Assembly: GCA_000953735.1 (NCBI GenBank)
Contig: LN554852.1
Location: 124,001 to 188,000 of the forward strand
Direction: 5' to 3'
Length of the DNA stretch: 64,000 nt
Source: Moritella viscosa
Lineage (GTDB): Bacteria; Pseudomonadota; Gammaproteobacteria; Enterobacterales; Moritellaceae
Of the stretch, positions 1 to 64,000 are shown piece after piece. The stretch's first letter is position 1. Each line of letters begins with the position of its first letter. Position numbers and translations under genes: made by a program. The notes below the pieces were generated by a model that was not told the origin of the DNA, did no database searches, and saw only the letters and a list, made by a program, of their open reading frames with translations.

Positions 1-470
1 GTTTCCAAACTGAATTCTTAACAATGACATCTGGTTCTGGTCTTCTATACCATAGCTTCGATCATTACGGTCTACATAAAGGCGGTACAATTGGTCAACG
101 TCAGAATGGTGTATTAATTTGTAACCAAACTGGTAAAGCTGTTACTTACTCTTTATTCTTCTTACAAGATCGTGGTCGTCTGTTCTTAGGTCACGCTACA
201 GAAGTATACGAAGGTCAAATTGTTGGTATTCATAACCGTGCTAACGATTTAACAGTTAACTGTATTCGTGGTAAGCAGCTTACTAACGTACGTTCTTCTG
301 GTACTGATGAAGCACAAACGCTTTCACCAGCGATCATCTTGACTCTTGAGCAAGCGCTTGAATTCATCGATATTGATGAATTAGTAGAAGTTACACCAAA
401 AAGCATTCGTATCCGTAAGAAACTTCTTTCAGAAAACGAACGTAAACGTGCTAGCCGTCCAGCTAAATAA
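1..470 (+). CDS. typA: GTP-binding protein TypA/BipA, C-terminal part
   Basis: This is the 3' end of a gene that starts before the window; the reading frame is open from base 3 (F-Q-T-E-F-L-T). The visible ~156 residues match the C-terminal domain of TypA/BipA, a ribosome-binding translational GTPase involved in 50S assembly at low temperature and in stress adaptation. Recognisable family blocks are GQRQNGVL, QDRGRLFLGHATEVYEGQI, NDLTVN and the terminal LEQALEFIDIDELVEVTP-SIRIRKK. The GTPase domain lies outside the window. A strong hairpin terminator follows about 45 bases after the stop, so this is the last gene of its transcript. Confidence 0.95.
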   Translation, partial: FQTEFLTMTSGSGLLYHSFDHYGLHKGGTIGQRQNGVLICNQTGKAVTYSLFFLQDRGRLFLGHATEVYEGQIVGIHNRANDLTVNCIRGKQLTNVRSSGTDEAQTLSPAIILTLEQALEFIDIDELVEVTPKSIRIRKKLLSENERKRASRPAK

Positions 471-515
471 TAATAGTTAATTAAGGTTATTATTTAATAA
501 TCTTGGCGCTATTAT

Positions 516-549
516 AAAAAAAGGTGATACTTAGGTATCACCTTTTTTT
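516..549 (+). terminator. Rho-independent terminator after typA
   Basis: An AGGTGATAC stem pairs with GTATCACCT across a TTAG loop, flanked by an A run and a T run, so it could work on both strands. It ends typA. It also overlaps the longer possible reading frame of the next gene, which argues for a downstream start for that gene. Confidence 0.9.
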
Positions 550-577
550 TACCTTAAAATTACCAGAGAGGGAACCT

Positions 578-1534
578 GTGGTTAAGTCATCTTATCAACA
601 TCCGTTACTGCTATTGTTGGCAAAAACGAAAACCGTGTTGTGGTTGTTCTTGTCAAATTGCTTTGCATTTTTACGCTATTTAGGTCAACGCGTGAATGAT
701 GACCGGATCACGGTTAACGCCAGTTCGTTGGCGTATACAACGTTACTTTCTCTCGTCCCATTAATCACTGTCGTTTTTTCTGTGATGTCGGCTTTTCCTA
801 TTTTTGAAAGTTGGCAGCAAAGTGTTGAAGCATTTTTATATACCAATTTAGTGCCACATGCTACGGGGACGATTCAAGAATACCTACAGGATTTTGTTAC
901 CAATACAGGGAAAATGACCTCCATTGGCTCTGGTGCGTTATTTATGGTGGCATTGCTGTTAATTAATACCATTGATAAGCATATTAATCATATTTGGCGA
1001 TGTAAAATTGAACGTAGTTTCTTTTTATCATTTGCAGTGTATTGGTTGATATTAACTTTTGGTCCATTATTTATTGCCATTAGTTTAGGTATTTCGTCTT
1101 ATTTATTATCCTTATCGTTTGTTTCTGATGTGACAGAAGTGACTGGGATTGTTAGCCTGTTAAAGCTGGTGCCTGCCTTGCTGGGTACATTGGGTTTATT
1201 TGTGATGTATGTGGTTATTCCTCATCGTCACGTTCCGTTACTTTATGCATTTATTGGCGCCTCGATTAGTGCTTTGTTATTTGAAGGTATCAAACGGATT
1301 TTTACTTGGTATTTAGTACAATTTCCCTCTTATGAAGTGATTTATGGCGCATTAGCAACTATACCTATCTTATTAGTTTGGATTTACCTATGCTGGTTGA
1401 TTGTCCTACTTGGGGCTGAAATTACAGCGTCATTAACAGAATTTGATGAGCATAAAAAAGCACAGGTTAAATTGCAAAAACAGTCACAAAATCAACAGCA
1501 AAAACATCTATCTATGGATGACAGTTCTGGCTAA
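578..1534 (+). CDS. yihY: YihY/virulence factor BrkB family inner membrane protein
   Basis: A 318-residue polytopic membrane protein of the YihY (UPF0761, formerly mislabelled RNase BN) family. After a short basic N-terminus the family block NASSLAYTTLLSLVPLI is clear, followed by about six hydrophobic segments and a Lys/Gln-rich cytoplasmic tail. Its molecular function is unsettled. An upstream ATG at 524 is in frame but lies inside the typA terminator; the GTG at 578 is preceded by a purine-rich AGAGAGGGA and gives the usual family length, so I chose it. In E. coli yihY, dtd and yiiD are neighbours; here the same order is kept with one hydrolase gene inserted. Confidence 0.88.
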   Translation: MVKSSYQHPLLLLLAKTKTVLWLFLSNCFAFLRYLGQRVNDDRITVNASSLAYTTLLSLVPLITVVFSVMSAFPIFESWQQSVEAFLYTNLVPHATGTIQEYLQDFVTNTGKMTSIGSGALFMVALLLINTIDKHINHIWRCKIERSFFLSFAVYWLILTFGPLFIAISLGISSYLLSLSFVSDVTEVTGIVSLLKLVPALLGTLGLFVMYVVIPHRHVPLLYAFIGASISALLFEGIKRIFTWYLVQFPSYEVIYGALATIPILLVWIYLCWLIVLLGAEITASLTEFDEHKKAQVKLQKQSQNQQQKHLSMDDSSG

Positions 1535-1640
1535 GTAAGGCAAAGTTAATACTGCAAGTGGGTTAACATTGCTGCGCTAATGTTAGGTTCAACTATCAAC
1601 CTTTAGTGTCTTTTGTTGTGGATAAGAGGTTGATATTGCT

Positions 1641-2615
1641 ATGATTGGACTGTACCCAGCCATCCAGCATTATGCTGAACATTATTTATCTGTAAGTCCA
1701 CTACACAGTATTTATATTGAGGAAGTGGGGAATCCTAATGGTATACCACTATTATTTCTGCATGACGGTCCCGGTAAAGGGGTTCTAGAAGATGATAGAC
1801 GTTTATTCGACCCTAAACTATACCGAATAATTTTGTTTGACCAACGTGGCTGTGGGCGCTCTAAACCGTATGCCTGTATTGAAGACAATACCACCCAAGA
1901 TTTATTGCAGGATGTTAGTGCTATCTTAACGTTGCTAGGTATTCGCCGTTGCGTATTATTCGGTGAAGGGTGGGGGGCTACGTTAGCGCTGTTGTATAGC
2001 TTGAGCCATCGAGATAAGGTACAAGGCTTAATACTACACAGCTTATTTTTAGCGCGTAATCAGGATTTAACGTGGCAATTTTCAGCGTCGGGTGGTGCCG
2101 CACAGTTATTTCCTGATCATTTTAAGCAACTGGTTAGCCGTGCTAATGGAAGAGATTATGGTGCCTTACTCTCTGCATATAGTCAGTTATTAGTCAGCGA
2201 TAATGAAATAGAAAAAATGGCAGCGGCAAAAGCTTGGGTAGAGTGGCAAGCGCAAATTGGTAATCCACATCCTGAGTTCCGCAGTAAAGTTGATCTGATT
2301 GATGCTGATGTGGCGTTAAGTATGTCGACGCTACAATGTCATTATTTTTCGAAAAATTGTTTTATTTCTGACAATTATATTTTTAAGTGTCTAGACTCAT
2401 TATCACATTTACCGATAATTATGGTGCATGGGCGCTTTGATATATCTAATCCGTTGGGGCCTGCGTACGAATTATGTCAGCACCTCTCATTAGCTAAGCT
2501 GCTTATTGTGCCTCATGCGGGTCATTTTGATTGTGAACCAGGCATGATAGATGCGTTACGAAAAGCGACAGAACTCATGGCTGAGATTATTGCGTTTGAG
2601 TTTGTAAGTGATTAA
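1641..2615 (+). CDS. Prolyl aminopeptidase-like alpha/beta hydrolase lacking the nucleophile
   Basis: A 324-residue alpha/beta-hydrolase fold protein most like proline iminopeptidase (family S33). Recognisable are the oxyanion-hole strand region FLHDGPGKG (family HGGPGGG), FDQRGCGRSKP, and a late Asp in HGRFD (about residue 267) and His in HAGHF (about 295). The nucleophile elbow, normally GGSWG, reads GEGWG here (residues 108-112), so the catalytic Ser is Gly110. The change is a clear GGG codon, and the frame is otherwise open and full length. By family knowledge this should abolish peptidase activity; the gene may encode a binding pseudoenzyme or be decaying. It sits between yihY and dtd, in the same direction. 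Confidence 0.8.
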   Translation: MIGLYPAIQHYAEHYLSVSPLHSIYIEEVGNPNGIPLLFLHDGPGKGVLEDDRRLFDPKLYRIILFDQRGCGRSKPYACIEDNTTQDLLQDVSAILTLLGIRRCVLFGEGWGATLALLYSLSHRDKVQGLILHSLFLARNQDLTWQFSASGGAAQLFPDHFKQLVSRANGRDYGALLSAYSQLLVSDNEIEKMAAAKAWVEWQAQIGNPHPEFRSKVDLIDADVALSMSTLQCHYFSKNCFISDNYIFKCLDSLSHLPIIMVHGRFDISNPLGPAYELCQHLSLAKLLIVPHAGHFDCEPGMIDALRKATELMAEIIAFEFVSD

Positions 2616-2676
2616 TTTCAGGAGTTTCGGTATTATCAATAACATTAAATTTTAATAATGATTATTGAGGAATGGC

Positions 2677-3114
2677 ATGATCGCATTGATCCAGCGTGTG
2701 CGCAAAGCAGATGTAACCGTTGAAGACGAAGTTATTGGTAAAATAGGCCAAGGCTTAGTGGTGTTATTGGGCATCGAGAAAGGTGATACCGAGGCGAAAG
2801 CCAAGCGTTTATGTGAAAAATTATTAGCGTATCGTGTTTTTAGTGATACAGACGATAAAATGAATTTAAATGTTCAACAAGTCAATGGCGAACTGTTAGT
2901 GGTATCGCAATTTACCTTAGCGGCAGACACTAATTCTGGTACAAGGCCAAGCTTTTCGACTGCTGCTGCTCCCGCTGATGCTAATCATTTATATGAATAT
3001 TTTGTTGGTCAATGTCATCAAAAAGAAATAACGACAGAGACTGGGCGCTTTGCTGCAGATATGCAAGTGTCGTTAGTCAATGATGGACCGGTTACTTTTT
3101 GGCTGCAAGTGTAG
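2677..3114 (+). CDS. dtd: D-aminoacyl-tRNA deacylase
   Basis: A 145-residue DTD enzyme, which hydrolyses D-amino acids (and glycine) mischarged on tRNA, a cytoplasmic proofreading step. The sequence starts [15 protein letters not shown] and carries the two active-site signatures SQFTLAAD and [11 protein letters not shown]. The length equals that of the E. coli enzyme. The start is the ATG at 2677 behind TTGAGG; an in-frame TTG 12 bases earlier is the longer alternative. The gene is followed closely by the GNAT/hotdog gene, as in E. coli where dtd is followed by yiiD. Confidence 0.95.
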
Positions 3115-3150
3115 ACAGCAACCATGAGTGATAATAGACAAGGAGAGAAT

Positions 3151-4050
3151 ATGTTTCACGTGCATATACCTGAAACGGAACAAGAGTTAGAAGATTATTA
3201 TCATTTACGCTGGTCGCTATTAAGAGCACCATTACAACGCCCGCGTGGTAGCGAAAAAGATATCTATGATGAGCATAGCGAGCATCGTATGATCTTGAAT
3301 AATGCAGGCACACCCATTGCTTGTGGTCGGATTTATACCGCGGGTGCGGATGAATCTCAGATTCACTATATGGCGGTTGATCCTAGTCACCGTAAGCAGG
3401 GTTTAGGCAGTTTACTGATTTCGGCTTTAGAAGATGAAGCCTACAAGGCAGGTAGTGAACGGATTGTCATGAATGCGCGTGTCGAAGCTGTGCCATTTTA
3501 TGAAAAATGCGGTTTTTCTTTAGTGGGCAGTGGCCAAGTCAGTGAAGGTGTTCGTCATCGTCAGATGATTAAAGAAGTGAACGCCATGGATAAGATTTTA
3601 CGACATCCAGATTGGTGCGCAGAACTACAACAAGAATGGGCAACTAAGATCCCGATTAGCCAACACATGGGCATTAATATTCGTCAGTACAGTGGTTGGC
3701 GATTTGAAACGGCGGCGCCATTAAATGCGAATGTAAATGTTCACGATACTATGTTTGCTGGCAGTATTTATAGCCAAGCGACGCTAACAGGCTGGGGATT
3801 AGTCTGGTTAATGTTAAAAGAACAGGGCTTACTGGGAAATATCGTACTGTCTAAAGGTAACATTCATTATAAACGCCCCATTAATTTGGAGCCCTTTGCG
3901 GTCGCACATAAATACCGGATGAAGGGCAGTTTTCTGGAATTATTAGAAGGACGTAACGCCAAGTTAGATATTGATGTTGACGTTTACAGTGGACCTAAAT
4001 TAGCCGCGGTTTTTAGTGCTACCTTTGTGGTGATACCTGTCGGTGCATAA
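3151..4050 (+). CDS. yiiD: GNAT acetyltransferase-thioesterase-like fusion (YiiD/FabY family)
   Basis: A two-domain protein of about 299 residues. The N-terminal half is a GNAT domain with the acetyl-CoA loop region DPSHRKQGLGSLLISALEDEA and the motif FYEKCGF; the C-terminal half is a hotdog-fold YiiD-type domain with DTMFAGSIYSQATLTGWG. E. coli YiiD has been linked to initiation of fatty acid synthesis (name FabY); I recall this rather than see it. An upstream in-frame ATG at 3124 exists, but the ATG at 3151 has a textbook AAGGAGAG just before it. It follows dtd within about 36 bases and probably shares its transcript. Confidence 0.85.
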   Translation: MFHVHIPETEQELEDYYHLRWSLLRAPLQRPRGSEKDIYDEHSEHRMILNNAGTPIACGRIYTAGADESQIHYMAVDPSHRKQGLGSLLISALEDEAYKAGSERIVMNARVEAVPFYEKCGFSLVGSGQVSEGVRHRQMIKEVNAMDKILRHPDWCAELQQEWATKIPISQHMGINIRQYSGWRFETAAPLNANVNVHDTMFAGSIYSQATLTGWGLVWLMLKEQGLLGNIVLSKGNIHYKRPINLEPFAVAHKYRMKGSFLELLEGRNAKLDIDVDVYSGPKLAAVFSATFVVIPVGA

Positions 4051-4077
4051 TGTTTGCACCGTTTATAAAATGGCAAA

Positions 4078-6150
4078 TTAAGCGTTAGAATAAATGTCTT
4101 TGTCTGCCATCCAACGTTGGGTGATCGCATGGGCATTATTGGGATGCTGTTGCAGTAAGTGGCGAGCAATATTTTGAACCAAAGGGATAAGTTGCTGGTC
4201 GCGTACTAAATCTGCGACTTTCAAGTCGGCAATACCGGTTTGTTTACTGCCGAGCATTTCGCCTGGGCCACGGATCTCGAGGTCTCGCTGTGCAATTTTG
4301 AACCCATCTGTGGTTTCTCGTAATACTGATAAACGCTTACTGCCAGTATCGGAAAGCGGTGCGTGATAAAGTAATACGCAGTGACTGGCGACTTTACCAC
4401 GGCCGACACGACCACGTAGCTGATGTAATTGTGCGAGGCCTAAACGTTCTGGGTTTTCGATAATCATCAAACTTGCATTAGGCACATCAACACCGACTTC
4501 AATAACCGTGGTAGCGACTAATAAATCCAATTGTTTGTTTTTAAAAGCTTCCATGACGTATTGTTTTTCAATGGCTTTCATCCGGCCATGTACTAAACCA
4601 ATACGTAAATCGGGTAATTTTTTCTGTAAATCATTAGCGGTATCTTCAGCTGCTTGGGCCTCTAACACCTCTGATTCTTCAATGAGAGTACATACCCAAT
4701 AGACTTGACGGTCTTCATTCTTAACGGCTAATTCCACTCGTTCGATGATTTTTTCTCGTTTACTATCTGGCATCACTACGGTGGTGATCGGAGTACGTCC
4801 AGGCGGTAATTCGTCAATAACCGAGGTATTTAAATCTGCATAAGCGGTCATGGCTAAGGTTCGTGGAATTGGGGTTGCAGTCATAAATAATTGGTGCGGG
4901 TATAAACCACTGACCGCACCTTTCTCACGTAGAGCAAGGCGTTGCTCGACACCAAAGCGGTGCTGCTCATCAATAATCACTAAGGTTAAATTTAAAAATT
5001 TGACCGCGTCTTGAAAAATGGCATGGGTGCCGACAATCATCTGCGTTTCGCCACTCGCAATGGATTCTAACTCTGCTTCCCGGGCTTTACCTTTTTGTTT
5101 ACCGGATAACCAACCGACTTTGATACCCAGTTGATTGAACCAGCCTTTGAAATTAAGCGCATGTTGCTCGGCTAATATCTCAGTTGGTGCCATCAATGCC
5201 ACCTGATAGCCACTACCTATTGCCTGTAACGCCGCTAGCGCTGCAACTAGAGTTTTTCCTGACCCTACGTCACCTTGCACTAAACGCATCATAGGATAGC
5301 CTTTCTGGAGGTCCTGTTGGATTTCACCGACAACACGTTGTTGAGCATTAGTTGGGGTAAAAGGTAGTTGAGCTAAAAATTTGTCGGTGATTTTTTTACT
5401 GGGTTGCAATTGAACTGCTGGATGTTGCTGCATTTTTTTGCGTAATTGCAGCATGCTGATGTTTTGTGCCAGTAGCTCTTCAATAATAAGGCGTTGCTGT
5501 GCTGGGTGTTGACCCTGCTCCAGTAACTCAAGCGAGACATCGGGTGTTGGTCGATGTAACAGTTGAATTGCATGGTTTAACTCGATTTGTCCGGTATACA
5601 GGCCTTTTGGTAGCAACTCTTGCAATGTCGTCTGCGTAAGGTGCTGCAGTGCTTGGTCAGTCAGGTTACGCAAGGTTAGCTGCTTTAAGCCATCTGTTGA
5701 AGGATATATTGGCGTCAGCGTTTCTTCACTCATCTCTGAGCCGGTAGTATGAGCGAGTTTATATTCAGGATGGACAATCTCATAACCAAAGCGACCACGG
5801 CGAAATTCGCCAAATGCAGTGATGGTTTTACCTACATTGAAACTGTTTTTTTGTCCGGCATTAAAATGAAAAAACAGCAAGGTGATGATACCTGTGCCAT
5901 CGTTGACTTTACAAGACATGATTTTGCGTTTACCGAACGTGACATCGCAACTGACGATCTCGCCTTCGATAGTACCGTGTAGACCGGGTAAGAGATCTTG
6001 AATCGGATAGATGGTCGTACGATCCTGATATCGGCTTGGCAGATGAAAAAGCAGATCCTGAACCGTGATTAAGTTCAGTTTTGCTAATTTTTCGGCCATT
6101 TTGGCCCCAACACCTTTTAATTCGATAACCGGGATCTTATCTAGTCGCAT
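4078..6150 (-). CDS. recG: ATP-dependent DNA helicase RecG
   Basis: A 690-residue superfamily 2 helicase that remodels stalled forks and Holliday junctions. The N-terminal wedge/OB region begins LIELKGVGAKMAEKLAKLN; helicase motifs follow in order: Walker A GDVGSGKT, APTEIL, motif II as DEQHRFG, TATPIPRT, HGRM, TTVIEVGVDVPNA and QLRGRVGRG. The length matches E. coli RecG (693). I set the start at the ATG at 6150, preceded by GAGAGTG, rather than the in-frame codon 33 bases upstream. It lies downstream of trmH on the same strand with about 125 bases between, as in the spoT-trmH-recG order of enteric bacteria. Confidence 0.96.
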   Translation of the reverse strand: MRLDKIPVIELKGVGAKMAEKLAKLNLITVQDLLFHLPSRYQDRTTIYPIQDLLPGLHGTIEGEIVSCDVTFGKRKIMSCKVNDGTGIITLLFFHFNAGQKNSFNVGKTITAFGEFRRGRFGYEIVHPEYKLAHTTGSEMSEETLTPIYPSTDGLKQLTLRNLTDQALQHLTQTTLQELLPKGLYTGQIELNHAIQLLHRPTPDVSLELLEQGQHPAQQRLIIEELLAQNISMLQLRKKMQQHPAVQLQPSKKITDKFLAQLPFTPTNAQQRVVGEIQQDLQKGYPMMRLVQGDVGSGKTLVAALAALQAIGSGYQVALMAPTEILAEQHALNFKGWFNQLGIKVGWLSGKQKGKAREAELESIASGETQMIVGTHAIFQDAVKFLNLTLVIIDEQHRFGVEQRLALREKGAVSGLYPHQLFMTATPIPRTLAMTAYADLNTSVIDELPPGRTPITTVVMPDSKREKIIERVELAVKNEDRQVYWVCTLIEESEVLEAQAAEDTANDLQKKLPDLRIGLVHGRMKAIEKQYVMEAFKNKQLDLLVATTVIEVGVDVPNASLMIIENPERLGLAQLHQLRGRVGRGKVASHCVLLYHAPLSDTGSKRLSVLRETTDGFKIAQRDLEIRGPGEMLGSKQTGIADLKVADLVRDQQLIPLVQNIARHLLQQHPNNAHAITQRWMADKDIYSNA

Positions 6151-6231
6151 AATCACTCTCGAATCCACTGTACATATACACATATATTATCAGAAGATTT
6201 ATACTCAAGCTACTACGATATAGATTACGCT

Positions 6232-6262
6232 AGCTTTGCATTTTGGTATCAAATGCAAAGCT
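6232..6262. repeat. Perfect 12-bp inverted repeat between trmH and recG
   Basis: AGCTTTGCATTT and its exact complement AAATGCAAAGCT are separated by seven bases. It lies just past the trmH stop and upstream of recG. There is no T run on the minus strand, so it is not a typical intrinsic terminator; it could stabilise a transcript end or be a protein site. Confidence 0.7.
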
Positions 6263-6276
6263 TAATTAAAGCTGTC

Positions 6277-6963
6277 TTAGTTTGAACTACGCAGTGCATC
6301 CCACCACGATTTGTCTGCAACAATTTGACCTTCTTCATCTAATTCTGGGTAAGCCAAACCTTTACGTTTACATGCTTTTGCATAGATAGGGTGGCCGCCT
6401 TCAAAGTAGATTTTGTGCTGTTCTTCAGCGGATAGTTTGCTTTCGCCTTGATACATGCCTGCATTGTCACGTTGACGCTGTGCTTCATATAAGATCGTCG
6501 CAGTTGCTACTGATACGTTTAATGATTGCACCATACCAACCATAGGGATGATGATATCTTGATCGGCAAGTGCTAATGCTTCTGCACTGATACCAGTCTT
6601 TTCTTGACCCATTAAAATCGCAGTTGGTTTGGTATAGTCAATTTCACGGAAATCAACGGCAGTATCAGAAAGGTTAGTTGCCAGCACTTGCATGCCTTGG
6701 GCTTTTAATTCTTTGATTGCTGCAGCAATGTTATCGTGAGAGTGTACTTTCACCCAGTTTTGGCTGCCTGTTGCAGTGCCGCCAGACACTTTTGTTGGAC
6801 GTACTGACCATACCGCGTGAACATTGTTGACACCAACTGCATCGCAAGTTCTTACTACGGCTGCAAGATTATGTGGTTTATGCACAGATTCCATACAAAC
6901 AGTAAGATCTGGTTGGCGATGTTGGAGCATTTTAGTAATGCGTTCGAGACGTTCTGGGGTCAT
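6277..6963 (-). CDS. trmH: tRNA (guanosine(18)-2'-O)-methyltransferase
   Basis: A 228-residue SpoU/TrmH-family enzyme that uses S-adenosylmethionine to methylate the 2'-OH of G18 in the tRNA D-loop. Family blocks are HKPHNLAAVVRTCDAVGV at the N-terminus, then ILMGQEKTGIS and IPMVGMVQSLNVSVA, which form the trefoil-knot cofactor site, and a basic C-terminal extension (CKRKGLAYP). The length matches E. coli TrmH (229). It lies between spoT and recG on the same strand, which is the standard gammaproteobacterial context. Confidence 0.95.
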   Translation of the reverse strand: MTPERLERITKMLQHRQPDLTVCMESVHKPHNLAAVVRTCDAVGVNNVHAVWSVRPTKVSGGTATGSQNWVKVHSHDNIAAAIKELKAQGMQVLATNLSDTAVDFREIDYTKPTAILMGQEKTGISAEALALADQDIIIPMVGMVQSLNVSVATATILYEAQRQRDNAGMYQGESKLSAEEQHKIYFEGGHPIYAKACKRKGLAYPELDEEGQIVADKSWWDALRSSN

Positions 6964-7071
6964 GGTCTTACTCTATCAGATTTAATTGGCGAGGTATTAT
7001 ACCCAAATCACGGGCTAATGCGAGTATCGGAACTTAGCTTAGGCGAGTCTGGGTCGTTGAATAGTGTTTAT

Positions 7072-7105
7072 ATAACGAAGCAGTCCTTTATAACTGCTTC
7101 GTTAT
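7072..7105. repeat. Perfect 13-bp inverted repeat downstream of spoT
   Basis: ATAACGAAGCAGT is repeated as its exact complement after an eight-base loop. It lies just past the spoT stop and before trmH. It could be the end of the spoT transcript, although no T run follows on the minus strand. Confidence 0.7.
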
Positions 7106-7155
7106 TAGCAAATTAGCACGTTGTTATATATACGTTTACATTGTTCATTGAATGC

Positions 7156-9276
7156 TTAGTTATAACTGCGTGATATTTTTAGTACGTCTTGCAGGGTGCG
7201 TATCTTCTTCATGACATCGGCCACATGTTTACGATTTTTGGCGGTAATGAGAATATCAACGTTATAAACTCGGGCATCTTTTTCATCGGTAACAATGTTA
7301 TGAATATTGGCACCTGTCGATGCCACTGTATTGGTTAATTTTGCTAATACGCCTTGATGATTAACCACTTGAATACGGATCTCGGTTTTAAACTCTTTGC
7401 TTGGATCAATATTGTCATCCCATTCCACAGGGATATAGCGGTCCGGTTCATTTTGATAACCGTGAATATTACGACAGGTTTCAATGTGCACAACTAAACC
7501 TTTGTCAGGGCTTAAATGGGCAACAATTGGATCACCTGGAATGGGATGACAACAGTTAGCAAAACTAACGAGCATGCCTTCCGCGCCTTTAATTGGCATT
7601 TTAGCTTCTTCCGAGCGTGGTGAAAGATCTGTTAGTTCATCTACTCGACCTTGTAGACGGCGGGCAATCACTATGCTCATCATGTTACCTAAACCGATCT
7701 CGATAAGCAGGGCATCTAAGTTTTCACACTTGGTATCTTCGAGTACTTGGTTTAAGTTTTTGACGTCAAGGTCATCAACTTTAACACCATTTAATGCGTG
7801 ATTTAATAAACGGCGACCAAGGATAATTGAATCTTCGGTACGCATATTTTTTAATTGCTGACGAACACGAGCGCGCGCTCTGCCTGTCACAATAAAGTTT
7901 AGCCATGCGGCATTTGGTCGCGCACCTGGCGCGGTAATAATTTCAACGGTTTGACCATTTTTCAATGGTTGGCTTAGCGCATGTGGCTGGCGATTAACAC
8001 GGGCACCAACACAAGTATGACCCACATCTGTATGGATTGAATAAGCGACGTCTACCGGTGTAGCACCACGTGGTAGCTCGATAATTCTTCCTTTTGGTGT
8101 GAAAACATAAATTTCATCTGGGAACAGATCTGTTTTTACACTTTCAATAAATTCAAATGACGAACCAGCACTTTGCTGTAATTCGAGTAGGCTTTGCATC
8201 CACTTCTGTGCACGTAATTGTGCATTGGTATTAATTTTGTCTGCGCCTTGTTTGTATGACCAATGTGCAGCAACACCACGGTCAGCCATAAGGTCCATAT
8301 CTTTAGTGCGGATTTGGATCTCAAGCGGTACCCCGTGTGGACCCACTAATGAGGTATGTAAAGACTGATAACCATTGGTTTTTGGAATCGCAATATAATC
8401 TTTAAAGCGGGTTATCTTTGGCTTGTATAAACTGTGCATTTGACCCAGTACACGATAGCAAGTGTCGAGATCGTCAACTATGATTCTAAATGCATAAATA
8501 TCAACAACTTCATGAAACTGTACGCGTTTTTTCTTCATCTTGTTGTAAATACTAAAGATGAGTTTTTCACGACCATCTGTTTTTGCTGGGACGCCAGCTT
8601 CGACTAAACGACCTTCAATTTCTTGACGGATATTAGACATCACTTCTTTGCGATTACCACGTGCTGATTTTACCGATTCAGTCAGAATTCGGTAACGCAT
8701 CGGGTACATGGCTTCTAGCCCTAATTCCTCTAATTCATTTTTAATATTATGAATACCAAGGCGGTTAGCTATAGGCGCAAAAATTTCCAAGGTTTCACTG
8801 GCGATACGACGGCGTTTGTCAGGTCTTAATGCACCAAGGGTTCGCATGTTATGGGTACGATCGGCCAATTTGATTAAGATAACGCGAATGTCTTGTACCA
8901 TCGCCATGAACATTTTACGGAAATTTTCTGCTTGTGCTTCTTTGCGATCGCGGAATTTAAGCTTATCAAGTTTAGAAACACCTTCCACTAATTCAGCAAC
9001 TGTGTCACCAAATAACGACGCAAGGTCTTCTTGGGTTTTTTCTGTATCTTCAATCACATCATGGAGCAGTGCCGCCATAATTGTTTTATGATCAAGACGC
9101 ATATTGGCAAGAATTTCAGCAACGGCAACAGGGTGAATAATATAAGGTTCACCCGTACTTCTCTTTTGAGGCAGATGCGCTTCTCGCGCGACTAAATAAG
9201 CACGTTCAATGAGTTTGACTTGTTCAACCGATAGGTAGGTTGATGTCGTTGCTTTTAAATTTGCGAATATATGCAA
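7156..9276 (-). CDS. spoT: Bifunctional (p)ppGpp synthetase/hydrolase SpoT
   Basis: A RelA/SpoT-family protein of about 706 residues that makes and degrades the alarmone (p)ppGpp. Domains in order: HD hydrolase with RSTGEPYIIHPVAVAEIL and AALLHDVIEDT; synthetase domain with FKDYIAIPKTNGYQSLHT; TGS domain (DEIYVFTPKGRIIELPRGATPVDVAYSIHT, residues about 385-445); and a C-terminal ACT domain (EIRIQVVNHQGVLAKL). The intact HD motif marks SpoT rather than RelA. I chose the TTG at 9276: it has GAGG six bases before it and gives M-H-I-F-A-N-L, resembling E. coli SpoT, which also starts with TTG. A GTG at 9291 is the alternative. Confidence 0.95.
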   Translation of the reverse strand: MHIFANLKATTSTYLSVEQVKLIERAYLVAREAHLPQKRSTGEPYIIHPVAVAEILANMRLDHKTIMAALLHDVIEDTEKTQEDLASLFGDTVAELVEGVSKLDKLKFRDRKEAQAENFRKMFMAMVQDIRVILIKLADRTHNMRTLGALRPDKRRRIASETLEIFAPIANRLGIHNIKNELEELGLEAMYPMRYRILTESVKSARGNRKEVMSNIRQEIEGRLVEAGVPAKTDGREKLIFSIYNKMKKKRVQFHEVVDIYAFRIIVDDLDTCYRVLGQMHSLYKPKITRFKDYIAIPKTNGYQSLHTSLVGPHGVPLEIQIRTKDMDLMADRGVAAHWSYKQGADKINTNAQLRAQKWMQSLLELQQSAGSSFEFIESVKTDLFPDEIYVFTPKGRIIELPRGATPVDVAYSIHTDVGHTCVGARVNRQPHALSQPLKNGQTVEIITAPGARPNAAWLNFIVTGRARARVRQQLKNMRTEDSIILGRRLLNHALNGVKVDDLDVKNLNQVLEDTKCENLDALLIEIGLGNMMSIVIARRLQGRVDELTDLSPRSEEAKMPIKGAEGMLVSFANCCHPIPGDPIVAHLSPDKGLVVHIETCRNIHGYQNEPDRYIPVEWDDNIDPSKEFKTEIRIQVVNHQGVLAKLTNTVASTGANIHNIVTDEKDARVYNVDILITAKNRKHVADVMKKIRTLQDVLKISRSYN

Positions 9277-9477
9277 GTACTGCCTCGTCACTAAAAAATT
9301 GATATAAATAAGATGATAATATTAGCAAGATAATCAAAAGTGGAACTAATTGCACCTTTAAATTTACATCTTCGTAATATTTATGCCAACTCAACCTAGA
9401 ATCAGCAGTTTGGGGATTTTTAGTTTAAACATATATAAATACCCATAAAGGCTATTTTAGGGCAGATCATAGGTATT

Positions 9478-9504
9478 AAAAAAGGTGCAATATGCACCTT
9501 TTTT
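9478..9504 (-). terminator. Rho-independent terminator after rpoZ
   Basis: GGTGCA pairs with TGCACC across a three-base loop, flanked by six A and six T. It lies 30 bases past the rpoZ stop. It separates rpoZ from spoT, which therefore should have its own promoter in the roughly 200 bases from 9277 to 9477. Confidence 0.88.
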
Positions 9505-9533
9505 ATAAAATCATCGGAAAAGATGATTAGGTA

Positions 9534-9809
9534 TTAGCCACGGCCTTCAGCGATTGCTGCTACTGCTGCAATTTGCTGTGCTTCGTGCTCTTGCTGCTCT
9601 TGACGGTCGCCAGCATCCATTAATTCGTTGCTAATTAGACCCGCTTCAATTTCACGAAGGGCGATTACAGTCGGTTTATCATTCTCTGGTGCTACTAGAG
9701 GATCTTTACCATGAATCTGTAATTGACGAGCGCGACGTGCCGCCATTAATATTAGGTCGAAACGGTTACCAACCTGTTGTACAGCATCTTCTACGGTTAC
9801 GCGTGCCAT
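9534..9809 (-). CDS. rpoZ: RNA polymerase omega subunit
   Basis: A 91-residue omega subunit, which assists folding and assembly of the beta' subunit and forms part of a ppGpp site on RNA polymerase. The sequence [30 protein letters not shown] is diagnostic, followed by a variable Glu/Gln/Ala-rich tail. It lies downstream of gmk with about 60 bases between, and upstream of spoT, the usual gmk-rpoZ-spoT order linking polymerase and alarmone genes. Confidence 0.97.
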
Positions 9810-9868
9810 GCAGGAACTCCCAGTGAATTAAGTCTAAAAAATGACGAGAAACTATACTTTATTTTTGC

Positions 9869-10552
<684 letters not shown>

Positions 10553-10621
10553 TTAAACTGCTTTCATGCTTTACTCAGTAACAACGCACAAAAAAGTACT
10601 GGAAACTGTTAGTAAAACAAC

Positions 10622-10732
10622 TTAATGGGTGTGTGGGGTCGATGAAAGATTAATTAAGGCAATGCCGACAGCGATAAATAACATGTCGATCCAAACTAAA
10701 GAAATAACCACCCCATAATGATGCCTGCTCAC
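10622..10732 (-). CDS. Possible 36-residue hydrophobic small protein
   Basis: In the 320-base gap between the DUF4124-type gene and gmk, a GTG-initiated frame of 36 codons on the minus strand reads as one hydrophobic helix (ISLVWIDMLFIAVGIALIN) with short polar ends. There is no clear Shine-Dalgarno sequence before the GTG, and I do not recognise the protein. It would be a single-pass membrane peptide if translated. The rest of this gap shows only the gmk upstream region and the hairpin at 10767-10797. Confidence 0.22.
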   Translation of the reverse strand: MSRHHYGVVISLVWIDMLFIAVGIALINLSSTPHTH

Positions 10733-10766
10733 GATTTAATATAGAGCATTTTTAAGATTAAAAACC

Positions 10767-10797
10767 GCCTTCACACCGCAAATTCGATATGAAGGCG
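10767..10797 (-). terminator. Hairpin after the DUF4124-type gene
   Basis: CGCCTTCA and TGAAGGCG form an eight-base stem with a loop of about 15 bases; on the minus strand it is followed by GGTTTTTAAT. It lies about 20 bases past the stop of the minus-strand gene ending at 10817. Confidence 0.65.
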
Positions 10798-10816
10798 TCG
10801 CCATAAAGTTGTTAAT

Positions 10817-11356
10817 CTATGACTTGTCGAAGGTATGATGACCAACGATATTTTTAATGACGTTATCGAGTTGTTCGCCGTGGTTGTCCATTAATGTTTG
10901 AATGTTTTTGGCATCTTCTAAGGTATTAAACGCATTGCTGAGAGGGTGTGTCGATAGGGATTCAGTTGCAAGTATTTGCTGTTGCTTATTATCAGTTTCA
11001 GCCGTTTCTGTATGTGATGTCTTCTTCACGGAAATGGATGAGTTTGCAGTGACCGTAATCGCGTTGGCTTGAGTGTTCTCGTTGCTATTAGGGATGCTAT
11101 TTTCTTTATCGGTAAAGTGCCATTGACCTTGGCTATCCTGCCAGCGATAAAGCGTCACTGATTTGGGATTATCATTGGTGTCGCTAAACAGTCCGAATTC
11201 GAGACCAGTAATATCTATTCTTACTTGTTCAAAGGCGCGGACAACATCTTGGAGTATGACGGTAGAGTTCAGTAATTTTTGACCATTAGGTTTGCTAATA
11301 AAAAACAGTGAAATGATGGCGCAGAGCATTAGTGAAATCAGTAATTTATAAAACAT
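10817..11356 (-). CDS. DUF4124-type envelope protein, function unknown
   Basis: A protein of about 179 residues with an N-terminal hydrophobic segment (LLISLMLCAIISLFFI, signal anchor or signal peptide) and a central LYRWQDSQGQWHFTD block, the signature of the DUF4124 small beta domain found in many gammaproteobacterial envelope proteins. The rest is Ser/Thr/Asn-rich and looks disordered. I took the ATG at 11356 as the start; an in-frame GTG nine bases upstream lies too close to the AAGGA ribosome site. No function can be given. Neighbours on the same strand are a glutaredoxin-like gene upstream and gmk downstream, neither obviously related. Confidence 0.65.
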   Translation of the reverse strand: MFYKLLISLMLCAIISLFFISKPNGQKLLNSTVILQDVVRAFEQVRIDITGLEFGLFSDTNDNPKSVTLYRWQDSQGQWHFTDKENSIPNSNENTQANAITVTANSSISVKKTSHTETAETDNKQQQILATESLSTHPLSNAFNTLEDAKNIQTLMDNHGEQLDNVIKNIVGHHTFDKS

Positions 11357-11486
11357 CGCTATCACAATCCTTGTTTAGCTGTTGTTTACATTAGCATTGT
11401 GATTTTCACCAATTGCAAAAGACAGCGAACCACTGGTTTAATACAATTGGGGAAGAACACATTTATTTAGTTAAAAATTGGCTAAA

Positions 11487-11846
11487 TTAAGCAAATTTCT
11501 TTTCTAAGTGCGCAATAATATCACTTGATTCATACATCCATTGTACTTGACCATTTTCTTCAATACGTAAGCAAGGAACTTTACGTTTACCGCCTTGTTG
11601 CTCGAGTTCGTTACCAAACGTTGCATCATTTTTTGCGTCACGTACGGTGATATCTAAGTTTAAACGCTTCATACTACGACGTACTTTTACACAAAATGGG
11701 CAGGCTTCGAATTGGTACAGCGACATGCTATTAACCTCACTATCAACCTTTGCTTGTTCGTCAGCAGGGCGTTTCATGCTTTTTGGTGAGAAGATGAAAT
11801 TAAGCGTTAAGATAAGACGGCCGAGTAGCCAGCGAATAACTTTCAT
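11487..11846 (-). CDS. Membrane-anchored glutaredoxin-like protein
   Basis: A 119-residue protein whose C-terminal 80 residues form a glutaredoxin fold: SLYQFEACPFCVKVRRSMKRL contains the redox-active CPFC (residues 49-52), and GGKRKVPCLRI supplies the cis-Pro glutathione-binding loop. Residues 4-20 (IRWLLGRLILTLNFIFS) are hydrophobic and may anchor the domain in the inner membrane. The ATG at 11846 has AGGA nearby; a longer frame upstream has no support. Likely role is glutathione-linked thiol reduction. It lies directly downstream of the P-type ATPase of the metal cluster, separated by about 125 bases with a strong inverted repeat, so it may be independent of that operon. Confidence 0.8.
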   Translation of the reverse strand: MKVIRWLLGRLILTLNFIFSPKSMKRPADEQAKVDSEVNSMSLYQFEACPFCVKVRRSMKRLNLDITVRDAKNDATFGNELEQQGGKRKVPCLRIEENGQVQWMYESSDIIAHLEKKFA

Positions 11847-11907
11847 GAATATGGTCCTGTTAAGAGGGCTAATAATGGAGTGTAATGCTAGCATATTCGT
11901 TCGAATA

Positions 11908-11948
11908 AATACCACATAATAAACATTGGATATATTTTATGTGGTATT
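11908..11948. terminator. 12-bp inverted repeat between ATPase gene and glutaredoxin gene
   Basis: AATACCACATAA pairs with TTATGTGGTATT across 17 bases. On the plus strand a run of T follows; on the minus strand, the direction of both flanking genes, the tail is only weakly T-rich. It probably marks the end of the metal-cluster transcript. Confidence 0.55.
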
Positions 11949-11971
11949 TATTTTTTGATAGCAATTAAGTG

Positions 11972-14032
11972 CTAGCCATTCTTTAATGCCGCGGAACGAG
12001 CAAGGATCGCGAGCGTGGTGCCGTTATGAAGTAGTGCACTCATCGCAGGGCTTAGCATTCCGAGCGCTGCTGCTAACATAATACCGCTGTTAACATATTC
12101 AGCAGCTTTGATGTTTGAATTGATCATCGACATTGCAATTTGTGCTAATTGGCGTGCTTCAGCGACACCATAAAGCGTATCTTTTAATAACACAACATCA
12201 GCGGCTTGCCTTGCTAATTCAGTGCCTTTACACATAGCAATACCTACATCCGCAGCCGTTAATGCGGGTGCATCATTGACGCCATCCCCAATAAACATCA
12301 CTGTTTTACCAGCTTGTTTAAGTTGTTCAATAATATTGGCTTTACTTTCAGGCGTGGCTTCGGCATAAACTCGATCAAGCTTAAGTTCATCTGCGAGGGT
12401 TTGAGCTTTATAAGCACGATCGCCTGAGATCATCACTAATTCTTTGATACCTAAATGACGTAACTTATTCAGTGTTTTTTCTACATCTTCACGTAAATGA
12501 TCACGTAAGCCGAGCATCCCGATTAGCTTACCTTGATGGGAAATAAACACTAAATGACGTCCTATTTCTTCAAGTTCACGAATTTGTGTTTCAAAGGGGG
12601 TGAAGTCAACATTTTCATGCACTTCAAGGAAGTGGCGGCTGCCCATTACAAGGCAATGTCCGTTGAGGGTACTTTTAAGGCCATGAGCAATGACATATTC
12701 CACCTCCCCGTGTTCGATATGCGGAAGTTTATTGTGTTTTGCTGCATTGACCACGGACTGTGATAATGGGTGATTACTGTGTTCTTCTACAGATGCTGCA
12801 ATTGCCAATAAGTCACGGGCATCGTTGTTTTGACAAAATGGCACAACATCTGTCACTTCCATGTCGCCATAAGTTAAGGTGCCGGTTTTATCAAATACGC
12901 AAGTATCGACCTTGACGATCTTCTCAATTGCACTTCCGCCTTTGAGTAAAATCCCGTTTTGTGCTGCGCGGTACATTATTGATTTAAATGTTACAGGCGT
13001 ACTTAATTTTAGTGCACAGGAATAATCGACAAGAAATACTGAGGCCACGCGATTGATATCTTGGGTTAGGGCGAATACTGCAGCACCTATTCCTAAGGTT
13101 ATTTTAACACGGCGATCTGCCATGTCTTGAGTAACTTGCTGAGTTTCACTTTTTTCGCTTAGCGAATCGTAAATTAACTGTGCTATTTTAGCCGTTGTAG
13201 CCTCACTTCCGACTTTTTCGACTCGTACTTTTATCGTGCCTTCGTATACGCTGGTGCCTGAATAAACGATAGCATCAATTTCACGCCGTACAGGTACGTT
13301 CTCACCCGTTAGAGCAGATTGATTGATAAGTGCAGCACCTGCTATAACTACGCCGTCGACAGGGATTGAGTCGCCAGGTGTAAGTTCGATAATATCATCG
13401 GCCTTAAGTTCATCTGAGTTAACTTGGATTTTGCCTGATTCGTCAATACGCCACACGACAGATTGTTGAGGATGCATGAGTTCAGCCAGTAGTTGATCAC
13501 TGTTTCGGCAGGTTTTCTGTTCCATGTACTCGCCTAAACTAATTAAGCTTTGCGTGACCATAGCTGTTTTATAGTCCCCACGCCAGACGGATAAACCGAC
13601 GGCAATTGCATCTAGAACCTCAACTGAAATACGTTTTTCTTTGATTTCATTAATGCCTTCAAAGAGCGTCGGTGCAACAAGTGTTGCGGTTGTTAAAGCG
13701 CCCCATTTATTTGGTAATAAAGCGGTTGAAAGAGTACCAATAACATTCATAGCAATATCACCACGTGTGTATTGATGCTCTATTTCAGTTTGCTCTGCTT
13801 GAGTGAAATCAAGTTGTGACAAGCGCGCTTCAAGGGTCTCTACATGCAATAATTGCGTATCATAATGGACGACGATGGAAGCCGCTGCCTGGTTGATTCG
13901 CACGTCACGAATCCCTTGAATAGCTAATAAGCTTTGTTTGATCCACTCTTCAATATCAGGAAAGTGAATCAGTGCCGCCACTTTGAAACGTATTCGCCCT
14001 GACAGGTGGTGCTTAACGACCAAGTCGATCAT
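11972..14032 (-). CDS. fezB: P1B-type metal ATPase, FezB-like
   Basis: A 686-residue heavy-metal P-type ATPase in the inner or an intracellular membrane. The N-terminus is an HMA-like domain without a CxxC pair; it starts with the basic motif HHLSGRIRFKV (8-18). Core motifs: TGEN (242-245), phosphorylation site DKTGTLT (Asp381), HP (421-422), GDGVNDAP (582-589). The ion-site motif in the transmembrane helix before the P-domain, CPC in copper and zinc pumps, reads YSC (337-339), and HNGTT lies near the C-terminus. These traits and its neighbours fit the ferrosome pump FezB (P1B-6 class); a Mn/Fe/Zn exporter of CtpC type is the alternative. It overlaps the gene before it by four bases (ATGA), so it is last in the operon. 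Confidence 0.75.
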   Translation of the reverse strand: MIDLVVKHHLSGRIRFKVAALIHFPDIEEWIKQSLLAIQGIRDVRINQAAASIVVHYDTQLLHVETLEARLSQLDFTQAEQTEIEHQYTRGDIAMNVIGTLSTALLPNKWGALTTATLVAPTLFEGINEIKEKRISVEVLDAIAVGLSVWRGDYKTAMVTQSLISLGEYMEQKTCRNSDQLLAELMHPQQSVVWRIDESGKIQVNSDELKADDIIELTPGDSIPVDGVVIAGAALINQSALTGENVPVRREIDAIVYSGTSVYEGTIKVRVEKVGSEATTAKIAQLIYDSLSEKSETQQVTQDMADRRVKITLGIGAAVFALTQDINRVASVFLVDYSCALKLSTPVTFKSIMYRAAQNGILLKGGSAIEKIVKVDTCVFDKTGTLTYGDMEVTDVVPFCQNNDARDLLAIAASVEEHSNHPLSQSVVNAAKHNKLPHIEHGEVEYVIAHGLKSTLNGHCLVMGSRHFLEVHENVDFTPFETQIRELEEIGRHLVFISHQGKLIGMLGLRDHLREDVEKTLNKLRHLGIKELVMISGDRAYKAQTLADELKLDRVYAEATPESKANIIEQLKQAGKTVMFIGDGVNDAPALTAADVGIAMCKGTELARQAADVVLLKDTLYGVAEARQLAQIAMSMINSNIKAAEYVNSGIMLAAALGMLSPAMSALLHNGTTLAILARSAALKNG

Positions 14033-14319
14033 TTTTCGCCTTTATTTAAGTTACGGTAGTAATCTAGTTCTGCTTGTGTATCTTCTAGACGTTCTTTTAA
14101 TTCTTCTACTTCACCACGTACAGCTGACCATGCCTTTTCGCCTGTTGAGCTAACACCCTGTTGGAATTTTTTATTAGATAATAAATAAGCAACTGCTGCA
14201 CCAGCTGCAAGACCCATGGCAAAGTGGGTTTTACTGTTTTGTTGCTTATAACTAGGTGCCTGTTTTATTTCACCTTGCGGATAACCGTAATATGGTGAAT
14301 AAGGTGGTTTATTATTCAT
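14029..14319 (-). CDS. Small YtxH-like membrane protein of the metal cluster
   Basis: A 96-residue protein: a Pro/Tyr/Gln-rich N-terminus, one Gly/Ala-rich transmembrane segment at about 33-48 (FAMGLAAGAAVAYLLSN), then a charged coiled-coil-like tail (about 60-96). The block GAAxAxLLSN also occurs in the Met-His repeat protein encoded upstream, suggesting a shared membrane-packing role. A good AAGGA lies before the ATG. It overlaps the ATPase start by four bases and the gene before it by eight, so translation is coupled. No exact function is known to me; such Gly-rich single-pass proteins are typical accessory proteins of bacterial metal organelles. Confidence 0.7.
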   Translation of the reverse strand: MNNKPPYSPYYGYPQGEIKQAPSYKQQNSKTHFAMGLAAGAAVAYLLSNKKFQQGVSSTGEKAWSAVRGEVEELKERLEDTQAELDYYRNLNKGEK

Positions 14320-14617
14320 GTTTTTTCCTTTCCGACATTTGATCTATCATGTATAAGCCAGCGGCGCCTACACTCAATATTGTGAGCAAAGATAATGCTG
14401 GCCGACCCGCCATATTTTCAGCTATATAGGTAGATGTTCCACTGATAGCCCCCGCCTTAATTGCCGATTTTGCAGCATTCATCGCGACATCATTGGTTGC
14501 TAATATCCCATTTTGATGATCACGCCATTGGCCAGCTAATGAAGCTCCACCGCCTGCCATTGCACCAATGAGCATCGCTCGGTGGCTTGCGCTTAATTTG
14601 TCTGATGAATTACTCAT
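14312..14617 (-). CDS. Small Gly/Ala-rich membrane protein of the metal cluster
   Basis: A 101-residue protein with two or three weakly hydrophobic, glycine-rich segments (MLIGAMAGGGASLAG near 15-29; SLLTILSVGAAGLYMI near 75-91) and a charged end (SERKKHE). I do not recognise a named family. It starts three bases after the stop of the Met-His repeat gene, lacks its own clear ribosome site, and overlaps the next gene by eight bases, so it is almost certainly translated as part of the five-gene unit 15785-11972. Confidence 0.65.
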   Translation of the reverse strand: MSNSSDKLSASHRAMLIGAMAGGGASLAGQWRDHQNGILATNDVAMNAAKSAIKAGAISGTSTYIAENMAGRPALSLLTILSVGAAGLYMIDQMSERKKHE

Positions 14618-14620
14618 AAT

Positions 14621-15454
14621 TTAACTATTAGCTTTAGGTTGTTCTTCTTGATGGCGTTCTACTGATTCTTGAAATCCTTGTTTACCAGCAGCATATGTAT
14701 CACGGAAAATTTCGCTATTTGCTGTCACGTTATCTTTTACCGATGCGGCGGTTTGTGTTGCTGTATCTTTAACGTTTGAACCACCTGATTTAAGCATATC
14801 GCCAGCGCCTGCAACTAAATCGACTAATTTACCACGTACGTTTTCGTTGCTTAGTAATAGGGCTGCTGCCGCGCCAACCATAGCGCCTTTCCAAAATTCT
14901 TTATCATTCATACCAAAGTTTCCTAATAAGTCTTTAAACATTCCAACTTCTTCACCGAGCGCGCCTTCAAGCATAGCTTGGGCTTGTTCAATGAAAGCAT
15001 TGTTTTCTTCTTGTTGCTGAGCAGGGGGGTCTTGCTGTGGGTGCATACCTGGATGCATACCTGAGTGCATACCTGAGTGCATACTTGGGTGCATACCTGG
15101 GTGCATACTTGGGTGCATACTTGGGTGCATACTTGGGTGCATACTTGGGTGCATACTTGGGTGCATACTTGGGTGCATACCTGGGTGCATACCTGGGTGC
15201 ATACCTGGGTGCATACCTGGGTGCATACCTGGGTGCATACCTGGGTGCATACCTGGGTGCATACCTGGGTGCATACCTAGGTGCATACTTGGATGCATAC
15301 TTGGGTGCATACTTGGATGCATACTTGGGTGGTTATAACCGTATACAGGCATCATGTAAGGTGAATATCCACCATTAGTCGCATAAGGATCTGATTGCTC
15401 GGTGTTCTGTGTATAAGGGATATCGTGTGAACCGTATTTAGGACCATCACTCAT
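14621..15454 (-). CDS. Met-His tandem-repeat membrane protein of the metal cluster
   Basis: About 277 residues in three parts: a Tyr/Pro/Asn-rich N-terminus (1-35); about two dozen four-residue units MHP(G/S) (about 36-140); and a C-terminal region with a Gly/Ala transmembrane segment (FWKGAMVGAAAALLLSN, about 187-203) followed by an amphipathic tail. Regularly spaced Met and His suggest many low-affinity metal sites (iron or copper); this is inference. The start is the second of two adjacent ATGs, six bases after GGAG; the first overlaps the stop of the gene upstream. The LLSN segment is shared with the 96-residue protein downstream. I know no named family covering the whole protein. Confidence 0.7.
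   Translation of the reverse strand: MSDGPKYGSHDIPYTQNTEQSDPYATNGGYSPYMMPVYGYNHPSMHPSMHPSMHPSMHLGMHPGMHPGMHPGMHPGMHPGMHPGMHPGMHPGMHPSMHPSMHPSMHPSMHPSMHPSMHPGMHPSMHSGMHSGMHPGMHPQQDPPAQQQEENNAFIEQAQAMLEGALGEEVGMFKDLLGNFGMNDKEFWKGAMVGAAAALLLSNENVRGKLVDLVAGAGDMLKSGGSNVKDTATQTAASVKDNVTANSEIFRDTYAAGKQGFQESVERHQEEQPKANS
15041..15330 (-). repeat. 12-bp tandem repeat coding for MHP(G/S)
   Basis: About 24 copies of a 12-base unit (plus strand GGGTGCATACCT or GGGTGCATACTT). There is a block of eight identical Gly-type units (about 15180-15275) and a block of six identical Ser-type units (about 15108-15179), with degenerate copies at the edges. Near-identity inside blocks indicates recent expansion by slippage or unequal exchange. 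Because the unit is a multiple of three, copy-number changes keep the frame. Confidence 0.95.
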
Positions 15455-15785
15455 CATTTACTCCATCCATCTTAAGACTTGCAGCAATATTCAAATAAGC
15501 TTGTTGCACGTCGATCTCTGATTCTGAAAACAGCTGGTTGATAAATTCTGGTTTGATGACGCCAGCATCGTATTCAACCAGAATGCTACCCGTATCGCTG
15601 TTTATTTTATAATTTTTAAACGCAGGTATATCAGCTAACGCTTGCTCAATATCAGTGACCTTTATCGTCACCAAATGGGTCATAATACCCATTTTATATT
15701 TAAGTCGGATACGTCCTGGGATGTGGTGCGCGAGCGTTAACCAACGTCTTATTTTTAAAGCTTTTTTGATTTTATCTTTCATCAT
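15447..15785 (-). CDS. HMA-like protein with basic His/Arg motif (FezC-like)
   Basis: A protein of about 112 residues: a very basic start (KDKIKKALKIRRWLTLAH) leading into HHIPGRIRLKY (20-30), then a ferredoxin-like HMA-type fold with no CxxC metal pair (DIEQALADIPAFKNYKINSDTGSILVEYD). The same motif begins the ATPase of this cluster and, in weaker form, the divergent gene at 15919. By family knowledge this Arg-rich motif with an HMA-like domain marks ferrosome proteins of the FezB/FezC kind. It is the first gene of the operon. The start is one of two adjacent ATGs (15785 or 15782) without a strong ribosome site; longer frames would need a TTG start. Confidence 0.68.
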   Translation of the reverse strand: MMKDKIKKALKIRRWLTLAHHIPGRIRLKYKMGIMTHLVTIKVTDIEQALADIPAFKNYKINSDTGSILVEYDAGVIKPEFINQLFSESEIDVQQAYLNIAASLKMDGVNDE

Positions 15786-15886
15786 AAAATTATATATAAG
15801 AAGAGAGTAGATGCGAATAGTGATCAATTGTTAATTGAATTTGATTGAGTTTTCTTTGCGCAGGGTCAACTTTGATGTTACCTTAT

Positions 15887-15901
15887 TGATAATCATTATC
15901 G
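15887..15901. promoter_or_regulatory. Fur box in the divergent promoter of the metal cluster
   Basis: TGATAATCATTATCG matches the 7-1-7 Fur consensus TGATAAT-N-ATTATCA at 13 of 14 defined positions, and the 19-base classical box at 16 of 19. It ends 18 bases before the ATG of the plus-strand gene and lies about 100 bases before the minus-strand operon, so Fur bound here could repress both when iron is plentiful. Confidence 0.8.
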
Positions 15902-15918
15902 CTTGCATTTGAGTAGTT

Positions 15919-16278
15919 ATGAACACGTATATTCACAAAACATCCCAACGATTACGCGTTAGATCCGACTATATTCGTCATCATCCAAAGGCCGTTATGG
16001 CATTGATTGAACAGTTGCAGCAAATAGATGCTATCTCGAATATTAAGCATAAATATCATGCAGGTTCAGTCGCCATTCATTTTGATCGCGAAGAGCTTGA
16101 TTGTGACAGTTTGTTAGAGATTTTAGAGACGCATGAGTGGACTAAAAGTGATGAAAAACCTTCATTTGTTGAAAACGCGGTGGTTAATGGTACAAAAACG
16201 CTAACCAAAGGTTTAGCTACAATGGCATTAAAACGTTTAGTCGGCCCCTCCGTTAGTCGTATGATTATGAGTTTTTAA
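15919..16278 (+). CDS. HMA-like small protein with basic N-terminal motif
   Basis: A 119-residue protein. The N-terminus HKTSQRLRVRSDYI resembles the HHxxGRIRxK motif of its neighbours, then a ferredoxin-like alpha/beta region (MALIEQLQQIDAISNIKHKYHAGSVAIHFDREEL) lacking a CxxC, and a C-terminal amphipathic or weakly hydrophobic stretch (TLTKGLATMALKRLVGP). It is the third protein with this motif in the cluster. It is read divergently from the operon across a Fur box and overlaps the 3' end of the convergent Cys-rich gene by 14 bases. Role unknown; a membrane-associated or scaffold protein of a ferrosome-like body is the likely reading. Confidence 0.65.
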   Translation: MNTYIHKTSQRLRVRSDYIRHHPKAVMALIEQLQQIDAISNIKHKYHAGSVAIHFDREELDCDSLLEILETHEWTKSDEKPSFVENAVVNGTKTLTKGLATMALKRLVGPSVSRMIMSF

Positions 16279-16678
16279 ATTTTTTAGCTGCACATTTACA
16301 TATTCCATTGGCTCGTGCTGGACATTTTTTACAAGCGGGTGATTTCAACGGAATACTAAGCACGGAGCGAGTTGCTGTACGTTGCTGATGTTGAGCCAGC
16401 GTTAGTATTTGGCCACTCGCGATAACGTCTTTATTGTATTCAACATGATTTGAACTTTCTTTAAACCAAGATATAACAGGTTCTAACGGTGTTTTTAATT
16501 CTGACATCATACTCGTAATGACGTCTTGCGATAAACCCTTGATCTCGTGGTGCCACTCACTGTTATTAGCTGCGGATTGACTCGTCATTTTAGATAATTT
16601 ATGTAATTGTTTTAGTGACTTTTTTTCAATCTTATTGCTTTGTTTTTTTAATTTCTTTAATGCTTTTTTTGCACTCAT
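16265..16678 (-). CDS. Lys-rich protein with C-terminal Cys cluster, unknown
   Basis: A 137-residue protein. The first 35 residues are strongly basic (KKALKKLKKQSNKIEKK), suitable for binding nucleic acid, acidic lipid or phosphate polymer. The middle is ordinary alpha-helical sequence. The end carries CKKCPARANGICKCAAKKFK: four cysteines in a CxxCPAR-NGxCxC pattern suggesting a metal or Fe-S site. I do not recognise the family. It is convergent with the small HMA-like gene, with overlapping 3' ends, and has a second, weaker Fur-like box about 50 bases before its start, so I place it in the metal cluster. Confidence 0.6.
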   Translation of the reverse strand: MSAKKALKKLKKQSNKIEKKSLKQLHKLSKMTSQSAANNSEWHHEIKGLSQDVITSMMSELKTPLEPVISWFKESSNHVEYNKDVIASGQILTLAQHQQRTATRSVLSIPLKSPACKKCPARANGICKCAAKKFKNS

Positions 16679-16726
16679 CGCTACGCCTACTTGCTGACTT
16701 TTGTATAATCTAACAAGTTATCAACT

Positions 16727-16745
16727 GCAAATAAATCTCATTCTC
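16727..16745. promoter_or_regulatory. Possible second Fur box, before the Cys-rich gene
   Basis: On the minus strand GAGAATGAGATTTATTTGC matches 13 of 19 positions of the classical Fur box. It lies about 50-67 bases before the ATG at 16678, a normal operator position. The match alone is weak, but the strong box 840 bases away in the same cluster makes it more credible. Confidence 0.4.
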
Positions 16746-16836
16746 AAATTTATATTTTTTTATGTCATTAAACATGCAATTAGTTATCTTTCTATGCCCA
16801 GAAATATTCTAGGCGTAGATATTGTATCCCTGCTGC

Positions 16837-18069
16837 TTAAGCACGGCGTTTTCTAAATGCGTAGCTTCCTGCACTATAGATGGTTTTGAAAAATACCGGC
16901 CAAGTGCCTAAATTAGCTTTTGGCTGTTGCTGTTTAGCAATACGCGCGAGCTGGGCTTCGTACCAAGTAATGTCTAACATCGCGATGCGATCAATGGCTT
17001 TAACACCCGTAGTTAAGTGTGGTAAACGGATCTTATGGTCATCAGATGCCATTAATTTATTTGGCAACTGGGTATCTAACGACATAGGGCGCGCAAGTCC
17101 AATAAAGTCCGTGGCATTGCTTTGCAGCGCTGACAGCATGGCTTTACTCGAACGGAAGCCTCCAGTCACCACTAACGGTGTATCGCTAATAGCACGCACC
17201 TTTTCAGCATAAGCAAGGAAGTAAGCTTCACGCGCTAACGTTGACTTTTTCACTTTGTGACCGGTCATCGTTGGGCTTTCATAAGTACCACCACTGATCT
17301 CGATTTGATCGATGCCAGCATCAGATAATGCTTTGACTACTTGCATGGATTCTTCTTCGGTAAAACCACCGCGCATAAAATCGGCAGAGTTGAGTTTAAT
17401 ACCAATCGGAAATTCGTCGCCAACCTCAGTACGTATTGTTTGATAGATTGACAGTACAAAGCGCATGCGGTTTTCAATTGAACCACCCCATTGGTCATCA
17501 CGCTGATTATGACGTGGTGATAGAAATTGATTAACTAAATAACCATGTGCACCGTGAATTTGTACGCCTGTGAATCCGACTTTTTTGGCTAATTTGGCGC
17601 TGGTTTGGAATTGACGAATAATGTTCAATATCTCTGATTCAGTAAGTGCGCGTGGAGTATTAAAGCCTTTTTCTAAACCATTAGTCAGTGCGATTGCCGA
17701 CGGTGCAACAGGTTCTGCATTAATAAAATTTGGTGTTTGTTTGCCGGGATGATTTAGCTGCGCCCATAGCTGGGTATCGTTAACGCTACCTTGTTGAGCC
17801 CAGCGTTTAAACTCAGTTAAATCACTCTGTTCATCTAACACCACTTGCTTTGGTTCGCCTAATGCATTGCGATCAACCATGAGGTTACCTGTCACTGATA
17901 ATCCTAAACCGCCGAGAGCCCAAGTGTGATAAAGCGTTGCGAGTCCCGGTAATGGATTGTGTTTAGCATCACTCAGTTGCTCGCTCATTGCCGATTTAAA
18001 TAAACGGTTTTTAATATATGTGCCATTTTTTAAGGTAAAACCTTGTTGTAATGTAATTGCTGTTGTCAT
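16837..18069 (-). CDS. NADH:flavin oxidoreductase, old yellow enzyme family
   Basis: A 410-residue FMN-dependent TIM-barrel enzyme that reduces activated alkenes such as quinones or other electrophiles with NAD(P)H. Family motifs are present: NRLFKSAMSEQ, QLWAQLNHPGKQ, GVQIHGAHGYLVNQFLSP with the active-site HGAH, and DFIGLARP near the C-terminus. The ATG at 18069 has AGGA six bases before it; a longer frame runs through the operator and is not used. It lies just downstream of a NemR-like repressor gene, and matching operator boxes precede both genes, so it is probably induced by electrophile or chlorine stress. Confidence 0.88.
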   Translation of the reverse strand: MTTAITLQQGFTLKNGTYIKNRLFKSAMSEQLSDAKHNPLPGLATLYHTWALGGLGLSVTGNLMVDRNALGEPKQVVLDEQSDLTEFKRWAQQGSVNDTQLWAQLNHPGKQTPNFINAEPVAPSAIALTNGLEKGFNTPRALTESEILNIIRQFQTSAKLAKKVGFTGVQIHGAHGYLVNQFLSPRHNQRDDQWGGSIENRMRFVLSIYQTIRTEVGDEFPIGIKLNSADFMRGGFTEEESMQVVKALSDAGIDQIEISGGTYESPTMTGHKVKKSTLAREAYFLAYAEKVRAISDTPLVVTGGFRSSKAMLSALQSNATDFIGLARPMSLDTQLPNKLMASDDHKIRLPHLTTGVKAIDRIAMLDITWYEAQLARIAKQQQPKANLGTWPVFFKTIYSAGSYAFRKRRA

Positions 18070-18095
18070 TATCAATCCTACTTTAAATAAATAAT

Positions 18096-18110
18096 TAGAC
18101 CGGTCGTCTT
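18096..18110. promoter_or_regulatory. NemR-type operator before the flavin oxidoreductase gene
   Basis: TAGACCGGTCGTCTT lies 27-41 bases upstream of the oxidoreductase ATG. It shares the core GACCGRTCGTCTT with a second site before the tetR gene (18788-18802), 12 of 15 positions in all. E. coli NemR boxes are built on a TAGACC-GGTC palindrome, which fits. Confidence 0.7.
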
Positions 18111-18176
18111 GGGGTGAGGCCAAAAAAAGCGATATTATCATTCGACACATAATATCGCTGTTTACTTGTTCTTTCG

Positions 18177-18776
18177 TTAGCTAGCTTTTAAAATATCATC
18201 AAAAATGAAATCAGTAATCTGAGTAAGATTATCGGTATTTCCGGCGATCTTCATTTCGATTAAACTGCCTTCCCAGGCTGTCCACATTAATGTAGCCAAC
18301 TGCTTTGCTGGTAAGTCTGTACGGATCAATTGCTGTGCTTGTGCATCGCTGATTAATCCTGATAATAATTGGTTTAGTGCTTTCACCGAACGCTGCATTG
18401 CTTGTTGGCATAATTCACTTGAATCACCAATGTCGTTGGCAACACTCGCTATCAAGCAACCTTGTTTACCTTGCTGCTCGCTGTATTTTTGGCGCTGTTT
18501 TTCAAACAACGCGCGCAACTTTTCAATTGGATTCAGGTTAGCGTTATCCAATGTCGGTTGCATTTGTTGTGCTTGCGCGTACATATCGGCTTCGATTAGC
18601 TCGGCAACAAAAGCTTCTTTGCTATTAAAATAATTATAAAAGGACCCTTTCGGTACTTTTAGCTCATCTAGGATCTGTTTTATCCCAGTGCCGTGATAAC
18701 CGTGTTGAGAGATATGCTTGATACCGACTTCAATCAGGGCTTCGCGGGTATGTTCGTTTTGTTTAGGCCTTGGCAT
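18177..18776 (-). CDS. TetR-family repressor, NemR-like
   Basis: A 199-residue TetR/AcrR regulator. The N-terminal helix-turn-helix is HGYHGTGIKQILDELKVPKGSFYNYFNSKEAF. The ligand domain carries QGCLIASVANDIG with Cys107 where E. coli NemR has its redox-sensing Cys106, the residue that responds to electrophiles and HOCl. It is encoded directly upstream of an old yellow enzyme gene on the same strand, as in nemRA. Operator-like boxes sit before its own start and before the enzyme gene, so it probably represses both. Confidence 0.82.
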   Translation of the reverse strand: MPRPKQNEHTREALIEVGIKHISQHGYHGTGIKQILDELKVPKGSFYNYFNSKEAFVAELIEADMYAQAQQMQPTLDNANLNPIEKLRALFEKQRQKYSEQQGKQGCLIASVANDIGDSSELCQQAMQRSVKALNQLLSGLISDAQAQQLIRTDLPAKQLATLMWTAWEGSLIEMKIAGNTDNLTQITDFIFDDILKAS

Positions 18777-18787
18777 TTGGTTATTCT

Positions 18788-18802
18788 ATGACCGATCGTC
18801 TT
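18788..18802. promoter_or_regulatory. NemR-type operator before the tetR gene
   Basis: ATGACCGATCGTCTT begins 12 bases upstream of the tetR ATG and matches the operator before the flavin oxidoreductase gene at 12 of 15 positions. The position suggests autorepression. Confidence 0.65.
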
Positions 18803-18859
18803 GAAATGCAATTGTTAAAGGTAGAGGGTGTATCGCCCTATACCTTTATTGTTTTAGAT

Positions 18860-20110
18860 TTATACCATACTCTTATTCTGTTGCCACTTATCAACAACCA
18901 GCGCAGCAACAAGATCACCTTCGACATTAACCGCTGTTCTGAACGTATCTAGTGGACGTTCGATGATAAGTAAGATCGCGATACCTTCAAGAGGTATACC
19001 TGCGGCTAGCATTACTAATTGCATACCAGACATCGATCCTGATGGCATTCCGGGTGCACCGACTGACGATACCATCGCCATGATAAATATCATCACGATG
19101 CCAGTGGTACTTAAATCAATACCAAATAATTGCGCAAGGAAAATAGCTGCAACGCCTTCAAATAAAGCCGTACCATCCATGTTCATTACCGCGCCAAGCG
19201 GTAGAACAAAGCTGCTAGTACTTTGTGATATACCGAGCTCTTTTTCTGCTGCTTGCATAGATAAAGGGAGTGTTGCGGTACTTGATGAGGTCGCAAATGC
19301 CATGGCTAGTGGTGCCGATATAGCCCTAAATAAAGTGCTAAATTTAATACCGGTAAATATTTTTGCCAACGTTGGTAATACAACAACGCCATGGATAACT
19401 GTTAGCACAAATACTAATAATGCGAATAACGCCAGTTGACCAAATAAACCGGTATTTCCCGCCACTGTAAATTCAAAAACGATAGCAAAAACAGCTATTG
19501 GCGCGAGACGGATAATGCCTTGGACTAATTTATTTAACCCTTTATTTAAACCTGCGATAACATCAAATATCACATGCTTTTGTGGTAGTGACAGTAATAG
19601 TGAAACTGAAAATAACAAGGAAAATAAGACAATGGCTAATAAATTGCCGTTGGCTAAGGCTGCAAAAGGGTTGATCAGCGCCATTGCGAGCAGTTTTGCC
19701 GTAATACTCGACCCCGTGACAGACTCCTGATCAATAAGTCTGATGTGATCTGCAACTGTGACAGGCTCGACTAAGGGTTGCCATTCTGGCATTAGCATTA
19801 CTGCGCTAAGGCCTAAGCTGATCGCGATAATCGAGGTCAGACTATAAAAAGCGAGAGTTCTAATTCCCAGAGTCTTTAATTTCAATGTAGAGCCGATGTT
19901 TGTAATGCCTTGCATTAAAGACAGCATCACTACGAACCCTATAACCATTTTTAGTAGACCGATGTAAGTGGTCTTTCCTAACAAGAGTAATTGATACCAA
20001 GTTTGTTCGGTAATATTGGTTACTGTTGGCATTATGGTGGCAAAAACCCAAGCCATGATAGCGGCAGCCAATAATTGCAAAGGCAATGAACGCTTGATAG
20101 TTGATAGCAT
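18860..20110 (-). CDS. Dicarboxylate/amino acid:cation symporter (DAACS family)
   Basis: A 416-residue polytopic transporter of the sodium- or proton-coupled DAACS (GltP/GltT-like) family. Hallmarks are the hairpin-loop region ATSSSTATLPLSMQ (Ser-rich HP1), GAVMNMDGTALFEGVAAIFLAQ in TM7 with NMDGT, and SVGAPGMPSGSMSGM in HP2. It should import C4-dicarboxylates or acidic amino acids across the inner membrane; the exact substrate cannot be read from sequence. A LysR regulator is encoded divergently, with about 175 bases between, and may control it. Confidence 0.88.
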   Translation of the reverse strand: MLSTIKRSLPLQLLAAAIMAWVFATIMPTVTNITEQTWYQLLLLGKTTYIGLLKMVIGFVVMLSLMQGITNIGSTLKLKTLGIRTLAFYSLTSIIAISLGLSAVMLMPEWQPLVEPVTVADHIRLIDQESVTGSSITAKLLAMALINPFAALANGNLLAIVLFSLLFSVSLLLSLPQKHVIFDVIAGLNKGLNKLVQGIIRLAPIAVFAIVFEFTVAGNTGLFGQLALFALLVFVLTVIHGVVVLPTLAKIFTGIKFSTLFRAISAPLAMAFATSSSTATLPLSMQAAEKELGISQSTSSFVLPLGAVMNMDGTALFEGVAAIFLAQLFGIDLSTTGIVMIFIMAMVSSVGAPGMPSGSMSGMQLVMLAAGIPLEGIAILLIIERPLDTFRTAVNVEGDLVAALVVDKWQQNKSMV

Positions 20111-20287
20111 AATATTTCTCGTCAGTCTGACTAGGTATAAGTAAATGATGCGCGATTATATTGGAGTTATCCCGCGATAACAATGAACTTGATGAGCAAA
20201 TCACTTTTACTGGTTAGTAATAATTTAGGTTTATTGCAGAGAATAACTTATAATTGTTACCTAATGGTTGAATAAGAGAACGTATTG

Positions 20288-21169
20288 ATGAGTGATTGGT
20301 CTGGTGTCAGTGAGTTTGTTGCGGTTGCTGAAACTGAAAGTTTTACCGCGGCGGCAAAGCGTTTAGGGATCTCCACTGCGCAGGTCAGTCGACAAGTTTC
20401 TGCCCTTGAAGAGCGGTTATCAGCAAAATTATTTTATCGTACGACACGCAAAATATCGGTGACAGAGGTTGGGGGGATTTACTATCAGCATTGTCGTCAG
20501 GTCATGGATGGATTAGCCGACGCTGAACGTGCGATCACTAACTTACAAAGTACGCCAAAGGGTAAATTAAAAATCACGGCTCCTATTACTTACGGTGAGC
20601 GTAGTGTCGCACCATTAGTGAATGATTTTGTGATGCAATATCCTGAATTAGAAGTACAGCTGGTATTATCGAATCAGCAAATTGATTTAATTGATGAAGG
20701 TTTTGATTTGGCGATCCGTTTAGGTCAATTAGGTGATTCATCAATGATTGGTAAACGATTAGCGATCCGTAAACAATATGTTTGTGCTGCGCCTGAGTAC
20801 TTAAGTGCATTTGGTGCGCCCCATACCTTATCTGAATTAGAACGTCATAATTGCTTGTCTGGGACATTGGATTATTGGCGTTTTCAGGAAAAAGGCAAAG
20901 CCCGTAATATTCGCGTGAAAGGGAACTTTAGTTGTAACAGTGGCCCTGTATTAGTCGATGCTGCGTTGAAGGGGGTGGGTATTGTGCAACTGCCAGATTA
21001 TTATGTGCAGGAATACATTAATCAAGGTCAGCTAATTGAATTACTACCGAACTACCGCGAGCCGGATGATGCGGTATGGGCGTTATACCCACAGAATCGT
21101 CATTTATCGCCGAAAGTACGTATGCTAGTGGACTACTTAGCAAAAGGGCTCGCAATCACGTCGTCATAA
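20288..21169 (+). CDS. LysR-family transcriptional regulator
   Basis: A LysR-type regulator of about 293 residues. The N-terminal winged helix is typical (FVAVAETESFTAAAKRLGISTAQVSRQVSALEERLSAKLFYRTTR) and the rest is a periplasmic-binding-like effector domain. It belongs to the CrgA/AaeR-like subgroup by the ITAPITYGERSVAPLVNDF stretch. The ATG at 20288 is preferred to the overlapping TTG at 20285. Divergent from the DAACS symporter gene, which is a plausible target; a hairpin terminator follows. Confidence 0.88.
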   Translation: MSDWSGVSEFVAVAETESFTAAAKRLGISTAQVSRQVSALEERLSAKLFYRTTRKISVTEVGGIYYQHCRQVMDGLADAERAITNLQSTPKGKLKITAPITYGERSVAPLVNDFVMQYPELEVQLVLSNQQIDLIDEGFDLAIRLGQLGDSSMIGKRLAIRKQYVCAAPEYLSAFGAPHTLSELERHNCLSGTLDYWRFQEKGKARNIRVKGNFSCNSGPVLVDAALKGVGIVQLPDYYVQEYINQGQLIELLPNYREPDDAVWALYPQNRHLSPKVRMLVDYLAKGLAITSS

Positions 21170-21186
21170 TCGCGCTGCAGGCATGA

Positions 21187-21220
21187 TAAAAGGGCCTCGA
21201 CAGTTCGCGACGCCCTTTTA
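21187..21220. terminator. Bidirectional terminator between lysR and yceH
   Basis: TAAAAGGGC and GCCCTTTTA form a nine-base stem around a 16-base loop, between two convergent genes, with a T-rich stretch on the plus strand. Confidence 0.75.
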
Positions 21221-21235
21221 TATTCTTCTATATTT

Positions 21236-21901
21236 TTATTCGGTTAACGCGGTCATCGTTTCTTGTAACGCTGTTAATTGTGCCTTGAGTGTTGCCACTT
21301 CTTGCTCTAGCTTATCCACTCGTGCTGATAATTCACTATTTTCATCTGCGTTAAGTCCTAGGCTAGTGGTTGTAGCCACTGCCATAGATGTTACCGGACC
21401 ACTAAATAAGTGGGCGTAACGACAGGCACTTTGTCCCGGTACGCGTGCCAACTTTACTACAAATGGATATAATTCATGATTAATCAGTTGGTCCAATGCG
21501 GTTTCAACTTCGTGTACATCGTTAAACTGGTATTGACGTGCAGAGCGGGTTCTTAGTTCACCAGGGGTTTGTGGACCACGTAAAAAAAGCAAAGTTAGAA
21601 TCGCTAATTGTTGTGGGTTGAAACGAATTTTACTGAATTCGGTATTACCAAAACGATGACGGATTTTAGCGCTGCGTTTACCGCCATGTTCATCATTCAC
21701 CACTAAGCGTTTTTTCACTAAATCATCAACAATGTTTTGTACTTCATCTTGGCTAAGTGAAAGTACCGGTTCACGGCTGCTTTTTTGATTGCACGCCGAG
21801 GTTAATGAGTTTAACGATAGCGGGTAATTATCTGGTGTTGTGTGTTCTTTTTCGATTAATGCGCCTAATATGCGGGTTTCATGTAGTGATAGTTCATCCA
21901 T
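21236..21901 (-). CDS. yceH: YceH/DUF480 family protein
   Basis: A 221-residue protein of the DUF480/YceH family: tandem winged-helix domains (LSLHETRILGALIEKEHTTPDNYPLSLNSL, then LLFLRGPQTPGELRTRS) and a C-terminal coiled coil (ENSELSARVDKLEQEVATLKAQL). Function is not established; the wHTH architecture suggests nucleic acid binding. It starts at the last base of the cobO stop region (shared base 21901), so the two are translationally coupled. Confidence 0.88.
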   Translation of the reverse strand: MDELSLHETRILGALIEKEHTTPDNYPLSLNSLTSACNQKSSREPVLSLSQDEVQNIVDDLVKKRLVVNDEHGGKRSAKIRHRFGNTEFSKIRFNPQQLAILTLLFLRGPQTPGELRTRSARQYQFNDVHEVETALDQLINHELYPFVVKLARVPGQSACRYAHLFSGPVTSMAVATTTSLGLNADENSELSARVDKLEQEVATLKAQLTALQETMTALTE

Positions 21902-22509
21902 TACCAGTCGATCCCTATTTGAGCTTTAATACCTGAGCGAAAGGCATGTTTTTCTTCTCTTACTTCACTCACTGTGTCGGCGATTGCGACTAAATCTTTG
22001 TGGGCACTGCGACCTGTGACAATGACTGTTTGATCAGCAGGGCGGTTGCGAATAGCGCTGAGTACTTCTTCTAAATCTAAATATTGGTAGCTGAGCATGT
22101 AAGTCAGTTCGTCTAAAAGCACCATTTTAAGTTCAGGGTTAGCTAACATGGCTTTGGCATGCACCCATGCTGCTTCTGCTGCGGCGATATCTGCAGCTTT
22201 ATCTTGGGTATCCCAGGTGAAGCCAGTTTTCATTGCGTGATACGGCATGTCAGGACGTACTTGCTGGATGAACTTTACTTCACCCGCTTCCCATGTGCCT
22301 TTAATAAATTGCACAACACCCGCATTAAAGCCATGGCCTATACAACGAATCACATTACCAAAGCCTGCACACGTTTTACCTTTACCATTACCTGTCATCA
22401 CAATCAAAATACCACGTTCTTCAGTGGCCTTATTGACGCGTTTGGCGACTGTATCTTGGATCTTCTGCATTTTTTGTTGATGTTTATCTTGGTTATGTTC
22501 TTCCGTCAT
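21901..22509 (-). CDS. cobO: Cob(I)yrinic acid a,c-diamide adenosyltransferase
   Basis: A 202-residue P-loop enzyme of the BtuR/CobA/CobO family that attaches the adenosyl group of ATP to corrinoids. It has MTGNGKGKTCAGFG (Walker A), VQFIKGTWEAGEVKF, and the DELTY and VTGR blocks. With no other cobalamin synthesis genes nearby, it probably serves corrinoid salvage, as BtuR does in E. coli. Coupled to yceH downstream. Confidence 0.93.
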   Translation of the reverse strand: MTEEHNQDKHQQKMQKIQDTVAKRVNKATEERGILIVMTGNGKGKTCAGFGNVIRCIGHGFNAGVVQFIKGTWEAGEVKFIQQVRPDMPYHAMKTGFTWDTQDKAADIAAAEAAWVHAKAMLANPELKMVLLDELTYMLSYQYLDLEEVLSAIRNRPADQTVIVTGRSAHKDLVAIADTVSEVREEKHAFRSGIKAQIGIDW

Positions 22510-22581
22510 TCTGCATTCCTTTTATGCCTTGTGCTATTAACTTCAGTGTAAGGCTTTTATGACTAAATGGAAGTGAGTAAA

Positions 22582-22827
22582 TTAAAAATCACCATTAATT
22601 AGCTTTTGATAAATCTGGTCTTTTAAGGCAAGTCGACGGTTTTTCAATTCGATAAAATGGCTATCTGTGGTGGGGATTTCACTGGCTTCCAGCCCATAAA
22701 TATGGTGATCTAGTTTGTGATATTCTTTGGCGAGGGCTGAAAATTCGGGGTCATCGCTTTTTAATTTGGCGATATCAATAGCGTGTTCAGGAAATTCATG
22801 GTTTAGCGGATGTTTTTCGTTTTGCAT
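22582..22827 (-). CDS. DUF465 (YdcH-like) small helical protein
   Basis: An 81-residue protein of the DUF465/YdcH type: two helices with the family pattern FSALAKEYHKLDHHIYGLE and LKNRRLALKDQIYQKL. Role unknown. The ATG at 22827 has AAGGCAG before it; the longer frame overlaps the neighbouring MFS gene and has no support. It lies between the drug-efflux gene upstream and cobO downstream, all on the minus strand. Confidence 0.8.
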   Translation of the reverse strand: MQNEKHPLNHEFPEHAIDIAKLKSDDPEFSALAKEYHKLDHHIYGLEASEIPTTDSHFIELKNRRLALKDQIYQKLINGDF

Positions 22828-22889
22828 TATTACTGCCTTAAGTGATGAACGAGTTCTTTCAGTGTAGTAGAACTCGTTCATTGCGGCAT

Positions 22890-24092
22890 CTAATGTTGGA
22901 CTTGTTCTTGATGCCAATGGTCAAGGCGTGGCGTCAGCATTATCGCCAGCAATATTGTTGATAAACCACCCATTAATACAATCACGGCATAGGGTGCGGT
23001 TAGCTCTGTTTGTTGAATTAATCCTGCGAGCAGTGCTGCGCCACTCATTTGGATGCAACCTAGCATTGCCGCTGCCGTACCTGCGCGTTCACCAAATGCG
23101 GCTAACGCCATGCTGGTTGCTGGACCTAGCAATAATGCAAAGCCAATACAGAGCAACATCATAGGTAACATAAAGGCAAACGCGGCTGCCATACCTGCTG
23201 TTGGTCCCCAATATTGCACGGCCAATTGCAGTGCTGCGGATAATAATAAAGCGATAAAGGCAATGATTACGGTTGGACGATTACCGAAGCGTTTGATCAC
23301 CATTGGCGCCGCAAAACAAGCGCCGATATTGACGATAGCATTTAGACCAAACAATGCACTAAATTCTAATTCTGCAATGCCTAAATGGCGAATTAACCAG
23401 TCTGGTGCGTAGGATACATACGTCAGGATTGATGCCATTCCCACCATACAAGCGGTAGCATAAAACATGAAGTGGGCATCGTATAATACAGGTTTAAAGC
23501 GAGACCAGTGGTACAGAGAACCGGACATATCGGTATTCTCGGGACGTGTTTCTGGCAGGTTTTTGATAATCAGCGCTAATATGACTAAGCCATACAGCAT
23601 CATAAACATAAAAGTTGAACGCCAGCCAAATTGCAGTGCTAATAAACCACCGAGGGTTGGTGCAAGTGCGGGGATCACACAAATAACGCCATTTAAGTAA
23701 CTGTAATAATGCGCGCCTTTTTTAGAATCAAAGCTGTCACGTACCGCACTAAATACCACTATTGATGTTGCACACGCGGCGATACCTTGTAGCACTCGCG
23801 CTATTTGTAGCCAGTGAAATTCGACTGCGCCAGCGGCAAGCAAACTGCTCAAGCAATATAATATAACCCCACCAATCGCGACAGGACGGCGACCAAAACG
23901 GTCTGCCAGTGGACCAATTAATATCTGGCCGATACCCATGGCAAATAAGAATAAGATTAGCGTTGATTGTACTTCACTTGAAGACACCTGAAATTCTGCT
24001 GCCATTGTCGGCATTGAAGGCAGGTAGATATCGATAGCGAGGGGGCTTAACACCACCATTGCCATCAAAATAGGTAATATATTTCGGCGCAT
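22890..24092 (-). CDS. Bcr/CflA family drug-resistance MFS transporter
   Basis: A 400-residue, 12-helix major facilitator of the Bcr/CflA subfamily, proton-driven efflux of drugs in the inner membrane. Family hallmarks: SPLAIDIYLPSMPTMAAEF in the first helix, GQILIGPLADRFGRRPV in loop 2-3, and LQGIAACATSIVVFSAVRD. The start ATG at 24092 gives the usual N-terminus; a longer frame is not needed. A LysR regulator is encoded divergently about 110 bases away and may control it. Confidence 0.88.
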   Translation of the reverse strand: MRRNILPILMAMVVLSPLAIDIYLPSMPTMAAEFQVSSSEVQSTLILFLFAMGIGQILIGPLADRFGRRPVAIGGVILYCLSSLLAAGAVEFHWLQIARVLQGIAACATSIVVFSAVRDSFDSKKGAHYYSYLNGVICVIPALAPTLGGLLALQFGWRSTFMFMMLYGLVILALIIKNLPETRPENTDMSGSLYHWSRFKPVLYDAHFMFYATACMVGMASILTYVSYAPDWLIRHLGIAELEFSALFGLNAIVNIGACFAAPMVIKRFGNRPTVIIAFIALLLSAALQLAVQYWGPTAGMAAAFAFMLPMMLLCIGFALLLGPATSMALAAFGERAGTAAAMLGCIQMSGAALLAGLIQQTELTAPYAVIVLMGGLSTILLAIMLTPRLDHWHQEQVQH

Positions 24093-24201
24093 TGTTATTC
24101 TCGAATAAAAGCCATGGATTAATGTGAAGCAGTTTACGTAAAGCATGATATGAATGGAAGTGGTATAATTTCAGAACAGAGTTTCCATTTAGGAATATCT
24201 T

Positions 24202-25158
24202 ATGAATTTAGATAACCTTGCCAAGATAGATCTAAATCTCTTGGCTATTTTACAGATCTTACTTGAAGAAGAGAGTGTCACCCGTGCTGCGCATCGTTTG
24301 CACTTAAGCCAGTCGGCACTGAGTAAAAGTTTAAATCGACTACGTGATACCTTAGGTGATCCGTTGTTTTTACGCACTGCCCATGGTTTAAAACCGACGG
24401 CGCATGCTTTGCAATTAAAAGCGCAATTACCTACGATATTACAGGGCTTGTATCAACTCTGCTTACCGCCGAGTTTTATTCCTGAAAATAGTCATCGCCA
24501 GTTTTCGTTTGCTATGCTTGAAAGTGCCTATGAAACTTTACTACCTCATTACATTGGGCCAATATTATCGCAAGCACCTAAGCTGAATTTAGGTATTTAT
24601 GGTTGGAATGAAAAATCATTATTAGACTTGCAGCAAGGACAAATTGATTTTGGCATTACAGCTAGGGAGTTGCACCCCACGGCCGATGTTCGTCTCAATA
24701 ATTTACCTGAGGGGATTGCGCATCAGCGTTTATTTACCGATAACCAGGTGTGTTTAATACGTGAAAATCACCCTATGTTAGCAAGTATTAATGCAGGGTA
24801 TTGGGATGTTGATACTTATTTAAGTATGTCGCATGTACAGGTTCGCTGCGAAGGTAATGATTGGTGGTTATTGGATTATCAATTAGCTGAGTCAGGACTG
24901 CATCGTCATATTTGCGCGACTTTACCGGATTTTTACGGTGCTGCCAGTGTGTGTGCGCACAGTGATCTGATTTTTACTTTACCGTCGAGTTTTGTCTCGC
25001 ACGCTCAAAAGTTATATGGTTTGGTGCAATTGTCTTTGCCGATAGATTTTTCTGCATTGGTCTATGTATTGTTATGGCATGAACGTAATAATGATGAGCC
25101 GGGACATAAGTGGGTTAGAGATACTATTTGCCAGAGTGTTGCGAAAGAGATGGATTAA
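24202..25158 (+). CDS. LysR-family transcriptional regulator
   Basis: A 318-residue LysR regulator of the NodD/LeuO-like group, with the opening LDNLAKIDLNLLAILQILLEEESVTRAAHRLHLSQSALSKSLNRLRDTLGDPLFLRT and an effector-binding domain. It is divergent from the Bcr/CflA efflux gene, the likely target. No terminator hairpin lies right behind it. Confidence 0.88.
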   Translation: MNLDNLAKIDLNLLAILQILLEEESVTRAAHRLHLSQSALSKSLNRLRDTLGDPLFLRTAHGLKPTAHALQLKAQLPTILQGLYQLCLPPSFIPENSHRQFSFAMLESAYETLLPHYIGPILSQAPKLNLGIYGWNEKSLLDLQQGQIDFGITARELHPTADVRLNNLPEGIAHQRLFTDNQVCLIRENHPMLASINAGYWDVDTYLSMSHVQVRCEGNDWWLLDYQLAESGLHRHICATLPDFYGAASVCAHSDLIFTLPSSFVSHAQKLYGLVQLSLPIDFSALVYVLLWHERNNDEPGHKWVRDTICQSVAKEMD

Positions 25159-25517
25159 TATTTAATATTGATTCAAAGCTGTATTGCAGTGTTTTTCTGT
25201 TCACATAGGTGATACTACAAAGTTCACTAATCGTTATTGGATAAGCGGTTGTAGTAATATATTTATGATAAGTGAGCTTGATTCAAATTCAGTGCTAAAG
25301 CTATTACAGAATTGGTATCGTAATATGGAATGGATATTAACTAGTTGAATATACTGATAAAAGACTGATGTAAAAGGATTGTTAGCATAATACTTTGTTT
25401 TATTATTAACTGATAATTTACGGTTGCAGAATGTTCAATTTCACATAGACTCCCCAATGTGATTTAACATTTATATCACATTTTTATTTTGGATTAATTA
25501 GTTAACCGGAGGTACAC
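25159..25517. other. AT-rich intergenic region with a terminator-like hairpin
   Basis: A 359-base gap. An eight-base stem (AATGTGAT at 25456-25463 with ATCACATT at 25475-25482) is followed by a T-rich run, so it resembles an intrinsic terminator 30 bases before the next ribosome site. A 27-codon frame at 25265-25348 has no ribosome site and is not called. The hairpin could end a small RNA or a read-through transcript from lysR. Confidence 0.4.
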
Positions 25518-25637
25518 ATGAAAAATTTAAATCTTGTTCAATATGTTTGTGTATCTTTTGATCATACCAGTTCCATGGTGGCCGTTCATCACGCCTTCAT
25601 GGCCTGTTCCGATCGAAATCCTGGCACCAATAACTAA
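25518..25637 (+). CDS. 39-residue small protein or leader peptide
   Basis: A 39-codon frame behind an excellent ribosome site (CCGGAGGTACAC-ATG). The peptide starts MKNLNLVQYVCVSFDHTSSM and is rich in His, Met, Cys and Ser with no long hydrophobic stretch. I do not recognise it. It is followed after 24 bases by one arm of a long-range inverted repeat whose other arm lies 41 bases before the DUF1127-like gene, so it may be a regulatory leader peptide for that gene, or simply a small protein. Confidence 0.5.
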   Translation: MKNLNLVQYVCVSFDHTSSMVAVHHAFMACSDRNPGTNN

Positions 25638-25661
25638 CTAATCCGTTCCCTTAAAGGCTGC

Positions 25662-25737
25662 GGAAAAATGGCAGCTTGATAGGGTAATAACCTCATTAAT
25701 ATCTCTAGATAGCCGAATAATTTCACGCCATTTTTCC
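25662..25737 (+). promoter_or_regulatory. Long-range inverted repeat in the leader of the DUF1127-like gene
   Basis: GGAAAAATGGC (25662-25672) and GCCATTTTTCC (25727-25737) are exact complements separated by 54 bases, between the small ORF and the DUF1127-like gene. In RNA this would close a large structured domain just upstream of the ribosome site. There is no T run after it, so it is not a simple terminator. Confidence 0.55.
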
Positions 25738-25778
25738 CAGTATATTTTATATACCAAGTTATACACTGGAGAATTATT

Positions 25779-26030
25779 ATGCGTCATTCACTATATTTAC
25801 ACCTTGCTGTTTTCTTTGTTCGAGCCGATATCCGTCGAGAAGAGCGCGTGTGGCTAGAAAAAGTTCGTCGTGCGACTAGAGAGATCCCATTGGGTAATGC
25901 TTATCTATTAAAGGATATTGGACTTAATGCCGATGGCCGTCCACTTTGCAGCTCGGAACCACGTAATGTAACCGCTAAACGTCGAGTGCGTCATCTACGC
26001 CGCACTTGCCGATTGAAAAGAGCAACGTAA
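25779..26030 (+). CDS. DUF1127-like small basic protein
   Basis: An 83-residue, Arg-rich protein. The central stretch VRRATREIPLGNAYLLKDIGLNADG resembles the DUF1127/YjiS motif (R-x-L-x-x-L-x-D-x-L-L-x-D-I-G), a family of small proteins tied in other bacteria to RNA turnover and phosphate or carbon metabolism. The C-terminus is very basic (KRRVRHLRRTCRLKRA). A GGAGAATTATT ribosome site precedes the ATG. It follows the 39-residue ORF and inverted repeat, probably on one transcript. Confidence 0.65.
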   Translation: MRHSLYLHLAVFFVRADIRREERVWLEKVRRATREIPLGNAYLLKDIGLNADGRPLCSSEPRNVTAKRRVRHLRRTCRLKRAT

Positions 26031-26035
26031 TGATA

Positions 26036-26065
26036 GGGGCTAAGCTGTGTGTACAGTTTAGCCCC
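26036..26065. terminator. GC-rich hairpin between convergent small genes
   Basis: GGGGCTAA and TTAGCCCC close a 14-base loop directly after the DUF1127-like gene and before the convergent 60-residue gene. The T tail is weak. Confidence 0.6.
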
Positions 26066-26084
26066 GGACCTTTATTCAGGCCTA

Positions 26085-26267
26085 TTAATGTTCAAGCGCT
26101 GCTGAACCATCTTCGTTGATATGCAGTTTTGCTTTACACTGACTTATTAACTGTGCGGCATAAGAAGGTGAGACTGAGCGTAAGCTGCCTTTTCCTGTGT
26201 GGAATGAAGGTTCCCAAACTCTATCTTTGTATCGACCCGTTTCCATAAACTCCACTACTACTTTCAT
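26085..26267 (-). CDS. 60-residue conserved-looking protein, unknown
   Basis: A 60-codon gene with a strong GAGGTACGTT ribosome site before its ATG at 26267, which is the main reason to call it. The protein (MKVVVEFMETGRYKDRVWEP... ending INEDGSAALEH) is soluble and mixed alpha/beta in character. I do not recognise it. It is convergent with the DUF1127-like gene, separated by a GC-rich hairpin. Confidence 0.6.
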   Translation of the reverse strand: MKVVVEFMETGRYKDRVWEPSFHTGKGSLRSVSPSYAAQLISQCKAKLHINEDGSAALEH

Positions 26268-26620
26268 AACGTACCTCTATATTGTTGGTCTTACTGGTTT
26301 CCAATTACGAAGCGATTATCGTCTAGTAATGGTTATTCAGATAACTAGTAATATAATAAATATACGGTAACTTCAAATATAATCGGCCCTTATTTCAAAT
26401 GAAACTAATGGCTTTTTTCTTATACTTTTATTGATATATACAATCGTCATTATTTCATATTAGTGACGAAAATAATTATGTTTGTCGTTACAACTAGCTA
26501 GCGTTTGCTGACTGACACAAGAGAAATTAGCAACTAAACTATTAGAAATATACCCATTACGATCACAATTTACCGTTCCTGATACGCGTTAATGCAACGT
26601 ATTATGGGAGGAGGGTTAGT
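26268..26620. other. Intergenic region before the diiron-oxidase-like gene
   Basis: A 353-base AT-rich gap between two divergent genes. It must hold both promoters; a GGAGGAGG ribosome site precedes the ATG at 26621. I see no RNA gene, long repeat or clear operator here. Confidence 0.5.
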
Positions 26621-27532
26621 ATGAGAGATAATTCTGCCATCGAAACGTATCGTAAAGACCATGGACTGGAAAAACTCACTTATCACACGGTTGAAGAGAT
26701 ACAGTCAGGGCATTTTGACTTAGACAAGGCGCAGAATTTTCTGGCCTTTCAATCCCGTATCAACAACGAATTACTGAATCACAAGGTTATTACTGCTAAC
26801 CCCTATACGCAGTGGTTTTGCAATGCGTCACTCAATGATGCACAGATTAAACAGCTAATCGTGCAATTTTCGGTTTTTTCTAATCAGTTTTTGGTCGCTC
26901 AATTGGAGAAAATGCTTAATGCTGAAACCCTTGAAGAAATGCGAGCATCGAAAGAAATTTTAGCTAATGAAATTGGGGTTGTGTATAAGAACCCAACGCG
27001 AAACCGTGCTACGCAATTAACACCGGATGAACGTGATTTTGGTGATATCGAAGGCAGTATTGATGGTGGTGCTTTCCATTTTAAAGCCGCACATTTTGAA
27101 CTGTTAAATCAATTAGCCGATTATTTTGATATCGCATTTAATCAAATTGGACGACGCCAGTTTGGTTCTGCCAAGACTTTGTTCTTTTGTGATGAATTGG
27201 TGCGACTTTACGGTTCGGCAAGTTACGCCACGTCAACGGCTGCTTCTTATGCGGTAGAGAACTGGGCAGCAGCAGGGTTTTGGGATGAACTGGTCGCTGG
27301 GTTTAATCATTATCGTCAAACAAGAAACCTAAAAGGTTTACCGCTGACCTTTTTTACCTGGCATGCAAAACTTGAAGCCAACCATGCGAATCATACTCAG
27401 GAAGAACTTGAGGCTTATTACTTTAATAATGACGTTGATGAAGACCATTTTATCGTTAGTGGTAACGAAATGCTTGATGGTGTGTATACATTTTGGCAAG
27501 GGCTTGATGAAGAAAGAAAACGCATTCATTAA
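26621..27532 (+). CDS. Heme-oxygenase-like diiron oxidase (HDO) family protein
   Basis: A 303-residue all-helical protein that I place in the heme-oxygenase-like diiron oxidase/TenA-like superfamily (often annotated iron-containing redox enzyme). Candidate metal ligands are Glu117 (ILANEIG), His158 (AAHFELL), Glu213 (YAVENWA) and the last-helix pattern His248-x3-Glu252-x2-His255 (FTWHAKLEANH), which has the spacing seen in CADD-type HDO proteins. The substrate is unknown; relatives oxidise amino acids, fatty acids or tyrosine-derived groups. It is convergent with the tyrosine-degradation operon, 32 bases from maiA. The assignment to the superfamily is fairly firm, the function is not. Confidence 0.65.
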   Translation: MRDNSAIETYRKDHGLEKLTYHTVEEIQSGHFDLDKAQNFLAFQSRINNELLNHKVITANPYTQWFCNASLNDAQIKQLIVQFSVFSNQFLVAQLEKMLNAETLEEMRASKEILANEIGVVYKNPTRNRATQLTPDERDFGDIEGSIDGGAFHFKAAHFELLNQLADYFDIAFNQIGRRQFGSAKTLFFCDELVRLYGSASYATSTAASYAVENWAAAGFWDELVAGFNHYRQTRNLKGLPLTFFTWHAKLEANHANHTQEELEAYYFNNDVDEDHFIVSGNEMLDGVYTFWQGLDEERKRIH

Positions 27533-27564
27533 GGTGTTTAATTTGGACGTTAGTCTGCGTCGGG

Positions 27565-28224
27565 CTATTTGTCTGCGTCAGGCTGTCGTTCTGGCGCGGC
27601 GTCGTTAAATGCAGGCAATTGACTACAGTGCTGATAAATACGGTTGATTACTGGATAGGGGGCCATATCAAGTTTAAAACGTTGTGCATTGTAAACTTGG
27701 GGGATCAAATAGACATCTGCCAAGGTGATTTGGTCGTTGTAGCAATAGTGAGTACTCTCTTTTTTTGTTAGTAATGTTTCGACGGCTGCGAATCCTTTTG
27801 CCAACCAGTGACGATACCAGACCATTTTTTCGGTACCGTCACAGTCGAAATTCTCCTCGATATACTGTAATACCCGCAAGTTATTCAGCGGGTGCATATC
27901 ACAAGCAATTATCTGCATCAATGTGCGTACATAGGCACGTTCAATGAGGTTTGTTGGTAATAAAGCTGGTTGCGGAAAAGATTCTTCCAGATATTCGATA
28001 ATGGCCCCTGATTGGGTGATTATTTGTGGTTTATGTTCTGCCTCAGCGATATCAAGGCTTGGAATCAGACCTTGTGGATTAATATTAAGATATTCGGCTG
28101 AGTGCTGCTCCCCACCATGACGAATTAAATGAATAGGCTCGGTGGTATAACTAATTTTCTTTAAATTTAAGACGATCCTAACGCGGTAAGCTGCTGATGA
28201 ACGGAAATAGCTATAAAGCTTCAT
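27565..28224 (-). CDS. maiA: Maleylacetoacetate isomerase
   Basis: A 219-residue zeta-class glutathione transferase that isomerises 4-maleylacetoacetate to 4-fumarylacetoacetate in tyrosine breakdown. The N-terminal thioredoxin-like domain has YSYFRSSAAYRVRIVLNLK (the SSxxxRV zeta signature) and NPQGLIPSLDI; the helical domain holds LADVYLIPQVYNAQRF. Its start overlaps the fahA stop by 14 bases, so it is the last gene of the hpd-hmgA-fahA-maiA operon. Confidence 0.95.
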   Translation of the reverse strand: MKLYSYFRSSAAYRVRIVLNLKKISYTTEPIHLIRHGGEQHSAEYLNINPQGLIPSLDIAEAEHKPQIITQSGAIIEYLEESFPQPALLPTNLIERAYVRTLMQIIACDMHPLNNLRVLQYIEENFDCDGTEKMVWYRHWLAKGFAAVETLLTKKESTHYCYNDQITLADVYLIPQVYNAQRFKLDMAPYPVINRIYQHCSQLPAFNDAAPERQPDADK

Positions 28225-29203
28225 CTTGCTTTACCACTATTTGCTCTATTGCGCCAAAAATAGATTGTCCCGCCTGATCGTGCATTTCAATTTTTACTTT
28301 GTCGCCATTTTGTAGAAAGGGGGTGGTGATCTCGCCAGTGGCTATTTTTTCCAGCATTCTTTTTTCTGCTAGGCAGGATGAGCCTACGGTTCGGTCACAG
28401 TTAGACACAGTACCTGAACCAATAATGGTTCCCGCTATTAAGCTTCTGGTTTTTGCTGCGTGGGCAATTAAACGAGGGAAATCAAATGTCATATCAGTAC
28501 CGGCATCGGGCGAACCGAATAATGCATCATTGAGATAACTGTACAAAGGTAAATGTAACTTGGTTCCGTCCCAGGCATCGCCGAGTTCATCAGGGGTAAC
28601 TGCAACGGGAGAAAATGCAGTAGAGGGCTTGCTGTGAAAAAATCCAAACCCCTTAGCTAATTCGCTGGGGATCAAGTTACGCAGTGATACATCGTTGACT
28701 AAAGTAATTAATAAAATGGTGTCACTGGCGTTTGCACTATTGATCCCTTGTTTTACATCATTGGTGATCACTGCTACTTCGCCTTCAAAATCCAGTCCCC
28801 AAGCGGGGTCTATCAGGGGGATATTGTCATTGGGGCCTAAAAAACTGTCGCTGCCACCTTGGTACATTAACGGTTCAGACCAAAATGATACTGGCATTTC
28901 AGCCCCTCTGGCTTTACGCACTAACTCGACATGGTTGACGTAAGCACTGCCGTCAGCCCATTGATATGCTCTGGGTAATGGCGATTCTAATTGGCAATGT
29001 GAGAATTGAATAATATCGTTTAATGCCGTGTTATTTAACTGTTCGTATTGTGATTGTAGTTGGGGTTCGACAGTAGACCAATGCTCTAATGCCCATTGTA
29101 AGTTTGCCGCTATTGATGAAACACACACTGCAGTTCGTAAGTCCTTGCTTACTAGGTGTAAGCTGCCATCTCTGGTATTATCCCGTAATGTTGCTAATTT
29201 CAT
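28211..29203 (-). CDS. fahA: Fumarylacetoacetase
   Basis: A 330-residue FAH-family hydrolase that splits fumarylacetoacetate into fumarate and acetoacetate, the last step of homogentisate breakdown. Metal and active-site regions are visible: DFEGEVAVI, NDVSLRNLIP, FFHSKPSTAFSPVAV and a late GTIIGSGTVSN. This is the short bacterial form. It lies third in the tyrosine operon, about 80 bases past hmgA, and overlaps maiA. Confidence 0.92.
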   Translation of the reverse strand: MKLATLRDNTRDGSLHLVSKDLRTAVCVSSIAANLQWALEHWSTVEPQLQSQYEQLNNTALNDIIQFSHCQLESPLPRAYQWADGSAYVNHVELVRKARGAEMPVSFWSEPLMYQGGSDSFLGPNDNIPLIDPAWGLDFEGEVAVITNDVKQGINSANASDTILLITLVNDVSLRNLIPSELAKGFGFFHSKPSTAFSPVAVTPDELGDAWDGTKLHLPLYSYLNDALFGSPDAGTDMTFDFPRLIAHAAKTRSLIAGTIIGSGTVSNCDRTVGSSCLAEKRMLEKIATGEITTPFLQNGDKVKIEMHDQAGQSIFGAIEQIVVKQDEAL

Positions 29204-29281
29204 CCTAGCCTCTCGTAAGTGTGTTCGTTAACCCTTTAATCTTTTATAAGCGTATTTTTCATAAGCACTATTTTCATAACG

Positions 29282-30406
29282 TCATTCTTTCCAGCTATCG
29301 ATATAGCCTCGCCATTCCACATCTGGCATCAGGGACCCAATATCTAAGCCATCGCGAGTATCAATCATCACCGCTACTTCATCTGTTTCTTTTCGCTGAG
29401 ACTTGTAACCTGTGCGATAGGCTTTGGGGTGAGGGCCATGGGTAAAACCACAAGGGTGGAAGGTCAGCATGCCTTGTTCAATATTGTCGCGGCTAAAAAA
29501 TTCGCCTTGGTGATAAAAGATAACTTCATCAAAGTCATCATTGCTGTGGTAAAAAGGTACTTTTAATGCCCCCTGATCGGTTTCCATTGGTCTGGGAACA
29601 AAAGTGCAGACTACAAATCGACTGGTCACAAATGTTGAATGTGCGGACGGTGGCAGGTGAAAACGGTGACTCATTAAAGGACGAATATCTTGCCAATTAA
29701 TCCTTACTACAGATACATCACCGTGCCAGCCCACCACATCAAGCGGGTTAAAAGGGTAGTCAATAATCGACAGTTTATTAAAACGTTTAAGCACTACTTG
29801 CCATGGTTTTTCATCTTGTTGTTGCAGGTAGGCGGCGTCTATTTCTGGGGTATCTAATACGGCTTGATCAAATATCGCATGCTGTCCGACAATGGTTTTA
29901 TCAGGTAGGCCATAGTAATCATTAGTCGCTTCGATCATCAGTAATGTGATTGGTTCGGCAGGCTCTAAACGCCATAAACAAGAACGAGGAATGAGTACAT
30001 AATCGCCTTGTTCGACACTCAAATGGCCATAATCACAAAACAACTCACCGTGGCCTTGATGAATAAATAACAGATCATCACCATCTGCATTTCTGACTAA
30101 GGTTTGCATGTTTTCGCTACATTGCCAGAAGCGGATCTGACAATAGGCATTATGTAACAGTAGTGGTGCATCCCAAGGTGATATTTGCGAATAGGACAGT
30201 TTTAATAGGTTATATGCTTTTGGCCTGTGATCACCCGACCAAGCACTCCAGCCTGTCGGTGGATGTTTATGATGCAGGTGCGTTGCAGGTCCATAGAAAC
30301 CTTCCCTACTGACTTCTCGCTCAAACATACCTTGTGCTGGCAGGTCTGCATGCGCCTGCCGAGAATAGGTGCCTTTACGTAGTGGAAAGCTGATTCTACG
30401 GATCAT
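29282..30406 (-). CDS. hmgA: Homogentisate 1,2-dioxygenase
   Basis: A 374-residue cupin-type non-heme iron dioxygenase that opens the ring of homogentisate to maleylacetoacetate. Visible blocks: FYGPATHLHHKHPPTGW, LLFIHQGHGELFCDYG, and the iron-ligand area EFFSRDNIEQGMLTFHPCGFTHGPHPKA with an H-x-x-H-G-P-H-P pattern. It is shorter than the ~440-residue animal-type enzyme, as are several gammaproteobacterial homologues. Second gene of the operon, 24 bases after hpd. Loss of this enzyme typically causes brown pyomelanin. Confidence 0.93.
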   Translation of the reverse strand: MIRRISFPLRKGTYSRQAHADLPAQGMFEREVSREGFYGPATHLHHKHPPTGWSAWSGDHRPKAYNLLKLSYSQISPWDAPLLLHNAYCQIRFWQCSENMQTLVRNADGDDLLFIHQGHGELFCDYGHLSVEQGDYVLIPRSCLWRLEPAEPITLLMIEATNDYYGLPDKTIVGQHAIFDQAVLDTPEIDAAYLQQQDEKPWQVVLKRFNKLSIIDYPFNPLDVVGWHGDVSVVRINWQDIRPLMSHRFHLPPSAHSTFVTSRFVVCTFVPRPMETDQGALKVPFYHSNDDFDEVIFYHQGEFFSRDNIEQGMLTFHPCGFTHGPHPKAYRTGYKSQRKETDEVAVMIDTRDGLDIGSLMPDVEWRGYIDSWKE

Positions 30407-30430
30407 GTTTTTTCCTTTTGGCCATTGTGT

Positions 30431-31519
30431 TTATTTATTTTTAGTCGAAAGTACACCGCGCACGAGTTGGTCTCTTTCAATGGATTCGAACAAGGCTTGG
30501 AAATTACCTTCGCCAAATCCTTCATCCCCTTTACGCTGGATAATTTCGAAGAAGATAGGGCCGATTAATGTTTTAGTGAAGATTTGCAGTAGCAGGACTA
30601 ATTTTCCTGATTCGATATGACCATCAATTAGAATACGATTTTTTCTTAGTTGCTCAATCGCTTCATGATGACCGGGTAAGCGTTCTGTAATCATGTCGTA
30701 ATAAGTGTCGGGTATATCCATAAACTCGATACCATTCGCTCTTAACGTCGAGACAGTTTGATAAATATCATCTGTGCCTAAGGCGATATGCTGGATCCCT
30801 TCGCCGTGGTATTCCTGCAAGAACTCTTCAATCTGCGACTTATCATCACTGCTTTCATTGATGGGAATACGGAGGTTGCCGCAAGGGCTGGTCATGGCAC
30901 GGCTGCGTAAACCTGTCATTGTGCCCTTAATATCAAAATAACGTATTTCTCGAAAGTTAAAGATACGCTCATAAAATTCAGCCCACGGATCCATATGCCC
31001 ACAATGCACATTGTGGGTCAGGTGGTCGATATAAGTGAGCCCCGCCGAGTTAGATGCGTCTTCAGTTTTGCCTATTAATTCAAATTGTTCCTGATACAGC
31101 CGTGTTCTTACATCATCATCGACTAAATACAGCAGACTCTCGCCAATACCATAAATCGCCGGTACACCGAACTCGAGAATTTTACGCTTACAAGGTTTGG
31201 CTTCACGGCTCAATGCGTGTTGATAGGCTTTATCTGCATCAGTTACTTTAAAGCCCATCGCACAGGCGGAAGGGCCATGTTGTTTCGAAAAATCAGAGGC
31301 GAAACCGCGACCTTCTGTACTGACTAAAAAATGGATATGACCTTGTTTGAACCAAGTTAACGGGCGTGTTTGATGTTGGGCATGAGGATGAAAACCCAAC
31401 TGCTGGAAAAGCATGGCAAGCTGCTTTGGATCGGGAGACGAGAATTCGACAAACTCGAAGCCTTCGGTCCCCGCAGGATTACTAAACTGCTGTTTAGTAT
31501 AATCATATGCGTGGTCCAT
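30431..31519 (-). CDS. hpd: 4-Hydroxyphenylpyruvate dioxygenase
   Basis: A 362-residue alpha-keto-acid-dependent non-heme iron dioxygenase converting 4-hydroxyphenylpyruvate to homogentisate. The C-terminal barrel carries the iron ligands: His in LTHNVHCGHM, His in IQHIALGTDD, and Glu in GPIFFEIIQRKG. The end NFQALFESIERDQLVRG is typical. It is the first gene of the tyrosine operon hpd-hmgA-fahA-maiA, with a GGAGG-like ribosome site before the ATG. Confidence 0.96.
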   Translation of the reverse strand: MDHAYDYTKQQFSNPAGTEGFEFVEFSSPDPKQLAMLFQQLGFHPHAQHQTRPLTWFKQGHIHFLVSTEGRGFASDFSKQHGPSACAMGFKVTDADKAYQHALSREAKPCKRKILEFGVPAIYGIGESLLYLVDDDVRTRLYQEQFELIGKTEDASNSAGLTYIDHLTHNVHCGHMDPWAEFYERIFNFREIRYFDIKGTMTGLRSRAMTSPCGNLRIPINESSDDKSQIEEFLQEYHGEGIQHIALGTDDIYQTVSTLRANGIEFMDIPDTYYDMITERLPGHHEAIEQLRKNRILIDGHIESGKLVLLLQIFTKTLIGPIFFEIIQRKGDEGFGEGNFQALFESIERDQLVRGVLSTKNK

Positions 31520-31848
31520 TTTGACCTCCTTTGCAGACGATAGAGTTGCAAATAAGCCTACAAATTTAAAAGGAACTTAGAGGTAGTATGGACGATTTAT
31601 TATGATTTTGCTTTAGTGAGGCCTTAAAAGAAAATAAAGTTTTCGATTAAGGCATCGTTATATTTATTGAATTGCTTAGGCGATCGCTGGTGTTGTATTG
31701 GCAGTTACTATTAATTGCTTCGCTGTGTACAGGCTGGTCCATAATAAACGGCATGAAAACCCAAGTAGAGCGCTACAAATAAATTGCACTGCTGCACCTT
31801 GGAACGGAATTATAAATCCGTCTGTTAATGGGGGCGTGATCAGTGATG
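31520..31848. other. Intergenic region between hpd and the hotdog gene
   Basis: A 329-base gap. It should hold the hpd operon promoter and the 3' end of the hotdog thioesterase transcript. Frames of 60-66 codons are open on both strands (about 31676-31880), but neither has a ribosome site, both run into the neighbouring gene, and their products look like noise. I see no clear TyrR box. Confidence 0.5.
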
Positions 31849-32337
31849 TTATTTCTTTTTTGGAACCCATGCCCAAATGAATTCAGCATCAACCGGATTA
31901 TTACCAGCGCTATCTGTAATGACGACTTTTACAGCTGTCTCTCCTTTGTCTGTATTTTTTATATCTGATATTTGTGTTTCGGTTAAGCTTGCAATCGCCT
32001 TTAAATCACCATCTGCGCGACGGATATAATTAATATTCATCGATTTGAGTAAAGGAATACGATTATCTGGAACGTGCATGCCAACTAAAAATCCAGTCGC
32101 TGATTCGCCCAATAATGCAGTTGCAGCAGCATGAATGCCACCAATGTGATTTTGTACAGTTTCAGTATTTTCGAGTTTTAGTATTGCATTGTTAACATCA
32201 AGTGATTCAACTTGAATACCAGCTCTGCCAAAGAACTTGATGGTTTCACCAAACATTGATGATAGCTGTAGTGAACTGATTTCTTTTGGTTGTGCAGAAA
32301 TTTTATTTACAATTGAACTCAAACTGTTAGTCGCCAT
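31849..32337 (-). CDS. Hotdog-fold protein, DUF4442/PaaI-like thioesterase
   Basis: A 162-residue hotdog-fold protein similar to DUF4442/PaaI thioesterases. The stretch NHIGGIHAAATALLGESATGFLVGMH is the characteristic helix, with the NHIGGIHA motif near the putative catalytic position, and KSMNINYIRRADG is the following strand. It probably hydrolyses an acyl-CoA, but the substrate is not readable. It stands alone upstream of hpd on the same strand. Confidence 0.78.
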   Translation of the reverse strand: MATNSLSSIVNKISAQPKEISSLQLSSMFGETIKFFGRAGIQVESLDVNNAILKLENTETVQNHIGGIHAAATALLGESATGFLVGMHVPDNRIPLLKSMNINYIRRADGDLKAIASLTETQISDIKNTDKGETAVKVVITDSAGNNPVDAEFIWAWVPKKK

Positions 32338-32794
32338 TAATTCGATTCCTTATTTGTAGGTCATTATATCCGTATCAAAATATCAACTGTACTGGTTAAC
32401 TTTGTCGGTGGAATTTAATGAAAATCAGTGGTTTAATCTAGTTTCAATTTAAAGGTAAATCAACTTCTACTGATTGATTTAGCTATTTTGGTGCACCTAT
32501 TTAGGGGGGCTCTTGATTTGCTGGAGTTAATTGTGAGGTATGTCTCAAATGAAATGAACTTGGTATGGATAGAACCGATATGCGTATTGGTATGAAGTGG
32601 TCACGCTCTACATTGCTAAATCCTTAATGAATGATCTTTAAAGTCATGCAATATTTTCATGGGAGGTCCATAAATTGTATTGATGATTTAGTGATAAAAC
32701 AATAAGTACAACACTTAAGTTGTTTAAATGAAGTTTAACAACTACTATGTTGTAAGTGGCATGATTTACAACGTATAAGTTGTTTGAGGTTATA
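32338..32794. other. Intergenic region with the hipBA control region
   Basis: A 457-base gap. The right third holds the three hipBA operators. The left part is AT-rich; I see no gene, RNA or repeat in it beyond the promoter expected for the hotdog gene. Confidence 0.5.
32708..32783 (+). promoter_or_regulatory. Three phased operators before hipB
   Basis: ACAAC-N6-GTTGT occurs three times, at 32708-32723, 32738-32753 and 32768-32783: exact palindromic arms with different centres, and starts exactly 30 bases apart, close to three helical turns. The last ends 11 bases before the hipB ATG. This fits cooperative binding by HipB or the HipAB complex on one DNA face and autorepression. Confidence 0.85.
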
Positions 32795-33106
32795 ATGGAT
32801 AAGATTGAAAATATTACTAAGTTACTTAGCGACAGACGTAAAGAGCTTGGCATGGAACAAGCTGATATGTATATGCGTATTGGCATGAAGCAGCAGCAAT
32901 ACCAACGTATTGAAGCAGGCAGTGATATTAAGCTTTCAACATTATTGCGTGTATTGGAAGGACTTGATCTTGAACTTTCAATTACTCCGAAGAATAAATC
33001 AACAAACCTCCAGCAAACTAAATTAGAAAGTATTGATAGTATTCAGTCATTAGAAGATGATACCGATGATCTAGATTTCTGGCTTGGCTCTGAGGATAAC
33101 AAATGA
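32795..33106 (+). CDS. hipB: HipB-type antitoxin, XRE family
   Basis: A 103-residue protein with an XRE helix-turn-helix (LLSDRRKELGMEQADMYMRIGMKQQQYQRIEAG) and an acidic C-terminal tail (SLEDDTDDLDFWLGSED). It should neutralise the HipA kinase and repress the operon. I use the ATG at 32795 behind GAGGTTATA; an upstream frame starts inside the operator. Its stop overlaps the hipA start (ATGA), as usual for toxin-antitoxin pairs. Confidence 0.88.
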   Translation: MDKIENITKLLSDRRKELGMEQADMYMRIGMKQQQYQRIEAGSDIKLSTLLRVLEGLDLELSITPKNKSTNLQQTKLESIDSIQSLEDDTDDLDFWLGSEDNK

Positions 33107-34377
33107 GCAAACAAATAGAGCAGGTCGAAGGATTAAATATTAGTTTGCACGGCGTTAATATTGCGGTTATTGCGCATTATGCAGGAGGTAAAAACATCCT
33201 CAGTTTTAACCCTGAATTTGTGGCGACGCCAGAAAGTGAAAGACCTGTATTCTCATTACGCCAAATTATTGATCCTAACTATTTATTTAAGCTGCAAATT
33301 AGAACTGAAAAAATACCACCTGTATTATCAAATTTACTTCCCGAAGGTATTCTACGAGATTTGACGGCTAAGTCGTTAAATTGTCATCCGAATAATGAAT
33401 TCTCTATTTTAGCCTATTTAGGATTGAACCTACCCGGTGCAATTATTGCTACACCAATTAAAGTAGGTGAGTTACCGGATTGGGCATTAGATCACCGTTT
33501 GTCTATCGAGCCACTACAAATAGAAGTTAGGCATGCGGATACTAAGTTTTCTTTAGCGGGTGTACAAATGAAGTTTTCTTCATCTCATCTGGATGGTCGT
33601 TATCATATTGATCAAGAGTTAACGGGTGATATGTGGATCATCAAAACACCTTCTACTGTGCATAAGGGTGTGCCAGTAAATGAATATACCTGTATGAGAT
33701 TGGCTGAATCTGTCGGTGTTCGTGTTCCTGCAATACGGTTAATTAAATTAGATGAGTTAGATGGGTTACCTAATATTCGATTACCGGATGAAGAATTTGC
33801 TTATGGTATTCGGCGTTTCGACCGCAGTGCTGAGGGACTAATTCATTCCGAAGACTTTGCGCAAATATTTGGTTTGTATCCATCTGATAAATATCAAAAA
33901 GTGAATTGCGAGTTACTAGCTAGTGTTTTATATAAAACGAGTCATGAACGATTACGTGATATTCAAGAGATGGCTCGCAGGTTGTTGATTAACATATTAT
34001 TGGGTAATGGCGATGCACACTTAAAAAACTGGACTATGATTTATCCTGATGGACGTACGCCGCGGTTATCGCCGTTATACGATGTGGTTTTCACTATGTC
34101 CTATATTACAGATGATAAGTTAGCGTTAAATATGTCAGGTTCCAAGCAATGGTATGAGATGACGCTAGCGCATTTTGAGCGCTGGGCTAAAGATACAAAA
34201 TTACCTTGGTCTGCGATCAAACCGCATTTACTTGAGACGATTAAACTGGCGAGAGCCACATGGCCTGAAATGCTAGACAATTTGCCTATGCAGGATGAGC
34301 ATAAGGATGCATTGAGGGAGCATTGGTTGAATTTACAGCCTGATTTTCGTATTTATAAAAATGAAAAGCCTCGATAG
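33103..34377 (+). CDS. hipA: HipA-type Ser/Thr kinase toxin
   Basis: A 424-residue HipA-family kinase, full length compared with E. coli HipA (440). In E. coli it phosphorylates glutamyl-tRNA synthetase and causes growth arrest and persistence. Visible parts: N-terminal HipA-N domain (residues 10-100), LAGVQMKFSSS ahead of the ATP site, the Lys-bearing MWIIKTPS strand, and the catalytic loop NGDAHLKNW with Asp304, followed by SPLYDVV as the metal-binding motif. All expected catalytic residues are present. It is coupled to hipB by a four-base overlap. The pair stands alone between the hotdog gene and yicC. Confidence 0.92.
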   Translation: MSKQIEQVEGLNISLHGVNIAVIAHYAGGKNILSFNPEFVATPESERPVFSLRQIIDPNYLFKLQIRTEKIPPVLSNLLPEGILRDLTAKSLNCHPNNEFSILAYLGLNLPGAIIATPIKVGELPDWALDHRLSIEPLQIEVRHADTKFSLAGVQMKFSSSHLDGRYHIDQELTGDMWIIKTPSTVHKGVPVNEYTCMRLAESVGVRVPAIRLIKLDELDGLPNIRLPDEEFAYGIRRFDRSAEGLIHSEDFAQIFGLYPSDKYQKVNCELLASVLYKTSHERLRDIQEMARRLLINILLGNGDAHLKNWTMIYPDGRTPRLSPLYDVVFTMSYITDDKLALNMSGSKQWYEMTLAHFERWAKDTKLPWSAIKPHLLETIKLARATWPEMLDNLPMQDEHKDALREHWLNLQPDFRIYKNEKPR

Positions 34378-34385
34378 ACGAGGCT
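34367..34385. terminator. Hairpin overlapping the hipA stop
   Basis: AGCCTCG and CGAGGCT close a five-base loop; the hairpin spans the hipA stop codon and is followed by CAATTTTATTT. It probably ends the hipBA transcript and lies between convergent hipA and yicC. Confidence 0.6.
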
Positions 34386-34426
34386 CAATTTTATTTATAT
34401 ATGCTACTTAGTCAGTATCGAATCTA

Positions 34427-35290
34427 TTACTCAATATTCTGTAACTGCTCGCGCATTTGCTCAATCAATACTTTAAGCTCTACCGCAGACTTAGTGATGT
34501 CTGTGCTGATTGATTTTGAACCTAGGGTATTTGATTCGCGATTGAATTCTTGCATCATAAAATCAAGACGACGGCCACATGCGCCTCCTTTTTTCAAGAT
34601 GCTGCGTGTTTCAGTCACGTGAGCATTTAAGCGGTCGATTTCTTCGGCAACATCTAACTTCTGCGCCATTAAGATAAGTTCTTGCTCAACGCGGGTTTCA
34701 TCTAATTCGATTTTCGCATCGGTAAATTTCTTTTGAATGCGCTCGCGTTGCCATTCGATGATTTCTGGCATCTTACCTTGGACGAAATCAGCTTGTTCAG
34801 TGATACCCGCTAAACGTTGCTCTAGCATCGCTTGCAGTTTTTCACCTTCAGAAGCGCGAGACTCTAAGAACTCACCCAGCGTTTCGTTGAAAAAACTAAG
34901 TAGGTCAGTTGATAACTCACCCATGTCTTTTTCTGCTGCTTCCATTACGCCAGGCCAACGTAGAATATCAACAGGGTTTAGTTTTGCCTTACCGGCTTTT
35001 TTTGATACCCAGTTTGCGCTTTCAATTAATTTTTCGGCTAATGCTTCGTTTAGCTGTAATGCACCATTATTTGCTGCACTAGCTTCAAAACGCAGGTTAC
35101 ATTCAACTTTACCGCGTTGTAATTGTTTACGGAAACGTTCACGTAATACGGCTTCTAAACCACGAAATTGCTCCGGTAATCGGATGTACGTTTCGAGGTA
35201 ACGTTGGTTAACTGAACGGATCTCCCATACAGCAGTACCCCAATCACCTTTAAATTCTTTACGGGCATATGCCGTCATACTATGAATCAT
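34427..35290 (-). CDS. yicC: YicC family endoribonuclease
   Basis: A 287-residue YicC protein. Diagnostic segments are the start MIHSMTAYARKEFKGDWGTAVWEIRSVNQRYLE and the end RLDFMMQEFNRESNTLGSKSISTDITKSAVELKVLIEQMREQLQNIE. In E. coli YicC is an RNase affecting small RNA stability. It is divergent from rph, the same arrangement as in E. coli (yicC next to rph-pyrE). Confidence 0.94.
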   Translation of the reverse strand: MIHSMTAYARKEFKGDWGTAVWEIRSVNQRYLETYIRLPEQFRGLEAVLRERFRKQLQRGKVECNLRFEASAANNGALQLNEALAEKLIESANWVSKKAGKAKLNPVDILRWPGVMEAAEKDMGELSTDLLSFFNETLGEFLESRASEGEKLQAMLEQRLAGITEQADFVQGKMPEIIEWQRERIQKKFTDAKIELDETRVEQELILMAQKLDVAEEIDRLNAHVTETRSILKKGGACGRRLDFMMQEFNRESNTLGSKSISTDITKSAVELKVLIEQMREQLQNIE

Positions 35291-35412
35291 GTTAAATCCG
35301 TTAATTAAAGTAAATTAAGCTAATTATACCCGCAGGTTATTACAACTTGCTATAGCGATAGTTTAGCTTAGCTCATATAATATTGGACTATCATCCTTGA
35401 AGAGTAAAAATA

Positions 35413-36144
35413 ATGCGTCCAAGCCAAAGAACTGTAGACCAAGTTCGTCCTGTCACTATCACTCGTAACTTTACTGCTCATGCAGAAGGTTCTGTATTAG
35501 TTGAATTTGGCGATACCAAAGTATTGTGTACAGCGACGGTTGAAAATGGTGTACCACGTTTTTTAAAAGGTAAAGGACAAGGTTGGGTTACGGCTGAATA
35601 CGGCATGTTACCGCGCTCGACGCACAAACGTATGCATCGTGAAGCTGCACGTGGTAAACAAAGTGGACGTACGATGGAAATTCAACGTCTGATTGCGCGT
35701 TCATTACGTGCTTGTGTCGATCTTGGGGCATTAGGTGAACACACGATTTTAATTGATTGTGATGTTATTCAGGCTGATGGTGGTACGCGTACGGCTGCCA
35801 TTACAGGCGCTTGTGTGGCACTGGCTGATGCGGTTGAGTTTCTAATCCGTAAAGGTAAATTAAAGATTAGCCCAATTAAATTTATGATCGCAGCAGTTTC
35901 TGTTGGTATCTATAAAGGCGAAGCTGTTTGCGATTTAGATTACCCAGAAGATTCAGACGCTGAAACAGATATGAACGTGGTGATGACTGAAACAGGTAAG
36001 TTTATTGAGATCCAAGGGACTGCTGAAGGCGAACCGTTTAGTCACGAAGAAATGCTAAGCATGCTAGCGTTAGCAAAAGATGGTATCGAGCAGATTATTG
36101 TAGAACAAAAGAAAGCACTCGGTGATAGCTTGATTAAAGCGTAA
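35413..36144 (+). CDS. rph: Ribonuclease PH
   Basis: A 243-residue phosphorolytic 3'-5' exoribonuclease that trims tRNA precursors. Family blocks: [60 protein letters not shown] and [19 protein letters not shown]. It is intact, unlike the rph of E. coli K-12. It precedes pyrE, with an attenuator-like hairpin between. Confidence 0.97.
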
Positions 36145-36200
36145 AGCTTGTTAGAATAGCGGCGCTTATCGTTAGTCGCCGAGCGCTAACAATATTAATT

Positions 36201-36234
36201 GCCTAATAATATACCCCATATTATTAGGCTTTTT
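36201..36234 (+). terminator. Attenuator-like terminator between rph and pyrE
   Basis: GCCTAATAATAT and ATATTATTAGGC form a perfect 12-base stem with a five-base loop, followed by five T. It lies 57 bases past rph and 55 bases before the pyrE ATG. The same position in E. coli holds the UTP-sensitive pyrE attenuator. Confidence 0.85.
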
Positions 36235-36288
36235 AGGTGAAGTTGCTTTTAGTTAACAACATTTAATTAATCATAATAGGGGAAAACG

Positions 36289-36930
36289 ATGAAAGATTAT
36301 CAACGCGAATTTATTGAGTTTGCTTTAGAAAAAGAAGTACTTAAGTTTGGTGAATTCACTCTAAAGTCTGGTCGTACTAGCCCTTATTTCTTTAACGCTG
36401 GTTTGTTTAACACGGGTCGTGACTTATCACGTCTAGGCCGTTTCTATGCAGCTGCTTTAGTTGATTCTGGTATCGAATACGATGTGGTATTTGGTCCTGC
36501 TTACAAAGGTATCCCAATTGCGACAACAGCTGTTGTTGCGCTGAACGATCATCATGATATTGATGCACCTTATTGCTTTAACCGCAAAGAGAAAAAAGAC
36601 CACGGTGAAGGTGGTACATTAGTGGGTTCTGCACTTAAAGGTCGTATTATGCTTGTTGATGATGTGATAACTGCGGGTACGGCAATCCGTGAGTCAATGG
36701 ATATCATCCAAGCACATAACGCTGAATTATCGGGTGTGTTAATAGCGCTAGACCGCCAAGAAAAAGGCAAAGGCGAATTATCTGCAATCCAAGAAATTGA
36801 ACGTGATTATGCGTGTAAAGTATTATCAATCGTGACGTTAGGTGATCTCGTTACTTTCTTAGCTGATAAGCCAGAAATGCAACAACATCTTGAAAATGTA
36901 AAAACATACCGTGAAAACTACGGCATCTAA
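36289..36930 (+). CDS. pyrE: Orotate phosphoribosyltransferase
   Basis: A 213-residue enzyme that joins orotate to PRPP to give OMP in pyrimidine synthesis. Motifs: [49 protein letters not shown] (flexible loop) and the PRPP-binding [12 protein letters not shown]. The length equals that of E. coli PyrE. Expression is probably controlled by the attenuator before it; a terminator follows. Confidence 0.97.
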
Positions 36931-36964
36931 TTAGCTGCCATAGATATACCATTGTTATAAAAAT

Positions 36965-36990
36965 AAAAGGCTACCTCGGTAGCCTTTTTT
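36965..36990. terminator. Bidirectional terminator between pyrE and slmA
   Basis: GGCTACC and GGTAGCC with a two-base TC centre, flanked by AAAA and TTTTTT, between the convergent genes pyrE and slmA. Confidence 0.85.
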
Positions 36991-37032
36991 GTTTTTACAC
37001 TTTGCGGTAATTACAAATTACCTTTGTCGAGA

Positions 37033-37626
37033 TTAACTTTGCAATAACTGCTTGTGCAAGAAGTTCCACTGCAGATCAAAATCAGTCGTTGGTTTTAACG
37101 CAAAGCGAGTGCGTACGTATTGATTAATACGCCCTTCTGCATACGCCAGTAATAAATTGGCTAACGTACCTTCGTCTAAACTAAAACCAGTGCCTTCACG
37201 CATTTTCTTTTCACGTAGCACTTGTTTAAAGTGTGTTTCAATCTTGGCATACAAGGCGCTGATCTGTTCACCGAGACGTTCGTGCTCACCTTGTAGTGCA
37301 TCGCCAGTCATAATCCGGGTGATGCCAGGGTTACGCTCGGTAAAGACCAACAGTAGATGCAGGATGTGATGACAACGAGTAATGGTATCTTTTTCTTCGT
37401 TTAAGATTTGATTAATACCCGCTAATATTGAATCTTCGATAAAGGTAATTAAACCTTCAAACATACGCGCTTTACTTGGGAAGTGGCGATAGAGAGCTGC
37501 CTCTGATACGCCGACTTCTTTAGCGAGTTTTGCGGTCGTGATACGCTGACCTGGATTGGTCTCCAGCATATGCGCTAACGCTTGTAAAATTTGTTCTCGA
37601 CGATTTTTTTTAGTGCTTGTTGACAT
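37033..37626 (-). CDS. slmA: Nucleoid occlusion factor SlmA
   Basis: A 197-residue TetR-family protein that binds specific chromosomal sites and blocks FtsZ ring assembly over the nucleoid. The helix-turn-helix [33 protein letters not shown] is almost identical to E. coli SlmA, and [15 protein letters not shown] and LREKKMREG are conserved. I prefer the ATG at 37626, with AGGA eight bases before it, over the ATG at 37635, which directly abuts that ribosome site. It sits in the usual pyrE-slmA-dut-coaBC order. Confidence 0.95.
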
Positions 37627-37654
37627 CTTTTTCATCCTAGAATGGTGTTAACCG

Positions 37655-38110
37655 TTATTGCTTACCTGAATGGCCAAAGCCACCTTCGCCACGTTCACTG
37701 CTATCAAATTCTTCAACGATGGTTAATTGTGCTTGTATTACTGGCACTATCATCATTTGAGCGATACGATCGCCCGGTTGAATACTGAAGCTGTCTTGAC
37801 CTCGATTCCAACATGAGATCATTAACTCACCTTGATAATCAGAGTCGATTAAACCAACTAAGTTACCTAATACGATACCGTGTTTATGCCCTAAGCCTGA
37901 ACGCGGTAAAATGGTTGCTGCCATCGTTGGGTCTGCAATATGAATGGCAATACCTGTTGGGATCAAATGCGTTTCACCTGGATTAACCGTGAGTGGTTGT
38001 TCAAGGCAAGCGCGTAGATCCAAACCTGCCGAACCTGGTGTTGCATAACTTGGTAATGGAAATTCTTTACCCACGCGTGGATTTAATATTTTTACTTCTA
38101 TTTGCTTCAT
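37655..38110 (-). CDS. dut: dUTP diphosphatase
   Basis: A 151-residue trimeric dUTPase that makes dUMP and keeps uracil out of DNA. The five family motifs are visible: [56 protein letters not shown] and the C-terminal [10 protein letters not shown] arm. The ATG at 38110 gives [20 protein letters not shown], matching E. coli; upstream in-frame codons lengthen it without support. It lies between coaBC and slmA. Confidence 0.96.
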
Positions 38111-38203
38111 TGTTTGTTTCACTGAATATATCAATTGATAGATCTACAATGCATTGCGTTAGCGCAAGACAAGGTAGAGTTTTGAATGTAACTTTAGTTA
38201 TCG

Positions 38204-39421
38204 TTATGTATTGGCATTGAACTGAGTTGCAATTAACTGCAGTAATTGTGTCGCTACATCTTGCTTATTTGCTAATGCTATTTGTGCATTGCCTTGTGGC
38301 CAAAATACGGTCAATGCATTGTCTTCGGCATTGAAGCCTTGGCCGGATTGTGACACGTCATTTGCTGCAATCATAGCAAGATTTTTACGTTGCATTTTGT
38401 CGCGTGCATAATGTTCAACATCTTGTGTTTCTGCAGCAAAACCGACAGTAAAAGGAGATTTTTCGAGCGCTGCAACGCTGGCAACTATATCGGGATTCTT
38501 GACCATACGAACGATCATTTCGTCGCTACTGGTCTTTTTTATTTTCTGTTCGGCGATGGCTTCTGGGCGATAATCAGCGACGGCTGCACAAGCAATGAAA
38601 ATATCTTGCTGGTTAATGTCAGACATAACAGCATTATGCATATCTAAGGCGCTCGTTACTTTTACTATATTGCAATCAGATGGCGGAGTTAATGCGACAG
38701 GGCCACTCACTATCGTTACATTAGCGCCGAGCGCAGAGGCTGCTTGTGCGAGGGCGTAACCCATTTTTCCTGAACTGTGATTACTGATGTAACGTACTGG
38801 ATCAATCGCCTCGCGAGTTGGTCCTGCAGTGATCATTATATTTTTACCCGCGAGCACTTGTGGTTGTGCTTCAGCGGCAAAGAAATTGATAACAGCAGTG
38901 ACGAGTTCATCGGGATTTACCATTCGACCAGGGCCCACATCACCACAAGCTTGGGCGCCTGAAGCGGGTCCCCATAGTGGCACGGCTCGCTGTTTTAGTG
39001 TCGCTAAGTTCGCTTGTGTTGCTGGCGCTTGGTACATAACTTGATTCATAGCCGGCGCAATGGCAATCGGTGCGGGTGTGGCTAAACACAATGTTGAGAG
39101 TAAATCATCGGCGATACCAGCAGTGAACTTGGCAATGAAATTAGCGGTTGCAGGCGCGATTAACACTAAATCTGCCCACTTCGCTAATTCAATATGACCC
39201 ATACCTGCTTCGGCTGCAGGATCCAATAAACTATGGGCAACGGGGAATCCAGAGACTGCTTGCATGGTGAGCGGGGTAATAAATTCTAGTGCTGATTGAG
39301 TCATCACGACGCGAACTTCTGCGCCTTGTTCCGTTAAGCGGCGCGTCAATTCTGCACATTTGTAAGCAGCGATGCCGCCCGTAATACCGAGCAAGATACG
39401 TTTATTGGCAATTACAGTCAT
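38204..39421 (-). CDS. coaBC: Bifunctional phosphopantothenoylcysteine decarboxylase/synthetase
   Basis: A 405-residue CoA-synthesis enzyme. The N-terminal flavoprotein CoaC half has [43 protein letters not shown] and the substrate-clamp region [15 protein letters not shown]; the C-terminal CoaB half has [26 protein letters not shown] and KKNP-type KNPDIVASV. It joins cysteine to phosphopantothenate and decarboxylates the product. The ATG at 39421 is used; a GTG 12 bases upstream is in frame. radC is divergent, as in E. coli. Confidence 0.96.
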
Positions 39422-39633
39422 TGTGTATTCCACGTTAAAATCTGAAAGGTTATTCTAATAACGTAATAACAATACCATAATTAAATTATCAGATGCTAAG
39501 GTTTGTGATTAATTTTATACACGTCATTATCAAATCCATAAATTTGAACTATTTCACTGTTTTATCATTATCCAGCTCTTTTATTCATCGAATTACTAAG
39601 CTATCAGGATGTTATGTTAAATGGTGGATACAG

Positions 39634-40308
39634 ATGAAATTAAAAGCATTACCCAGAGATGAGATGCCCCGAGAGAAATTGGTTAAGTTTGGCCCACAAT
39701 CACTATCGGATGCCGAATTATTGGCGATTTTTCTACGGACGGGGATTAAAGGGACTAATGTGGTGATGCTGGCTCGGCATATTTTAGCTGAATTTGGCAC
39801 GTTAAGATCCTTGTTTGCTGCGAGTGAGCATGAATTCTGTCAGACGAAGGGATTAGGAGTGGCAAAATATGTACAGTTACAAGCCACTGTTGAGATGTCT
39901 CGGCGCTTTTTAGCTGAAAAATTAGAGCGTGGTGATGCGTTAACGAACCCCCAAGAAAGTCGAGATTACATACGCGCAAAATTGCGCGATCAGCCTCATG
40001 AAGTCTTTGCGGTATTATTTTTAGACAATAAGCACCGAGTTATTCGCTTTGAAGAGTTGTTTTATGGCACAATAGACAGTGCTAGTGTTTATCCGAGAGT
40101 TGTGGTTAAAAAAGCGTTAGAAAGAAATGCTGCGGCAGTAATATTTGCCCATAATCATCCTTCTGGTATTGCTGAACCCAGCCGTGCAGATCGTATGATC
40201 ACAGATAAACTTATTTCAGCCTTACAATTAATTGATGTTAAAGTCCTCGATCATTTTGTTATAGGTGACAGCGACATAGCGAGCTTTGCAGAGCGAGGGT
40301 GGGTGTGA
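39634..40308 (+). CDS. radC: RadC family JAB-domain protein
   Basis: A 224-residue RadC protein: helix-hairpin-helix-like N-terminus ([33 protein letters not shown]) and a C-terminal JAB/MPN metalloprotease-like domain with the E-x-n-H-N-HPSG-x-n-D pattern ([23 protein letters not shown]). The old link to DNA repair is doubtful; function remains unclear. The long frame starting at 39493 has no support; the ATG at 39634 ([16 protein letters not shown]) matches the family start. Confidence 0.92.
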
Positions 40309-40345
40309 ATTTTATATTTACCACTACCTGAGAAATATAAAAAGC

Positions 40346-40374
40346 TTGCTCTATGTTTTAATTTACTGTATAAA
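40346..40374 (+). promoter_or_regulatory. Sigma-70-type promoter for rpmB-rpmG
   Basis: TTGCTC (40346-40351) and TATAAA (40369-40374) are separated by exactly 17 bases, about 85 bases before the rpmB ATG. A GC-rich stretch follows the -10 box, as in growth-rate-controlled ribosomal promoters. Confidence 0.6.
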
Positions 40375-40459
40375 ATGCCGCCTTTAGCACGCGTCTTGGG
40401 CGACGGCCAACAAGACGCTGTATATTTGCTCGAGCAAGAAAATATTTGGAGAAGACGAC

Positions 40460-40696
40460 ATGTCTAAAGTATGCCAAGTCACTGGTAAAAAACCAGCTGT
40501 TGGTAATAACGTTTCTCACGCAAAAAACCGCACTCGTCGCCGTTTTTTGCCAAACCTACATACACACCGTTTTTGGGTTGAGAGCGAAAACCGCTTTGTA
40601 AAGTTACGCCTTACTTGTAAAGGTATGCGTATTATTGATAAAAAGGGTATCGATTCAGTTCTTGCTGAAATGCGTGCCCGTGGTGAGAAGGTTTAA
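40460..40696 (+). CDS. rpmB: 50S ribosomal protein L28
   Basis: A 78-residue bL28 protein, with the N-terminus [54 protein letters not shown] ribosome site precedes it. The zinc-binding Cys pairs of some L28 forms are absent. It is followed by rpmG after 11 bases, the standard pair. Confidence 0.98.
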
Positions 40697-40707
40697 GGAA
40701 CTCTATT

Positions 40708-40863
40708 ATGCGCGATAAAATTCGTCTGAATTCATCTGCTGGTACAGGTCACTTCTATACCACTGATAAAAACAAAAAAAACATGCCTGAAAAAATGGAA
40801 ATCAAAAAATTTGATCCAGTTATTCGTAAGCATGTTATGTACAAAGAAGGTAAAATCAAGTAA
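40708..40863 (+). CDS. rpmG: 50S ribosomal protein L33
   Basis: A 51-residue bL33 protein, [20 protein letters not shown] at the start and [17 protein letters not shown] at the end. It lacks zinc-ligand cysteines (the C- form, typical of gammaproteobacteria). An AAGGA ribosome site precedes the ATG. It is the second gene of the rpmB-rpmG operon, followed by a strong terminator. Confidence 0.97.
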
Positions 40864-40892
40864 TCCTTGGTTTTATGTTCAAATATTGAAAA

Positions 40893-40917
40893 CTCAGCTT
40901 TTGCTGGGTTTTTTTTT
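40893..40917 (+). terminator. Terminator after rpmG
   Basis: CTCAGC pairs with GCTGGG (one G-T pair) across TTTT and is followed by nine T. It lies 30 bases past the rpmG stop. Confidence 0.88.
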
Positions 40918-41039
40918 GCCTAAAATTCCTTGTTTCTACCTTGCCCAATCCGACGTTTTCACGTAATTTGCATATACTTATTGATATATATACCGAAACT
41001 ACTTCAAGATGCGATATCAGAGATTAGAAGGATTTTAGC

Positions 41040-41504
41040 GTGCAGTTATCACGACGAGGTTGGAATAACGTATTAATATTTGCGGTACTGGCGATGATGC
41101 TGGTATTTCAATATTCAGGAAAAAAAATAGAGGGTGATGAGTCTACGAGTCAATATCAAGCGGCGTTGCCTGCTCATGCCGTGGTATTGTCGATGCAGTT
41201 TGATAATATCCAGATCCAGCGTGTAGGTAGCCAACTTGCTACATTGCCGGAGTTAGGTCTTTCACAATCGCAACTTAAACAAATTATTAAAGCGTGGGAA
41301 ACAGCCACTTTTAAACCTGTGATTAACGATATTGTGATTGCTAATTTGGCCTACGGTATTAATATATCTTTCGAACTGGCCAATTTATCTGAACCTGTTA
41401 CGCTAATTTTATACCAAATTGATAGCGGTTATTTGCTACAAAATTGGCAGGGCCAGTTATTGCAAATTGATGAATCTGAATTACAAGTTTTATTACCTCG
41501 CTAG
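41040..41504 (+). CDS. Membrane-anchored hypothetical protein before mutM
   Basis: A 154-residue protein with one N-terminal transmembrane helix (NVLIFAVLAMMLVFQYS) after a short basic head, then a soluble domain outside the cytoplasm by the positive-inside rule. The start is a GTG with AAGGA eight bases before it. I do not recognise a named family; a similar small gene next to mutM is known in Vibrio- and Shewanella-type genomes, as I recall. It lies 60 bases upstream of mutM, same strand. Confidence 0.65.
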   Translation: MQLSRRGWNNVLIFAVLAMMLVFQYSGKKIEGDESTSQYQAALPAHAVVLSMQFDNIQIQRVGSQLATLPELGLSQSQLKQIIKAWETATFKPVINDIVIANLAYGINISFELANLSEPVTLILYQIDSGYLLQNWQGQLLQIDESELQVLLPR

Positions 41505-41564
41505 TTATTTTATTTATTTCTTTTTATCATCAACAGATTAAGTTCTTACCTACTGGATTGACAC

Positions 41565-42377
41565 ATGCCTGAATTACCAGAAGTTGAAGTAAGCCGTCAA
41601 GGCATTGCCCCTTATCTCGAAAATGCACAAATCACTAAGATAGTTGTGCGTAATGCACAATTACGTTGGCCTGTGCCAATTGCACTACAGGATGCGGTGG
41701 ACTGTACAGTGCTAAGCGTACGTCGCCGAGCTAAATATTTATTACTCGAGACTGAAAAAGGCACAATCATCATTCACTTGGGGATGTCTGGTAGTCTAAG
41801 AGTGCTTGATTCGACTGTAGCAGTCGAAAAGCATGATCATGTAGACATAGTGTTGAATTCAGGTAAATGTCTTCGTCTGAACGACCCTAGGCGTTTTGGA
41901 TCGGTATTGTGGCAAGTGGGTGATGTGCTTGAGCATAAATTATTAGCCAGATTAGGACCTGAACCGCTGACCAGTGAGTTTACCGCACAACGTTTATTTG
42001 AGCGCTCGCGAGCACGGAAAGTGCCGGTTAAGTCATTTCTAATGGATAACCATGTCGTGGTGGGGGTCGGTAATATTTATGCCAATGAAGCCTTGTTCTC
42101 TGCTGGCATCAGTCCAAAACGTGCCGCGGGTAATGTGTCTTTACAGCGTTATAAAGTACTCGTGGAAGAAGTGAAACAAGTATTAGCGAAAGCCATCGAG
42201 CAAGGTGGTACGACACTGAAGGATTTTACTCAGACTGATGGTAAACCAGGTTATTTTGTGCAGGAACTGCAAGTATATGGTAAGAGTGGGAAGCCGTGCC
42301 CGAAATGTGGTGAAGTATTACAAGCGGTGAAGATCGGCCAGCGCAACACGATTTATTGTAATCAATGTCAACGCTAA
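41565..42377 (+). CDS. mutM: Formamidopyrimidine-DNA glycosylase
   Basis: A 270-residue bifunctional glycosylase/AP lyase that removes 8-oxoguanine. The start [13 protein letters not shown] gives the catalytic N-terminal Pro and Glu; [13 protein letters not shown] forms the helix-two-turn-helix; the C-terminal zinc finger is [24 protein letters not shown] with all four cysteines. It is convergent with coaD. Confidence 0.97.
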
Positions 42378-42396
42378 CCTAAGTTTACTTAATGGG

Positions 42397-43928
<1,532 letters not shown>

Positions 43929-44018
43929 GATCATACAACCCATATTCTTATTTTTATTTATAAGTAATCATAGAAGAACAGGTGTAATTCCATATTACTT
44001 TAATTTTAATTTTGGGCT

Positions 44019-45029
44019 TTAAAGCCATTTTTTTAGGCACAACTTAACTTGGGCAACCGAAATATCATTCATTAAATCAGGTCCCTTCGCTCGTTGCCCC
44101 CATTCACTGTTTGGTAAATGTTGATGGTAAACTTCAGCTACATCGTTAAGGTTATTATAAGGCCCTGTACGCCCAGGGTTACTGTGCGCGTATAAGCCAA
44201 CAACGGGAGTCCCGACAGTGGTACTCATATGTGCAGGGCCGGTATCGGGTGCTAATACAAGATCAGCATGTTTTAAAATAGCGAGCAATTGTTTCAATGA
44301 TGTTTCACCAACAAGGTTATTAATTGGTGCGGTGGTGAGTTGCATTATATCTTTAGCGAGTTGCTTTTCACTGTCTGTCGGGCCACCACATATTGATACT
44401 TGATAGTCTTGCTCATGCATATAATTGGCTATTTCGGCATAACCTTCTGTCGACCAATTACGTTCTGCTTTACTTGCTGATGGGCAAATAATAAAATTTT
44501 TCTTTTCGTGGCTTAATTGTGAATGCGCCCATAAGTTATCTTGGGTTGAAAGTGGGATATTCCATTGCGGAGGTGCAACGGGTACGCCAATCGCTTCAGC
44601 AAACGCCATAAAACCATCGAGTACATGGGGTTGTGATTGCGGCTTGATTTTATGATTAGTGAATAACCACTGGCCTTCTTTGGCTCTTTTTTTATCAAAT
44701 CCCCAGCGCTGTTTGGCTTTAATACATAAACTTGCGACACTAGCTCTGAGTGCAACTTGCATATGCAGTAATACATCAAATTGACGGTTATTTAATTTTT
44801 TGCGTAGGTCTGAATAGCCTTTTAGTCCGGCTTTTTTATCAAAAATAATGAATTCAACATTGCTGATGTCCCCAACTAACATGGCTTCTATTTTTCCTAT
44901 CACCCAAGTGATCTTTGCATTTGGGTATTGGCGCTGAATTGCTTGTACAACAGATACAGCATGGCAAACATCACCAATTGCGGAAAAACGTAAAATACAG
45001 ATACTCTGTGGAGGGGTCATATTCATCAT
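44019..45029 (-). CDS. Glycosyltransferase family 9 (heptosyltransferase-like)
   Basis: A protein of about 336 residues with the GT9 fold: ICILRFSAIGDVCHAVSVVQAIQRQYPNAKITWVIGK at the N-terminus and DLVLAPDTGPAHMSTTVGTPVVGLYAHSNPGRTGPY in the ADP-heptose-binding half. It most likely transfers heptose onto the inner core of LPS on the cytoplasmic face of the inner membrane. The start lies among ATGs at 45029, 45026 and 45020; I used the first. It is divergent from kdkA. Confidence 0.85.
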   Translation of the reverse strand: MMNMTPPQSICILRFSAIGDVCHAVSVVQAIQRQYPNAKITWVIGKIEAMLVGDISNVEFIIFDKKAGLKGYSDLRKKLNNRQFDVLLHMQVALRASVASLCIKAKQRWGFDKKRAKEGQWLFTNHKIKPQSQPHVLDGFMAFAEAIGVPVAPPQWNIPLSTQDNLWAHSQLSHEKKNFIICPSASKAERNWSTEGYAEIANYMHEQDYQVSICGGPTDSEKQLAKDIMQLTTAPINNLVGETSLKQLLAILKHADLVLAPDTGPAHMSTTVGTPVVGLYAHSNPGRTGPYNNLNDVAEVYHQHLPNSEWGQRAKGPDLMNDISVAQVKLCLKKWL

Positions 45030-45113
45030 TTCTAGTTGTTGAATGTAAAAGGCTATTATGCAAATCGTTTGAGGTAATGTAAAATTTATCGACGAAGTTT
45101 TTTTGGAGATCAC

Positions 45114-45821
45114 ATGTTAATAGAGACACAAGGCGCTAGAGTCTTATTTTTTCAGGACGAATTAAAAGGCGAGATCACCCCAGAATATTTTGATGGGGCA
45201 TATTGGCAACGTAATAATGCGATTATTGGTTCAGCGTTTGGTCGTGGTATTACCTGGTTTTTTAAAATAAACGATAATGAATTTGTGTTACGTCATTATC
45301 ATCGTGGAGGTTTGGTTGCGAAGTTAATTAAAGATGCCTATTTTTATACTGGGTTAAAGAATACCCGCGCTTACCAAGAATTTGTGGTGACTCAGCAACT
45401 TGTGGATAAAAACTTGCCAGCACCAACCCCGATTGCTGGTCAGATTATTAAACAAGGATTGTTTTATCATGCTGATTTGATTACCGAGAAAATTGCAGGG
45501 GCAAACGATTTAGTTGCGGTATTAAAAGATCGTGCGTTAACGAGTGATGATTATAGACAAATTGGAGCCATGATAAGACGTTTCCATGATGTTAATTTAT
45601 GGCATGCAGATTTAAATACCCATAATATTATTCTCGATGGAAAGGGTAAGTGGTGGCTTATCGATTTTGATCGCTGCAAATTTAAACCTGCTGCAAATTC
45701 GTGGAAAAAAGATAATTTAGCGCGGTTAAAGCGCTCTTTTGTGAAAGAAAAAATGAAAGATACGGCGTTCAAATGGCAAGAGACAGATTGGGATTTATTA
45801 TTCGCGGGTTATCATAATTGA
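45114..45821 (+). CDS. kdkA: 3-Deoxy-D-manno-octulosonic acid kinase
   Basis: A 235-residue kinase of the KdkA/RfaP group that phosphorylates Kdo of lipid A precursor with ATP. The eukaryotic-like kinase motifs are visible: FVLRHYHRGG (Lys/Arg strand), the catalytic loop LWHADLNTHNIIL, and the metal motif WLIDFDRC. Organisms with KdkA normally carry a single phosphorylated Kdo in the inner core. A GGAG ribosome site precedes the ATG. Confidence 0.93.
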   Translation: MLIETQGARVLFFQDELKGEITPEYFDGAYWQRNNAIIGSAFGRGITWFFKINDNEFVLRHYHRGGLVAKLIKDAYFYTGLKNTRAYQEFVVTQQLVDKNLPAPTPIAGQIIKQGLFYHADLITEKIAGANDLVAVLKDRALTSDDYRQIGAMIRRFHDVNLWHADLNTHNIILDGKGKWWLIDFDRCKFKPAANSWKKDNLARLKRSFVKEKMKDTAFKWQETDWDLLFAGYHN

Positions 45822-45915
45822 GCGAACATTCTAACAATGGGATATTACACTGTGTCATTTAGCAATAAATGTGCGAGTATTGAGTATTCCATTATAAATC
45901 AAAGCGGTCATTTTC

Positions 45916-46581
45916 ATGAAAACCAGAGATAAGATCATCCATACTGCACTTGAGCTGTTTAATGAATGTGGTGAGCGTAACGTAACGACAAATCATATTG
46001 CCGCACATTTAGGTATTAGTCCTGGCAATCTTTATTATCACTTTCGTAATAAAGAAGACATTATTGACTCTATTTTTGATCAATATGTGAATTATTTAGC
46101 GGAGCATTTCCAACCTCACCGTGAAGGTGACGTGACATTAGAAGTGATGATGAGTTATTTAGATTCGATGTTTGAAACGATGTGGCGTTTTAGATTTTTG
46201 TATTACAGTTTACCGACCCTGTTATCTCGAGATCCAAACTTACATAAAAAATATTTAAAATTCCAAGAAGTGTCAGCACAGCGTGAAGTGGATTTGTTAT
46301 TCTCTTTACAGAAAAATAAAGTGGTGAATATTCCGATGGAAGATCTGGACGAATTAGCCAACTCGATTAAGGTTGTGCTTGTGTCTTGGGTAAGTTATCG
46401 CACCACAATAAGTAAAGATGCAAAAGTATATAAGACGGATATTTATCGTGGCATTCTGAAATCTATTTTCATGATGAAGCCTTACTTTACTGAAAAAGCC
46501 CTTGTCGATTATCAGCATATGCGTGAATATTACTTACGTTTAGCGACGGCTGAAACGGTTATACCTGAGATAAATGGCTAG
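45916..46581 (+). CDS. TetR-family transcriptional regulator
   Basis: A 221-residue TetR protein with the helix-turn-helix NECGERNVTTNHIAAHLGISPGNLYYHFRNKEDIIDSIF. The C-terminal ligand domain is unusual for a drug regulator; its pattern resembles uncharacterised TetR proteins of marine gammaproteobacteria. Ligand and targets are unknown. It sits between kdkA and the convergent waaA, with 94 bases after kdkA. Confidence 0.85.
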   Translation: MKTRDKIIHTALELFNECGERNVTTNHIAAHLGISPGNLYYHFRNKEDIIDSIFDQYVNYLAEHFQPHREGDVTLEVMMSYLDSMFETMWRFRFLYYSLPTLLSRDPNLHKKYLKFQEVSAQREVDLLFSLQKNKVVNIPMEDLDELANSIKVVLVSWVSYRTTISKDAKVYKTDIYRGILKSIFMMKPYFTEKALVDYQHMREYYLRLATAETVIPEING

Positions 46582-46675
46582 TTTTATTGATTATTATTGA
46601 CTGTGTAAGTATGCAATATGGTTTTTCTTATCGCTGATTATTTCGTGAAAAGATAAACCATATTGACGATAGACA

Positions 46676-47983
46676 CTATTTTGTATTAGCTTGACTGAGT
46701 GTTTGGTCGATGTAAAAGGTTAGTTTTTGCATAATCTTGGTTAATGCGCCTTTGTTCTTCTCTACGACACTTTTTGCTTGTTGTCCCATGACCACTGCAA
46801 TCTCTGGCTGTGTCATCAATTCATTTATTTTATTGGCTAATTCAAGCTCATTATTAACGACCGCAACCCCATCACATACAAGTAATTGAGCTGTTACGTC
46901 AGCAAAATTATAATAACTTGGACCTGTGATACATGCTTTTGATAATGCGGCAGGTTCTAATAAGTTATGTCCACCGACTTTATCCCCAATTAAACTTCCG
47001 CCCATAAAGCAAATATCACTGGCAGCGAGTAGAATTGGCATCTCACCCATACTGTCTCCTAAATAAACGTCAATGTTATTTAGATTATCTGTCGCTTTAG
47101 TTTGGCTGCGTCGTTGTGTGTGTGGAAATTTATCTAAGCAGCGTGTCGCAACATCATCGAAGCGTTCTGGATGGCGTGGTACCAATATTAATAATGCATC
47201 ATGATGTTGTTGTTTTACTTTTTCAAATGCGGCAAGCACGATTTCATCTTCACCTTTATGCGTACTTGAGGCGATGACGACAGGGCGTTGTTTACCAAAC
47301 TGCTCGCGCAGTGATAAGCCATGATTGATGATGGTATCTGAGAACTGGATATCAAATTTAACGGTACCAGTGACAGAAAGCTGCGTTTGGCTTAACCCCA
47401 ACGTTTTAAAACGGCGTAGATCATTTTCATCTTGACATAAAATATGGGTCAATTTTTGTAATGGCGATGAAAACAATGATTGAAACCGTTGGTATTTTTG
47501 TTGTGATTTTTCTGATAATCGTGCATTGACGACTATAGTTGGAATATTTTCATCGTTACAAATAGTCAGCATATTAGGCCATAACTCGGTTTCCATAATT
47601 AAACAAAGTGTTGGCTTCATGCGGCTAATAAACTGCTTTATCGCACAAGGGTAATCTGCAGGAAAGTATCTGTGTTCGATGTTACCTGTTAAGGCCGCAA
47701 CACGCTCTGCACCAGTACTCGTTGTCGTCGTAATGAGTAATGGTTGTTCAGGGTAGTGTTGTTGTAAGGCATTGATAATGGGGGTGGCTGCAATAACCTC
47801 TCCTACCGAAACGGCATGGAACCAGATCGGTTGCTGTGATTGCGCTAATTCCGGTGTGATACCTACAAACTCTTTCCAGCGTTCCCCAACCGGTGGTTTA
47901 CCTTTTTTTGTCTTTAACAGTAGAGAAAATATCAAGGGTGAAGTTGCATAAAGTAACGCGGTGTAAAGTGAGCGGCTAAGCAT
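46676..47983 (-). CDS. waaA: 3-Deoxy-D-manno-octulosonic acid transferase
   Basis: A 435-residue GT30 enzyme that transfers Kdo from CMP-Kdo to lipid IVA. The N-terminal membrane anchor is followed by PPVGERWKEFVG, WFHAVSVGEVIAATPII, LLITTTTSTGAERV, the central VNARLSEKSQQKY and the C-terminal GGSLIGDKVGGHNLLEPAALSKACITGP. With kdkA close by, the product is likely the single-Kdo inner core. Confidence 0.95.
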   Translation of the reverse strand: MLSRSLYTALLYATSPLIFSLLLKTKKGKPPVGERWKEFVGITPELAQSQQPIWFHAVSVGEVIAATPIINALQQHYPEQPLLITTTTSTGAERVAALTGNIEHRYFPADYPCAIKQFISRMKPTLCLIMETELWPNMLTICNDENIPTIVVNARLSEKSQQKYQRFQSLFSSPLQKLTHILCQDENDLRRFKTLGLSQTQLSVTGTVKFDIQFSDTIINHGLSLREQFGKQRPVVIASSTHKGEDEIVLAAFEKVKQQHHDALLILVPRHPERFDDVATRCLDKFPHTQRRSQTKATDNLNNIDVYLGDSMGEMPILLAASDICFMGGSLIGDKVGGHNLLEPAALSKACITGPSYYNFADVTAQLLVCDGVAVVNNELELANKINELMTQPEIAVVMGQQAKSVVEKNKGALTKIMQKLTFYIDQTLSQANTK

Positions 47984-48116
47984 CTGGTATTCCCTTCTGT
48001 ATCAATATGAGCAATGTGATAATATCATCATAAACTAATAGTTCGTTCTTGAATCATTAAATTTAATCTTTAATACGGATATCATAGAACGAAAAAAATT
48101 ATATTTAAGGTGTAGC

Positions 48117-48437
48117 ATGGATAGTTTTAAACATATTTCAATTAATGAGGTCCAACAATTAATCAGTGATAGTACAGGTGTTAAAATTGTCGATATTCGC
48201 GACCCTCAATCATTTACTGATGGACATATTGAAGATTCATTGCATCTTACTGATTCAGTGTTAGGTAACTTCATGCAGCAAACTGACTTTGATGTGCCTG
48301 TTGTGGTTGTTTGTTATCATGGCCGTAGTAGCCAAGGTGCGGCGCAATATTTAGTGGAACAAGGTTTTGAAAACGTATACAGCATGGACGGTGGGTTTGA
48401 AGCTTGGCGTCGAGAATGTGCGTTTGTGACAAAATAG
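48117..48437 (+). CDS. glpE: Thiosulfate sulfurtransferase GlpE
   Basis: A 106-residue single-domain rhodanese. The active-site loop [16 protein letters not shown] holds the catalytic Cys, and [17 protein letters not shown] is the conserved front. It transfers sulfur from thiosulfate to cyanide or thioredoxin in vitro. It is followed directly by glpG, as in E. coli, but no glp regulon genes are near. Confidence 0.94.
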
Positions 48438-48445
48438 GTAATAGC

Positions 48446-49294
48446 ATGATTGAGATTGGTGTAATTAATAATCCACGTATGGCGCAGGCTTTTGTAGATT
48501 ATTTAGCAGTGCAAAAAATTGATTCGAAAGTCGCACAAACAGAAGACGGGTTTGCGATTTGTCTACCTGCGATGACCCATGTTGAAGTTGCATCACAAGA
48601 ACTCGATATGTTTTTGGCTGACCCTTATCAAGATAAATACCAAGCCGCGTCTTGGGATGTCGCTGATACGCGTACGGCAAATTTTAGTTATGCTTCGGGT
48701 AATATGTTGTCCAACTTTTTAGTGCATGCCGGTAAAGTGACCCTCACTATTTTTATTTTGAGTGTGGCTGTCTTTGCAGCGATGTATTTTAGCATGTTGA
48801 CACAAAATGAATTTATCTATGCTGCGTTGCATTTTCCTTTTGATTTAAGTATTAGCTCACTGAGTGAGGTTTGGCGTTTATTCACCCCTGCGCTCATGCA
48901 TTTTTCAGTCTTGCACCTAGTATTTAATTTATTATGGTGGTGGTATCTTGGTGGCCAAATTGAAAATAAGCTGGGCAGTAAAAAATTATTACTGTTGTTT
49001 TTAGTTGCTGCGTTAATACCCAATATCGGTCAGTTTTTATTAGCAGGACCTAACTTTGGTGGTTTATCGGGTGTGGTTTATGCCTTGGTCGGTTATATTT
49101 GGTGGACAGGTTGGTTAGCGCCAACACAGGGTATTAGTTTACCCAAGCCTTATGTTGGTTTTATGCTGGTTTGGCTTGTGCTCGGCTTTTTCCCAATATT
49201 TGGTTTTAATGTTGCTAACGCTGCACATGTACTTGGTTTAATGGTTGGTTGTGGCCAAGCATTTTTAGACCATAAATTTAAATCTTCTAATTAG
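48446..49294 (+). CDS. glpG: Rhomboid intramembrane serine protease GlpG
   Basis: A 282-residue rhomboid protease with an N-terminal cytoplasmic domain (1-85) and six transmembrane helices. Catalytic residues are in place: Ser208 in [13 protein letters not shown] and His261 in NAAHVLGL; the WR motif appears as [14 protein letters not shown] and the HxxxN-type segment as [16 protein letters not shown] set the start at the ATG at 48446, eight bases past the glpE stop with AGGTAATAGC before it. Confidence 0.95.
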
Positions 49295-49311
49295 AAATTA
49301 TCGAGAGAATA

Positions 49312-50733
49312 ATGGAAATCATTTTACCTGACTTTAACAATGCAAAAATATTAGTCGTTGGCGATGTAATGTTAGATCGTTATTGGACGGGCGATTCGAG
49401 TCGTATTTCTCCCGAGGCGCCAGTCCCTATTGTTAAAGTGAATAATGTTGAAGATCGCCCTGGTGGTGCCGCTAACGTTGCGCTTAACCTTGCGGCTTTA
49501 GGCGCTAGTGCAAAACTTTTAGGCTTAACGGGTAATGATGAAGCTGCACAAGCGCTATGCGGGAAAATGAATGCTGTTGATGTTATTTGTGATTTTTTGC
49601 AATTAGATGATTATCCAACGATCACTAAATTACGTGTATTAAGCCGTGGTCAGCAAGTGATTAGATTAGATTTTGAAGAATCAGTTGCGGCAGTCGATAC
49701 CCAACCTTTAGTCGCCAAAACGATTGATAATTTTTCGGATTATTCAGTCATGATCGTATCGGACTATAACAAAGGTGCCTTGGTTGAAGTGCAACAAATG
49801 ATCCAAGCAGCAAAGCAACAAGGCGTTAAAGTTTTTGTTGATCCAAAAGGCTGTGATTTTGAAAAATACCGTGGTGCGACCTTGTTAACGCCAAATTTAT
49901 CGGAATTTGAAGCGGTTGTTGGATACTGTAAGAATGAACAAGACCTTGTTGATAAAGGCCGAAAATTAATTACTGAATATGATCTCGAAGCGTTATTAGT
50001 TACGCGTAGTGAAAAAGGCATGACCTTAATTCGAGCTGAGCAAGATGAATTTCACCTTCCTGCATTAGCGCAAGAAGTGTATGACGTGACAGGTGCTGGC
50101 GATACTGTTATTTCAGTATTAGCGGCGGCTGTATCTGCGGGTACATCACTCGAAGAAGCTTGCGCATTAGCAAATGCGGGGGCAAGCGTTGTCGTTGCTA
50201 AAATTGGTACTTCGACGGTAAGTCCGATTGAATTAGCTAACTCTGTTTACGGCTCTCATGAAAGTGGGTTTGGCGTATTAAGCGAAGAACAGTTAAAAAT
50301 TGCGGTTAAATCAGCTAAGTTACGTGGCGAAGAGATTGTCATGACTAATGGTTGTTTTGATATTCTGCATGCGGGTCACGTGTCTTATTTAAATTCGGCA
50401 CGTAAACTGGGGCAACGTTTAATTTTGGCGGTTAATTCTGATGCTTCTGTACGTGGCTTAAAAGGATCTGGTCGTCCGATCAATACTTGTGACCGCCGTA
50501 TGACAGTTCTTGCTGCCTTAGGTGCCGTTGATTGGGTTGTAGAGTTTGTTGAAGAAACACCAGAGCGTTTAATCTCTGAATTGCTACCTGATGTATTAGT
50601 TAAAGGTGGTGATTACAAAGTGGAAGAGATCGCTGGGCATAAACAAGTGCTGGCGAATGGTGGCAAAGTTAATATCTTACAATTCGAAGATGGTTGCTCT
50701 ACGACTGCGATCATTAATGCGATTAAAAGTTAA
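49312..50733 (+). CDS. hldE: Bifunctional heptose 7-phosphate kinase/heptose 1-phosphate adenylyltransferase
   Basis: A 473-residue fusion making ADP-heptose for LPS core. Residues 1-320 are a PfkB-type kinase ([52 protein letters not shown] with the catalytic Asp). The C-terminal part is a nucleotidyltransferase ([28 protein letters not shown]). Both active sites look complete. It follows glpG after 17 bases and supplies the sugar donor for the heptosyltransferase encoded upstream. Confidence 0.97.
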
Positions 50734-50786
50734 TGCTATTTAAATACATGGGTGACTAGCTGATTGTATTCGTGATGTAAATTGAT

Positions 50787-50819
50787 AAAGGAGTAGGCTT
50801 GGCGGCTTACTCCTTTTTT
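50787..50819. terminator. Bidirectional terminator after hldE
   Basis: AAAGGAGTA and TACTCCTTT form the stem, with a T run after it on the plus strand and an A run on the other side. It lies between convergent hldE and the FliL-like gene. Confidence 0.75.
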
Positions 50820-50821
50820 GA

Positions 50822-51220
50822 TTACATTAATATATATTTGGTAAATAATAGGTTCTCAATAACGGCTTCACCACTTTCTTGTTTTAGTAAGCTGTTCACT
50901 TCATTTTGGATCATTTTTCTGACCTCTTCTCGGCCTGTGAGAGAGCGTAAATGTTGTGGTGATTGCTGACCTAATAATGAAATTATTTTATCTCTGATCA
51001 AGGGCTCATGTTTTTCAATCACAGTTAATTTTTTTTTATCTGCCAGCATAAATTCTATAGAGACGCTGATGAAACCAATTTTGTTTGTTTCACTGATATA
51101 GTTTGTAATAATATCGGGCTCTAGGCCGAAATAAATATACACAGGTTTATCGTTAGCAGATACGGCAGTGGAAGATAGTGAGGCCGTGATCATACACAAA
51201 AGCCAGAATAATTTTTTCAT
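50822..51220 (-). CDS. FliL-like protein with signal peptide
   Basis: A 132-residue protein with a cleavable-looking signal peptide (KLFWLLCMITASLSSTAVSA, cut near residue 22). The mature part resembles the periplasmic domain of FliL, the stator-associated flagellar protein: VYIYFGLEPDIITNYI, FISVSIEFMLADKKKL, and a C-terminal LRSLTGREEVRKMIQNEVNSLL. True FliL is membrane-anchored; this orphan has lost the anchor and is away from flagellar genes. A similar FliL-like gene next to ubiC/ubiA is known in Vibrio- and Shewanella-type genomes, as I recall. Its role is unknown. Confidence 0.7.
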   Translation of the reverse strand: MKKLFWLLCMITASLSSTAVSANDKPVYIYFGLEPDIITNYISETNKIGFISVSIEFMLADKKKLTVIEKHEPLIRDKIISLLGQQSPQHLRSLTGREEVRKMIQNEVNSLLKQESGEAVIENLLFTKYILM

Positions 51221-51358
51221 TTACCGTATCCTTAGTTAAATGGGGCGTGAAAATAGGGTCGTTGTGGGTCAGTATACTCACTTTCAAATGATTAATTAAA
51301 TAAATCAGTTAACAACTTGTGTCCTTGCTTACAATCTTGGTCTGAATAGCAGATAATT

Positions 51359-51991
51359 ATGCCTGATTTCGTTGTTGAAAAAGTAATTTATAATATGTCA
51401 GACAATATAAAAAATACACAAACGAGTGAGCAGACATTACTAAACTATCCTATTGGCTGTGATTCGAAGTGGTTGTGGCCAACTATATTAGAAGAAAAAC
51501 TATCTGCGAATCTTTATGATTGGCTCGTTGATACGGGGTCATTAACTGCTAGATTGAAGCAACATTGTCAGACATTTACGGTTGAAATATTAGCTGAAGG
51601 CCATTATCAATTATCCGACGATGAAAAGATTAGATTAAACCTAACAGATAACTTAGGTTTTGTTCGTGAAGTACTATTAAAACTTGATGGCGTACCTTGG
51701 GTCTTTGCGCGTAGCGTTATCCCGTTAAATACGCTAACTGCACCAGGTGGTGAACTGGAGCAGTTAGGGAATCGTTCATTAGGTAGCGTATTGTTTAGCG
51801 CACCAGATATGCAACGTAGTGAAATTGAAATAGCTGAATTTCATTCACACAGTAAAGTATATTCATTGTCTCATCTGTTTTCATCTGCTCCTAAAGCATC
51901 GTTATTCGGGCGTCGTTCGTGTTTTCTATTAGGTGGGCAGTCATTACTTGTTTCTGAAGTGTTTTTACCTGATGCCTTAGCGTATAAATAA
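51359..51991 (+). CDS. ubiC: Chorismate lyase
   Basis: A protein of up to 210 residues that makes 4-hydroxybenzoate and pyruvate from chorismate, the first committed step of ubiquinone synthesis. Family markers are FVREVLLKLDGVPWVFARSVIPLNTL (active-site Arg), LGNRSLGSVLF and FGRRSCFLLGGQSLLVSEVFLP. The start is uncertain: ATG at 51359 or 51395, neither with a clear ribosome site. It is followed by ubiA after 18 bases. Confidence 0.88.
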   Translation: MPDFVVEKVIYNMSDNIKNTQTSEQTLLNYPIGCDSKWLWPTILEEKLSANLYDWLVDTGSLTARLKQHCQTFTVEILAEGHYQLSDDEKIRLNLTDNLGFVREVLLKLDGVPWVFARSVIPLNTLTAPGGELEQLGNRSLGSVLFSAPDMQRSEIEIAEFHSHSKVYSLSHLFSSAPKASLFGRRSCFLLGGQSLLVSEVFLPDALAYK

Positions 51992-52009
51992 TAAAAGGAC
52001 GTTAACTCT

Positions 52010-52870
52010 ATGTCGTTCATGACATCAAAAATGAAAGATTACATACAGCTTACTCGTATGGATAAGCCTATTGGTACCTTGCTGTTATTGTGGCCAACGC
52101 TGTGGGCGCTGTGGATTGCAGCTGAAGGGCTCCCTAAGTTAGATGTGCTCTTCGTGTTTACATTGGGGGTTATTTTAATGCGTGCGGCGGGGTGTGTCAT
52201 TAATGATTTTGCTGATCGGCATGTTGATGGTCATGTAAAACGCACTGAAAATAGGCCGCTTGCTTCTGGGCGTATATCAAGCCGTGCAGCGTTGATATTT
52301 TTCTTTTGCTTAACCTTGCTGGCTTTTTTACTTGTGTTAACCATGAATACATTGACGATTCTATTATCGTTTGTGGGGGTAGGCCTTGCCGCGTGCTATC
52401 CATTTATGAAGCGTTATACCCATCTACCTCAAGTTGTATTAGGTATGGCATTTGGTTGGGCTATTCCGATGGGTTTTGCGGCGCAACTAGATACTGTACC
52501 GAGTTATGCATGGTTATTATTTGTGGCAAATATTTTATGGACTGTTGCTTACGATACCTTATATGCCATGGTTGACCGAGATGATGATTTAAAAATTGGC
52601 ATTAAATCTACCGCGATTTTATTTGGTAAAAAAGATAAATTGATCGTAGGGTTATTACAATTGTCATCATTATTATGCCTTGGCATACTTGGCTGGTTAT
52701 TAGTATTACCGGCGGTATACTTTGTGGGATTAATACTCGTTGCAGGCTTGTTTGTTTATCAACAAAAGTTGATCGTAGATCGTGATAGAGATTCTTGTTT
52801 TAAAGCGTTTTTACATAATAATTATGTCGGTATGATTATTTTTGCGAGTCTATTTTTAAGTTACTTATAG
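52010..52870 (+). CDS. ubiA: 4-Hydroxybenzoate polyprenyltransferase
   Basis: A 286-residue integral membrane enzyme with about eight or nine helices that attaches the octaprenyl chain to 4-hydroxybenzoate. Both Asp-rich motifs are present: [23 protein letters not shown] and [22 protein letters not shown]. The start [30 protein letters not shown] is typical. Operon with ubiC; a terminator follows. Confidence 0.96.
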
Positions 52871-52891
52871 GGTTTATGTACGTAACATAAT

Positions 52892-52917
52892 AAAAAAGGA
52901 GCCTAAGCTCCTTTTTT
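52892..52917. terminator. Bidirectional terminator after ubiA
   Basis: AAAAAAGGAGC and GCTCCTTTTTT form a stem with a four-base CTAA loop, between the convergent genes ubiA and plsB. Confidence 0.88.
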
Positions 52918-52987
52918 ATTATTCGCGATATGTAATGCTGAGGATCTATCGTTAATCTAACTAAATATCCTCACCGATGAAGCTTAG

Positions 52988-55435
52988 TTAGGTATCGTTA
53001 GATTGTTGACTAAGCATTACATCCGAGATTGTTTGCTTCACTTCAAGCGTGGTTAAGCTTCTGACTATATTCGCTAACTGACTAATTTTATCGGCTGTGG
53101 CAGTGCCTGCATCTGATAAATAGTGCAGTTCTTGGAGTTTATTAATAAAGATAGCGAGCACTTTCTTATCAAAAAATTCTGGCGCACTCACACCGTTTAG
53201 CGATGATAAACGTTCGGCAATTAACTGACTACGATCTTCGAGCTGGCTCTTTTCAATGACTTGGTTATGCTCTAATACGGTCAGTACAATCGCATAACGT
53301 TGTAGTGTTTCTTGGATGCTTGCAGCAAGTAGTCTCAGTGACATTAAGTGTTCGTTAACCGGTATAATGACACTGTCACTATTGACGATTAACCCCTGTG
53401 TCTGCATCTCAATTAACGTATCAGTGATACAATCATCTAATTCATGGTCTGAATATTTCAAGTATAATTCCGCTTTAATTAACGGGTAAAGCTGACGAAC
53501 TTTAGCGTTAATTTCATCTACGTTTGTCTGTGGCTTTTCAGTCACAATTGCTGCAATTAATGACGGCAGTGCAAACAGGTGCAAAATATTGTTACGGTAG
53601 AAGGTTAATAGTACGGCTTGCTCGTATGACATCGATAGCATTTGTCCTAAGCTATCTTCACGTACGGTGAACTTTTTCAGTGAGATTGCTTGATCTACGA
53701 TTTCTTCTGCACTGTTTTCAGGCAAGGTACTGAATTCACTATACGGGTTATTACGCAGTAGTTTTAAGTAACTATCAATTTGTTGAACTAAAATTTCTCG
53801 GCTTAAAGCTTTATGTGGGGCTGCGTGTAGAATCAATGCGCAAATAGTTAAGGCATTTACCGCAGCGGCACTATTGATATTCACCATCACCTGATTTGCA
53901 AGGTCACGTGTTGTTTGATTTAACCATTCAGGCTGTTCTTCAACCGGCATATTCATGTCATCACGCCAGTTTTCAACGTGCTTATTTAAATATTGGTTAA
54001 GGTTGATCGGTTCACCAAAGTTAACAAATGCTTGGCCGTAATTTTTAAGCTTTTTGGCGATCCCAAATACTTGGAATAGACTTTCTTTCTTTTTGTTAGC
54101 CCCGGATAATTCTTTTACGTAGGTGCTTACTTCCATTACATGATCGTAGCCTAGATATACCGGCACTAACGTAATTGGTCGGCTTTGCTCTCTTAACATC
54201 GCTTGTAAGGTCATGTTAAGCATACCTGTTTTTGGCGGTAATAAGCGTCCTGTACGGCTGCGGCCACCTTCGGTAAAGAACTCAACAGAATAGCCTTTCG
54301 AGAATAACAAACTTAGATATTCTCTAAAGATAGTTGCGTAAAGTTTATTGCCTTTAAACGTCCGGCGTAAAAAGAATGCACCACCACGACGGAACATAGG
54401 GCCTGCAGGGAAGAAGTTAAGATTAATACCAGCGGCAATGTGTGGAGGGATCAAACCTTCATTGTAAATCACATAAGAAATAAGTAAGTAATCCATGTGG
54501 CTACGATGACAAGGCATAAAGACAATTTCATGGCCATCAGCAGCAAGTTTACGCACTTGTTCTGCGTTATTTACCTTGATCCCACTGTAGATTTTATTCC
54601 ATAACCAGCCCAGAAAATTACTGGTGTTTTTGACTAGTTTATAAGAAAAATCACTGACAATTTCATCAATATAATCATTGGCACGTTTCTCCGCCTTTTT
54701 CGCTGAAATATTATGTTCTGCGATTTCAATTTGGATGGCTTTTTTAACTTCTGGATTACGTAGCAGTTGCTCAAATAGTTGATAGCGATTCGGTAGTTTA
54801 GGACCTGAGGCTGCTAATTTCTGACGACTGAAGTGGATTTTGGCGACACGAATTAATTTTTGCGCCAGTTTTTCATCAGTGCCATGCTGATCGGCCATGA
54901 AACGTAGTGATACAGGTTTATTAAAACGGACTAAGTTATCTTTGCGATTAAGACCCACAATGATTGTTTTACGTAAACGGCTTGGTGAAATACTGTTTGC
55001 TAATGACAGTAGTGGTATTTGACCTTCTTTACCGGGTGCGCGTCCCCAGAACAATGCCACTGGCATTAACTGAATATCAAGGGCTTTATCATCTTTGTGT
55101 AAACGTAATAGCTGTTGAAATTCGTCAAAAAATACGTCGGTATCTTTTACTCGGCCGAAGAGTGGCGCTGGGTTATCTAAGCAAACATAACTGGGAATAA
55201 TGACCCCGTTAACTTTGATTGGTGTTAGCGGATCGGGCAACTCTAGCTCTTTACAAGCTCGTTGTAATGCAACGAGATCGGTCATCGATTTAGTTTTTAA
55301 AGCGTAAACAATAGGACGTGCTAAATCTAGATTTAACGCATCAACGGGGTTATCTGGTACGTACTGAGATTTAACTAAGCCGTTAACGAAACTTCGACTT
55401 AACATTGACGGTGTTTGTTGCATAGGTGTTATCAT
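52988..55435 (-). CDS. plsB: Glycerol-3-phosphate 1-O-acyltransferase PlsB
   Basis: An 815-residue inner-membrane acyltransferase making 1-acyl-glycerol-3-phosphate from acyl-ACP or acyl-CoA. The acyltransferase motifs are all visible: MPCHRSHMDYLLISYVIY (HX4D), GGAFFLRRTFKGNKLY, EFFTEGGRSRTGRLLPPKTG and ITLVPVYLGYDHVMEV. Length fits E. coli PlsB (807). Start at 55435; an ATG 12 bases further in is also possible. It is divergent from lexA, as in E. coli. Confidence 0.97.
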   Translation of the reverse strand: MITPMQQTPSMLSRSFVNGLVKSQYVPDNPVDALNLDLARPIVYALKTKSMTDLVALQRACKELELPDPLTPIKVNGVIIPSYVCLDNPAPLFGRVKDTDVFFDEFQQLLRLHKDDKALDIQLMPVALFWGRAPGKEGQIPLLSLANSISPSRLRKTIIVGLNRKDNLVRFNKPVSLRFMADQHGTDEKLAQKLIRVAKIHFSRQKLAASGPKLPNRYQLFEQLLRNPEVKKAIQIEIAEHNISAKKAEKRANDYIDEIVSDFSYKLVKNTSNFLGWLWNKIYSGIKVNNAEQVRKLAADGHEIVFMPCHRSHMDYLLISYVIYNEGLIPPHIAAGINLNFFPAGPMFRRGGAFFLRRTFKGNKLYATIFREYLSLLFSKGYSVEFFTEGGRSRTGRLLPPKTGMLNMTLQAMLREQSRPITLVPVYLGYDHVMEVSTYVKELSGANKKKESLFQVFGIAKKLKNYGQAFVNFGEPINLNQYLNKHVENWRDDMNMPVEEQPEWLNQTTRDLANQVMVNINSAAAVNALTICALILHAAPHKALSREILVQQIDSYLKLLRNNPYSEFSTLPENSAEEIVDQAISLKKFTVREDSLGQMLSMSYEQAVLLTFYRNNILHLFALPSLIAAIVTEKPQTNVDEINAKVRQLYPLIKAELYLKYSDHELDDCITDTLIEMQTQGLIVNSDSVIIPVNEHLMSLRLLAASIQETLQRYAIVLTVLEHNQVIEKSQLEDRSQLIAERLSSLNGVSAPEFFDKKVLAIFINKLQELHYLSDAGTATADKISQLANIVRSLTTLEVKQTISDVMLSQQSNDT

Positions 55436-55572
55436 TCTGTTATTTAAAGTGCGAGAGTGCTTACTTCAATAATATCAGATGTGTAGCCATAAATCTGTGT
55501 TTCAGCGCCAGCAAACGATTAATTCATTATTATCCAGATATACCCAAGGCTTATATTGCAAACTTGATAATA

Positions 55573-55608
55573 CTGTATATAATTACAAGAAACTGTATAT
55601 AAAACCAG
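55573..55608 (+). promoter_or_regulatory. Two LexA (SOS) boxes before lexA
   Basis: CTGTATATAATTACAA (55573-55588) and CTGTATATAAAACCAG (55593-55608) both fit CTGT-N8-ACAG with one mismatch each in the right half, exactly 20 bases apart, 12 bases before the lexA ATG. E. coli lexA also has two boxes; this implies autorepression. Confidence 0.9.
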
Positions 55609-55620
55609 TTAGGGTTCATG

Positions 55621-56244
55621 ATGAAAGCATTGACACAAAGACAAGCAGAAGTATTTGAATTAGTTAAACAACATATTAAAAATACTGGTATGCCACCTAC
55701 CCGAGCTGAAATTGCTAAGGAACTTGGTTTCCGTTCACCTAATGCTGCAGAAGAGCATTTAAAGGCATTAGCACGAAAGGGCCATATCGAAATTCTTGCG
55801 GGTACTTCTCGCGGTATTCGTTTGTTGGTTGATGCTGACGAAGCCAGTAATGACAGTGGTTTACCTTTAATTGGGCAGGTTGCCGCCGGTGAGCCAATTT
55901 TAGCGCAAGAACATATTGAAGCACACTATAATGTTGACCCTTCAATGTTTACGCCAACGGCAGATTTTTTACTGCGTGTACGTGGTGAAAGTATGCGTAA
56001 TATAGGGATTATGGATGGCGATTTATTAGCTGTACATAAAACTAAAAATATCAGTAAAGGCCAAGTTGTTGTTGCACGTGTTGACGATGAAGTTACTGTT
56101 AAGCGTTTTGAACAGCAGGACAATGAAATTTTACTGCATCCTGAAAATGACGAAATGAGCACAATTCGTGTTGATTTAAATTTCCAAAGTTTTGATATTG
56201 AAGGTGTCGCAGTCGGCATTATTCGTAATACCGATTGGATGTAA
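55621..56244 (+). CDS. lexA: LexA repressor
   Basis: A 207-residue SOS repressor/autoprotease. The winged helix [31 protein letters not shown] is nearly identical to E. coli. The Ala-Gly cleavage site is in GQVAAGEPI, and the Ser-Lys dyad is in [21 protein letters not shown] and [14 protein letters not shown]. The second of two adjacent ATGs (55621) gives the standard MKALTQRQ start. It is under its own SOS boxes. Confidence 0.97.
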
Positions 56245-56271
56245 TCACACCTTATTACCCATCGTACTTGA

Positions 56272-56325
56272 AGATAGATAGTTAATAACCCTATTATTGA
56301 CTATCTATCTATCTATCTATCTATC
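56272..56325. repeat. CTAT tetranucleotide repeat with hairpin after lexA
   Basis: Six CTAT units (56301-56324) form the right arm of an imperfect hairpin whose left arm is GATAGATAGTTAATAA (56272-56287) with loop CCCTA. It starts 28 bases past the lexA stop. It may act as transcript end; the repeat itself is prone to slippage. Confidence 0.65.
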
Positions 56326-56501
56326 CTTCTTTACCCGATCACCATATTGAAATTTAGACATAATTTTCAAATCTTGCTTTAACATCACAGTTCTGATCAT
56401 CTTCTGCTTATTTATTTAATCCTTTTCTATACTCATGATTGGTTAGAAAAACAATTAAGTTTGTTTGATGATACGTTAGCGTAAATATAGGACTCGTTAT
56501 T

Positions 56502-56789
56502 ATGGAACAGCACTCTATTGCCGTGGATTTAGGTGAGAAGATTGATATTGCATCGATCACGGACCTCAAAGCTACACTCGATAAGCTTCCTCTTAACATT
56601 CACTCTCAAGTACTTGATGCGCGTAATGTTACTCATATAGACAGTTCCTCTTGCCAGCTTTTTTATGCTTATGCTCAGCATTTAATGAAACATAACACGA
56701 CCCTTGTCTTTCTATCACCGTCCGATAAATTTATTACCGTTGTTAAAGCGCTGGGGTTTGAATCTTATTTTAATTACGTATCAGTATGA
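56502..56789 (+). CDS. STAS-domain protein
   Basis: A 95-residue STAS (anti-sigma-factor-antagonist-like) protein, with VLDARNVTHIDSSSCQLFYAYAQHL holding the Asp-Ser-Ser phospho-acceptor region. Such proteins open chemotaxis-type operons in many marine gammaproteobacteria and may be phosphorylated by an associated kinase. It lies 10 bases before the cheY-like gene. Confidence 0.8.
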   Translation: MEQHSIAVDLGEKIDIASITDLKATLDKLPLNIHSQVLDARNVTHIDSSSCQLFYAYAQHLMKHNTTLVFLSPSDKFITVVKALGFESYFNYVSV

Positions 56790-56798
56790 GGTGTTCTA

Positions 56799-57161
56799 AT
56801 GAAACGAATATTAGCTGTCGATGACTCGGTATCCATTCGTGAAATGGTTCAATTCACCCTAAAACAGGCTGGTTATCATGTGGATGCCGCTGTTGATGGT
56901 GTGGATGGATTAGAAAAAGCTAAAACGGGACACTTTGATCTTATAATTTCTGATATCAATATGCCTCGTATGGACGGAATTAGCTTAATTAGGCAACTAC
57001 GTAATGAGCGAACTTATAAATTTACCCCTATCTTAATGTTAACCACCGAATCGGGCAGTGACAAAAAGATGGATGGTAAATCTGCTGGCGCGACAGGTTG
57101 GATAGTGAAACCCTTTAACCCTGAAAAACTCATTGCTACCGTGCAAAAAGTATTGGGGTAA
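56799..57161 (+). CDS. CheY-like response regulator
   Basis: A 120-residue stand-alone receiver domain with all key residues: acidic pair Asp8-Asp9 (LAVDDS), phosphorylation site Asp52 (IISDINMPRMDG), Thr in MLTTESG and Lys in WIVKPFNPEKL. It ends two bases before cheA and probably receives phosphate from it. Confidence 0.92.
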   Translation: MKRILAVDDSVSIREMVQFTLKQAGYHVDAAVDGVDGLEKAKTGHFDLIISDINMPRMDGISLIRQLRNERTYKFTPILMLTTESGSDKKMDGKSAGATGWIVKPFNPEKLIATVQKVLG

Positions 57162-57163
57162 GA

Positions 57164-59215
57164 ATGGATATCGATCTTAAACAATTCCAGAATGTATTTA
57201 TTGAAGAATGTGTCGAAGGGTTAGAGGTGATGGAAGCCGAACTGCTAAAGTTATCTCCTGGCTCAGTTGATAGCGAAGTCATTAATACTATTTTTCGAGT
57301 CGCTCATTCCATCAAAGGAGGGGCGGGCACATTTGGTTTTAATGAACTCACTGAATTTACCCATGTCGCAGAAACATTACTTGATGATTTGCGTGCAGGA
57401 AAATTAGTCCTTATTGACAGGCATATTAGTCTGTTTTTACAAACTGTTGATTGTTTAAGAGAGTGGATCCAACTATTAGCCTGTGATTCAGAATCAATCC
57501 CTAATAGTGCAGAAGAGATTAAATGTAAATATAACCAATTGTTACAATTAGATATAAATCAACAAGCATTATCGAATGATAATGAAAGGCCTGTTGCTGA
57601 GTCTGCTAAGTTGGCTGTTAGTGCACGAGATTATAGCTTTTGGTTAATTAACTTTATTCCGGGCCAGGATATTTTAAAGCAAGGCAATGAGCCTCGTTTA
57701 ATCTTTGCTGAATTACAGGATATGGGTGAGTTAAAAGTAACCCCTAAGATTACCGAACTCCCATTATGGCAGGCGTTATTACCAGAAGATATTTATGTTA
57801 GCTGGGAACTAGAATTAATTAGCGACATCAGTGAGTCGCAAATAAAAGAAGCATTTGAGTGGGTTGAAGATGACTCAAAAATTACCATTATACATTCCAA
57901 TACTCTCCCTCACTCCAAGGCTGAATGTCTTAATACAGATTATTGTTTGGCTGACCCCGAAATAACCCAAGTTGTATCGAAAACAATAACAAATAAACCC
58001 TCGACTGAAAGAAATTCAATTCGGGTATCAATTGATAAAGTTGATGCGTTAATTAACATGGTTGGTGAACTCGTGATCACTCAAGCGATGCTTAGTGAGC
58101 TTGGTCATAATTTTTCTGCTGAGAAACTACCAGAATTAAAAAAAGGCCTTGTTCAGTTATCTCAACATACCCGTGAGATGCAAGATAGTGTGATGAAAAT
58201 TAGAATGCTGCCGATCCAATTTGCCCTTAATCGTATACCTAGAATGGTAAGAGATCTAAGTGAGAAATTAGGTAAAAACGTACTGCTTAGGATGCAAGGT
58301 GAAGAGACGGAGCTAGATAAAATTATGCTTGAAAAACTTACTGATCCAATTATACATCTCGTTCGTAACGCTTTAGATCATGGCATTGAAACCATCGAAG
58401 AACGTAAACGTGCCGGTAAAAGTGACGTTGCTTGTCTGGGGATCACAGCATTTCATCAAGGTGGCGAAATTATTATTGAGATCCGCGATGATGGTCGAGG
58501 GTTAAACAGATCGAAAATCCATGCCAAAGCGATTGAAAAAGGCATTACTAATCAAGATCAGCATTATAGTCATAGTCAGATTGATGAGTTAATTTTTATG
58601 CCAGGATTTTCAACCATCGAAACGATCAGCGACATTTCTGGTCGTGGTGTCGGCATGGACGTGGTGAAGAAAAATATTGAATCGCTTGGTGGTGATATTA
58701 AAGTTGAGTCTCATGATGGAGAGGGCTGTCTATTTTCGATTTGCTTGCCATTAACGCTCTCTATTATGGATGGTCAATTAATAGAAATAGGTAATAAAAC
58801 GTATATCTTACCTATTATGTCAATTATTGAGTCACTGCAACTGAAAGATGGCATGGTGACTAAGTTGGCGGACCAAACTGAGGTCTTTAAATTACGCGAT
58901 GAATTTATTCCTATTATTCGACTTTACCAAGTACTAAACCATGAAACTAGCTTAGGGTGTATTACCGATGGACTATTAGTTGTTGTTGAACATGGCAATA
59001 ATAAATATGGTTTATTAGTTGATGATTTGGCAGCGCAACAGCAAGTGGTGATTAAAAATTTAGAAGACAATTTTATGAAAGTGAGCTGTGTATCCGGCGC
59101 TACTATTTTAGGTAACGGAACGGTTGCTTTAATTTTAGATATTGCTGATATGGTTAAAAAAGTCACGAATGAACGACGCCAAATACAAGGCCTGCGGGCA
59201 CATGTTGCTGCTTAA
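57164..59215 (+). CDS. cheA: Chemotaxis histidine kinase CheA
   Basis: A 683-residue CheA, apparently intact. Domains: P1 Hpt with His48 (FRVAHSIKGGAGTFGF); P2-like CheY-binding region (about 150-250); P3 dimerisation (VDALINMVGELVITQAMLSEL); P4 ATPase with N box LVRNALDHGIE, G1 EIRDDGRGL and G2 GRGVGMDVVKKNI; P5 CheW-like from about 540. It belongs to an accessory che operon with STAS, cheY, cheW, cheR and cheB, not to the main flagellar cluster. Confidence 0.94.
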   Translation: MDIDLKQFQNVFIEECVEGLEVMEAELLKLSPGSVDSEVINTIFRVAHSIKGGAGTFGFNELTEFTHVAETLLDDLRAGKLVLIDRHISLFLQTVDCLREWIQLLACDSESIPNSAEEIKCKYNQLLQLDINQQALSNDNERPVAESAKLAVSARDYSFWLINFIPGQDILKQGNEPRLIFAELQDMGELKVTPKITELPLWQALLPEDIYVSWELELISDISESQIKEAFEWVEDDSKITIIHSNTLPHSKAECLNTDYCLADPEITQVVSKTITNKPSTERNSIRVSIDKVDALINMVGELVITQAMLSELGHNFSAEKLPELKKGLVQLSQHTREMQDSVMKIRMLPIQFALNRIPRMVRDLSEKLGKNVLLRMQGEETELDKIMLEKLTDPIIHLVRNALDHGIETIEERKRAGKSDVACLGITAFHQGGEIIIEIRDDGRGLNRSKIHAKAIEKGITNQDQHYSHSQIDELIFMPGFSTIETISDISGRGVGMDVVKKNIESLGGDIKVESHDGEGCLFSICLPLTLSIMDGQLIEIGNKTYILPIMSIIESLQLKDGMVTKLADQTEVFKLRDEFIPIIRLYQVLNHETSLGCITDGLLVVVEHGNNKYGLLVDDLAAQQQVVIKNLEDNFMKVSCVSGATILGNGTVALILDIADMVKKVTNERRQIQGLRAHVAA

Positions 59216-59224
59216 ATAGGAGAT

Positions 59225-59767
59225 ATGGATATGGAATACAGTATGCTGGCGGACATTGACACAGGTGAACAATCCTCTCAATTTTTGACATTCATAATGG
59301 CAGATGAAGAATATGGCGTCGAAATATTAGATGTACAAGAGATCCGTGGTTGGGAACCTTGTACCGAGATCCCCAATATGCCGCAGTATGTGAAAGGGGG
59401 GATTAATTTACGTGGCACTATCGTTCCTATCGTAGATTTACGACAAAAGTTTGGTTTTAATAATATTAAATACATCACTACGACAGTTGTTATTGTCGTT
59501 AAAGTATTAGTAGAAGATAAATAAAAAACAATGGGGTTGGTTGTCGATGCTGTCTCTGATGTACATACGATTGCACATAGTGATATAAATTTACCACCAC
59601 AATTAGGTTTGGATACTGGACCAAGAGTGATTCGAGGACTTGTATCAATTCGCGATAAAATGGTGGTGTTATTAAGCTCCAGTTTGTTATTAGACCTGAA
59701 TCAATTCCAAAATATTGAACAAATTAATGAGCATAAAACGCAACAACCTATGGCAACGAATGACTAA
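59225..59767 (+). pseudogene. cheW: cheW interrupted by an in-frame TAA
   Basis: The two halves are in the same frame. The first (59225-59524) starts with the CheW-like core FLTFIMADEEYGVEILDVQEIRGW and the PQYVKGGINLRGTIVPIVDLRQKFG block, and ends ...VLVEDK-stop; after the TAA at 59522-59524 the frame continues KTMGLVVDAVSDVHTIAHSDINLPP and the rest of the domain. A single base change would make a CheW of about 180 residues, the normal size. Thus it is a nonsense pseudogene, a read-through gene or a sequence error. The TAA has an A directly after it. Start is 59225 or the ATG at 59231. Its stop overlaps the cheR start (TAATG), so the operon was built for an intact protein. Confidence 0.85.
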
Positions 59768-60600
59768 TGCCGCAGTTTTGTGCTGATACTCATCGCTATC
59801 CATTTAGTATTATGAGCATGCAGGATGCGGAATTTAAGTATTTAGCCCAGCTTGCTCTTCATCAGTGCGGTATTGTACTTGGTGAGTCCAAGCGAGATAT
59901 GCTTTATGGTCGGGTAATGAAAAGGATTCGGTATCTCAGGCTAAATAGTTTTTCTGCTTATTGTCAGTTATTGCAAGATAGCTGCAGTGGGGAACAGAGT
60001 GAGTTTATTAATGCGATCACGACAAATTTAACCGCTTTCTTTCGTGAGAAGCATCATTTTGACTTTTTACAGCAAGTCGCGTTACCTGACTGTAAACGGC
60101 ACAACGCAAACAAAAAACTTAGAATATGGTCTGCAGGATGTTCGACAGGCCAAGAGCCATATTCAATCGCCATGAGTATTGAAAACAACTTGCTGCATTG
60201 GGATACAAAAATATTAGCAACAGATTTAGATAGTGATGTGTTATCTCATGCTCAACATGGCATTTACGATGATCTTGCGGGCATACCTATTTCCTATCGT
60301 ACTCGGTATTGTTCAGATATCAAAAAATATCATCAGTATGTTATGGATGACAAAGTGAAAGATATTATTACGTTCAAACAACTAAATTTACTCGCTAAAT
60401 GGCCAATGACGGGTCTTTTTGATGTGATATTTTGTCGTAATGTCTTAATTTACTTTAATGATGAAACGAAGAGAAAACTCATTCAACGGTTTTATTCACT
60501 ACTTAAGCCGGGTGGCTATCTTTTTATTGGTCATTCTGAAAGCTTACAAGGCTTTAACACTCACTTTACGCTTGTTGGTCAAACGGTTTATCAACGTTAA
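59767..60600 (+). CDS. cheR: Chemotaxis protein methyltransferase CheR
   Basis: A 277-residue SAM-dependent methyltransferase that methylates receptor glutamates. Visible: N-terminal helical domain (FSAYCQLLQDS; FINAITTNLTAFFREKHHFDFL), SAM site IWSAGCSTGQEPYSIAMSIEN, and the later FDVIFCRNVLIYFN and FFLKPGGYLFIGHSESL blocks. It appears intact. It starts inside the cheW stop. Confidence 0.93.
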   Translation: MPQFCADTHRYPFSIMSMQDAEFKYLAQLALHQCGIVLGESKRDMLYGRVMKRIRYLRLNSFSAYCQLLQDSCSGEQSEFINAITTNLTAFFREKHHFDFLQQVALPDCKRHNANKKLRIWSAGCSTGQEPYSIAMSIENNLLHWDTKILATDLDSDVLSHAQHGIYDDLAGIPISYRTRYCSDIKKYHQYVMDDKVKDIITFKQLNLLAKWPMTGLFDVIFCRNVLIYFNDETKRKLIQRFYSLLKPGGYLFIGHSESLQGFNTHFTLVGQTVYQR

Positions 60601-60647
60601 GACTGCTGTCTCTTTATTATTTAAACTGTGCCATAGGGATCTCTTTT

Positions 60648-61705
60648 ATGCAGAAAATAAAAGTGCTTGTTGTCGATGACTCTGCATTAATGAGAAAAAT
60701 ATTAGAGACATTATTACGTTTAGACCCACTGATTGACGTTGTTGGTAGTGCTGTTGACCCTTTTGATGCCCGTGAAAAATAAAGAAAATACGACCTGATG
60801 TTCTCACTCTTGATGTTGAGATGCCTGGAATGAATGGTTTATCTTTTTTAGATAACCTAATGCGGCTGCGTCCAATGCCTGTTGTTATGGTATCTACACT
60901 TACTTCGCAAGGTGCGCCGGTAACATTAAAAGCATTGGAACTAGGGGCATTTGATTTTATAGCTAAACCTACGGATAAAAGCTCGCAGTCATTGGGTTAT
61001 TTTGGTGATGAGCTTTGCGCTAAAGTTAAATCCGCCGTCGGTGCCAATGTACGTATTATGCGTGAATCTGTGATTTCTCAGATTAAGACCCAAGAAATAC
61101 AGGGTGATAGATTAATTGCTATTGGTGCATCTACAGGTGGCACCGAAGCATTAAGAGAATTATTAATACCGTTAACGCCTCCTTTTCCTCCCATTGTTGT
61201 CACTCAACATATCCCTAAAAATTTCAGTAGTGCATTTGCCAAACGGCTTAATGACTATTGCCGCTTAACTGTGATGGAAATAACTAATGAGCAAATAATA
61301 GAACCTAATCACGTATATATAGCGCCAGGCGACTGTCATTTAAAAGTGCATAAATCGGGGCAGGTTTATACTTGCCAATTGTTTGATGGTCCTGCGGTTA
61401 ATCGGCATAAACCGTCAGTGGACGTGTTGTTTGATTCTGTCGCGACAACGTATGGTGATAAAGCGGTTGGTGTCATGCTAACTGGTATGGGGAAAGATGG
61501 GGCTGCGGGATTATTATTGATGCGACAGACTGGTGCTGTCACTATCGCACAAGATGAAGCTTCGTCTGTTGTTTGGGGAATGCCTGGTGCAGCAGTTAGG
61601 ATTGGAGCTGTTATGGATATATTAAGTTTGCCGTTAATTGCCCCTAAGTTAGCTAGATTGACACAAAAGAAAACAGATAAAGGGATTGCATATGACACGA
61701 TTTAA
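60648..61705 (+). pseudogene. cheB: cheB with a one-base frameshift
   Basis: The receiver domain starts at the ATG at 60648 (IKVLVVDDSALMRKILETLL) and runs to a TAA at 60780-60782 after ...FDAREK. From about 60779 the next frame continues IKKIRPDVLTLDVEMPGMNG (phospho-Asp site) and the whole methylesterase domain: IGASTGGTEALRELL (catalytic Ser), VTQHIPKNFSSAF (His) and MLTGMGKDGAAGL (Asp). The junction is a run of five A; one more A would restore the frame and read EKIKKIRPD, the normal family sequence. So it is a frameshift pseudogene, a programmed -1 slip, or a homopolymer sequence error. Confidence 0.87.
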
Positions 61706-62882
61706 TTTTTATCAAGGTGCTGCTCTGCTGCCATTATTACTGATGTTGCTCTTACAGGAATGAGGGGCTATTGTCGTGACATTAATATTAGTGTGGATAC
61801 TTGAATCTACTCTCTTGGGCAAGACGGTAGATAAACCCAGGGAAGAAAACGTTGAGAATATAACATCGGTGAACACCAACGCGATATTGGTCAGTATGCT
61901 ACAAGAAGAGATCCCGCCATGTATCGATGAATTAAAAGATGATTTGAACAAAACGCAGCAAATCAATAGTGAGTCGTTTATCACCTTAAATAGCGATTTT
62001 TATCAGTTATTGCGTATGTCAGCAGAGCAATCCGCATCTTTACATAAAGTACTGTTCAGTATCTCTAAAGATAAAGCCTTAGCCCTTACAGGGAAAGAAT
62101 ATTATGATCCTGACGCAATTGATTTAAAAACATTCATTGAATCAACACACCAGTTTCTTAATATTTGTTCTGATTTAATGATGGAGACTACAGCGCAAAG
62201 TAATGATGCTGTCAATAAGATCGCAGTGATGGAAAGTCAGATGAATAATATTAATGGACTTGTTGATAATGCACAGAAAATCGCTAGGCAAACCAATTTA
62301 CTTTCTTTGAATGCAGCGATTGAAGCTGCTCGGGCTGGAGAGATGGGACGTGGTTTTGCCGTTGTAGCACAAGAAATACGACTATTATCTGATACTTCAA
62401 ATAAATTTAATGAGGATATCAGAGGAGAAGTGACACAAGCGATGACCACATTTGTCGAAGCGAAATCAATGGTTGAATCATTAGCGAAAGATAATGCTGA
62501 AAAATCATCGCAGACACAATCGCGGTTACACCTAGAATTAATTAAATTTGCCGAATTAGAAGAAAGCTTAGAAATGAACTTAGATAACCTCATGAGTTTA
62601 TCGGTAGATACCAAAGCATGTGTTAATGATTCAGTTCGAAGTCTGCAGGTTGAAGATATAATTAGTCAATTATCGGAACATAGTGTGTTGCAAGCGGAGA
62701 ATATGAAACAAGTATTATTTGCGTGTAGTGAATTACTATCGGCAGAGAAAAATGTCGACCAAGATACCTTTGTTAATAAGCTTAAAGTTGCCGCGGAACA
62801 GTTAAAGCAGCAATCACTGCAAGTACAAAACAAGACGATTAGTACGGGGTCTATGAATGAAGGTGAAATAGAGTTGTTTTAA
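61692..62882 (+). pseudogene. Methyl-accepting receptor-like protein with an in-frame TGA
   Basis: The frame starts at an ATG at 61692, inside the cheB 3' end, with AAAGGGA before it, and reads a hydrophobic segment (AALLPLLLMLLL) to a TGA at 61761-61763; it then continues in the same frame with a second hydrophobic segment ([11 protein letters not shown]) and a 370-residue cytoplasmic part. The signalling tip [37 protein letters not shown] is clear. A TGG at the TGA would give one continuous membrane-anchored receptor. Alternatively translation restarts at a GTG at 61776, leaving the first segment out. There is no sizeable periplasmic domain, so it would sense in the membrane or cytoplasm. 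Confidence 0.72.
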
Positions 62883-63025
62883 TTATTCGATAGGTAATAC
62901 TTTGTTTCATGGTTGAAGTTAGATAGAGTCTGGCACCTTTTGTCTTTCTTGTTTATTGTTACACGTGGGTAAAAGTAATTTGTGTTTCAAGGGTATTATC
63001 ATTGCGGTACAAACGAATATAATAA

Positions 63026-64000
<975 letters not shown>

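Follow-up and report, generated by a model that had tools for sequence, protein, structure and literature searches.

A probable ferrosome gene cluster in Moritella viscosa, mobile by sequence comparison and including a predicted homologue of magnetosome MamC

The ferrosome (fez) clusters described for Rhodopseudomonas palustris, Shewanella putrefaciens, Desulfovibrio magneticus and Clostridioides difficile are compact, and each combines a P1B ATPase with small membrane proteins. A haem cytochrome, FezC (DUF4405-like), has been reported from D. magneticus and D. indicum, and the published set of S. putrefaciens is reportedly a six-gene operon. The ferrosomes of R. palustris come from six fez genes (PMC12016538). 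In C. difficile, FezA and FezB are required for ferrosomes and are Fur-repressed, and FezC is not among the genes that the consulted part of that report names as required (PMC12574912), which is why we take FezC as not universal. A second iron organelle is relevant here, namely the magnetosome, whose protein MamC (Mms13, NCBIfam NF038051) is abundant in its membrane and carries a loop residue, Asp14, that acts on magnetite particle size (passages of PMC6206293); deletion of MamC leaves the crystals normal in size and shape (passage of PMC3905215).

We analysed a 64,000-nucleotide stretch of the M. viscosa genome (the window), in which a preliminary description had placed seven proteins of a ferrosome-type cluster at 11972..16678; all seven open reading frames were found there. 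The cluster resembles those above in its compact layout, P1B ATPase and small membrane proteins, and that of C. difficile in Fur repression (in the window, as a box in the sequence). It differs from the published clusters, as these are described in passages of later papers, in that a FezC/DUF4405-like cytochrome was not found, and furthermore, on a comparison of descriptions rather than sequences, in its divergent HMA_2 gene, long Met-X-Pro repeat and extra Lys/Cys4 protein. We consider it highly probable that the window holds a fez cluster that is under Fur control and horizontally mobile, and that belongs to a subtype with a MamC-family protein and without the cytochrome, present in five families of the order. 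Gene content and order, the phylogenetic placement of the ATPase, the homology to MamC, the Fur box, mobility and the lack of a FezC-type match are all read from sequence.

Gene content, ATPase and HMA_2 domains

One of the seven genes encodes a P-type ATPase of the FezB type; the products of the others are a pair of small HMA_2 proteins, a pair of single-pass proteins, one small hydrophobic protein and one protein rich in Lys and Cys (Table 1). Adjacent genes of the five-gene run that includes FezB overlap or are spaced by ≤3 bp. In a neighbourhood comparison, 24 of the 28 window-type loci have the complete set, together and identically ordered, and three have at least one gene missing from its usual place; layouts were drawn for 13 loci. 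The preliminary description had staked its reading on the small proteins accompanying FezB homologues elsewhere, and they do co-occur with the FezB-type ATPase (window-type loci; 394 genomes of the order).

Table 1. Positions of the cluster's features in the window
Feature	Position	Strand	Remarks
FezB-type P1B ATPase	11972..14032	-	N-terminal HMA_2 with HHxxGRIRxK; VDYSCALK replaces CPC/SPC/TPC; DKTGT; C-terminal HNGTT
96-aa single-pass protein	14029..14319	-	LLSN glycine-rich helix and charged helix; YtxH-like weakly, below cut-off; 4-bp overlap with FezB
101-aa predicted MamC-family membrane protein	14312..14617	-	NCBIfam MamC E 1.1e-7; profile-profile 98.8%, E 4.5e-17; order-wide control
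278-aa repeat protein	14621..15457	-	Met-His-Pro repeat region, then DKEFWKG and glycine-rich LLSN helix
12-bp tandem repeat	15038..15331	.	24.5 copies; encodes MHP[S/G]
Small HMA_2 protein	15447..15827	-	Probable start 15785 or 15782; 39.4 bits; heads five-gene run; 11-bp overlap with next gene
Fur box CTTATTGATAATCATTATC	15882..15900	.	Divergent intergenic region
Divergent small HMA_2 protein	15919..16278	+	32.9 bits; degenerate basic motif; C-terminal part without FezC-type His pair
137-aa Lys-rich protein	16265..16678	-	Core P-x2-P-x2-SW; C-terminal CxxCPA-G-CxCA-K; convergent and overlapping with divergent HMA_2 gene
Putative mobile unit	11938..16763	.	Block at 86% nucleotide identity in genome of another family

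The ATPase has the actuator, P and N domains of the copper and zinc P1B ATPases CopA and ZntA, but differs from them in lacking both CPC and a CxxC in its N-terminal HMA domain and in its separate tree group. Its membrane motif is SCA, without CPC, SPC or TPC, whereas CPC is present in all three further P1B ATPases that were found in the genome. In a tree built by a quick method, the DYSCA-type ATPases (n=55, a count of DYSCA and close variants that includes two DYACP rows) form one group apart from the CPC ATPases with a support of 99. The window-type ATPases are a clade inside it (support 100), near those of Rhodomicrobium, Rhodobacter, Cereibacter and Hahella. We take SCA-motif P1B ATPases with an N-terminal basic motif to be the P1B-6/FezB group. 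Assignment of the window ATPase to the FezB type is supported by motif and synteny, which serve here in place of an experimentally proven FezB as anchor. Among at least 80 loci of named genomes listed with two sequence patterns, one of them a general P-type ATPase motif, many hold other ATPases.

The same ATPase bears on a different reading, namely an efflux cassette in which iron or another divalent metal is exported across the inner membrane, with the small proteins in accessory or stabilising roles and no vesicle. P1B ATPases are usually exporters, the best solved relatives of the window ATPase are copper, cadmium and zinc ATPases, and it clears the NCBIfam cadmium-family cut-off (363 vs 313.5 bits); the vesicle of the preferred reading is a prediction from sequence. 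However, the ATPase groups away from the CPC exporters and travels with MamC-family and glycine-zipper proteins, and Fur repression, if it holds, would be the opposite of the control expected of an exporter of iron. We regard efflux as unlikely. The preliminary view of a ferrosome-type cluster, for which grouping with copper, zinc or manganese exporters would have been damaging, is supported by the DYSCA-type placement and the co-occurring small proteins.

A basic motif, HHxxGRIRxK, had been described as common to three proteins. It is present in the ATPase (HHLSGRIRFK, residues 8-17) and in the 112-residue protein (HHIPGRIRLK, residues 20-29, numbered from MMKDK), whereas the divergent protein has only a degenerate form, IHKTSQRLRVRS, without the second His, the Gly and the final Lys. 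All three pass the Pfam gathering score for HMA_2 (30 bits; 51.3 for the ATPase, 39.4 for the small and 32.9 for the divergent protein), and hence we regard the shared motif as beyond chance. The HMA-like fold without CxxC likewise stood, there being no CxxC in the sequences of the three HMA_2 domains.

The FezC-type cytochrome and related clusters

A FezC-type cytochrome gave no match in 26 of 27 searched window-type genomes, including that of M. viscosa, and therefore the subtype may work differently. In a search of 30 genomes with the cytochrome model (A4), full matches were confined to G469, G129 and G178, with the cytochrome part alone in G163; matches in the other 26 lie within the HMA part, except for a stop-bearing translation in G036 (E 0.0024).

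In Azospirillum brasilense (NZ_CP059451), six consecutive genes bear the annotations HMA2, cation transporter, hypothetical (twice), YtxH and ATPase. Its operon and the six-gene operons of G129/G178 and G469 share with the window two HMA_2-like proteins, small membrane proteins, a relative of the 96-aa protein and FezB, the last being about 38-41% identical to the window FezB. They differ in a first HMA-like gene with a weakly DUF4405-like His-pair segment, and those of their proteins that were compared from the position of the MamC gene gave no MamC match.

These operons touch on the possibility that our cluster is another member of the published S. putrefaciens type, six genes plus one neighbour, which is compatible with the explanation preferred here. 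The cluster without its Lys/Cys gene does have six genes, and in genus g5, which we guess to be Shewanella, 11 of 12 FezB-bearing genomes carry the window-type ATPase (two with an incomplete set). On the other hand, the published set is reportedly a six-gene operon, whereas the window has five genes running one way and the sixth opposite, and in G469, also of g5, six genes run in the same direction, one of them encoding a FezC-like cytochrome. We see this identity as possible but lean against it.

Relationship to magnetosome MamC

The preliminary description counted several Gly/Ala-rich single-pass proteins. Two of the three are such proteins, whereas the third (14312-14617) is a hydrophobic protein of the MamC type, and by profile comparison its gene is a homologue of magnetosome mamC. 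A profile of 26 fez proteins matches 13 MamC sequences over the cut-off at 98.8% (hhalign, E 4.5e-17), and the window-type proteins alone give 97.6% (E 3.5e-12). The match is colinear across 89 columns, covering helices and the polar loop. Control comparisons gave at most 0.7% for five further protein families from these clusters, 2.1% for a reversed alignment and at most 0.8% for 49 column shuffles. Across 394 genomes of the order, the MamC profile found 14 places, 12 at these clusters and two elsewhere, and the MamC-like protein as query matched 11 genomes, all with FezB.

An alternative is that short glycine-rich hydrophobic hairpins have converged without common descent. MamC and the fez protein are indeed both short and Gly/Ala-rich, and in a tree the fez rows of Rhodomicrobium and Desulfarculaceae join MamC on long branches; no direction of descent is given from this tree for that reason. 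Convergence is nevertheless very improbable, given the colinearity through the polar loop, the low control values and the profile's preference for fez loci.

The fez proteins differ from MamC itself. They score 28-36 bits at 12 fez loci, 23-34 in another set and 55 in Desulfarculaceae, and thus none of them (23-55 bits) reaches the 100-bit equivalog cut-off of NF038051, as against 119-141 bits in 13 other genomes. Their gene lies beside FezB, and in the MamC loci of the 13 MamC genomes no FezB was found, the ATPase matches at E 1e-80 being only without the HMA_2 region. At the Asp14 column, Asp occurs in 5 of 26 fez proteins (one alignment), and Glu18 is likewise not conserved; we therefore rejected a magnetite-nucleating role.

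Taken jointly, these data allow a broader proposal, which we advance tentatively as somewhat short of an even call. One structural membrane protein would be common to ferrosomes and magnetosomes. A subunit of the MamC family would be standard equipment of ferrosome clusters in many proteobacteria, and the MamC of magnetosomes would either have been recruited from it or be its source. In ferrosomes it would act in vesicle size or packing and not in templating magnetite, since the magnetite-acting loop acid is not conserved. The window subtype would have dropped the FezC cytochrome and use the Met-X-Pro repeat and Cys4 proteins instead. If so, one protein family ties together two iron organelles with different known gene sets, the role of MamC can be tested in bacteria that are non-magnetic and easy to manipulate genetically, and the subtype must handle the redox chemistry of iron in the absence of the known cytochrome of ferrosomes.

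Accessory proteins, Fur regulation and mobility

The LLSN and Met-His proteins had been put forward as possibly new to ferrosome-type loci, but their cores recur beside FezB in distant lineages. Relatives of the LLSN and repeat proteins adjoin FezB in Hahella, Rhodomicrobium, Rhodobacter and Desulfarculaceae, and those of the 96-aa protein in Hahella, Rhodomicrobium, Arcobacter and Azospirillum. The LLSN/glycine-rich helices of the 278-aa and 96-aa proteins match at 92.7% by profile. The copy number of the tandem repeat and the X of MxP differ between relatives. The repeat region contains 4-16% His in 26 of 27 copies, but only 1%, with Met-Gln/Tyr-Pro, in the nearest copy from another family (G466); His is therefore doubtful as an indispensable ligand. 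We also rejected the repeat protein as a domain-swapped ferritin-like protein, since profile comparison showed no homology between the C-terminal segments (15.8%), which have position alone in common. A ferritin-like-looking protein occupies the same operon position in Arcobacter, Pseudothauera and a gammaproteobacterial MAG.

The Lys/Cys-rich protein, also proposed as new, is so in part. Its full-length form occurs in 12 of 394 genomes, always at fez loci of the window type, whereas the Cys4 tail occurs elsewhere, and we rejected complete fez specificity. Weaker matches were found in 16 further genomes (in 12 of these to the tail region only) and as second copies in three fez-bearing genomes; six such places were inspected.

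Fur regulation of the cluster is predicted from the box at 15882-15900, which agrees at 16 of 19 positions and is the best of a + strand scan of the 64 kb. Boxes of ≥14/19 occur in 12 of 25 divergent regions, whereas none of the 25 stretches taken downstream of FezB has one and, among 1306 tiles, 33 do; the other 13 loci score 12-13, including the three in family f21 and seven of eight in genus g28. The preliminary description spoke of Fur boxes in the plural: one is strong, and a second is more doubtful, since upstream of the window's Lys/Cys-rich gene no site scores higher than 12/19.

We infer a vesicle, its iron cargo, the pumping direction and every small-protein step in the following scheme. 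At low iron, Fur would leave the divergent promoter. The MamC-family protein and the two glycine-zipper single-pass proteins would coat and shape an inner-membrane vesicle, into which FezB would pump ferrous iron. The HMA_2 domains with the His/Arg motif, in FezB and the two small proteins, may be a common docking or anion/iron-handling module, and the Lys/Cys4 protein may be soluble and play an accessory part, perhaps as a chaperone for iron or zinc. The locus would be a candidate organelle cassette that is compact, mobile in nature and made up of a well-defined set of genes.

Mobility of the block, like the MamC homology and the absent FezC-type cytochrome, went unmentioned in the preliminary description. 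Judged by sequence comparison, the seven-gene block is mobile. The cluster's flanks are adjacent in all eight sister genomes without it, and in a genome of another family the block is present at 86% nucleotide identity, with the ATPase 97% identical as against 62% for guanylate kinase.

Gene content and regulation of the cluster

The window genome (G000, 5.09 Mb; window at C1:124001-188000) carries five minus-strand genes running from 15827 to 11972, overlapping or no more than 3 bp apart, alongside a divergent gene and a Lys/Cys-rich gene. The preliminary description had proposed a ferrosome (fez)-like cluster in which three proteins share the basic motif HHxxGRIRxK. All three reach the gathering score of Pfam HMA_2; the motif is intact in two of them and degenerate in the other.

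Genes of the window cluster (window coordinates) and Lys-rich Cys4-tail proteins outside fez loci (locus coordinates)
Feature	Coordinates	Strand or orientation	Match or motif
Small HMA_2 protein	15447-15827	-	Pfam HMA_2
278-aa protein with Met-His-Pro repeat	14621-15457	-	
101-aa hydrophobic protein	14312-14617	-	NCBIfam MamC
96-aa single-pass protein	14029-14319	-	
686-aa P-type ATPase	11972-14032	-	HMA_2, VDYSCALK
Second HMA_2 gene	15919-16278	divergent from five-gene run	
137-aa Lys/Cys-rich gene	16265-16678	convergent with divergent HMA_2 gene	
Lys-rich Cys4-tail protein	L159:3936-4208		
Lys-rich Cys4-tail protein	L160:3993-4355		
Lys-rich Cys4-tail protein	L161:3805-4164		
Lys-rich Cys4-tail protein	L162:4004-4504		
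Lys-rich Cys4-tail protein	L163:3934-4275		
Lys-rich Cys4-tail protein	L164:3978-4493		

The repeat-protein gene contains 24.5 copies of a 12-bp unit, and MHP occurs 21 times in the window protein and 5 and 16 times in two relatives of the genus. His makes up 4-16% of the repeat region in 26 of 27 copies, the sole low-His copy being that of genome G466 (1% His), which reads Met-Gln/Tyr-Pro. Plus-strand ORFs at 15037-15378 and 15077-15280 (GAYL and HTWV repeats) lie antisense to the 12-bp repeat and look like its by-products, not genes. Across 23 aligned rows of the Lys/Cys protein, four cysteines (C-x2-C and C-x-C) and an SW never vary. The protein is matched over its full length in 12 of 394 genomes, in each case at a fez locus; weaker matches, in 16 other genomes, are confined to the tail region in 12 of these. 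Six such places outside fez loci, inspected individually, encode small Lys-rich proteins ending in CxxCPA-G-CxCA (see table).

The divergent intergenic region contains CTTATTGATAATCATTATC at 15882-15900, which agrees with the Fur consensus used for scoring at 16 of 19 positions and is the best Fur site in a plus-strand scan of the window. Scoring the central 300 bp of each divergent region in 25 loci gave a best site of at least 14 in 12, compared with none of 25 stretches that follow FezB, the P1B ATPase, and 33 of 1306 tiles. The remaining 13 stretches score 12-13 and include all three loci of family f21 and seven of eight of genus g28; two of these low scorers, L034 and L147, have a site of 15 just outside the scored stretch. 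In 6 of 24 cases a site scoring at least 14 lies upstream of the Lys/Cys gene, a hint that this gene may be co-regulated with the cluster. In C. difficile, FezA and FezB are required, and Fur represses them (PMC12574912).

The ATPase, conservation and mobility

The window ATPase scores above the cut-offs of the general heavy-metal ATPase model (487 bits, cut-off 346) and the cadmium-family model (363 bits, cut-off 313.5) but below that of the copper model (334 bits, cut-off 397). Copper, zinc and cobalt pumps have CPC, SPC or TPC at the membrane motif, where the window ATPase reads VDYSCALK; this rule is backed in part by PMC4932525. A tree of 76 ATPases built by a quick method unites the 55 rows whose motif is DYSCA or close to it (counting two DYACP rows, from Rhodobacter and Cereibacter) in a single group with support 99; three further P1B ATPases detected in the window genome, all with CPC, lie outside it. 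By motif and synteny, this group is probably P1B-6/FezB. The ATPases of clusters like the window's (window type) form a clade with support 100, near those of Rhodomicrobium, Rhodobacter, Cereibacter and Hahella and more distant from those of the six-gene operons of G129, G178, G469 and Azospirillum. Of 394 genomes of the order, 14 have a homologue of the ATPase at E 1e-100 or better; the MamC-like gene, in a single-protein search, was found in 11, all among those 14.

The window type occurs in five families (f1, f5, f9, f11 and f21). All seven genes stand together in the same order in 24 of 28 window-type loci, namely the window, 26 loci (L030-L040 and L143-L157) and L123 (Vibrio sp. THAF190c), members first found by BLAST with window proteins. 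In L039 all seven occur, but two intervening genes put the Lys/Cys gene about 4 kb away. In L037 the one MamC-like protein is weak and encoded downstream of the ATPase. The divergent HMA_2 gene is missing from L144, and the Lys/Cys gene from both L144 and L152. The window and the 26 loci supplied the sequences for the family profiles, so that an independent test comes only from L123 and the distant loci. The diverged MamC-like gene of L037 (6486-6863, genome G036) follows FezB and groups with the Arcobacter/Sulfurospirillum kind, the usual MamC-like gene being absent.

Judged by sequence, the cluster is mobile and iron-regulated. It is present in 3 of 11 genomes of the window's genus, and in all eight others its flanking genes, glutaredoxin-like and old-yellow-enzyme-like by sequence, are adjacent to each other. 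G466, from another family (f5), has window positions 11938-16763 in common, with 86% of nucleotides identical. The G466 ATPase shares 97% identity with that of the window and nests among those of the window's genus, whereas the guanylate kinase of G466 is 62% identical, compared with 92-96% in four genomes of that genus. Since the common block takes in the divergent HMA_2 and Lys/Cys genes, both are supported as parts of the unit.

A relative of the magnetosome protein MamC

The most interesting component of the cluster is the MamC-family protein. The NCBIfam model of this magnetosome membrane protein matches the 101-aa protein at E 1.1e-7. It matches 9 of 14 proteins at or near this operon position (E 5.6e-5 to 5.6e-15), missing five: those of L158 (G469), L041 (G129) and Azospirillum and two from Cereibacter. 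It matched none of nine other fez-locus proteins with complete match lists (five of the window and four more); for the ATPase the best 25 of 38 matches were listed. Run against the 394 genomes of the order, the model has 14 matches, none above cut-off, 12 at fez clusters and two weak ones elsewhere; it matched 0 of 14 control genomes. Above cut-off it matched 13 of 200 genomes drawn from the phylum, more than expected, and these were taken as magnetotactic bacteria.

Profile comparison of 26 fez proteins (25 from alignment A3 and one from Desulfarculaceae) with 13 MamC sequences gave a probability of 98.8% and E 4.5e-17, colinear over 89 columns, and the window-type proteins alone gave 97.6% and E 3.5e-12, these E-values being for single comparisons. 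Control probabilities were at most 0.7% for the families of the 96-aa, repeat, two HMA_2 and Lys/Cys proteins, 2.1% for the window-type alignment in reverse and at most 0.8% for 49 shuffles of its columns.

When Asp14 of the MamC loop is replaced by Ala, the influence on magnetite particle size is lost (PMC6206293). Only five of the 26 fez proteins have Asp in the Asp14 column, and 17 have Ser or Asp in that of Glu18. These counts come from one alignment method, since hhalign did not align the 21-residue peptide on its own; the fez-MamC profile alignment agrees for the window protein. Because these columns are poorly kept, a role in mineral growth is disfavoured. A FezB search (E 1e-80) in the 13 MamC genomes returned only ATPases without the N-terminal HMA_2 region, and their MamC loci contain no FezB. 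In a joint tree, fez proteins of Rhodomicrobium and Desulfarculaceae group with MamC, though on long branches, a topology compatible with descent in either direction. We found no link between MamC and fez clusters in the portions of the literature consulted, and the founding ferrosome papers may note one.

Distant fez loci and the FezC-type cytochrome

Relatives of the repeat-protein core (FW-x-G and a glycine-rich helix), the 96-aa protein and the MamC-like protein adjoin FezB in a Hahella MAG, Rhodomicrobium udaipurense and a Desulfarculaceae MAG, whose repeat-protein relative likewise has a Met/His/Pro repeat. Rhodobacter capsulatus has the first two beside FezB, and Arcobacter and Sulfurospirillum the last two. 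The proteins previously put forward as new components are therefore mostly old, unnamed fez-locus proteins.

Grant (2022) is said to have described a six-gene fez operon in S. putrefaciens. Azospirillum brasilense likewise has a run of six genes, whose annotations are HMA2, cation transporter, two hypotheticals, YtxH and P-type ATPase, and R. palustris has six fez genes (PMC12016538). In the A. brasilense, G129, G178 and G469 type, the C-terminal segment of the first HMA-like protein contains a conserved His pair and resembles DUF4405 weakly, below threshold; the haem protein FezC has such C-terminal features (PMC10979944). A model of HMA plus His pair, searched in 30 FezB-bearing genomes, was matched in full only in G469, G129 and G178. 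In G163 the cytochrome part stands by itself, in a small gene of its own that adjoins the Lys/Cys gene (L036:4516-4749) and is either a remnant or a late gain. Matches in the other 26 genomes lie in the HMA part, except one stop-bearing translation in G036 (E 0.0024), and thus 26 of the 27 window-type genomes searched lack a FezC-type cytochrome, G163 being the sole exception. The window cluster would best be read as a variant ferrosome cluster of a distinct subtype, a function that, like those of its proteins, we infer.

In Arcobacter, a gammaproteobacterial MAG and Pseudothauera, a ferritin-like protein occupies the repeat-protein position of the fez operon (L126:4336-5019, L055:4883-5629, L045:5103-5879), called by Pfam in one (weak DUF2202/rubrerythrin; record annotated DUF2202) and by eye, on similar sequence, in two; it is possibly a soluble iron-oxidising partner of ferrosomes. 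The Cereibacter azotoformans plasmid pORIO2 (L125), typed conjugative, carries a FezB-type cluster flanked by TonB-dependent receptors, a FeoA gene and a sigma-70/FecR pair, and this region is an iron island on a transferable plasmid.
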